Shown here in pieces: positions 1 through 28,670 of a stretch of 28,670 nucleotides of DNA. Where the stretch lies: the IMG/VR virus record IMGVR_UViG_3300046804_001212, positions 1 to 28,670 of that record; one strand, written 5' to 3'. The stretch comes from a virus. Position 1 is the stretch's first letter. Each line of letters starts with the position of its first letter. The notes below the pieces were generated by a model. It was not told the DNA's origin. It saw only the letters and a program-made list of their open reading frames with translations, and did no database searches. The position numbers and the translations under genes are program-made.

Positions 1-105
1 GGCGGGTCCGCTCGTAACGGAACCAACACTGCGGGCAACTCTGCAATATCTGGTAAAGGTGGAGATGGCGGCAAGGGAACCGTAGTCGTCTATACCTACG
101 GTTAG
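1..105 (+). CDS. C-terminal end of a glycine-rich tail/fibre protein (partial)
   Basis: Frame 1 is open from the window edge to TAG at 103-105 and gives 34 residues rich in Gly, Ser, Asn and Thr. It ends in a short beta-like strand (VVVYTYG). Gly-rich C-termini with this kind of final strand are common in phage tail tip and fibre proteins (family knowledge), and the next gene is a repetitive fibre-like protein, which fits. The TAG overlaps the AGGAG ribosome site of the next gene. The start and any domain assignment lie outside the window. Confidence 0.7.
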   Translation, partial: GGSARNGTNTAGNSAISGKGGDGGKGTVVVYTYG

Positions 106-113
106 GAGCAGAT

Positions 114-1346
114 ATGAGTTTGCTGCTCTTTTTCAATAAACCGGCCACAATAGTTACCGCTAGTGCTACCGGCACTTGGGGTACACAAACCGCCACATCA
201 ACAGCAACAGTAAAACATACTGTTACTTGTTCTGGTGTTTGGGGTTCTCAAACTGGAACCGCTACCGCAACAGTAAAACATACTGCTACTTGTAATGGTG
301 CTTGGGGTACACAAACAGGAACCATCGCTGCCACTGTTTCTCATACAGCATTGGCTACCAGCAGTTTTGGTAGCAGCACACAAACCGCTACAGCCACAGT
401 CAACCATATTGCAACAGCAACATTTGTTGGTGGCGCATGGACAGCAAATGGAAATGCCGGAACGGTAATTACCGCAACCGCCAATCTATCCGGCGGCGCA
501 TGGTCAACTAGTGCAACAGCACAGATAACCGTTTCCGCAACAGCAATACTTGTCGGCAACGGATGGAATGCAACCAGCACCGCCAGCGTTCAGGTGAATG
601 CAACAATCAACGAAACATGGACTGCAACCAATACCGCAGTCGCAACCGTTGACGTTTACGCAATTGGCACAAGTCAACTAGGCAATCTTGCTGGAACTGC
701 CACAGCAGCCCCAATAAAGTTTGCTACCGCAGCCGCCAACTTTGGCGCAACCACAATCGACGCAACCGCTACTGTCAACGTATCTGCTACAGCAACTTCG
801 ACTACATCATGGGCTGGTAGCGGGAATGCTGATGTTTCTGTAGTTGTTTCTGCTGCCGGATCATGGTTCGGCAACTGGATTGCTTACGCCTCACCAGACG
901 TTATTGCCGTTGGATTACTTACCGGATCAATGTCCGGGTCAGCAACAGCAACACGAACCACCAACGCTTCGGCAATCGCAACATGGGTTGATCTCAACCA
1001 ATCGACCGCAACAGTAAGTCATAATGCTTCTGCTACCAGCAACAATAATGTTACGTCTTCCGCAACTGCGGTTATTCAGATTATTGCAACGGGCACACAA
1101 TCCAACAACACAACTTATGTTGTTCATGCTCAAATAACACATTACGCATCCGGAAACCTAATAACCGCTTGGACCGGCAATGCAAATGCTATTGATTACC
1201 CACGTTACAGAACAAAAGTGTTTGATGGCACAATCTGGATTGGTGTTCCGACAAGGCGTTGGGACGGAGCGTCTTGGGTGGAAGACAATAGAGTAAAGGT
1301 TTATTATCCTGACAACGACAACTGGATCAATGTGAACAATGTTTAG
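114..1346 (+). CDS. Thr/Ala-rich repetitive tail fibre-like protein
   Basis: A 410-residue protein dominated by Thr, Ala, Ser, Val and Asn. It has AGGAG at 104-108 and ATG at 114. The N-terminal part holds about three clear 21-residue repeats with a W-G-x-Q-T core followed by A-T-V-x-H-T; further degenerate beta-strand repeats follow to about residue 350. The last ~50 residues differ: they are rich in Trp, Tyr, Arg and Asp (VFDGTIWIGVPTRRWDG) and look like a small folded tip. Low-complexity beta repeats with a compact C-terminal domain suggest a virion fibre or minor tail protein. No enzymatic motif is visible. The role is inferred from composition and from the neighbouring tail and lysis genes. 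Confidence 0.65.
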   Translation: MSLLLFFNKPATIVTASATGTWGTQTATSTATVKHTVTCSGVWGSQTGTATATVKHTATCNGAWGTQTGTIAATVSHTALATSSFGSSTQTATATVNHIATATFVGGAWTANGNAGTVITATANLSGGAWSTSATAQITVSATAILVGNGWNATSTASVQVNATINETWTATNTAVATVDVYAIGTSQLGNLAGTATAAPIKFATAAANFGATTIDATATVNVSATATSTTSWAGSGNADVSVVVSAAGSWFGNWIAYASPDVIAVGLLTGSMSGSATATRTTNASAIATWVDLNQSTATVSHNASATSNNNVTSSATAVIQIIATGTQSNNTTYVVHAQITHYASGNLITAWTGNANAIDYPRYRTKVFDGTIWIGVPTRRWDGASWVEDNRVKVYYPDNDNWINVNNV

Positions 1347-1356
1347 GAGCAGATGA

Positions 1357-2142
1357 ATGGACTTGCCGTACAAGCCGGATTCGGCAGTTATCAAACCAAC
1401 AGCCATTCGTCACTGTCACAATGGACAACTCCCCAACAATGTTCTAGAGGCTTGCGATATTCGACGTTTTGTTCTTGAACGAGAAGCAGCACGGTCAATG
1501 CGCGCCCTTATTCGCAAAGCCCGCAGAGAAAAAATCCCGCTTTCCGCAACAGGCACATATCGCACCTATGCCGGACAGGTCAAACTGTTTTACCAACGAT
1601 ATGACAATACGCCTCGCAAGACGCGTCACGAATTTTGGAACGGCAAGAACTGGTGGCTCAAACTGAACCGCAACGGCAAACCAGTAGCGGGGGCGGCTGT
1701 ACCGGGAACCTCTAATCATGGATGGGGTTTGGCAATTGATTTCAGTGAACGTCGCATGGGATTTGAGCGACCACTATCAGCCCGAACGCTCAAATGGCTT
1801 GCATCCAACGGCCCAAAGTTTGGTTGGTGGAATACTGTCAAAAGTGAAAATTGGCATTGGTGTTGGTGTCTTGGAGATGGTCCCATGCCGATTGCTGTGT
1901 TGGAGGAGGAAGGTCATCATCCGAATCCTGTTGCGCCTGCCGAAATGCCTGTTTTGCGTTGGGGTATGGCGGGAGAAGATGTAAAAACTTTGCAGATGAA
2001 GTTGAACCGGGTTGGGGCCAATTTGTTGGTTGACGGCAAGTTCGGTCCTCGTACCGATCAGGCCGTGCGCGCTTTTCAAGAAGCAAGAAAGTTGATTCCC
2101 AACGGTGTTGTTGGGCCGGAGACTTGGGCGGCGTTCCGATGA
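1357..2142 (+). CDS. Endolysin: M15 (VanY-like) L,D/D,D-peptidase with peptidoglycan-binding domain
   Basis: A 261-residue lysis enzyme predicted to cut peptide bonds of the host peptidoglycan. The M15 zinc peptidase motif S-x-H-x-x-G-x-A-x-D is present (His121, Asp128), followed by the E-x-W-H motif with His167, so all three zinc ligands are in place. Residues about 197-260 form a PG_binding_1 repeat (LQxxLN, VDGKFGPRT, AVRAFQ, VGPETW). AGGAG at 1345-1349 precedes two ATGs; the one at 1353 is in another frame and soon stops, so 1357 is the start. There is no signal peptide, which fits export or lysis by a holin. The gene overlaps the next one by ATGA. Confidence 0.92.
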   Translation: MDLPYKPDSAVIKPTAIRHCHNGQLPNNVLEACDIRRFVLEREAARSMRALIRKARREKIPLSATGTYRTYAGQVKLFYQRYDNTPRKTRHEFWNGKNWWLKLNRNGKPVAGAAVPGTSNHGWGLAIDFSERRMGFERPLSARTLKWLASNGPKFGWWNTVKSENWHWCWCLGDGPMPIAVLEEEGHHPNPVAPAEMPVLRWGMAGEDVKTLQMKLNRVGANLLVDGKFGPRTDQAVRAFQEARKLIPNGVVGPETWAAFR

Positions 2143-2372
2143 CGGAGATTACGGTTGCGCTTATTTCGACAGCGGGGATTATTCTTGCGGCAATTATTCC
2201 AATTTTTGTGGGTTTGCGCCGTGCCCGTAAAGAGAATCGGGATCAACACGCCGACAACAAAGACACTTTGTTGATGTTGGCGGGAAAGGTGGATGTTGTC
2301 AATGAGAATGTGCGCGATATGAGAAAAGATTTTACACGACATCTTGAGAACCATGATCGGAAGAAGAAATAA
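2139..2372 (+). CDS. Small membrane protein, putative holin
   Basis: A 77-residue protein whose ATG at 2139 overlaps the endolysin stop (ATGA), giving translational coupling. Residues about 4-25 are one hydrophobic segment (ITVALISTAGIILAAIIPIF). A charged, probably helical cytoplasmic part follows and ends in Lys residues. One N-terminal membrane helix with a charged coiled C-terminus directly after an endolysin is the usual arrangement of actinophage holin candidates (family knowledge, DUF2746-like). The holin function is inferred. An in-frame upstream start at 2124 exists but lies inside the endolysin and has no better ribosome site. Confidence 0.7.
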   Translation: MTEITVALISTAGIILAAIIPIFVGLRRARKENRDQHADNKDTLLMLAGKVDVVNENVRDMRKDFTRHLENHDRKKK

Positions 2373-2373
2373 C

Positions 2374-2625
2374 ATGAAAATCTCATTTAGGATTGCATAT
2401 CGTAGGATTGCGGAAAACTTCCTGCTCTCGTTCTTTCCGCTGCTTGGTACCCTCAATGCCACCAACGCCAACGGTTTGCGAGGAACCGGAGCATTCCTGT
2501 GGTCTGCCGTTCTTGCCGCCGCAACCACAACTTTTCATATGCTCCGATGGGGATGGCACAAGACTCGCAAAGGACTGGAAATCAGCGTAGACACCAACAC
2601 TCCCTCTGACCAGAATAACGACTAG
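2374..2625 (+). CDS. Second small membrane protein of the lysis cassette
   Basis: An 83-residue protein one base after the preceding stop, with GGAAGAAG upstream of ATG 2374. It has two hydrophobic stretches: NFLLSFFPLLGTL near residues 14-26 and GAFLWSAVLAAATTTFHML near 34-52. A polar tail rich in Asn, Asp and Thr follows. Two short membrane segments behind an endolysin and a one-helix holin candidate suggest a second holin or an antiholin partner. The sequence alone cannot say which. It is the last gene of the lysis group; 53 bases without a gene follow before the portal. Confidence 0.65.
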   Translation: MKISFRIAYRRIAENFLLSFFPLLGTLNATNANGLRGTGAFLWSAVLAAATTTFHMLRWGWHKTRKGLEISVDTNTPSDQNND

Positions 2626-2678
2626 CAAATAACCCGTATTGCGACTAACATAAGATTTGTATTGCAGAAGGAACGTGA

Positions 2679-4523
2679 ATGGGCATTCGTGAACGTATCG
2701 CCAAGGCACTGCTGCCACCGGGGACAGTAACCATTACCGAGCAGCAAGCGGCTGCTATGGCCCCACAATCCGGCACACGCGCAGAACCCCTAGATCGCGA
2801 CCCCAACCTTGCTTTTCTTCCATTTCCCCCGTCCATGCCGCTCATCCCGGCACTTATCAACGAACGCCGAGAGGACGGCAGGGCCGATCCTCGTCGTTGG
2901 GAATATCCGGTTGCGTGGAACCTTCAACTGGTCGAACAGCGCAATATTCCTTTCAGGGTATTGCGCGAGGTCGCAGATCAAGCGGACATCGTTCGCAAGT
3001 GTATTGAGGTAGTCAAGGGTGCGATCACCGGACAAGACTGGGACATTTCCGTAACCGACGATGCTATTGCACACATTGTTCGCGAGAACAATGTTGGGCA
3101 TCTTGAGGCTGCACGACTTGTGCGAGGCAACTACATCCATGACATTGCCAAGTTGAAAGACTTTTGGCGTATGCCAGACCGCATCAACGGCATCTCATTT
3201 CACGAATGGGTCGGTCTGATGTTGGAAGAAGTGTTGGTAATCGACGCACTATCTATCTTCCCCAACAAATCAGTAGACAACACCAAACTAGCATCACTAG
3301 AAATCCTTGATGGTTCCACTATCAAACCTTTGCTTGATGCCCGAGGCAATCGTCCGGTTCCCCCTCATGCCGCATATCAACAGATATTGTGGGGATTTCC
3401 CCGTGGGGAGTTCACCGCAGGATCGGATGCTGACGGCGAGTTTACTGCCGACGACCTTGTATATCTACCGAGAACACGCCGACCGTTCACTCCTTATGGG
3501 TTCAGTCCGGTTGAACGCTGCCTTGTGCTTGTTGATCTTTATATGAAGCGTTTGCACTGGTATCGCACCGAGTTCACTGATGGTGTTACACCAGATTTGT
3601 TTGTCAAATCCGATATGGAATACGGCACCAATCCACAACTTCTAAAGGCTTATGAGCAGATTTTCAATGACGAGATGGCTGGCAATCTTGAGCAGCGTCG
3701 CCGTATGCGACTTCTCCCAAGCGGGTTTGACCCAGTTATGCCACGGGTTGCCGAAACAAAGTATACGTCTGTGTTTGACGAATATTTGGTCAAGAGCATT
3801 TGTGGACACTTTGGGGTGCTGCCATCACAGATTGGTTTCACTCCGCAGTCCGGTTTGGGTGGTGCGGGCCATCAAGAGGGTGAGGCCAACTCTGCCGAAA
3901 CATTGGGTTTGCGCCCGATGATTGTGTGGGTTATTGATGTCCTCAACTATATTTCGCATCGTTTCTTGGGAATGTCCCATGATCTGACTTTCACGTTTAC
4001 CGATGGGACCGAGACAGATCAGTCACAGATGGCGAAACGCCGTCAGATGGAGTTGTTCTCTGGTCAGAAAACGTGGAACGAAGTTCGGACGGAGATGGGT
4101 CTGCCTTTGTTTGAGTTTGCTGAGGCAGACGCTCCGTTGATTGTTCAGGGACGTACTGTCATTCCGTTGGCTGCCTCGTTTGAGTCGGTTGCTATCAATG
4201 CTGATGAACAGGCCGAGGATGCCCGCCCGTCGGATGACGAGTTGTTCCCGACCGGCGAACCGAATGCGACTGCTGGTTTGATCTCAAATAATGGTGGTTC
4301 TGAGTTGCCTACGTCTGTTCAAGCACAGGAAAAGATGGAACTGGGTTTGTTTGTGAAGTGGGCGAAAAAGAATCGTGGTCGGGATTTTGAGTTCAAGTTT
4401 GTTTCTGTTGATCGTGCCAATCATTTGAATGCGTTGGTTCGTGAGGATGCGGAGGCGGCGCGAGAGTTGGCTGCTTTGTGGGCTGGTGATGTTGACCCAA
4501 AAGTGTTGGTCCAGACATCGTAA
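2679..4523 (+). CDS. Portal protein
   Basis: A 614-residue phage portal, the dodecameric ring at the packaging vertex. AGAAGGAA precedes ATG 2679. The central region has typical portal features: a stretch rich in acidic and aromatic residues around 150-190, DDLVYLPRTRR-PFTPYGFSPVE near 255-285, then the helix LVLVDLYMKRLHWYRTEF and GVTPDLFV. Residues about 340-400 include RLLPSG and the GVLPSQIGFT segment. After about residue 480 the protein leaves the core fold: an acidic disordered linker is followed by a helical C-terminal part (KWAKKNRGRDF, REDAEAARELAALWAGD). Codons 606-608 (GAC CCA AAA) form a -1 slippery site six codons before the stop, leading into the ParB-like frame. Confidence 0.93.
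   Translation: MGIRERIAKALLPPGTVTITEQQAAAMAPQSGTRAEPLDRDPNLAFLPFPPSMPLIPALINERREDGRADPRRWEYPVAWNLQLVEQRNIPFRVLREVADQADIVRKCIEVVKGAITGQDWDISVTDDAIAHIVRENNVGHLEAARLVRGNYIHDIAKLKDFWRMPDRINGISFHEWVGLMLEEVLVIDALSIFPNKSVDNTKLASLEILDGSTIKPLLDARGNRPVPPHAAYQQILWGFPRGEFTAGSDADGEFTADDLVYLPRTRRPFTPYGFSPVERCLVLVDLYMKRLHWYRTEFTDGVTPDLFVKSDMEYGTNPQLLKAYEQIFNDEMAGNLEQRRRMRLLPSGFDPVMPRVAETKYTSVFDEYLVKSICGHFGVLPSQIGFTPQSGLGGAGHQEGEANSAETLGLRPMIVWVIDVLNYISHRFLGMSHDLTFTFTDGTETDQSQMAKRRQMELFSGQKTWNEVRTEMGLPLFEFAEADAPLIVQGRTVIPLAASFESVAINADEQAEDARPSDDELFPTGEPNATAGLISNNGGSELPTSVQAQEKMELGLFVKWAKKNRGRDFEFKFVSVDRANHLNALVREDAEAARELAALWAGDVDPKVLVQTS
4496..4502 (+). promoter_or_regulatory. Putative programmed -1 frameshift site in the portal gene
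   Basis: The heptamer CCCAAAA fits X-XXY-YYZ and is in phase with portal codons (last C of GAC, then CCA, AAA). In the -1 frame a TGA ends at 4495, just before the heptamer, and the frame then stays open to 4891. Re-pairing would give Asp-Pro-Lys-Ser and continue into the ParB-like domain. A possible stimulatory stem lies at 4529-4535/4546-4552 (7 bp including one G-U), farther away than usual. The weak GGTGA at 4485-4489 could act as an internal Shine-Dalgarno stimulator. The identical heptamer is used at 11744-11750. Confidence 0.65.
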
Positions 4524-4891
4524 AGATTCGTCGCAATGTTTATGATGCGGCGTTTGCGGCTTTGGAGAAGTTGCCGGATGAGGGCGATGGGTTGATTCGT
4601 TGTCTTTGGTCGGTTACAGATCGTCCCAAGGTACAAGATGAAGAGTGGGCTGATTCTGAGTTGTGTGGGTTTACAATTGCAGATTTGGTGGCTACTCAGG
4701 ATTATTTGAAACGAGACACAGTAAAGTATCACTTAGAGGTTTTGTCCAAGATTGTTGGGGGAGAGAACGTCAACCCGAATGTGGTACTTCATAACGGCAA
4801 ATATAAGATTTATGATGGGCACCATCGCCTTATGGCGTTGATGTTGGTCGGAGCAAAACAGGCAAACTGCTGGCTTTTGGAGAGAGAATGA
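4502..4891 (+). CDS. ParB-like domain, probably expressed as a -1 frameshift extension of the portal
   Basis: This frame encodes 129 residues after the slip (Ser of AGT 4502 onward). The C-terminal half has the ParB/Srx-fold signature: a pattern of VxxYHLEVLSKI, NPNVVLHNGKYKI, then D-G-H-H-R-L-M-A-L and an alternating strand NCWLLE. The protein-like sequence extends upstream (VKIRRNVYDAAFAALEKL) past the only possible start at TTG 4562, which has no ribosome site, and no ATG occurs before the ParB core. This favours production as a fusion of 608 + 129 residues. ParB-like domains bind or hydrolyse nucleotides or act as nucleases; the activity here is unknown. The alternative is an independent gene starting at TTG 4562, or an assembly indel. 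Confidence 0.75.
   Translation, partial: SVGPDIVKIRRNVYDAAFAALEKLPDEGDGLIRCLWSVTDRPKVQDEEWADSELCGFTIADLVATQDYLKRDTVKYHLEVLSKIVGGENVNPNVVLHNGKYKIYDGHHRLMALMLVGAKQANCWLLERE
4529..4552 (+). other. Possible RNA stem downstream of the portal slippery site
   Basis: CGTCGCA (4529-4535) can pair with TGCGGCG (4546-4552), giving seven pairs including one G-U, with a 10-base loop. It begins 26 bases after the heptamer, longer than the usual 5-9 base spacer, so a stimulatory role is only tentative. Confidence 0.25.
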
Positions 4892-5151
4892 GCGCACTAA
4901 CAGGTACCGTGGTTGCAGCAACATCAGCAACAATTCTGTATGTCAATCGAACCGGGGCACCCAATACGCTTCTGATGACTACTCATGGCAACTCGGCTGA
5001 TATCTATGTTGGGTCGTCAACAGTAACCGCATCCAGCAATGGGGTGGTTCTCGCAAAATCAACCCTAACTGAAATTACTGTTCCTGCCGGTGAAACCATT
5101 TATTGTGCCGGGAACGGGACTGACACCGTGAACTGGCTGACGTTCAACTGA
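4888..5151 (+). CDS. Small beta-rich virion protein, possible head decoration protein
   Basis: An 87-residue protein starting at an ATGA overlap with the ParB-frame stop; GGAGAG inside that frame is its ribosome site. The sequence consists of short Thr/Val/Ala-rich beta strands (TLTEITVPAGETIYCAG, TDTVNWLTF) around the core IYVGSSTVT. This layout resembles small beta-sandwich domains found beside capsid genes as decoration or head-fibre proteins (family resemblance by eye only). Its position between portal and protease supports a head role. The TGA at 5149-5151 overlaps the ATG of the protease by one base. Confidence 0.6.
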   Translation: MSALTGTVVAATSATILYVNRTGAPNTLLMTTHGNSADIYVGSSTVTASSNGVVLAKSTLTEITVPAGETIYCAGNGTDTVNWLTFN

Positions 5152-6833
5152 TGTCTGACAACTATCGCCCCCCGGAAGGTGCTGCTACTGCGGCCAAACG
5201 TGCCCTTCGTTGGATTGCTGAAGGCCATGCTGGATCAGGATTTACTGATGTTGGACGCAAACGAGCCGGACAGTTGGCGGCTCGTCAATCGTTGTCCCTT
5301 GACACCGTAAAGCGAATGTATTCATACTTTTCACGACATGAAGTCGATAAGAAGGGAAAAGATTTTGACAATATGTCCAAACCTTCTCCCGGTCGTGTTG
5401 CTTGGGATGCTTGGGGTGGCGATGCCGGATTTTCTTGGGCAAAGCGTATTGTTGAGTCCGCAGGCAAGGAGAAAGCAGTGAGTTCTGAAACCCGTGTATA
5501 TCTTCCTATTCTGAAGTTTGACAAACAGGATGATGGGACGCTGCTTGTTCACGGTGTTGCTACTGATTCAACTGTTGATTCAGATGCACAGATTTGCGAT
5601 CAAGAATGGTTGAAGTCTGCTATGCCGTCTTGGTTTCGTTGGGGAAATATTCGTGAACAGCATTCCAATATTGCTGCGGGCGTTGCCGAGGAATATGAAG
5701 AACGAGATGGTCAACATTGGATTACAGCCCGTGTTGTTGATCCGTCTTCTGTCAAAAAGGTTGAGTCGCGGGTACTCAAGGGGTTTTCTATCGGGATTCA
5801 TTCACCTCGGGTAATCAAGGATTCTAAGGCCGCTGGTGGGCGTATTGTTGATGGAGAGATTGTAGAAGTTTCGCTTGTTGACCGCCCGGCTAATCCTGCT
5901 TGCACCCTTTCTCTTGCCAAAGCCATTGATTCTATGTCGCTGGTCGCCGTTGAGGAACTGGTTGAGAAGCGTGATGTGTCCACAGAGGAACGTGAACAAC
6001 TGGCCGAGCGTGGTCATGCTATGTCAGACGGATCGTACCCTATTGCAAATGTAGGCGATTTGAGAAATGCTATTCAGGCAATCGGTAGAGCCAAAAATCC
6101 TGCTAAGGTGAAAGAACACATTATTCGTCGGGCACACGCTTTGGGTGCCTCAGAGTTGATTCCCGAAGGATGGGAAGGAAAGAAAGCCATGAGCGCAGAA
6201 GAATCGTCAATGCCGCCGAAGAAAGAGGAGTCATCTGCTGCTCCCAAGGCTGTTGAGGAGTCGTCTGTTCCTCCGAAGAAGAAGCCTGCTCCGGGCGAGG
6301 AGTCTACTGCCGTCAAGTCGGATACTTGCAAGGGCTGTGGCGAACCGGCTAAGGCTTGCAAGTGCGATGAGGGCGGTTTCGACCGCAAGGCTGCGGAAGA
6401 GTCGTCGCAAAAGCCCGGTGAGGAGTCGTCACAGAAACTTGGTGAGGAGTCGTCCCGTCCCGGTGGTGTGGCTGGTGTGGCTGGTAAGGCCGATTCTTGC
6501 GATCATTGTGGCGATGCGCTTACCAAGATGAGCGACATGGTTGCAAAGATTTATGAGAAGATGTACGGTGCAGAGGAATCTGCATCAAAGTCTCAGTCAG
6601 AGGACATCGCAAAGGCCGTCAAGGATATTGAGGCGCGCGTGTCAGACATTGAGAATAAGGCGGCTAGCGCAGTTGCGCCCGTCCGCATGGCAGTCGGCAG
6701 CCCGAAGGCTGCGGCTGTAAATGCTGATGTTGCCAAGGCCAAGGAATACCGGGCCAAGGCCATGTCAACGACTGACCCTCGTCTTGCCGAGGGTTATCTA
6801 GCACTCGCTATTGAACTTGAAAAATCCCTCTGA
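5151..6833 (+). CDS. Prohead protease-scaffold fusion (XkdF-like/S78-type) with zinc-ribbon linker
   Basis: A 560-residue head maturation protein of several parts. Residues 1-100: a helical domain (KRALRWIAEGHAGSG, SLDTVKRMYSYFSRHEVD, VAWDAWGGDAGFSWA) often found fused to phage proteases. Residues about 110-255: the protease core, with His in REQHS, Ser in KGFSIG and the closing VEVSLVDRPANP, as in HK97-type/XkdF-like peptidases. Residues about 293-342: the phage module YPIANVGDLRNAIQAIGRAK. Residues about 345-445: an EESS-repeat linker. Cys pairs occur at CKGC, CKC and CDHC. The C-terminal ~100 residues are helical and probably act as the scaffold. The protease would cut scaffold and capsid during prohead maturation. 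Confidence 0.85.
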   Translation: MSDNYRPPEGAATAAKRALRWIAEGHAGSGFTDVGRKRAGQLAARQSLSLDTVKRMYSYFSRHEVDKKGKDFDNMSKPSPGRVAWDAWGGDAGFSWAKRIVESAGKEKAVSSETRVYLPILKFDKQDDGTLLVHGVATDSTVDSDAQICDQEWLKSAMPSWFRWGNIREQHSNIAAGVAEEYEERDGQHWITARVVDPSSVKKVESRVLKGFSIGIHSPRVIKDSKAAGGRIVDGEIVEVSLVDRPANPACTLSLAKAIDSMSLVAVEELVEKRDVSTEEREQLAERGHAMSDGSYPIANVGDLRNAIQAIGRAKNPAKVKEHIIRRAHALGASELIPEGWEGKKAMSAEESSMPPKKEESSAAPKAVEESSVPPKKKPAPGEESTAVKSDTCKGCGEPAKACKCDEGGFDRKAAEESSQKPGEESSQKLGEESSRPGGVAGVAGKADSCDHCGDALTKMSDMVAKIYEKMYGAEESASKSQSEDIAKAVKDIEARVSDIENKAASAVAPVRMAVGSPKAAAVNADVAKAKEYRAKAMSTTDPRLAEGYLALAIELEKSL

Positions 6834-6846
6834 CTTAGGAGTAAAA

Positions 6847-8463
6847 ATGCCCAATGTGACCCCCGCCGAAATGTTCGGCACCAATGACCCGAAGGAACTT
6901 GCTCTCCGCACGGATGCGTTCAATGAGGCTCTTTCCAAGAGCCTTGAGGCTGCTGCTGTTGCTCAGACCAAGCCCGAGATTCAGAAGGGTTTTGGTCTTG
7001 ACCCCGTGTCGATCCAGACTCAGATCGCTGCCCAGCGCGAAATTCTGAAGGACATCACCGTTGGTGACGGTTCGACCACCGGCTCCCCGATTGGCACCGG
7101 ACTTGTTCCGTTTGACCTTGAGGCACCGGCCAAGTACCTCGCACCCCGTCCGACTCCGCTCCGTAACAAGTTGCCGCGCGAGAAGGGGCAGGGCACCAGC
7201 CGTCGTTTCAAGCGAATCACCGGAATCACCGGCTCGGGCACTGGCGGCGTGGGCAACATCCATCCCGGCATCTCCGAGACCACGCAGAACAACTTTGCTC
7301 CCGCTGGCGCAGCGAACGCGCTGTACCTTGCCCGTGGCAGCAAGATTGCTTATGCCGGTGACGACCAGATTGTTCCCTACTTCCAGTTCGGTCTGTCCGA
7401 CGAGATTTCTTGGCAGGCACAGTACGCCGGTCAGGGCTTTCAGGACATCCGTGCGCTGTCGGCACAGAGCCTCCTTTACTCGTCCATGCTGATGGAAGAG
7501 AAGATGCTGCTCATGGGTCGTGGCACCAACGCCGTGTTCACGGGTGCGCTTGCTGCCCCAGCAACGGTAACCCTGACGGCTCGTACCGCTGCTACCGGCG
7601 AGACCGCTCTTGGTCTCACCGACAAGGTGACTGTCTATGTCACTTCGGATGCAGGTGCGTTCGGTCAGTCGGTCCTTTCGGCTCAGACGGTTTCGGGTTC
7701 GGCACTCACCTCCGGTCAGGTTGTGGATGTCACCGTGTCGTCGGTTGCTGGCGCACTTGGCTACAACGTCTACGCCGCTCACGGCGCAAGCGCAGTCGCC
7801 TCGTCGTCCTGCTACTACCAAGGCCGTACCGGATCGCTGACCTACACCCTTCAGGGCACTCTTGCCACGACGGGTACCGCAGCGTCCACCGTTACCGCCG
7901 ACACTTCGGCTTATGCCAACGGCTACGACGGCATCATGGCTGTTGTGACCGGCAGCAACGCTGGTTACCGCAAGGTTCTCAACAGCGGTTTCAATGCCAC
8001 CAGCCCCGGCTCGGAGTTTCAGGTTGCGTTCGCCAGCCTCTACAACAGCGTGAAGGCTGACCCGGACGAGATTCTGTTCAACGGCACCGACCGCAAGAAC
8101 CTCAGCGAACTGCTGAAGAACAACAGCAGCACCAACTACCGTCTGACGCTTCAGCAGGACGAGGTTGGCAACGCTGTCATCGGTTCGGTCATCACCGCTA
8201 TCCAGAACGAGGTCACCGGCAAGGTCGTCCCGATGACGGTTCACCCGTGGATGCCGCAGGGCAACACCGCAATCCTCTCGTATACCCTTCCGATCCCCGA
8301 CACTCAGGTATCGAACGTCTGGTCGGTTGTCAACGTGCAGGATTACACCGGCATCAACTGGCCTGTTACCCAGTTCACCTACGAGACTTCCTCGTACTGG
8401 TATGGCACGTTCCTGTGCTATGCCCCGGCGTGGAACGGTTCGATCACGGGTATCTCTGCCTGA
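6847..8463 (+). CDS. Major capsid protein, HK97 fold with Fn3/Ig-like insertion
   Basis: A 538-residue capsid subunit. TTAGGAG at 6836-6842 sets the ATG at 6847; an upstream in-frame start at 6811 lies inside the protease gene. Residues 1-85 look like a helical N-terminal delta region, followed by the LVPFDLEAPAKYLAPRPTPLRNKLPR segment typical of actinophage HK97-fold capsids. Residues about 236-352 form a Thr/Ser/Val-rich insertion with strands such as VTVYVTSD and YNVYAAHG, resembling an Fn3/Ig-like domain. The fold resumes at GYDGIMAVV and ends with YTGINWPVTQFTYETSSYWYGT. Codons are more C-ending than in neighbouring genes, as expected for the most highly expressed protein. A hairpin follows the stop. 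Confidence 0.92.
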   Translation: MPNVTPAEMFGTNDPKELALRTDAFNEALSKSLEAAAVAQTKPEIQKGFGLDPVSIQTQIAAQREILKDITVGDGSTTGSPIGTGLVPFDLEAPAKYLAPRPTPLRNKLPREKGQGTSRRFKRITGITGSGTGGVGNIHPGISETTQNNFAPAGAANALYLARGSKIAYAGDDQIVPYFQFGLSDEISWQAQYAGQGFQDIRALSAQSLLYSSMLMEEKMLLMGRGTNAVFTGALAAPATVTLTARTAATGETALGLTDKVTVYVTSDAGAFGQSVLSAQTVSGSALTSGQVVDVTVSSVAGALGYNVYAAHGASAVASSSCYYQGRTGSLTYTLQGTLATTGTAASTVTADTSAYANGYDGIMAVVTGSNAGYRKVLNSGFNATSPGSEFQVAFASLYNSVKADPDEILFNGTDRKNLSELLKNNSSTNYRLTLQQDEVGNAVIGSVITAIQNEVTGKVVPMTVHPWMPQGNTAILSYTLPIPDTQVSNVWSVVNVQDYTGINWPVTQFTYETSSYWYGTFLCYAPAWNGSITGISA

Positions 8464-8475
8464 GTGATCTAAAGT

Positions 8476-8517
8476 GTGTGACCCGTCCCCAGTCCCCATC
8501 TTGGGGGCGGGTCACAC
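8476..8517 (+). terminator. Strong hairpin after the capsid gene
   Basis: A 15-bp stem with one G-U pair: GTGTGACCCGTCCCC (8476-8490) and GGGGGCGGGTCACAC (8503-8517), with a 12-base loop. It begins 12 bases after the capsid stop. No T-tract follows, so it may be an incomplete terminator or an mRNA-stabilising end that separates abundant capsid message from the connector genes. Confidence 0.75.
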
Positions 8518-8538
8518 GATGGGGAAAGGACAAACAGA

Positions 8539-8820
8539 ATGAGGTTATTGCCTCCCGATAAAGCCGTTCTGGAAACAGAAGTGCCGCGCGGTGTTGTCTA
8601 CAGAATGCAGAAAGATGGTTGCATTCATGCAGACGAACGTGATGTAAAAGCCCTACGACAAGCCGGTTATACCGCACCGTCGTTGGGTGGATTTGCCCGT
8701 GCCGATGGTTGGATATGTTCCGACTGTGGGCATCACGGCTATTTCCGCAAGTGCAAATGCGGTTCTGAGAATACCGTTCGTGGCGGCTCAGATACCCGTA
8801 CTGATACAGTTGATCTCTGA
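8539..8820 (+). CDS. Small zinc-ribbon protein
   Basis: A 93-residue protein with GGGGAAAGGA upstream of ATG 8539. Residues about 61-75 contain C-x2-C and C-x-C (CSDCGHHGYFRKCKCGSE), a probable zinc ribbon. The N-terminal half is a short mixed region with a KDGCIHADERDVKALRQAGY segment. It sits between capsid and head-tail adaptor, where many actinophages carry small conserved genes of unknown role. It could be a minor head protein; nothing shows an enzymatic function. Confidence 0.7.
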   Translation: MRLLPPDKAVLETEVPRGVVYRMQKDGCIHADERDVKALRQAGYTAPSLGGFARADGWICSDCGHHGYFRKCKCGSENTVRGGSDTRTDTVDL

Positions 8821-8832
8821 AAGGAGTGAGCC

Positions 8833-9720
8833 GTGCCGCAACAGGTTACTTTGACTAGCGCACTTGGTTCGCATCCTTATCTTACCAAAGACGAATACAA
8901 GCAGGCTCCAACCAGTGTTGACGTTGACGACTTTGTGGGCGGGGGCAGCATGGCCCTCAATGATGTTGAGTTGGAAAATGTGTTGGCCCGTGCGTCTTCT
9001 TGGATTGACTCACATTGCAATCAAGTTTTGGCTGCTACGGTTGATACAGAGACTTTTCGTGGTCGTGCTTCACGGGACGGATTTCTTCGTATCCATCCCC
9101 GCTACTCCCCTGTTGTAACCGTAGTCAGTGCTTCATTTGGTTCCAATCCTCAAGCAATGCAAACACTAGATGTATCTACTGCTTGGATTGAGGATTCCAG
9201 TGTGGTGTTTCCGCTGACTTTGACCAATGCTTCTTTTTTGGGACCAATCCAGTTTTCTCGTATTTATCAGCCGCTTGCCGAACAGTTTATTGAGATTACC
9301 TATGTCAACGGGTATGCCAACTCTTTGATCTCGTCTACTGCCAATATTGCGGATACGCAGATTTCTGTGTCAGACATGGTTGGGTTTGTTCCCAATCTAA
9401 AAGTCACTATTTTTGACGGTGTGTCTACTGAGATTGTTACGGTTGCGTCTACGTTTGTGCCAAACAGTGGACCGGGAACGGTCACTCTTGCTGCTCCTTT
9501 GATGAATGCTCATGCTGTTGGGGTTTCTGTTTCTGCGATGCCTCCGGCGATCAAGCAGGCTTGCATTTATGTAACAAACGTGATTCTGAAGTCTCGGGGC
9601 AATAGTGCGTTGGTAATGAATACGTTGACTGCAAGTCAGGTCATTGGAAACAATCCTGCTGTTGCTAATGATTTTATGCTTGCAGTAGATTTGCTCAGAC
9701 CGTTCAGGCGCATTCGATAA
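8833..9720 (+). CDS. Head-tail adaptor (connector) protein
   Basis: A 295-residue protein starting at GTG 8833 behind AAGGAG (8821-8826). The helical N-terminal part (LENVLARASSWIDSHCNQVL) and the TFRGRASRDGFLRIHPRYSPVVTVVSAS segment match gp6/gp15-like connectors that bind the portal. Residues about 155-235 are an inserted beta domain (ISVSDMVGFVPNLKVTIFDG, EIVTVASTF) ending at MPPAIKQACIYVTNVILKSRG, an arrangement frequent in actinophage connectors. The C-terminal helix ends in basic RPFRRIR. TAA and the next ATG overlap by one base. Confidence 0.82.
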   Translation: MPQQVTLTSALGSHPYLTKDEYKQAPTSVDVDDFVGGGSMALNDVELENVLARASSWIDSHCNQVLAATVDTETFRGRASRDGFLRIHPRYSPVVTVVSASFGSNPQAMQTLDVSTAWIEDSSVVFPLTLTNASFLGPIQFSRIYQPLAEQFIEITYVNGYANSLISSTANIADTQISVSDMVGFVPNLKVTIFDGVSTEIVTVASTFVPNSGPGTVTLAAPLMNAHAVGVSVSAMPPAIKQACIYVTNVILKSRGNSALVMNTLTASQVIGNNPAVANDFMLAVDLLRPFRRIR

Positions 9721-10208
9721 TGTCAAGAGCAACTGTTAGGGAAAGTTTGGTCAATTTTTTTGCGCCGCCAGCAGTTCCCGGCCTCAATAAAGTGTTTAGT
9801 TCATTTCCTAAACGAATTGAAGGAACGTGGTTCCGGTATGGTCAACCAGCCGGAACTCAGTCTGGTGCCGTTGGTGTTGTTGATATTGTTTCTGAGGTTG
9901 AGGAACGAATTGCTATAGGTGGGGAGCATTCGGGCAAGAAATGGGTGCATTATACAGTCGATCTTCATGTGTATTTGCATTCGGTTCACAAGCATTCTGA
10001 GGATGCAATGGCCGATTTTGATAGCGTCATAGATGCTTGTAAGGATAGGTTGCGGTCAGATAGACGTTTGGAGAATTTTCCTGTAATATTTGAATCCGGC
10101 GAACGCCTATTGATAGGACAGTACGGAGAACCTACTGTTCTGGAACAGGGAGCAACCGAGATTTGGGGAGTCATTCAATTTGAGGTATCGGAGGTCATAA
10201 CAACGTGA
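9720..10208 (+). CDS. Tail terminator / head-tail joining protein
   Basis: A 162-residue protein starting at a TAATG overlap with the connector gene. It has the alpha/beta layout of tail terminators: an N-terminal helix (VRESLVNFFAPP), strands around WVHYTVDLHVYLHSVHK, a helix SEDAMADFDSVIDACKDRLRSDRR, and a final strand IWGVIQFEVSEVI. Position after the connector and before the tail tube is the standard place for the ring that caps the tail and joins it to the head. The assignment rests on order and secondary-structure pattern. Confidence 0.7.
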   Translation: MSRATVRESLVNFFAPPAVPGLNKVFSSFPKRIEGTWFRYGQPAGTQSGAVGVVDIVSEVEERIAIGGEHSGKKWVHYTVDLHVYLHSVHKHSEDAMADFDSVIDACKDRLRSDRRLENFPVIFESGERLLIGQYGEPTVLEQGATEIWGVIQFEVSEVITT

Positions 10209-10399
10209 AGATCAAACTCACAGAGGAGCGATACTTCCCTACGCTTGGCATTCTTGCTCAGGCTGGTGATGAGGTTGATGTCCCCGAGAATGTGACTGAG
10301 CCAGCCCCTATTGCTGCCACCACAAATGAAGTAAAGTCCGGTGCAGGAAAAACTGCTAAGAATGAAACGGTGGTGAACGATGGCTCTACCCCGCAGTAG
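10205..10399 (+). CDS. Small hypothetical protein upstream of the tail tube gene
   Basis: A 64-residue protein starting at GTG 10205 in a GTGA overlap with the preceding gene. The first ~30 residues (MKIKLTEERYFPTLGILAQAGDEVDVPE) form a short beta pattern that resembles small SH3-like proteins common just before tail genes. The rest is a low-complexity tail rich in Ala, Thr, Asn and Lys. The last 20 bases overlap the tail tube gene. Function unknown. Confidence 0.6.
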   Translation: MKIKLTEERYFPTLGILAQAGDEVDVPENVTEPAPIAATTNEVKSGAGKTAKNETVVNDGSTPQ

Positions 10400-11396
10400 G
10401 TCATTTTTTGGGATCGCAAAGGACGCATCGCGTCCGACCGCTGGTGCTACTCCGTCGGCTACTGCGCCGTCGGACTATATCCCGTTTACGGCATTCAACC
10501 CGCAAGACGTTATCAAGTACCTAGACGACAAGGGTATCCGTGGGTCAATGACTGAGGAATACGATGTCATTCAGGGCAACTATTATTCCGAGATTGACTT
10601 TGGTGGCGATTTGTTCCCTGACACCATTGGCTACGTTCTTGGCGGCGTATTGGGCGACGTTACCTTTTCTGCTGGTACACCCAACTCACACACTTTCGCT
10701 TTGCTGAACTCGCAGGCTACCGGAGGCCAGCCACCGACGTTCAGCATCACCGACTACTATGCTGGTCTTGCGACCAGCGGTGGGACTGTTTATCAGCGTC
10801 AGTATGCAGGCTGTCAGTTCGCCAGCGTAGACGTAAAGTTCACTTCTGATGCGCTGATGACCTATTCAGCCAAAGCAATGGGTTACAAGTCAACTACGAC
10901 TACAACCCTCAGCACTCCGTCGTTTTCGTCGGTTACCCCACTCCCGTCATGGCTTGGTGCGGTCACTATTGATGGCACCTCGTCCGTTGTTCTTGCTGAT
11001 GGCAACGTCAATATTCAGCGAGCAGTTGAGCCGATCTTCACGATTGACGGCAACCAAGACCCGTATCAGTTGTTTGCTGGGCCGCTCACTGTCAGCGGTT
11101 CTCTCAAACTGGTATACGAGAACGATGCTTCGACTTACACCCGATTTGTGAATAACACCCGTGGAGCAGTCGTTATTGACTTTGTAAATGGGGCTGGGGC
11201 TACGCAGACCGAAATCAAGTTCACCATGTCAAAGTGTGCTTTCACGGTTGCCAAGATTGATCGCAGCAAGGATTTCATCGAAATTGATGTAACCTATAAG
11301 GCGTTGGCGAACACCACCGACAAGGGCACTTCGCTTGGGTACAGCCCGATCAGCGTCCTGTTGAAGAACACCAAGGCAACCGGCACATACGGCTGA
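10380..11396 (+). CDS. Major tail tube protein
   Basis: A 338-residue protein predicted to form the stacked rings of the tail tube. GGTGG upstream of ATG 10380 lies inside the previous gene. The sequence is beta-rich with Gly/Thr/Ser: DDKGIRGSMTEEYDVIQGNYYSEIDFGGDLFPDTIGYVLGG near residues 49-90, a later FTIDGNQDPYQLFAGPLTVSGSLKLVYEN segment, and IKFTMSKCAFTVAKIDRSKDFIEIDVTYKAL near the end. These strand patterns fit siphovirus tail tube proteins. Position directly before the frameshifted chaperones is the canonical one and makes the call firm. Confidence 0.87.
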   Translation: MALPRSRSFFGIAKDASRPTAGATPSATAPSDYIPFTAFNPQDVIKYLDDKGIRGSMTEEYDVIQGNYYSEIDFGGDLFPDTIGYVLGGVLGDVTFSAGTPNSHTFALLNSQATGGQPPTFSITDYYAGLATSGGTVYQRQYAGCQFASVDVKFTSDALMTYSAKAMGYKSTTTTTLSTPSFSSVTPLPSWLGAVTIDGTSSVVLADGNVNIQRAVEPIFTIDGNQDPYQLFAGPLTVSGSLKLVYENDASTYTRFVNNTRGAVVIDFVNGAGATQTEIKFTMSKCAFTVAKIDRSKDFIEIDVTYKALANTTDKGTSLGYSPISVLLKNTKATGTYG

Positions 11397-11417
11397 TAAT
11401 CAAAAGGATGGGGATTC

Positions 11418-11768
11418 ATGCGAATCACTATTAGTAATGGCTGGGTAGATTTCCGTGAACCGGAAGACGTACCCGAAAAACTGCGTCGCCGTGTCACGCT
11501 CCTTGCGTCACGCGCATCCAATCTGAACATTCAAGAAGGCGACACGCCATCCAACGACGATATGCAGTTCTATATGGACTTCAACGATGCTGTTGCCATG
11601 TGTTTGATTGAGCAGTGGGGATGGGATTATCCGGTCACGCTAGAGGGCTTGCAAAGCCTTCCGGGACGAGTGTACGACGAGATCATCAAATACACGCAAG
11701 GTATGGTGATGCGCTTGCTGCCGTCGTTTGCTGTTGACACGGACCCAAAAGCCCCTACCGTGAACTAG
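11418..11768 (+). CDS. Tail assembly chaperone, short form (gpG-like)
   Basis: A 116-residue protein with AAGGATGGGG upstream of ATG 11418. It is mainly helical after an N-terminal strand (ITISNGWVDFREPEDVPEKLRRRV). Together with the -1 frame product it forms the G/GT chaperone pair that holds the tape measure during tail assembly. It lies between tail tube and tape measure genes, as expected. The slippery site lies six codons before its stop. Confidence 0.88.
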   Translation: MRITISNGWVDFREPEDVPEKLRRRVTLLASRASNLNIQEGDTPSNDDMQFYMDFNDAVAMCLIEQWGWDYPVTLEGLQSLPGRVYDEIIKYTQGMVMRLLPSFAVDTDPKAPTVN

Positions 11769-11971
11769 GACGTATAGAGAACGCTCTGAAGGGGATGAGT
11801 GATCCCCGGTTCCCGTTGCGTCCCGAGTATCGGGATTATCAGTTGGCTAGAGAGTTTGGTTGGACTAAGGCTGAAATTGATGAGCAGCCTGCGGTTTGGT
11901 TAGATTGGCTTTTGGCAATTCATTCGGTGGCTCGCCAAGCCGAAATCTCTGCTTCTTACGGCGAAACTTGA
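11418..11971 (+). CDS. Tail assembly chaperone, frameshifted long form (gpGT-like)
   Basis: Translation of 11418-11750, a one-base slip back, then 11750-11971 gives 184 residues. The T part continues Asp-Pro-Lys-Ser-Pro and reads ELGRIENALKGMSDPRF, REFGWTKAEIDEQPAVWLDW, then a helix ending in SASYGET. The pattern W-T-K-x-E-I-D-E-Q-P resembles T domains of actinophages. The -1 frame has no suitable start codon of its own upstream of the conserved part. This is the classical lambda G/GT arrangement (established); here the heptamer and the open frame are directly visible. Confidence 0.87.
11744..11750 (+). promoter_or_regulatory. Programmed -1 frameshift site of the tail chaperone gene
   Basis: CCCAAAA lies in phase as C-CCA-AAA (GAC CCA AAA). 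A TGA in the -1 frame ends at 11737, just upstream, and the zero-frame stop TAG is at 11766-11768. Downstream, CCCCT (11752-11756) could pair with AGGGG (11790-11794), or GGGGAT (11791-11796) with ATCCCC (11802-11807); these are alternative structures. Confidence 0.85.
11791..11807 (+). other. Hairpin downstream of the chaperone frameshift site
   Basis: GGGGAT (11791-11796) pairs perfectly with ATCCCC (11802-11807) around a 5-base loop, within the T coding part. The GGGG could instead pair with CCCC two bases after the slippery heptamer, giving a larger closing stem. Either could influence frameshifting. Confidence 0.4.
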
Positions 11972-11983
11972 TAAGATCGCATC

Positions 11984-12823
11984 GTGCCCATCGAAATAAA
12001 CTATAAGATTGCCTATGATGCAATCGCCAATTTTACGGTCAAATTGGATAAGGCTGTCAAAGATCCGGCACTAGAACAATCCGTAAACCATGCAGTTCTC
12101 AATCTTGCTGAGGCATTTGCCAAAAAAATTCGCAGTCAACTAATGCGTTACGGCCCTCACAAGGGAGGCCGTTGGTCTTACAGACGTTTCAAGCCCTATT
12201 GGACTCCTTCTCCTCCGGGTCAGCCCCCGGCTCGTATTACGAGTGCGTTGTTGCATTCTATCAAAGTTGATAGCACGGGTATGCCGTCACAAACGGGGGG
12301 CATTCGTAGGGGCGGTGGTTATCAGATCAACTATGTGGGTGGAGGTTCTGAACTAATGCCCCGAACTTTCAAAATGGGTGATACTGGTTATCGGGCAAAA
12401 ACCTATTATGTGCAAGTTGGCAGTGGTTTGAATTATGCTGGTTGGCAGGAGTTCGGTAATTCTCGTATCCCTCCGCGACCGTTTATTGAACCCGCTTTTC
12501 GTGAGTTATTGACTACTTCTTGGTTGACTCATGTTCAGGCTGCGGTGGAAGGGGCAATCAAGGGAACAACTGGGTTTGAGGTGCGTTCCCGTCGTAGCAG
12601 TAAAAGCGGCTGGCAAGAAGGTTTGGCTTTGTTGGATATGCGAGATATCGAGGTTGCGCGCGCGCGTGTCAGAAATTTGACTCAAAGAATTGCTCGCGGA
12701 GGGGTCCGAACGGGCAGACAAGAGCGTCAAACAAGACGATTGATTTATGAAGGCCGGGTTCATTACGAAAATCCTGATGAGAGACAAGCATACATGGATT
12801 ATGGTGGCGAGTTTGACTACTAA
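11984..12823 (+). CDS. HK97 gp10-like head-tail/neck protein
   Basis: A 279-residue basic protein starting at GTG 11984, 12 bases after the GT stop, with only a weak ribosome site (TAAGAT). The segment NYAGWQEFGNSRIPPRPFIEPAFRELL around residues 148-175 is the hallmark of the HK97 gp10 family, in which a short Q-E-F-G-T motif precedes P-x-R-P-F. The N-terminal part has a helix AVLNLAEAFAKKIRSQL and SPPGQPPARIT. The C-terminal ~90 residues are an Arg-rich extension beyond the usual family length. In most phages this gene lies before the tail tube; here it sits between chaperones and tape measure. Confidence 0.8.
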   Translation: MPIEINYKIAYDAIANFTVKLDKAVKDPALEQSVNHAVLNLAEAFAKKIRSQLMRYGPHKGGRWSYRRFKPYWTPSPPGQPPARITSALLHSIKVDSTGMPSQTGGIRRGGGYQINYVGGGSELMPRTFKMGDTGYRAKTYYVQVGSGLNYAGWQEFGNSRIPPRPFIEPAFRELLTTSWLTHVQAAVEGAIKGTTGFEVRSRRSSKSGWQEGLALLDMRDIEVARARVRNLTQRIARGGVRTGRQERQTRRLIYEGRVHYENPDERQAYMDYGGEFDY

Positions 12824-12860
12824 GTAGTGTTTATTTTTGTGTTTGTCTACTAATATGTAG
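12811..12860 (+). repeat. Paired short repeats before the tape measure gene
   Basis: GTTTGACTACTAA (12811-12823) and GTTTGTCTACTAA (12841-12853) differ at one base and are 30 bases apart. Each runs into a small inverted repeat (CTACTAAGTAG; CTACTAATATGTAG). The DNA between is T-rich. It covers the end of one gene and the 51-base gap before the tape measure ribosome site. Function unknown; an operator or promoter-like element is possible. Confidence 0.45.
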
Positions 12861-12874
12861 GTGAGGAGGTTGTT

Positions 12875-15800
12875 GTGGCAGGAGAAGGCATACATATTCC
12901 GATTACTGGCGATGCCAGCGGTTTCAGTATTGCTATGGCAAAAGCCGCAGCAGCCGTCAAAGAGTTTGGTGAGGTAACCAAGCGATCTGGCGACTCGCAA
13001 GCATTGAATTTTCAGGCTTATGCCCAACGAGTTCAGTTTTACACACAGCAATATCGCACAAATCTGTCCACGGTCGCACAGATTTCGCAACAGTCAGCAC
13101 AACAACAAATCTATCATTTCAATCAGATCAATAAATCGTTGTATGAAACCTTTACTCGCGCCCCTCAATCCAACCTAGCCCAATATCGTGCAACGCTGAA
13201 CGCTACCCAGCAAGCACATCAGGCGATGGTGCAGGGGTTGAAGAAGCAGGGCGAAATCCTGACTCGGGAGTTTGAGCGGCAGGCTGATGCAGAAGCCAAA
13301 GTTGCTCGGGTCCGTGGCAATGCCGCCGTTCAATATCTTGGCTATGTTGACCAGTTGGTTGCCAAGTCCAATCAGTTGCGTCAGACACTAACCAAGAATG
13401 CTGAAACAGAAGCCGTAGCAGAACAGACCGCTAGAGCAACAGGTTTCCGGCAACAGTTGGATACTGCTGTTGCATTCCAATCACAAATGTATGATATTGC
13501 TAAGCGTGGTGCGGAGCAACGTCGTGCGTGGGCTGCTCAGGATGCGGCAGTAGCACAGGCGGCTGCTAAGGCGCAGCAAGATTTGGCTAGACAGGTTCAG
13601 ACTGAGGCGAGTGTTGCGGCCCGTGAAGCGGCTAGGGGTCAGCGTGAACACGCCGCAGCGTTGCGAGATGTCGGCCATATGGTCAAGGATTTGTTGAGCG
13701 GTAAGGGTTTGCCGTCGCTTATTACGCAAATGTTGGGTGTTGGTGCTGCGGGTGCCGGTATCTATAAAGCGTTTCAGATCGGCAGAAGCATTTATCGTAA
13801 GGTTGTTTACGATTTCAACGAACTTGGCGAATCCATTTATCGTCTAAAACTAACAACTGGTGATTCTACTGAATCTGTTAGCGCACTGCGTTACGCAGCA
13901 CAAATGGCCGGTGTGTCTTCACTCAGTTTGGAAATGCGTTGGGCACAGTTCTCTAAGGCCCTTGTCGGCAACAGCAAGCACGTTCGGGCACTTGGTATTG
14001 AATACAAATATCTGAATGGCACAACTAAGTCTGCTTTTCAGTTGATGGGTGAGGTTGGCGACAAACTTTCTCAGATGAGTGATGCCGAAAAACGTGAGGC
14101 CATTGCTCTTGGTTTGTTTGGTCGTGGCTTCAAAGACATTCTTCCTCTTTTGGCTCAAGGGTCCAAAGGCATGGAAGAATTCAGGAAACACGCCAAGGAT
14201 GCTGGGGTTATTCTCAGCGACAAAGATTTGATTGAGCAGCGTAAGTTTATTATTGCTCAACGAGAACTCAAAGCAACATTTGAAGGACTTGCATTCCAGA
14301 TTGGAAAAGCACTTGCACCTCGCCTTATCACATTTTTCAATGCAATTAGAGAAGGCGTGAGTTACATCATCAATTTTGTGAAAGCCAACAAGGATGCACA
14401 AACAGCGTTGAAGTTGTTTGGTTTGGCATTCATGTTTGCCGTCAGTCCTATTACAGCAATTATCGCGCTTCTTGGTTATTTGGTGCAACGATTTGAACCA
14501 TTCGGAGAAGCGTTGATCAACATTACTGGTGTGTTGGGCAATTTGGCTGGTAAGGGTTTGGCTGTAGCCGTCAAAGCATTTCAATACTTTTTGGATGCGT
14601 TTATTCTTCTGGTTGGTGGATTCCTCAAATTGGGTGAGGTACTGACCGGCAACCGTGTATGGAAGTTCTTTTTTGGTGACGGCGCACATGAGGCAATCAC
14701 TAATGCTATGGGTGTTTTGAGTACCGCTAAAGCCGGTATGGACAAGTTTATGGATGGTTTTGCTCAAACCGCTTGGGACAAGGGTGGTGATTATGCGACT
14801 GCGTTTGCCAAAGGGTTTGTTGGTTTGATGAAGAAACTCAAGTTCAAGAAAAGTGATTTGAACTTGGGTTGGCCGGAAGGCGGTCTTTATGATCCGTCTA
14901 TTCCCGGTGCTGGCGGTGCTGGGGGCGGGGGTGGCGGTCAGCGCAAACATCCGTTGCTTGCCTATTTTGAGAATCTTGTCAAACAATCTCGTGATGTGTT
15001 GAACACTTTGCGTGACAAGGCCATTCAGGTTCAGCGTGAGATGAAGCAGTTGGCTGACAGTACGGCTCAAAGTTTGGGTCGTGCCTTGTCGTTGCAGGAT
15101 GTTTCGTCGGCTGTCGGTATTTATTCTCGTCCGACTCGGCTGATTGCAATGTTCAAGAAACGTCTTGCCGATATGCGTGAGTATGTGGACAATTTGCGTC
15201 GGTTGGGTGCGATGGGTTTGCCGCCGGAGATGTTGTCTGATTTGGCAAATATGGGATTGGTGGAGGGTGCCCGTCTTGCCAAGACGTTGGTTTCTAATCC
15301 AACAATGATTCCGCAGTTTGCTGAGATTCAGGCACAGATTTCTGCCGTAACGCAGGAGGGTGGACAGGTTGTGAGTCGTGCGATTATGGGCCGTCAGGCT
15401 ACAGATGCTTTGTCTGCTGCTATGGCGGCTCAACGCAGGTTTCAGGATTTGTTGGGGTATAGCAAAAAGTTTGGGTATTCACCGTCGAAGACTGATATTG
15501 AGGCTGCGAGTACGAATATCAGTCAGCAGATTCAGATGGCTATTCAGTCGAATGCTGATCCTGCGGTGATTGAGCAGGCTATTGCTTGGGCGTTGAAGAC
15601 TGGTGCGCTTGTCTATACGGGTGGTCGTTATCGGGACAAGCGTGGAAAGGGATTTGATTGGTCGCCGTATGCGAGAATGACACCTTCTTCTGGTTCTAAT
15701 ATGATGCCAGATTTTTATGGTCCACCAGCACCCCCGTCATCTGGAACAATGTTTCAACCCAAAAGTGGTTTGCAGGGGCCGACCAAGCCGTATGAAAATC

Positions 15801-15901
15801 CGATGCAAGGTCCGCATCTGCCACATGGACAAACCGCAACATGGGATGCCGCTCGGGGTGCGTGGGTGCCAGATACTTCATCGTGGGATGTTGGTTGGTA
15901 A
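12875..15901 (+). CDS. Tail tape measure protein
   Basis: A 1008-residue protein, the longest in the window, starting at GTG 12875 behind GAGGAGG (12863-12869). The N-terminal ~270 residues are Gln/Ala-rich and helical, as expected for a coiled rod. Hydrophobic stretches lie near residues 284-300 (MLGVGAAGAGIYKAF), 510-540 (LFGLAFMFAVSPITAIIALLGYL) and 555-590 (LAVAVKAFQYFLDAFILLVGGF); such segments are thought to act in membrane passage of DNA. A Gly-rich linker lies near 676-687. The C-terminal part is Pro/Gly-rich. No lysozyme or peptidase motif is seen. The length fits a tail of about 150 nm by the usual 0.15 nm per residue. Confidence 0.92.
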   Translation: MAGEGIHIPITGDASGFSIAMAKAAAAVKEFGEVTKRSGDSQALNFQAYAQRVQFYTQQYRTNLSTVAQISQQSAQQQIYHFNQINKSLYETFTRAPQSNLAQYRATLNATQQAHQAMVQGLKKQGEILTREFERQADAEAKVARVRGNAAVQYLGYVDQLVAKSNQLRQTLTKNAETEAVAEQTARATGFRQQLDTAVAFQSQMYDIAKRGAEQRRAWAAQDAAVAQAAAKAQQDLARQVQTEASVAAREAARGQREHAAALRDVGHMVKDLLSGKGLPSLITQMLGVGAAGAGIYKAFQIGRSIYRKVVYDFNELGESIYRLKLTTGDSTESVSALRYAAQMAGVSSLSLEMRWAQFSKALVGNSKHVRALGIEYKYLNGTTKSAFQLMGEVGDKLSQMSDAEKREAIALGLFGRGFKDILPLLAQGSKGMEEFRKHAKDAGVILSDKDLIEQRKFIIAQRELKATFEGLAFQIGKALAPRLITFFNAIREGVSYIINFVKANKDAQTALKLFGLAFMFAVSPITAIIALLGYLVQRFEPFGEALINITGVLGNLAGKGLAVAVKAFQYFLDAFILLVGGFLKLGEVLTGNRVWKFFFGDGAHEAITNAMGVLSTAKAGMDKFMDGFAQTAWDKGGDYATAFAKGFVGLMKKLKFKKSDLNLGWPEGGLYDPSIPGAGGAGGGGGGQRKHPLLAYFENLVKQSRDVLNTLRDKAIQVQREMKQLADSTAQSLGRALSLQDVSSAVGIYSRPTRLIAMFKKRLADMREYVDNLRRLGAMGLPPEMLSDLANMGLVEGARLAKTLVSNPTMIPQFAEIQAQISAVTQEGGQVVSRAIMGRQATDALSAAMAAQRRFQDLLGYSKKFGYSPSKTDIEAASTNISQQIQMAIQSNADPAVIEQAIAWALKTGALVYTGGRYRDKRGKGFDWSPYARMTPSSGSNMMPDFYGPPAPPSSGTMFQPKSGLQGPTKPYENPMQGPHLPHGQTATWDAARGAWVPDTSSWDVGW

Positions 15902-15911
15902 AGGATAACTA

Positions 15912-16805
15912 ATGGCAACTGCTTCTTCTCCTACAGTTCAATACGGGTTTGCTTTTGGTGATGACACCGGCAATCAATGGCTTTTTGGTGGAGCCGGTCA
16001 AGGCGTACAGGTATTGCAGGTAGATGGCTTGGAAGGTCTGCCAAATCTGCGTACACAGGACACTGGTCGTGGCTATGCCGACGGGGGATTTTCTGGTCGT
16101 GACTTTCTTGATTCACGCTCTATTACGTTTACGTTGCAGATTATGACGGATGCCAATGCGTCAATGCAAACTTATTTGGCTGAGTTGCAGCGTTATTTGA
16201 TGCCGCAACGGTCGGGGTTGAATGTGTTGCAGGTGTTTCTTCCGGGTGGGCGTGGAGTTCGCCGTATTTATGGGCGTGTGCGTCGCCGCCAGATCACCGT
16301 TGATCCGCAGTATGCGTATGGTCGCGCTGTTGCAATGCTGGAGTTTTTCTGCCCTGATCCTCGTTTTTACAGTGATTTAGCCAGCGTTTACACAATCAAC
16401 AGTTTGTCGTACACAACTCGGTCTTACCCAAGAACATATAACCTGACTTACCCTACGGCGGCTACTGGGGCCAGCGGAAACGCCACCGCCAACAACCTCG
16501 GCAACTACGAAACATGGCCGTCGTTCTCCGTAACCAGCACAGGGTCAGCCAGTAATATCACTCTCTATAACTACACCACTAACCAGTTCCTCAACTTTCC
16601 AACCCTGACCCTCGGAACAAATGATACGCTAGTCATAGATACCGATTTGCGAACCATCCTTCTCAACTCCAATCCATCCCGCAACCTGCTCTCAATTGAT
16701 TCACGCTGGTTCTCACTACCCCCCGGCGTTCCCACAACCATCGGACTGCAAACAGCAAGCGGCACAGCAAACTGCACAATTACCTACCGCGACGCATACA
16801 TCTGA
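15912..16805 (+). CDS. Distal tail protein (Dit-like)
   Basis: A 297-residue protein with AAAGGA upstream of ATG 15912. The N-terminal part (VLQVDGLEGLPNLRTQDTGRGYADG, RDFLDSRSITFTLQI) and the segment VRRIYGRVRRRQITVDPQYAYGRAVAMLEFFCPDPRFYSD are typical of actinophage Dit proteins that form the hexameric hub at the tail end. The C-terminal half is a beta-sandwich (ITLYNYTTNQFLNFPTL, IDTDLRTILLN, SRWFSLPPG). Position directly after the tape measure gene is canonical. Confidence 0.85.
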   Translation: MATASSPTVQYGFAFGDDTGNQWLFGGAGQGVQVLQVDGLEGLPNLRTQDTGRGYADGGFSGRDFLDSRSITFTLQIMTDANASMQTYLAELQRYLMPQRSGLNVLQVFLPGGRGVRRIYGRVRRRQITVDPQYAYGRAVAMLEFFCPDPRFYSDLASVYTINSLSYTTRSYPRTYNLTYPTAATGASGNATANNLGNYETWPSFSVTSTGSASNITLYNYTTNQFLNFPTLTLGTNDTLVIDTDLRTILLNSNPSRNLLSIDSRWFSLPPGVPTTIGLQTASGTANCTITYRDAYI

Positions 16806-16816
16806 GGTAACCACAA

Positions 16817-18550
16817 ATGGCATTCACTCTTTCACAGCCTTCCTACGGTCAAGGCGGTTCATACACTGCTCAACAAGACCGTCTGCTGGTCAAGGCCAAC
16901 GCCGTCACAGGCGGGGTTCGCAATCTCCCTTCACAGATCGACGGCACCTCCGCAATGCAAGGCGACCTTGCTATCACGGTCGGAACCAACTCAACAGTCA
17001 ATATCGCTGCCGGTGATGTGTGGATTCCCAGCACATCCGGTCAAGGTTTCTACTACGCTTATAACGATGCCAGCGTCGCATCAGCAGCGTTTGGATCGAA
17101 CTCGTCCGGCAACTCCCGTATTGACATTGTGACCGTACAGGTCACAGACCCCGGAACTTCTGCACCATCAGTAGCAATCGCTATTGTGGCCGGTACTCCT
17201 GCCGCCTCACCAACGCCTCCGGCAACTCCATCGCTTGCTATTGCGCTAGCAAGGGTCACAATCCCCACCGGGTTTGTTTCTGGCACAACAGCGGTTGTTG
17301 CAACAAACATTGTTGATGTACGTCCCAAGGCACAGTTGAACGATTTTTCGGTGCCGAATACCAGCAATGTGGCTGCTCCGGTTATTGGTAACGTGATTCA
17401 CGACGGCTCTGCATGGAACTTGAAATCGTATAACTCGTTGACGTTGCTCGGAACATCTACAACCAGTCTTGCTGTTGGTACTGGCTCCAAAGCATTTACC
17501 ACTCAAACAGGTCTTTCGTTTGCGACGGGACAGCGTATCCGTGCGATCTCGTCATCGTCGTATCAGAACTATGTGGCTGGCAACACAACATCTACAACTA
17601 GTCTTACTGTGGGTACAGGGTCTAAGACGTTGACGGTCGGCACAAACCTGAACTATGTGGTGAATACCCGTGTCCGAATCTACAACACGACCACTCCCGG
17701 CAACTATATGGAAGGCGCAATCACCGCATACACCGCCAGTAGCGGATCGTTGACGGTGAACGTAGACGCTACGGGCGGGTCGGGCACCATCGCCGTATGG
17801 ACTGTTGCTCCGACTGTGGTGTCAATGGAAGGCGTGTTTGCGTCATATGCGGCTGGTGTTTTGACTATCACAGTTGACACAACGGTTGGCGCAGGAACAT
17901 TTACTGACTGGTTGATTTATGCGCCCAGTTGGGAACAGCCCGTCAAATCCTCTTTGACTGGTGCATACGACGGCACTTACCGCTATGTGCCGACTGCGGT
18001 TTCACCTTCTACTGTATCGCCACCGCTTCCTTTCAAGGGCAGTATGTGGTATCAAACCGATACCACACGATTGTTGGAACATGACGGTTCGGCTTGGCAG
18101 CGGATTAGTTACAATAACTCCACTGGTCGCACTGGCTGTTCGGTGACTGCTACTGCGTTTTCAATCGCTAGCGGTGCATCATCGCGCAATATTACATATG
18201 ATGCCGAAACCTTTGACTCTGACGGATTCTTTACGCCGTCCGGCACAAACATAACTATCCCAACTGGTTTGGGTGGCTTGTACGCTTTGTCGTTGACGAT
18301 CACATGGGACACCGATCCCGGTGCATCGACGTGGACCTTGATTCGTTGTCTGTCGGGTTCTACTAACTATGCGTGGCGATCCGACACAACACTGTTCAGG
18401 TCGGCTTTTGGAACAACGGACTACTTTACGGGTGTTTCGGCCATTGTTCCTCTTGCTGCTGGCGATGTCCTCAGTTGTTCCTGCACCCAATCATCGGGTG
18501 TTGCAATCAACATCAATTCATTGTTCACCGCATACAGGGTAGGGTTGTGA
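16817..18550 (+). CDS. Minor tail/baseplate protein with fibre repeats and jelly-roll-like tip
   Basis: A 577-residue protein, ATG 16817 after GAGG. Residues 1-175 form a domain shared with the next gene (PSYGQG, QDRLLVKAN, AMQGDLA, GNSRIDIVTVQVTD, NIVDVRPKAQ). Residues about 213-330 carry two to three copies of a beta repeat with the core TSLxVGTGSK, as in many phage fibre shafts. A short GSMWYQTDTTRLLEHDGSAW linker follows. The last ~140 residues (NITYDAETFDSDGFFTPSGTNI, GLYALSLTITWD, GDVLSCSCTQSSG) resemble a C1q/TNF-like jelly roll and are a good receptor-binding candidate by inference. Confidence 0.8.
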   Translation: MAFTLSQPSYGQGGSYTAQQDRLLVKANAVTGGVRNLPSQIDGTSAMQGDLAITVGTNSTVNIAAGDVWIPSTSGQGFYYAYNDASVASAAFGSNSSGNSRIDIVTVQVTDPGTSAPSVAIAIVAGTPAASPTPPATPSLAIALARVTIPTGFVSGTTAVVATNIVDVRPKAQLNDFSVPNTSNVAAPVIGNVIHDGSAWNLKSYNSLTLLGTSTTSLAVGTGSKAFTTQTGLSFATGQRIRAISSSSYQNYVAGNTTSTTSLTVGTGSKTLTVGTNLNYVVNTRVRIYNTTTPGNYMEGAITAYTASSGSLTVNVDATGGSGTIAVWTVAPTVVSMEGVFASYAAGVLTITVDTTVGAGTFTDWLIYAPSWEQPVKSSLTGAYDGTYRYVPTAVSPSTVSPPLPFKGSMWYQTDTTRLLEHDGSAWQRISYNNSTGRTGCSVTATAFSIASGASSRNITYDAETFDSDGFFTPSGTNITIPTGLGGLYALSLTITWDTDPGASTWTLIRCLSGSTNYAWRSDTTLFRSAFGTTDYFTGVSAIVPLAAGDVLSCSCTQSSGVAININSLFTAYRVGL

Positions 18551-18551
18551 C

Positions 18552-19790
18552 ATGGCTTTTTCCACTCCCTCTTACGGGCAAGGCGCAACCCCCGGATATA
18601 CCGCCGCCCAAGACCGTTCGCTAGTAAAAGCAAATGTTGTTACAGCAGGTGTCCGTCGCCTTATTCCCGCATCCGGTGGAGCAATGCAAGGCGACCTTGC
18701 CGTTACTTCCAGCGGGTCGGCAAACGCAACAGTCAACATCGGTTTGGGTGACTGTTTTATTGACGACGGTGCAGGAGGTTTCTACTTCTCTACTAACGCT
18801 ACGGCGGTTGCTACAGCCGCTTTCACTGCCAACTCATCTGGCGCAACCCGCACCGACCTTGTGTATGTGCAGGTAACCGATAGCGGGGTGGGCAACCCCA
18901 CGATTGCGGTGAGCGTAGCGGCAGGCTCAACCACCGTTCCCGCCAAGGCCATCGGTCTGGCGACTGTTGCTATTCCTAACGGATTTACGGTTGCTACTCA
19001 GGTGTTGAATGCGTGGATTACTGACGTTCGCAAGAAGGCACAAACATTTGATCTGTCAGTAACCAATACCTCTGCGGTTGCAACGCCTGTATCTGGCAAC
19101 CTTGCTTTTGACACATCCGCTGGAACTGGAACACTAAAGTTTTACAACAACAGTGGATCGTGGGTATCAGTTGTCGCATCCGATACTGGTATTACCAATG
19201 CCAACCTTGCGACCGGAAACACACTGGTTTATTCGGCTGCGTCTGCACCAGCATCACCAACCGACGGATCATTGTGGCATGACACAACCGTAGGACAGTT
19301 GTATATCTACCGTTCTTCCACCTCAACATGGTATCCGATTGCTCGTACACAGGCAGGCGCATCATGGACCCCAACGCTTTCCAATCTGAGTCCCGGCAAC
19401 GGAACAACGACCGCAACCTATGAGCAGTATGGCCGTCAGGTCAACTTCAACATTGTTATTGCTTACGGTTCTACCGCCCCAAACGTGAGCGGTGCAATGC
19501 GGTTTACCCTGCCGGTTGCACCTCGCAACCTGTTTGTGTGTACGGCAGCATTGTACGCCCCGTCTGTTGGTGCCGGATTTATTTACGACATGAAGGGTAT
19601 GCCTGCAACCAGCGGTGGTGTGCCCAGTTCCGGCAGTTCGACTGTCACGTTGTTCACAATCAGAGTTACCCCCAGTCTTGCAACATCAACAGATATCAAA
19701 TGGGTGGTCACTGGTGCGGGCACACCGTTTACCAGTCCCGCTTCGGGTGATGTTATGGTTATTTCCGGTTCATATGAGGCAGCGTCATAG
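18552..19790 (+). CDS. Minor tail/baseplate protein, paralogue of the preceding gene
   Basis: A 412-residue protein one base after the previous stop. Residues 1-170 align by eye with the N-terminus of its neighbour (YGQGATPGYTAAQDRSLVKAN, AMQGDLAVTSSGS, GATRTDLVYVQVTD, ITDVRKKAQ), which shows tandem duplication. The part SPTDGSLWHDTTVGQLYIYRSSTSTWYPI is a common linker in tail fibres. The C-terminal ~130 residues form a beta domain (GRQVNFNIVIAYGS, GAMRFTLPVAP) unlike the tip of the neighbour. The shared N-terminus is probably the tail-attachment part and the C-terminus the variable part. Confidence 0.8.
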   Translation: MAFSTPSYGQGATPGYTAAQDRSLVKANVVTAGVRRLIPASGGAMQGDLAVTSSGSANATVNIGLGDCFIDDGAGGFYFSTNATAVATAAFTANSSGATRTDLVYVQVTDSGVGNPTIAVSVAAGSTTVPAKAIGLATVAIPNGFTVATQVLNAWITDVRKKAQTFDLSVTNTSAVATPVSGNLAFDTSAGTGTLKFYNNSGSWVSVVASDTGITNANLATGNTLVYSAASAPASPTDGSLWHDTTVGQLYIYRSSTSTWYPIARTQAGASWTPTLSNLSPGNGTTTATYEQYGRQVNFNIVIAYGSTAPNVSGAMRFTLPVAPRNLFVCTAALYAPSVGAGFIYDMKGMPATSGGVPSSGSSTVTLFTIRVTPSLATSTDIKWVVTGAGTPFTSPASGDVMVISGSYEAAS

Positions 19791-21064
19791 TGACAACCAC
19801 ATATCCCAACTACAGATATCTTCTTCACAATTTGACCAGCCCATACACCGTTGTAGGTGAACTTCAGTTCACTGATGTCCGCTGGTCGTTGGCGTTGAAT
19901 GAGTCCGGGTCGTTCTCTGGAACGATCAACATTGCCGATCCTCGTACTTTGACCAATGTGGGTACGGCGTATGCGGGATACAACTCCAGTTTGGAATACA
20001 TTACTCAGCCGGGTCGTGTCGGTCTGTATGTGGAATACAACAATGTGCCGGTTTGGGGTGGAATTATTTGGACCCGTGAATGGGATGCAATTAGTCAGAC
20101 GTTGACGGTTTCGGCCAAAACATATGATTCATGGTTTGAGCATCGCACCGTAAAAGACTATAAGGGTGACAGCGGTGCGCTGGTATTTGATGAAACCAAC
20201 GATCAGTTTGAGGTTATGACCGGAGTCAATGGTGTGTTGGACAATGTTGACAGCACATTGCTTGTATTCAAAGACGGGACAACTGTGTCGGGTGATATCG
20301 GCATTGACTATGACACTTCGGCGTTGTCCGGGGTAAATCTGTCCGGTCAATATGTGGTGTATGACTACGAACACAAAACAGTTATGCAAGTGTTGTCCGA
20401 CTTGTATCAGCAGTCCACCAGTGAGGATGTTGTTACTGGTCAACCAATACAGTTGGGGTTCGACTGGTTTGTTGAGGTCTACTACGACACAACGGGTGCG
20501 TTGCGACGCACCTACAGACAGTATTATCCCCGCAAAGGAAACAACGATAAAACGTCTGCGTCGCTGCCAACCCTCGATTTTCCCGGTACGGCTCTGTCAT
20601 ATAACTGGCCGGAGGACGGGGCAAGCATGGCTACCGTTGTTCACGGGATTGGTCCCGGTTCTGGTGACGGTGTATATACCGTGCAGCAAACTGCTGACGT
20701 TGATTACATTGTTGCCGACTACCCGGTTTTGGAAGCGGTGGAGTCGTTCACTCAGATCGGTGCTGTAGAGGTTGTTGATTCGTTGACGCAAGCAAAGGCG
20801 AATGCTTTGTCGGTGCCGCTGGTCACTCCTTCGTTCACTTGGAATCCCGGTTGGGCGCACACCAATGATATTTCGGTTGAGAGTACGACTGGTCCTGCTC
20901 TTGGCGAGTTTGATGTGGGCGATCTGTTCCGTATCCGTTTGTTGGACCCACGGTTCCCGAACGGTGCCGAATATTATTTGCGGCTCACCCGGTTTGAGGT
21001 GTCGGTCGGGGACAACAACAACGCTCATATGGTGAGCGGCGAGTTTGCGTTTCCAACCTACTGA
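19790..21064 (+). CDS. Tail hub/baseplate protein (ReqiPepy6 gp37-like)
   Basis: A 424-residue protein starting at GTG 19790, which shares one base with the TAG of the preceding gene; GAGG lies ten bases upstream. Features such as GELQFTDVRWSLALNESGSFSGTINI, RVGLYVEYNNVPVWGGIIWTREWD and SAKTYDSWFEHR near the N-terminus are typical of the actinophage hub family related to T4 gp27/Tal N-termini. The C-terminus has strands (FDVGDLFRIRLLDPRFPN, YLRLTRFEVSVGD). It would attach beneath Dit. No lytic domain is present. It is the last late gene; its TGA directly abuts the stop of the opposing gene. Confidence 0.8.
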   Translation: MTTTYPNYRYLLHNLTSPYTVVGELQFTDVRWSLALNESGSFSGTINIADPRTLTNVGTAYAGYNSSLEYITQPGRVGLYVEYNNVPVWGGIIWTREWDAISQTLTVSAKTYDSWFEHRTVKDYKGDSGALVFDETNDQFEVMTGVNGVLDNVDSTLLVFKDGTTVSGDIGIDYDTSALSGVNLSGQYVVYDYEHKTVMQVLSDLYQQSTSEDVVTGQPIQLGFDWFVEVYYDTTGALRRTYRQYYPRKGNNDKTSASLPTLDFPGTALSYNWPEDGASMATVVHGIGPGSGDGVYTVQQTADVDYIVADYPVLEAVESFTQIGAVEVVDSLTQAKANALSVPLVTPSFTWNPGWAHTNDISVESTTGPALGEFDVGDLFRIRLLDPRFPNGAEYYLRLTRFEVSVGDNNNAHMVSGEFAFPTY

Positions 21065-22129
21065 TTACCAGCCTTCACGTTTGCGGTTCATTGGCAGCAC
21101 GGGTGCTGTCCACGTTTTGCCATGTTCCGGGGTCATCAAGAACAGTGCTTGTGCCGGTGGTTCAAACCCAAAATTGGATACGGCAGCATATTCGTCGTAA
21201 CCCTTTAGGCTTCCGTTCACCACAAATGACGGACCAAAGATAAGGTTGTGCCAGTGACCCATGCAGAGCAGATCGTAGGGTTGGTTGACGGCGGCTTGCC
21301 GTTGCCGTTTGCGGGCATCCAGTCGCATGATTGGTGCCCATATGCCTGCGATGCCGCCGCCGCCCTTGGCTTGATCGCCGTGGGTAATCATTACCCGTTG
21401 ACCGTAAGACTGGACAAGAACGTCGGCTGCTTCTGACACATCGAACGTGACGCGCTTGTCCTTGGCGAACTGTCTGGCTAACAGGTGTCCGGTGAACCAG
21501 TCAAAGTTGTCTCTTGCCCTGAACTTCATGCGAGGTTTGCGGGTGCGTCGGGAGTGGTTGCCGACAACGACCGGGATGTGAACTTTGCCAAATGTGTCAG
21601 CAAGCAAACTGATTCCCGCAGACAGATGATCGGCCCAGTGCAGGATTGATCCGAGGATGGTGTCCTCGTTGGTTTCTGCCAGTTCTTCGTGAATGTCGCC
21701 GGAGTAGAGGTCGCCCATCAGTGGGACGACAATGCCGTCGTATTCGATACCAGTCCAATAATCGGTGGTGATCTTGATTGTTGATTGGAAGGTGGTGGCA
21801 AGTCGTTGTTCTGCAATCTTGCGGTTGTAGGCGTTGGTGTTCATCAGTTCTGCCGGGTTGACCACTTCGTCCAGATGCAGGTCTGACAGAAGCAACCACG
21901 GGGTGCCGTGATGTTTCCTGCCGGATTTGCCAACGTGCCTTGTCAACCAGTCGGGTGGTGGACCGGCGTGGCGTGTCATGCCGATCAACAGATTCAGTTC
22001 TTCCTCTACCCGTTCTAGTCTTTCTTCTGCTTCACGGGCACGGGCTACAGCGTCACGGGCTTCACGTTCTGCTCTGTCGATGCGACGTTGCAGATTGGAG
22101 TCTTCCGGCAAGTCATCTCTTAGTGACAT
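21065..22129 (-). CDS. Calcineurin-like metallophosphoesterase with N-terminal coiled coil
   Basis: A 354-residue enzyme of the binuclear metal phosphoesterase family. Motifs in order: D-x-H (LLLSDLHLDE, Asp83/His85), G-D (MGDLYSGD, Asp140), G-N-H (VVGNHSRR, Asn191/His192), HGD (MITHGDQ, His250) and G-H-x-H (MGHWHN, His292/His294). All metal ligands are thus present. Residues about 10-50 form a charged heptad-like coiled coil. AAGGA lies six bases before ATG 22129 but touches ATG 22135, so 22129 is preferred. Substrate is unknown; phage relatives are thought to act on nucleic acids. It is the last gene of the leftward operon. Confidence 0.88.
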   Translation of the reverse strand: MSLRDDLPEDSNLQRRIDRAEREARDAVARAREAEERLERVEEELNLLIGMTRHAGPPPDWLTRHVGKSGRKHHGTPWLLLSDLHLDEVVNPAELMNTNAYNRKIAEQRLATTFQSTIKITTDYWTGIEYDGIVVPLMGDLYSGDIHEELAETNEDTILGSILHWADHLSAGISLLADTFGKVHIPVVVGNHSRRTRKPRMKFRARDNFDWFTGHLLARQFAKDKRVTFDVSEAADVLVQSYGQRVMITHGDQAKGGGGIAGIWAPIMRLDARKRQRQAAVNQPYDLLCMGHWHNLIFGPSFVVNGSLKGYDEYAAVSNFGFEPPAQALFLMTPEHGKTWTAPVLPMNRKREGW

Positions 22130-22344
22130 GAACATTCCTTTTTGCGGTGTCGGGCAATTGTTGTTACTGCCATGCGGGGCCAGTTTTTCTTGGTGAACAG
22201 GCCATGAATGCTGGTGTGTTGAATGTTCGTGTCTTCCAACAGTTCGATTAGTTCTGTTGCTAGCGGTTTGTCTAATGTTTGGAGGAATGCTCCGACTAGA
22301 CAGAGTTGTCTGCCGGGGGTGTCAAGTTCATCTCTGAGTGTCAT
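22120..22344 (-). CDS. Small HTH-type DNA-binding protein
   Basis: A 74-residue protein starting at ATG 22344, preceded by AAAGGA at a good distance; a longer frame upstream has no ribosome site. The C-terminal half (ELIELLEDTNIQHTSIHGLF, WPRMAVTTIARHRKKECSC) matches a pattern seen in small actinophage proteins, where two helices precede R-H-R-x-x-E-C. It may bind DNA. Its end overlaps the start of the phosphoesterase gene by 10 bases, so both are co-translated. Confidence 0.7.
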   Translation of the reverse strand: MTLRDELDTPGRQLCLVGAFLQTLDKPLATELIELLEDTNIQHTSIHGLFTKKNWPRMAVTTIARHRKKECSCH

Positions 22345-22354
22345 TGGTTGTCCT

Positions 22355-22999
22355 TTACGCAGATGTGTATGGCGGGTATCCGTTGTATGCAACAATTTCT
22401 CCGGTGCCTCCGGTGTGCGCTCCGGCGGCACTGTTGGTGCCGCCGAATGATGTGGTTGAGAGGGTTGATCCTGCGATTGCTCCTTGTTTGTTGAGCAGGT
22501 CGGTAGAGGTGATGATTTGTCGCCATGAGCGGGCAACAAGTTTGGTGCCTGCGGGGAACACGGTTGGGTTGGTCGGGACTGTCGCAGTGAATCCGGTTGG
22601 TACTGCGGTCGCCGGGGTCACTGCAATAAAGGTGACTTGTACGGTGTTGGGTGCGGTGACTGAGGTGACGGTAGCGATATATTTGTTGCCGGTCCCCCCG
22701 TCGATTGCAACAGTCTGGTTGGCTTGCAATGATCCGGTTGCCTCAACAGTGAGGGTGAGCGGATTGGTTGTGAAGGTTGCTGCTGCGGTGGTGGCAGTGT
22801 TCACATCTTGGATGTAGATGTAGAGCAGGCCGGTTGATGCGTCAATAAACCCGGAACCGGGTTGCGGTGTTTTGGGGAAACGAGTCCAATCTGATTCAAC
22901 GGGGAACGAGATTTGTCGTGTGCGTTCTAGGGCGTTGAGCCGTCGATAGATTTCGTCAAACATTTTTTTGATGTTTGGCATCTTGTTCACTACACCCAT
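22355..22999 (-). CDS. Structural-like beta-rich protein within the early operon
   Basis: A 214-residue protein with GGAGG five bases before ATG 22999. It begins with a short helix (IKKMFDEIYRRLNALERTRQ), has a GSGFIDASTGLLYIYIQDV segment as in phage fibre linkers, and then a long Thr/Ala/Val-rich beta region (LTLTVEATGSLQANQTVAID, TVQVTFIAVTP). The last ~40 residues are Ser/Thr/Gly-rich. In composition it resembles the tail proteins at 16817-19790, yet it lies on the opposite strand among replication and regulatory genes. No known family is recognised with certainty. It could be a virion protein or a surface-interacting early protein. Confidence 0.7.
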   Translation of the reverse strand: MGVVNKMPNIKKMFDEIYRRLNALERTRQISFPVESDWTRFPKTPQPGSGFIDASTGLLYIYIQDVNTATTAAATFTTNPLTLTVEATGSLQANQTVAIDGGTGNKYIATVTSVTAPNTVQVTFIAVTPATAVPTGFTATVPTNPTVFPAGTKLVARSWRQIITSTDLLNKQGAIAGSTLSTTSFGGTNSAAGAHTGGTGEIVAYNGYPPYTSA

Positions 23000-23011
23000 G
23001 TTGTCCTCCGG

Positions 23012-23188
23012 TTATTGTGCGGCTAGTGGTGGTATGGGGCGGTTGTTGGTGACAAGCGTGGCGTAGCCGTCAAGAAGGTCGGGGCCGAATTTCAATATCC
23101 GATCATACCACAGTTTATGGTCGTCGGGGTGGATGTCCCCAAAACGGCAGACAACAACAGTTGCGTCTACTGCTTTCCCGATTGCCAT
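23012..23188 (-). CDS. Small hypothetical protein
   Basis: About 58 residues starting at ATG 23188; GTG at 23197 or 23218 in the same frame would lengthen it and increase the overlap with the upstream gene. No strong ribosome site decides between them. The sequence (VVVCRFGDIHPDDHKLWYDRILKFGPDLLDGYATLV) looks like a small alpha/beta protein. It fills the gap between two genes with clear ribosome sites. Function unknown. Confidence 0.5.
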   Translation of the reverse strand: MAIGKAVDATVVVCRFGDIHPDDHKLWYDRILKFGPDLLDGYATLVTNNRPIPPLAAQ

Positions 23189-23406
23189 GTCATCCACATT
23201 TCGATAGCGGTTTCCCACGCATCTGTATCAATGAAATCTGTTTCCGACTGGCGCATTACGCTAACAAGCAGGTTGCCCATAGTGCGTAGCCGTTCGATCT
23301 CGTCAGCGGCCTCACGACTCAACATAATCAAGCGATATGCTGCATCTCTATCGGTATTAGAACGCTCAGTTTGTTCCCGTAGTCGGGTCACGATGTCGTC
23401 ACCCAC
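23167..23406 (-). CDS. Small helical hypothetical protein
   Basis: A 79-residue protein starting at GTG 23406, six bases after GAGGAGG, inside the end of the methyltransferase gene. The sequence DDIVTRLREQTERSN and REAADEIERLRTMGNLLVSVM is strongly helical and follows a pattern very common in small phage proteins of unknown role. The ribosome site makes this start much better than the upstream in-frame one at 23547. Confidence 0.7.
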   Translation of the reverse strand: MGDDIVTRLREQTERSNTDRDAAYRLIMLSREAADEIERLRTMGNLLVSVMRQSETDFIDTDAWETAIEMWMTWQSGKQ

Positions 23407-23950
23407 GGCGGGCCTCCTCAATTGATTGACCGATGCACAACCAGCCATCGCGCTCACGCCTAGCAAACAACTCGCACTTACTTGTCGATGGATACAACAA
23501 GTCAATACGATCTTGAATGTCCTCAGGTTTCTGACTGTGCTTCCCAATCGGAGCCATTACAACCTGCCTGACTGTTTCATCCGCAACAGGCAACGGTCGC
23601 CCCTTACGACGTTTTGAGAATGCCAGCACCAACTCGGTAGTTGGTTTGACAATCGACGGTCGCACTCCCATCGCACCCAATGGCTGCCCATCCTTGCGTG
23701 TCTTTACCCACACAAATGCAACACCACGATAAGCAAGCCCTAAGTCGCGCCCAAGATTCATTGCTTCATCAAGTTTTGGGCAAGTAGCCCAAAGAAACAG
23801 AATGTTGTCGATGTGTTGCCAATATTCGTGATGAACGATTTGCTCATATGTGAGCGTTGAGTAATGATTGCCGATTTGGTGCGTATGCGTTGACTGATAA
23901 TACGACCACGGCGGGTCTGCAATCACAAGATCAGGCATCGGTGTTACCAT
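23399..23950 (-). CDS. MT-A70 family adenine DNA methyltransferase
   Basis: A 183-residue predicted N6-adenine methyltransferase. The catalytic motif D-P-P-W is at residues 12-15 (VIADPPWSYY). Other family features are the NHYSTLTYEQI segment, NILFLWATCPKLDEAMNLGRDLG, VAFVWVKTRK and the late RPSIVKPTTELVLAFSKRRKG. KPEDIQDRIDLLYPSTSKCELFARRERDGW is the typical ending of MT-A70 proteins. ATG 23950 overlaps the end of the HTH gene upstream. No restriction enzyme is nearby, so it is an orphan methylase, probably protecting phage DNA or affecting regulation. Confidence 0.88.
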   Translation of the reverse strand: MVTPMPDLVIADPPWSYYQSTHTHQIGNHYSTLTYEQIVHHEYWQHIDNILFLWATCPKLDEAMNLGRDLGLAYRGVAFVWVKTRKDGQPLGAMGVRPSIVKPTTELVLAFSKRRKGRPLPVADETVRQVVMAPIGKHSQKPEDIQDRIDLLYPSTSKCELFARRERDGWLCIGQSIEEARRG

Positions 23951-24168
23951 GCCTCATCTGCTGCTCCGTAGGCGAGGGCTACAAACAGTTCGCCGGGTTG
24001 ACAGGAAAGCAGTTTCTCCAGTTGCACTAGATGTTTGACGGTGGGGCGGGCACGATTAGAAGCCCAATAATAGACGGTGGTTGCGGACACGCCGATCTGT
24101 TCGGCTACATACTGCTGTGTGTAACCGGAGTATTTGATTTTGCGGCGCAAGTATTCGGGGAAGTTCAT
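23944..24168 (-). CDS. XRE-family HTH regulator
   Basis: A 74-residue protein starting at ATG 24168 with AAGGA eight bases upstream. It is almost entirely a Cro/CI-type HTH: TQQYVAEQIGVSATTVYYWASNRARPTVKHLVQLEKLLSC. The recognition helix would be SATTVYYWASN. It overlaps the upstream gene by ATGA and the methyltransferase start downstream. It could regulate the early operon or the methyltransferase. No opposing promoter with a second repressor is seen nearby. Confidence 0.8.
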   Translation of the reverse strand: MNFPEYLRRKIKYSGYTQQYVAEQIGVSATTVYYWASNRARPTVKHLVQLEKLLSCQPGELFVALAYGAADEAW

Positions 24169-24422
24169 TGAATGGTTCCTTGTTTGATTTTCTTTCTGAG
24201 GACAATGCAGGACTTGATGATGACAAGTGGCTGTGAGGTGTATTTGTCTTCGGTGACTTGCCCAGCCACAGCAAGCCAGTCGTCTGTTTCTTTGATGATG
24301 TAGCCGACCGTGTGAACTCGGGCGGGTCCGGTGATGGATGTTTTCAGGTCTTCGGGTGACCACCAGACGTTCTCATTCTGTGGTTCGTGATGATCCAACC
24401 AAACAATGTATTCAGGGGTCAT
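24165..24422 (-). CDS. Small hypothetical protein
   Basis: An 85-residue protein with ATG 24422 overlapping the stop of the upstream membrane protein. The sequence is mixed alpha/beta (TPEYIVWLDHHE, ENVWWSPEDLKTSITGPARVHTVGYIIKETDDWLAVAGQV, YTSQPLVIIKSCIVLRKKIKQG). The W-L-D-H and V-G-Y-I-I-x-E-x-x-x-W-L-A pattern occurs in small actinophage proteins of unknown role. The stop overlaps the next ATG. Function not known. Confidence 0.65.
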   Translation of the reverse strand: MTPEYIVWLDHHEPQNENVWWSPEDLKTSITGPARVHTVGYIIKETDDWLAVAGQVTEDKYTSQPLVIIKSCIVLRKKIKQGTIQ

Positions 24423-24568
24423 CGCATCACCAGCAGATAGGCGAGGGCGAGAAGGTTTAGGCCGCTCAAGATCATTGCTCGGTTTCTTGTGTTGGTTTCG
24501 ATTGATGCTGATGCGATTGCCATGAGTGCGCCGTAGATAAGGACGTAGGCGAAACAGACGTAGATCAT
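24419..24568 (-). CDS. Very small membrane protein
   Basis: A 49-residue protein starting at ATG 24568, which overlaps the stop of the zinc protein upstream (ATGA). It has two hydrophobic segments, MIYVCFAYVLIYGALMAIASA and MILSGLNLLALAYLLVM, separated by a short polar loop with ETNTRNRA. It would form a helical hairpin in the membrane. Co-translation with its neighbours supports it as a gene. Function unknown; an early membrane effector is possible. Confidence 0.6.
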   Translation of the reverse strand: MIYVCFAYVLIYGALMAIASASIETNTRNRAMILSGLNLLALAYLLVMR

Positions 24569-24696
24569 TGTTGAGTCCATCCTTTTCCGTTGCACTTGGG
24601 GCATCGGTGGTAGAAGTCATCGTATTCGGAAGTGTTGCCTGTTCCGTCGCACTCGTCGCAGGTTTCATAAACGGGTGTTTCATGTTGTTGGCTCAT
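24565..24696 (-). CDS. Small zinc-finger protein (DnaJ-like CxxCxGxG motifs)
   Basis: A 43-residue protein (ATG 24696, TGA 24567-24565). It contains CDECDGTGN and CPKCNGKGW, two halves of a DnaJ-type zinc finger with C-x-x-C-x-G-x-G spacing, 20 residues apart. It lies in the otherwise empty gap between the replication protein and the membrane protein and ends in an ATGA overlap with the latter. The ribosome site is poor. A similar role in protein folding cannot be assumed from one finger. Confidence 0.7.
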   Translation of the reverse strand: MSQQHETPVYETCDECDGTGNTSEYDDFYHRCPKCNGKGWTQQ

Positions 24697-24705
24697 TTCG
24701 TTAGA

Positions 24706-25611
24706 TTAGTCGCTGTCGGTGTGGCTGTTGTAGGTGCGAATGAACTGCTGTTTCATAGCCTCAGGTTGCGACCGACAGATGTTGCCCCACCCGATCTGAC
24801 GGACAACGGCATGAGTCTTGGGAGCGGCGAACGACGGAACCCCAGTATAGCCCACAGTTCTGACTTGTTGTTGCACATCCATCCACGCCTGCTCTGCCTC
24901 CGGGTTCACACCGGAACGAACAGGCGCAGCCATCTTCATACGCAACTGTGTGAACTGTTTGCGGAGTTTCGCCGGGGACAGAATGTTGGTCTTCCAGAAC
25001 GAATCCCGTTGGCACCAGTCGATGACCGACCCAATCTCATCCCAGCCGTAGCCGTCGATGCGATGCAACTTCTCCATCTCGTTACACCATTCGTCGGTCA
25101 CCCTAATCGCTCTGCCGCCGTTCTTCTCAATCCATCCGGCAAGCCGGTGACACAGGTTGATTGCCTCCACCGGCCACGCCTTCTCGGGTTTCGGCTTCGG
25201 GGTATTATCCGTTTGGGCAACACGCTCATCGCTGGCTGTGTCCTGACAGTGGGGGCAGGTGGATGAGCGGGTGTGTTTGTGCCAGCGGTTGTGCATAGCA
25301 AGGGTGCCACCCGCCGACTGGCCTTGATTGGTGGCATTGACCTGCCATGTTTCCCATGCGGTGATGGTGAAACCGCCGTCGCCCTCAGTCCACAAACCTT
25401 CGTTGACTAGGCAACTAGCCAGCGTCGTCGGGTCGGCTTCTATGCCGATAGCAAGCCTAGGGACCATGACGCGAGGGATTGTTGGGTCGTTGGTCTTCTT
25501 GGCGTAGGCAAGTCCTCTGACGAACAGTAGTTCTGCGAGTGGGCCTGCTGTAACAATCTTGGGGTCGTTGTAATAATCGACCGACAGTTTGACCCATAGG
25601 GTCTTGTTCAC
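24706..25611 (-). CDS. DnaD/phage replisome organiser-like replication protein
   Basis: A 301-residue protein starting at GTG 25611, six bases after AGGAGG. The first ~90 residues (LWVKLSVDYYNDPKIVTAGPLAELLFVRGLAYAK to FTITAWETWQ) match the winged-helix N-terminal domain of phage replisome organisers. A Cys/His-containing linker follows (HNRWHKH, CPHCQ). The part from about 150 to 235 (GYGWDEIGSVIDWCQRDSFW, NILSPAKLRKQFTQL) looks like the helical DnaD/DnaB2-type domain that loads the helicase. It would start phage DNA replication. Neighbouring SSB, ERF and exonuclease genes fit. Confidence 0.78.
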   Translation of the reverse strand: MNKTLWVKLSVDYYNDPKIVTAGPLAELLFVRGLAYAKKTNDPTIPRVMVPRLAIGIEADPTTLASCLVNEGLWTEGDGGFTITAWETWQVNATNQGQSAGGTLAMHNRWHKHTRSSTCPHCQDTASDERVAQTDNTPKPKPEKAWPVEAINLCHRLAGWIEKNGGRAIRVTDEWCNEMEKLHRIDGYGWDEIGSVIDWCQRDSFWKTNILSPAKLRKQFTQLRMKMAAPVRSGVNPEAEQAWMDVQQQVRTVGYTGVPSFAAPKTHAVVRQIGWGNICRSQPEAMKQQFIRTYNSHTDSD

Positions 25612-25621
25612 TTGAGTCCTC

Positions 25622-26095
25622 CTAGGACTGGTAGTAGTTTTCTAGTGCGGGCCGGATAATCTCCGACCACGTTGACAACCTTACCATAACCAAGCCTTCG
25701 TTGCCCCAATCGTCGGGCATCAAAATGGCTCTACAGGGTTTTCGTATTGCACCAACCGCTGTCTGATTAGACAATACTTGCGCTTCGATCCGCTGCCATG
25801 CCGTGACCGCAGGTTTGATCTGCGCCCCAGCCTTGACCTCATTAGCGAATAAAGCATCGCCCCAATTTTCTTCATTGGCATCTCCAAACTTGTGTGATGG
25901 GGCAACACCCAATGCTTTGCGGGCGACCCGCTGCTTTGACAAACCTTTGCGACGGTTGCGTTGCCCACGACATTGCGGACAGGTGCAGCCCCGGATGTGA
26001 CCGGCGGGATTCTTCCGTACTGTCCCGAACAGTCCGCACCCGCAGGCGCAGTCTGCTTTGGTCGGGCCAATCAGCGGGTTCTCATTCGTTGCCAC
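25622..26095 (-). CDS. Zinc-binding protein with PD-(D/E)XK-like nuclease region (putative resolvase)
   Basis: A 157-residue protein starting at GTG 26095 with AGAGG seven bases upstream. The N-terminus has six Cys (16, 18, 20, 37, 39, 42) that could bind zinc. A basic stretch follows (RGQRNRRKGLSKQRVARKALG). Residues 76-88 contain NEENWGDALFANEVKAG, where E-x-K (Glu86, Lys88) after an acidic strand fits the active site of PD-(D/E)XK nucleases. Actinophages carry similar proteins annotated as endonucleases or resolvases. The nuclease call is an inference from the motif. The start overlaps the WhiB gene end. Confidence 0.6.
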   Translation of the reverse strand: MATNENPLIGPTKADCACGCGLFGTVRKNPAGHIRGCTCPQCRGQRNRRKGLSKQRVARKALGVAPSHKFGDANEENWGDALFANEVKAGAQIKPAVTAWQRIEAQVLSNQTAVGAIRKPCRAILMPDDWGNEGLVMVRLSTWSEIIRPALENYYQS

Positions 26096-26307
26096 TTGAT
26101 TGCCTCTCGTTCTTTCGGGGTTTTGCCGCCGAACATACCGTACTGGTCATCGGATGTGGACAATGCCATTTCCAAACAGTCCTGTCGAACGGTGCAGGCG
26201 AGACAGACGTTGCGCGCCTCGGAATAGTTGCCGCTCTCGGGGAAGAAGATTGCGATATCCATTCCTAGACACGCAGCGTCTTTACGCCACGCCTGTAAGG
26301 TAGTCAT
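26071..26307 (-). CDS. WhiB-family transcriptional regulator
   Basis: A 78-residue protein with the four Fe-S cysteines at 13, 35, 38 and 44 (spacing x21, x2, x5) and the G-[FVI]-[WF]-G-G turn (GMFGGKTPKERE) followed by a basic tail. This is the WhiB/Wbl signature; the family is restricted to Actinobacteria and their phages. Wbl proteins bind the primary sigma factor and modulate promoters, and phage versions can act on host or phage genes. The start at ATG 26307 overlaps the end of the upstream HTH gene by 26 bases; GGA lies nine bases before it. A longer upstream reading frame has no ribosome site. Confidence 0.92.
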   Translation of the reverse strand: MTTLQAWRKDAACLGMDIAIFFPESGNYSEARNVCLACTVRQDCLEMALSTSDDQYGMFGGKTPKEREAIKWQRMRTR

Positions 26308-26548
26308 CGCTGACGTTCCAATAGTCGGACCAAATTTCTGAAGGATGCACACCCAACCGGCAGGCATATTTGTCTGCTTGCCAGATGGTGAAGCGTTGGT
26401 CCCGTATCTTCCACAGTGAAAGCGTGGACCGCTGCACCCCAAGTACCGGGGCTATCTCTTCTTGTGATGCCGACTCGTTGCCGATCAGATGCGACGCAAA
26501 GTCGATGAGGTCGGCGGTAGGGAATCGGTTAGCGAATCGCTGTTTCAC
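26282..26548 (-). CDS. HTH DNA-binding protein
   Basis: An 88-residue protein starting at GTG 26548 in a GTGA overlap with the SSB gene. It has an HTH-like core (SQEEIAPVLGVQRSTLSLWKIRD) and the following QADKYACRLGVHPSEIWSDYW, as in small actinophage XRE/excise-like proteins. It precedes the WhiB gene and is co-translated with it. The target is unknown. Confidence 0.72.
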   Translation of the reverse strand: MKQRFANRFPTADLIDFASHLIGNESASQEEIAPVLGVQRSTLSLWKIRDQRFTIWQADKYACRLGVHPSEIWSDYWNVSDDYLTGVA

Positions 26549-26868
26549 TGGCTCTCGTTACGGGTCCAGCGCATTGACAGTCCTGCTTCTTCGGCAACGA
26601 TCACAATGTTGACACGCTTATTGCCGTCTTTGTCCTCCCACTGTTCGCTCTCCAGCCGACCGGCAACGAACACTCGGTCGCCTTTCTGGAGGCTTTCGGC
26701 AAGGTTCTCTGCGAACTGGTCCCATACCTTGATGTTGTGCCAAGTCGTGTATTTTTCCTCACCAACCTTTCGTGAGGTTGCAAGCCCGAACGTGAGGATC
26801 GTCTTGCCTGTCTTGGTGAACGTCACTTTCGGCTCGCTGATGTTGCCGCAAACAACGACATGATTCAT
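26545..26868 (-). CDS. ssb: Single-stranded DNA-binding protein
   Basis: A 107-residue OB-fold protein. N-terminal MNHVVVCGNISEPKVTFTKTGKTILTFGLATSRK, then YTTWHNIKVWDQFAENLAESLQKGDRVFVAGRLESEQWEDKDGNKR is the SSB core, in order and of normal length. The C-terminus stops at MRWTRNESQ and lacks the acidic DDDIPF-type tip that binds partner proteins in bacterial SSB. It coats single-stranded phage DNA during replication and recombination. ATG 26868 overlaps the end of the winged-helix gene. Confidence 0.9.
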   Translation of the reverse strand: MNHVVVCGNISEPKVTFTKTGKTILTFGLATSRKVGEEKYTTWHNIKVWDQFAENLAESLQKGDRVFVAGRLESEQWEDKDGNKRVNIVIVAEEAGLSMRWTRNESQ

Positions 26869-27176
26869 GGTGTTTCTCCGTTACTGCTGTTGGGGGATTG
26901 TGCGACTAGGCGTGACACCATCTGTTTCGATCCGGCAGAGCCGGTACGCATGATGCCGGTGTGTGCGATAATTCCTTCGTCGCGTAATTCGCTGCATCGT
27001 TTCCACCAGCAGGACCGCGGCGGGAGACCAGCAAAGATCGCTGCTTCCTCGTCGGTGAGTCCTGCGGGGTGGTTCAGGTATGCCTCGTACAGTCGTTGTT
27101 TCTGTGACTGTTTGCGGGGTCGCACATCATACGATGCCATGTGCGAGGTGATTGGGTCACTGTTCCGTGCTGTCAT
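26865..27176 (-). CDS. Winged-helix DNA-binding protein
   Basis: A 103-residue protein with GGAG seven bases before ATG 27176. The core QSQKQRLYEAYLNHPAGLTDEEAAIFAGLPPRSCWWKRCSELRDEGIIAHTG is a winged-helix pattern: helix 1, an AGL turn, a recognition helix with the SELRDEGI hairpin. Similar proteins are frequent in actinophage replication modules. It may be a regulator or a replication accessory protein. Confidence 0.75.
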   Translation of the reverse strand: MTARNSDPITSHMASYDVRPRKQSQKQRLYEAYLNHPAGLTDEEAAIFAGLPPRSCWWKRCSELRDEGIIAHTGIMRTGSAGSKQMVSRLVAQSPNSSNGETP

Positions 27177-27489
27177 TGGTTGTCTCCGTAAGGTTGGTGA
27201 GGGCGTTCATCGCCCATCGGATTCTGGTTTCTTTGATTTCTTCTGCAAGGACCACTCGGATCATCTTGATTGTGTCGTCAAGGTTGGGCATATCGTCTGC
27301 CCCAACCTCAAGGATAAGTTTGGTTGCCAACGATGTGAAGAACAGGTTGGCACTTTCCGCATCCAAGTCTGCAAGATTGATTAGGTCTTTCTCCTGCATG
27401 GTGATCGCAAGTTCAAAGAACGACGACCAGAACTCCTCGGTAAACCGCATTTGCAGAAGTTCGGACATGGGCGGGAGCGGGATCGACAT
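27157..27489 (-). CDS. Hypothetical helical protein
   Basis: A 110-residue protein with GGAGGA before ATG 27489, overlapping the end of the ERF gene by one base. The sequence is acidic and helical (SELLQMRFTEEFWSSFFELAITMQEKD, DTIKMIRVVLAEEIKETRIRWAMNALTNL). No motif or family is recognised. Its position between ERF and the winged-helix gene suggests a replication or recombination accessory role. Confidence 0.7.
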   Translation of the reverse strand: MSIPLPPMSELLQMRFTEEFWSSFFELAITMQEKDLINLADLDAESANLFFTSLATKLILEVGADDMPNLDDTIKMIRVVLAEEIKETRIRWAMNALTNLTETTNDSTEQ

Positions 27490-28220
27490 TATTCCTCCGG
27501 TGCCAGACCAGTGATGATGGTGCGGAACTCAGATTGATCGACCTCATCGAATGACTGGATGACACGGCCCAGCACATCGGATACTGCGACGAGTGTGCCG
27601 CCGATGTGGTCTGCTGTCTGTCGTTCGATCAGCATTCGCTGTGCTTTGGTGAGTGCGTTTCCGGTCGGCATTGTCGGCTGATGGAACTGTTCGTCTTTCT
27701 TGCCGGGTCGTGGCGAGTGAACAACACGCTTTCCTTCCGCATTGCGGGGGGGCAGGTTGGATGTGTCGGGTGTGCTGCGTTCGTACACATCGTGGTCCGG
27801 GTCGGGTTCGTCGGTGGGCAGACAGAATGTCTGCAACAGGAATGTGCGGTAGGCCACGCTCATGCACTTAGCGGTTGCCTTGTCGCCTGTGTCCATCGCC
27901 TCAGCGCGCACGCTGCCGTTGACCAGCGAACCGTCCGGTGCTTTGATGGCGTAGCCGACCTCCATTGAGACCCGGCCCATCTGTGTGCCTTTGGCACCGA
28001 TGGTCACGGTCTCGTATTCGTGTTCCAGCACGGACGGGATGATGACAAGTCCGTGTTTGCAGAGTGCCGGATAGACGGCGTTGACTACTGCGTCGATGCC
28101 ACGGAACTTGAAGCCTTGTGCTTGGTTCTTGTCGTTCTTGCGTACAGCACCTACGTCCTGCATCACAAGGTTGAGGCGGGTGTAAATCTCGCCGGGTTCA
28201 AACCCTTGGGTGGGTTTCAT
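27489..28220 (-). CDS. erf: ERF-family single-strand annealing protein
   Basis: A 243-residue protein, ATG 28220 with GGAG about ten bases upstream; the GGAG overlaps the stop of the RHH gene. The ERF signature is clear: IYTRLNLVMQDVGAVRKNDKNQAQGFKFRGIDAVVNAVYPALCKHGLVIIPSV, then a strand region and GDKATAKCMSVAYRTFLLQTFCLP. The C-terminal third is a polar linker and a small helical domain. ERF proteins anneal single strands in phage recombination and genome circularisation; the adjoining exonuclease is the usual partner. Confidence 0.87.
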   Translation of the reverse strand: MKPTQGFEPGEIYTRLNLVMQDVGAVRKNDKNQAQGFKFRGIDAVVNAVYPALCKHGLVIIPSVLEHEYETVTIGAKGTQMGRVSMEVGYAIKAPDGSLVNGSVRAEAMDTGDKATAKCMSVAYRTFLLQTFCLPTDEPDPDHDVYERSTPDTSNLPPRNAEGKRVVHSPRPGKKDEQFHQPTMPTGNALTKAQRMLIERQTADHIGGTLVAVSDVLGRVIQSFDEVDQSEFRTIITGLAPEE

Positions 28221-28233
28221 GGTTTGGGTTCTC

Positions 28234-28395
28234 CTAAGAGTTGGTGTTGTTGTTGGTTTCTCGCCGGTCCATTTCGTGACGTACTGCGTCACGGATGAAG
28301 TCGGACAGAGATTGTTTGCTTTCGGCGGCTAGTTGTCGTAGCCGTTTGTTGTCGCGTTCCTCTAGGCGAAAGGCGATGAGCGGTGTGCTAGGCAT
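28234..28395 (-). CDS. Ribbon-helix-helix protein
   Basis: A 53-residue protein, ATG 28395 with GGAG upstream inside the exonuclease gene end. It shows the Arc/CopG pattern: a strand (PLIAFRLEERDNKRLRQL), a helix AAESKQSLSDFIRDAVRHEM, and a polar tail. It is probably a small DNA-binding regulator of the recombination genes. A start at 28425 is less likely because it lies deeper in the neighbour and lacks a ribosome site. Confidence 0.72.
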   Translation of the reverse strand: MPSTPLIAFRLEERDNKRLRQLAAESKQSLSDFIRDAVRHEMDRRETNNNTNS

Positions 28396-28399
28396 GATC

Positions 28400-28670
28400 C
28401 TATTCTCCGTCCTTCCCTGTGTCAAGCACAGATTTGAGTACCCGTGTCGGTGCGCCCTGCTTGCGGTACTGATCTAACAGGGATTTGTGGTCTTTCGCAA
28501 CCGCCTTCCAATCGACGGTACTCGCACCCTTGCGCTGCTTGTAGGTGACGACGGGTTCGGAATCGACGCACCCAACATCTGCCGCCCCGAGCAGGACGAC
28601 CAGTTGGTCGCGCCACATCTGTTCCTCTGTCTCTGCATTCTTGCGGGCTTCCTTGGCGGCGATCCAAGAC
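28400..28670 (-). CDS. YqaJ-like exonuclease, C-terminal part (partial)
   Basis: The last 89 residues of a gene that enters from the right edge. The frame runs without a stop from 28669 to TAG 28402-28400. The segment EARKNAETEEQMWRDQLVVLLGAADVG, then VTYKQRKGASTVDWKAVAKDHKSLLDQY and RVLKSVLD match the C-terminus of phage YqaJ-type recombination exonucleases, in which a helix is followed by a strand with V-T-Y-K and a final helix. The catalytic residues lie outside the window. It would pair with the ERF protein. Confidence 0.75.
   Translation of the reverse strand, partial: SWIAAKEARKNAETEEQMWRDQLVVLLGAADVGCVDSEPVVTYKQRKGASTVDWKAVAKDHKSLLDQYRKQGAPTRVLKSVLDTGKDGE

Follow-up and report, generated by a model that had tools for sequence, protein, structure and literature searches.

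Does the portal gene of a tailed virus encode two portal proteins of different length? The question is raised by a locus in a 28,670-nucleotide stretch of viral DNA (IMG/VR record IMGVR_UViG_3300046804_001212, positions 1 to 28,670; hereafter, the window), in which a slippery heptamer lies shortly before the stop of the portal gene and opens onto a second frame, encoding a ParB-like domain, that has no usable start of its own. The portal is the ring by which DNA passes into and out of the capsid, and such rings are generally regarded as homo-oligomers of a single protein. The features of the window that bear on the question are the following.

2679..4523, + strand: portal protein, frame 0, short form of 614 aa (PHROG 2662, E=6.3e-53)
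4493..4495, + strand: TGA, the last -1-frame stop ahead of the heptamer
4494..4503, + strand: GACCCAAAAG, an exact match to the tail-chaperone frameshift site (2 copies in the window)
4496..4502, + strand: slippery heptamer C_CCA_AAA in portal phase, followed by G; conserved in relatives
4496..4891, + strand: -1 extension, ParB/sulfiredoxin-like, 131 codons, no usable start (PHROG, AlphaFold, Foldseek, pN/pS)
4510..4566, + strand: possible stimulatory stem, weak, TCCAGA...TTTGGA with inner helices (-18.9 kcal/mol, z=-1.6)
4521..4523, + strand: TAA ending the unshifted portal
11418..11768, + strand: tail assembly chaperone, short form
11744..11750, + strand: C_CCA_AAA of the tail chaperone
11744..11971, + strand: -1 extension of the tail chaperone, 75 aa (PHROG 9001, tail assembly chaperone, E=2.7e-4)

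The portal profile PHROG 2662 covers residues 62-568 of the portal ORF, which Pfam Phage_portal scores at 31.5 bits, under its cut-off of 39.1. CCA AAA (4497-4502) are the portal codons after GAC, so that the heptamer reads C_CCA_AAA at 4496-4502; six sense codons and then TAA separate it from the portal end. The original prediction had placed CCCAAAA in portal phase six codons ahead of the stop, with a -1-frame TGA directly before it and an open frame behind, and both coordinates and phase check out: the TGA is at 4493-4495 and the frame remains open to the stop at 4889-4891. The site is thus an in-phase X_XXY_YYZ inside the overlap of two open frames, as expected of a frameshift cassette. 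In-phase CCCAAAA occurs only 3 times in the 8,836 codons of the ORFs counted in the window, and 2 of the 3 copies sit 7-9 codons before a stop. The second context is the tail assembly chaperone, whose G and GT forms are produced by -1 frameshifting in lambda and many tailed phages. The chaperone site of the window (11742-11751) consists of the same ten bases, GACCCAAAAG, as the portal site, and these are the two exact copies in 28,670 bases, against 0.10 expected. That the portal site might itself belong to a G/GT pair was considered and rejected, the true chaperone lying at 11418-11971. A wider search for tail-chaperone heptamers in relatives returned mixed, mostly unrelated matches, so this comparison is drawn within the window.

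As had been predicted, the -1 frame contains a D-G-H-H-R-L core (IYDGHHRL), and its DGHHR-type motif is invariant in 7 homologues of the domain. Matches to ParB-like PHROGs are weak (E=5e-4 to 5e-3), a Pfam search of the extension gave no match, and the homologue in locus L005 scores 17.8 bits against ParBc_2, under the cut-off of 23.6; thus, no ParB/sulfiredoxin profile match above a curated threshold was obtained from Pfam or PHROG for the window or from this homologue. The AlphaFold model of the extension, built on a 7-sequence alignment only, has a pLDDT of 85.5 and resembles sulfiredoxin, Noc/ParB and free serine kinase (best Foldseek matches: sulfiredoxin, Noc, ParB and SerK; probability 1.0, E 0.0016-0.02, TM about 0.46). 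Compared with relatives, the extension shows fewer non-synonymous than synonymous changes per site (pN/pS 0.35/0.69 to 0.37/0.74), a pattern indicating that the ParB frame of the window is under constraint, though less conserved than the portal. The ParB domain alone, used as a query against the viral contig collection, found no matches, and an alignment of the domain found 11 loci. Members of the sulfiredoxin/ParB/serine kinase superfamily have nucleotide-dependent activities. The likeliest putative role would be that of an enzyme that depends on nucleotides and travels in the head or is ejected from it, to which we would give about an even chance; DNA-end or channel binding ranks second and is a more tentative proposal. 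In other members of the family, the ParB domain sits after MuF or inside the portal tail, which marks it as a movable accessory domain. The latter arrangement, with a ParB-like domain inside the portal C-terminal tail and MuF as a separate coupled gene (L200, L215, L217, L219, L221, L223 and L228), is a second portal-ParB layout and is free of frameshifting.

Relatives were collected with a portal query (50 loci), with alignments of the portal (80 kept of 586 confirmed relatives), of MuF (80 kept of 407) and of close-subclade portals (80 kept of 107), and with one scan of bacterial genomes, which gave ten loci, including prophage-like regions of Streptomyces sp. AcH 505 and NRRL S-350. The annotated-phage relatives are Arthrobacter phages Sonali (L052) and Mufasa8 (L053). 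The MuF identity of the relatives was verified with Pfam PF04233, which has no match in the window. Five layouts were found. In the first, MuF lies in the -1 frame behind a heptamer at the junction (L008-L020, L045, L068-L070, L141, L147, L154 and L155). The second comprises portal-MuF, portal-MuF-ParB and portal-ParB genes read straight through in frame 0; an in-phase CCCAAAA marks the corresponding junction, and the -1 frame soon meets a stop (L002-L007, most of L021-L047, L052, L053, L059, L064, L145, L146, L237 and L274); here, slipping would yield a short portal. The third, in which ParB follows directly in the -1 frame, is that of the window, and no other such member was found. In the fourth, MuF is in the -1 frame behind C_CCT_TTT (L024, L284, L288, L291, L292 and L300); the same heptamer occurs in L285, L286 and L295, on contigs that break off before MuF could be seen, and this subclade has a hairpin of its own. 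The fifth comprises controls that have no heptamer, with the MuF start either overlapping the portal stop (L076-L140 and others) or at an internal ATG (L240-L257 and L283). The apparent -1 layout of L076-L140 was rejected as frameshifting: TAATG or ATGA overlaps and missing heptamers point to coupled starts, and these loci serve as negative controls. Similarly, internal starts are the best explanation of the +1 layout of L240-L257 and L283. The MuF start of these loci falls within the portal gene (GTGATGCC, with AAGG upstream in most), producing a +1-frame overlap, and a run of G5-G6 follows it in most. Across the family, the added domain is usually MuF, and ParB is a replacement or an addition.

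Several further domains were encountered near these junctions. Gene 3 of both Sonali and Mufasa8 carries a NUDIX-like domain between portal and slip site, annotated as MutT/NUDIX hydrolase in the RefSeq copy of Mufasa8, so that the predicted short form is portal-NUDIX and the long form portal-NUDIX-MuF; the short form is predicted to have about 748 residues and the C-terminal end NPKSAYPSVLEG in Sonali, and to end in FPKSTYPSLVEG in Mufasa8. A domain of ~100 residues, GSGFTDVGRKRA...SPGRVAWDAWGGDAG, forms the N-terminus (about residues 6-112) of the maturation-protease-like protein of the window (5151-6833) and is also present in the portal linker of L022, L034 and L036, between portal and slip site; it moves between structural genes. 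In the Streptomyces sp. AcH 505 prophage (L145, near 8500-8620), an intein-like C-terminal sequence (ANGIIAHN) lies within the MuF domain.

The layouts also bear on how the frame of the window is to be read. A portal tree of 63 rows (quick method, some branches long) places at least 4 changes of tag frame among the site-bearing rows. A MuF clade of 17 members keeps the -1 state stably, and the state also appeared elsewhere in the tree; the site is missing from the 20 rows of the clade sister to the -1 MuF clade, which have independent starts. All other members of the ParB subclade in which the window nests (98-99% support) read the domain in frame 0, among them the three closest relatives, L002-L004, with portals 66-74% identical and ParB fused in frame 0. 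From the heptamer to a conserved AAG codon there are 20 nt in the window versus 21-24 nt in L002-L004, which reflects either a frame flip on the window's own branch or an error. One alternative is that the frame was broken recently by mutation, or in assembly, within what is ordinarily an in-frame portal-ParB fusion, and that the heptamer truly serves as a slip site for the short portal, as in L002-L004. The spacing just given fits this account, as do the standing of the window as the only case of ParB in the -1 frame, the greater divergence of ParB than of portal in the window comparison, and the failure to find near-identical records, none of whose junctions appeared in a DNA scan that may leave such records out. 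Against it, the -1 state has proved durable in the MuF clade and has arisen elsewhere, the other main genes of the window tile without obvious breaks, the gap relative to L004 is one of 4 nt between TGG repeats and not a homopolymer indel, and the heptamer is only C3A4. We regard a recent break as fairly improbable and favor a genuine -1 extension in the window.

These comparisons modify the original prediction in several respects. The proposal that a -1 shift joins a ParB-like domain to some portal subunits gains from the family-wide conservation of the heptamer, but the arrangement is not specific to ParB, the tag being mostly MuF. Alignment of related phages had been suggested as a check on whether heptamer, frame and ParB domain are conserved together; the heptamer is conserved, the frame of the tag switches and the domain is usually another one. 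Finally, a low copy number of the tagged form may hold for the window but not as a rule for the family, since in L002-L004 ParB is in frame 0 and slipping would make the short portal.

A second alternative is that ParB is a separate protein, begun at TTG 4562 or translated by ribosomes that re-initiate past the portal stop, and that the heptamer is incidental. The TTG does exist, 39 nt past the portal stop, and many distant relatives start MuF at a codon overlapping the portal stop or at an internal ATG with AAGG upstream. It is the sole NTG start listed for the -1 frame, as originally noted, and corresponds to residue 23 of that frame; the protein-like sequence was said to reach back towards the heptamer, and K10, R13 and D17, invariant in seven homologues, indeed all lie upstream, so that a start at the TTG would remove conserved sequence. 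Moreover, relatives with their own start have no heptamer, and in all close ParB relatives the domain is fused to the portal. Under a purely mechanical start rule (any NTG) applied to non-redundant -1, +1 or separate-ORF cases, the heptamer is present in 16/16 cases without a start versus 8/76 with one (Fisher 2e-12). Separate translation of ParB is thus very unlikely, and frameshifting remains the preferred reading.

The composition of the site itself was compared in 42 non-redundant portal relatives, including Sonali, Mufasa8 and two Streptomyces prophages, in which the in-phase junction heptamer is CCCAAAA (26 members), AAAAAAA (12) or GGGAAAA (4). In all 42, the slip codons are CCA AAA, AAA AAA or GGA AAA, and the base after the heptamer is G in 41/42. 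The preceding codon is of 11 kinds, encoding 8 amino acids, and its third base always matches; leucine, for instance, is CTA or TTA before AAA, CTG before GGA and CTC before CCA. Where the same dipeptides occur elsewhere in these genes, the full heptamer is formed in 0/30, 0/46 and 0/56 instances (0/132 in total). In Sonali and Mufasa8, the sole A/T-type in-phase heptamer past the first codon, in about 1,000 codons, directly precedes MuF and is followed by CCCTCC-N5-GGAGGG and then a -1 stop. As the 42 members were selected for having a site, the exceptions matter: the site is lost in L036, which reads AACACAAAAG; no heptamer was found at the portal junction of L143 or of the distant relatives L148 and L151; and Thermoanaerobacterium THSA-485A, Brevundimonas Strzyga/Polewnik and Alicyclobacillus MMB025, all distant isolates, have no conserved site at the junction, which shows that not every portal-MuF gene carries the signal. 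Where the site is present, the codon pattern indicates that selection acts on nucleotides, not residues.

Consistent with a ribosomal signal, hairpins occur 5-9 nt past the heptamer at many sites of the family. Strong hairpins were found in 94% of the -1 MuF clade, against 5% for control positions taken from those genes, in 5/5 portal-MuF-ParB members and in 3/4 isolates, and the enrichment over all 42 sites is significant (p=1e-10). In one clade of 14 sequences sharing a 6-nt spacer and a 5-bp stem, 100% of cells are paired and two pairs have changed on both sides; the covariation score, 0.389, was reached by 0/500 shuffles. In the subclade of the window and L002-L004, and in most of the L021-L047 group, no hairpin stands out in a simple-hairpin search; the possible stem of the window begins 7 nt after the heptamer, and its z of -1.6 alone is not significant. 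That the heptamers reflect amino-acid selection (Pro-Lys, Lys-Lys or Gly-Lys) or transcriptional slippage is the least probable account, for although a short basic motif is conserved and A7 runs could slip in transcription, the slip codons are constant while the preceding residue varies and its third base matches, runs of the C3A4, G3A4 or C3T4 kind are atypical of transcriptional slippage, and hairpins at the usual spacing suit ribosomes.

Collectively, the sequence evidence makes a programmed -1 ribosomal frameshift signal in the portal gene probable, one that would yield two portal lengths. Most ribosomes would read through C_CCA_AAA and stop at 4521, giving the 614-residue portal, and a fraction would slip back one base (CCA to CCC, AAA to AAA) and add about 129 residues, so that the slipped product would be the portal with a C-terminal ParB/sulfiredoxin-fold domain. 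Because the ring-forming body is common to both forms, the ring would hold a minority of tagged subunits, and the tags would face the capsid interior or the channel. Slipping in vivo, the slip rate, ring incorporation and the role of the ParB domain are what we infer here; the portal/tag ratio is not derivable from sequence. The signal appears to go back to the ancestor of a large portal family whose usual tag is MuF, and small indels beside the site would have moved the tag between frame 0 and -1 several times while the site was kept. It is likely that a large family of actinobacterial and environmental tailed phages possesses a mixed portal ring, in which frameshifting sets a dosage of MuF or ParB-like domains that is conserved across frame flips, and that MuF has been replaced in the window by a ParB/sulfiredoxin-fold domain.

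Elements of this arrangement have precedents. As in the lambda-type G/GT pair, a -1 slip at X_XXY_YYZ a few codons before the short stop would give two forms with one N-terminus; here, however, the gene encodes the portal, which is a permanent part of the ring, and a MuF or ParB-like domain is what is added. The tau and gamma forms of dnaX arise from a frameshift into an early stop that yields the short form, and members with a frame-0 tag would do likewise, although here the gene is a phage portal gene and members differ in the frame of the tag. Major capsid frameshifts (T7 10A/10B, phage A2 and phiEco32/Privateer) produce a minority of an extended head structural protein (PMC7881722), but in the capsid shell rather than the portal and with an unrelated extension. 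MuF proteins such as SPP1 gp7 are head proteins whose genes come right after that of the portal, 1-2 copies are portal-bound, and some carry C-terminal effector domains (PMC5576092, PMC6316719); SPP1 gp7 is a separate gene and protein, whereas here frameshifting is predicted to attach the domain to some of the portal subunits. Actinophages in which one gene encodes a portal-MuF fusion (Microbacterium clusters EA3/EA5/EA8 and EB, PMC7302621; Sonali annotation) likewise combine the two in one polypeptide, but the accessible parts of these sources describe plain fusions and mention neither a slip site nor a second product. The DGHHR motif of the window extension is shared with the Tox-ParB domains of polymorphic toxins, which have a ParB fold (PMC3482391); for the extension the fold is putative, and a toxin role is not implied. 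PRFect lists MuF-like genes, with VIP2 and not portal, among its unconfirmed predictions; the word "portal" is absent from the accessible text of a 2016 recoding review; and no portal frameshift was found in open-licence papers, an earlier mention elsewhere being possible. We could thus not find a prior description of a portal made in two lengths by a slip site.

Since lineages differ in whether the extension occupies the -1 frame or frame 0, with the heptamer kept, both portal lengths appear to be wanted, and the simplest reading would be that both are needed and that the default frame matters less. The switching of frame around a fixed slip site would represent a clear natural case of selection on the product pair rather than on the default frame, and the two-length portal is directly testable in Arthrobacter phages Sonali and Mufasa8.
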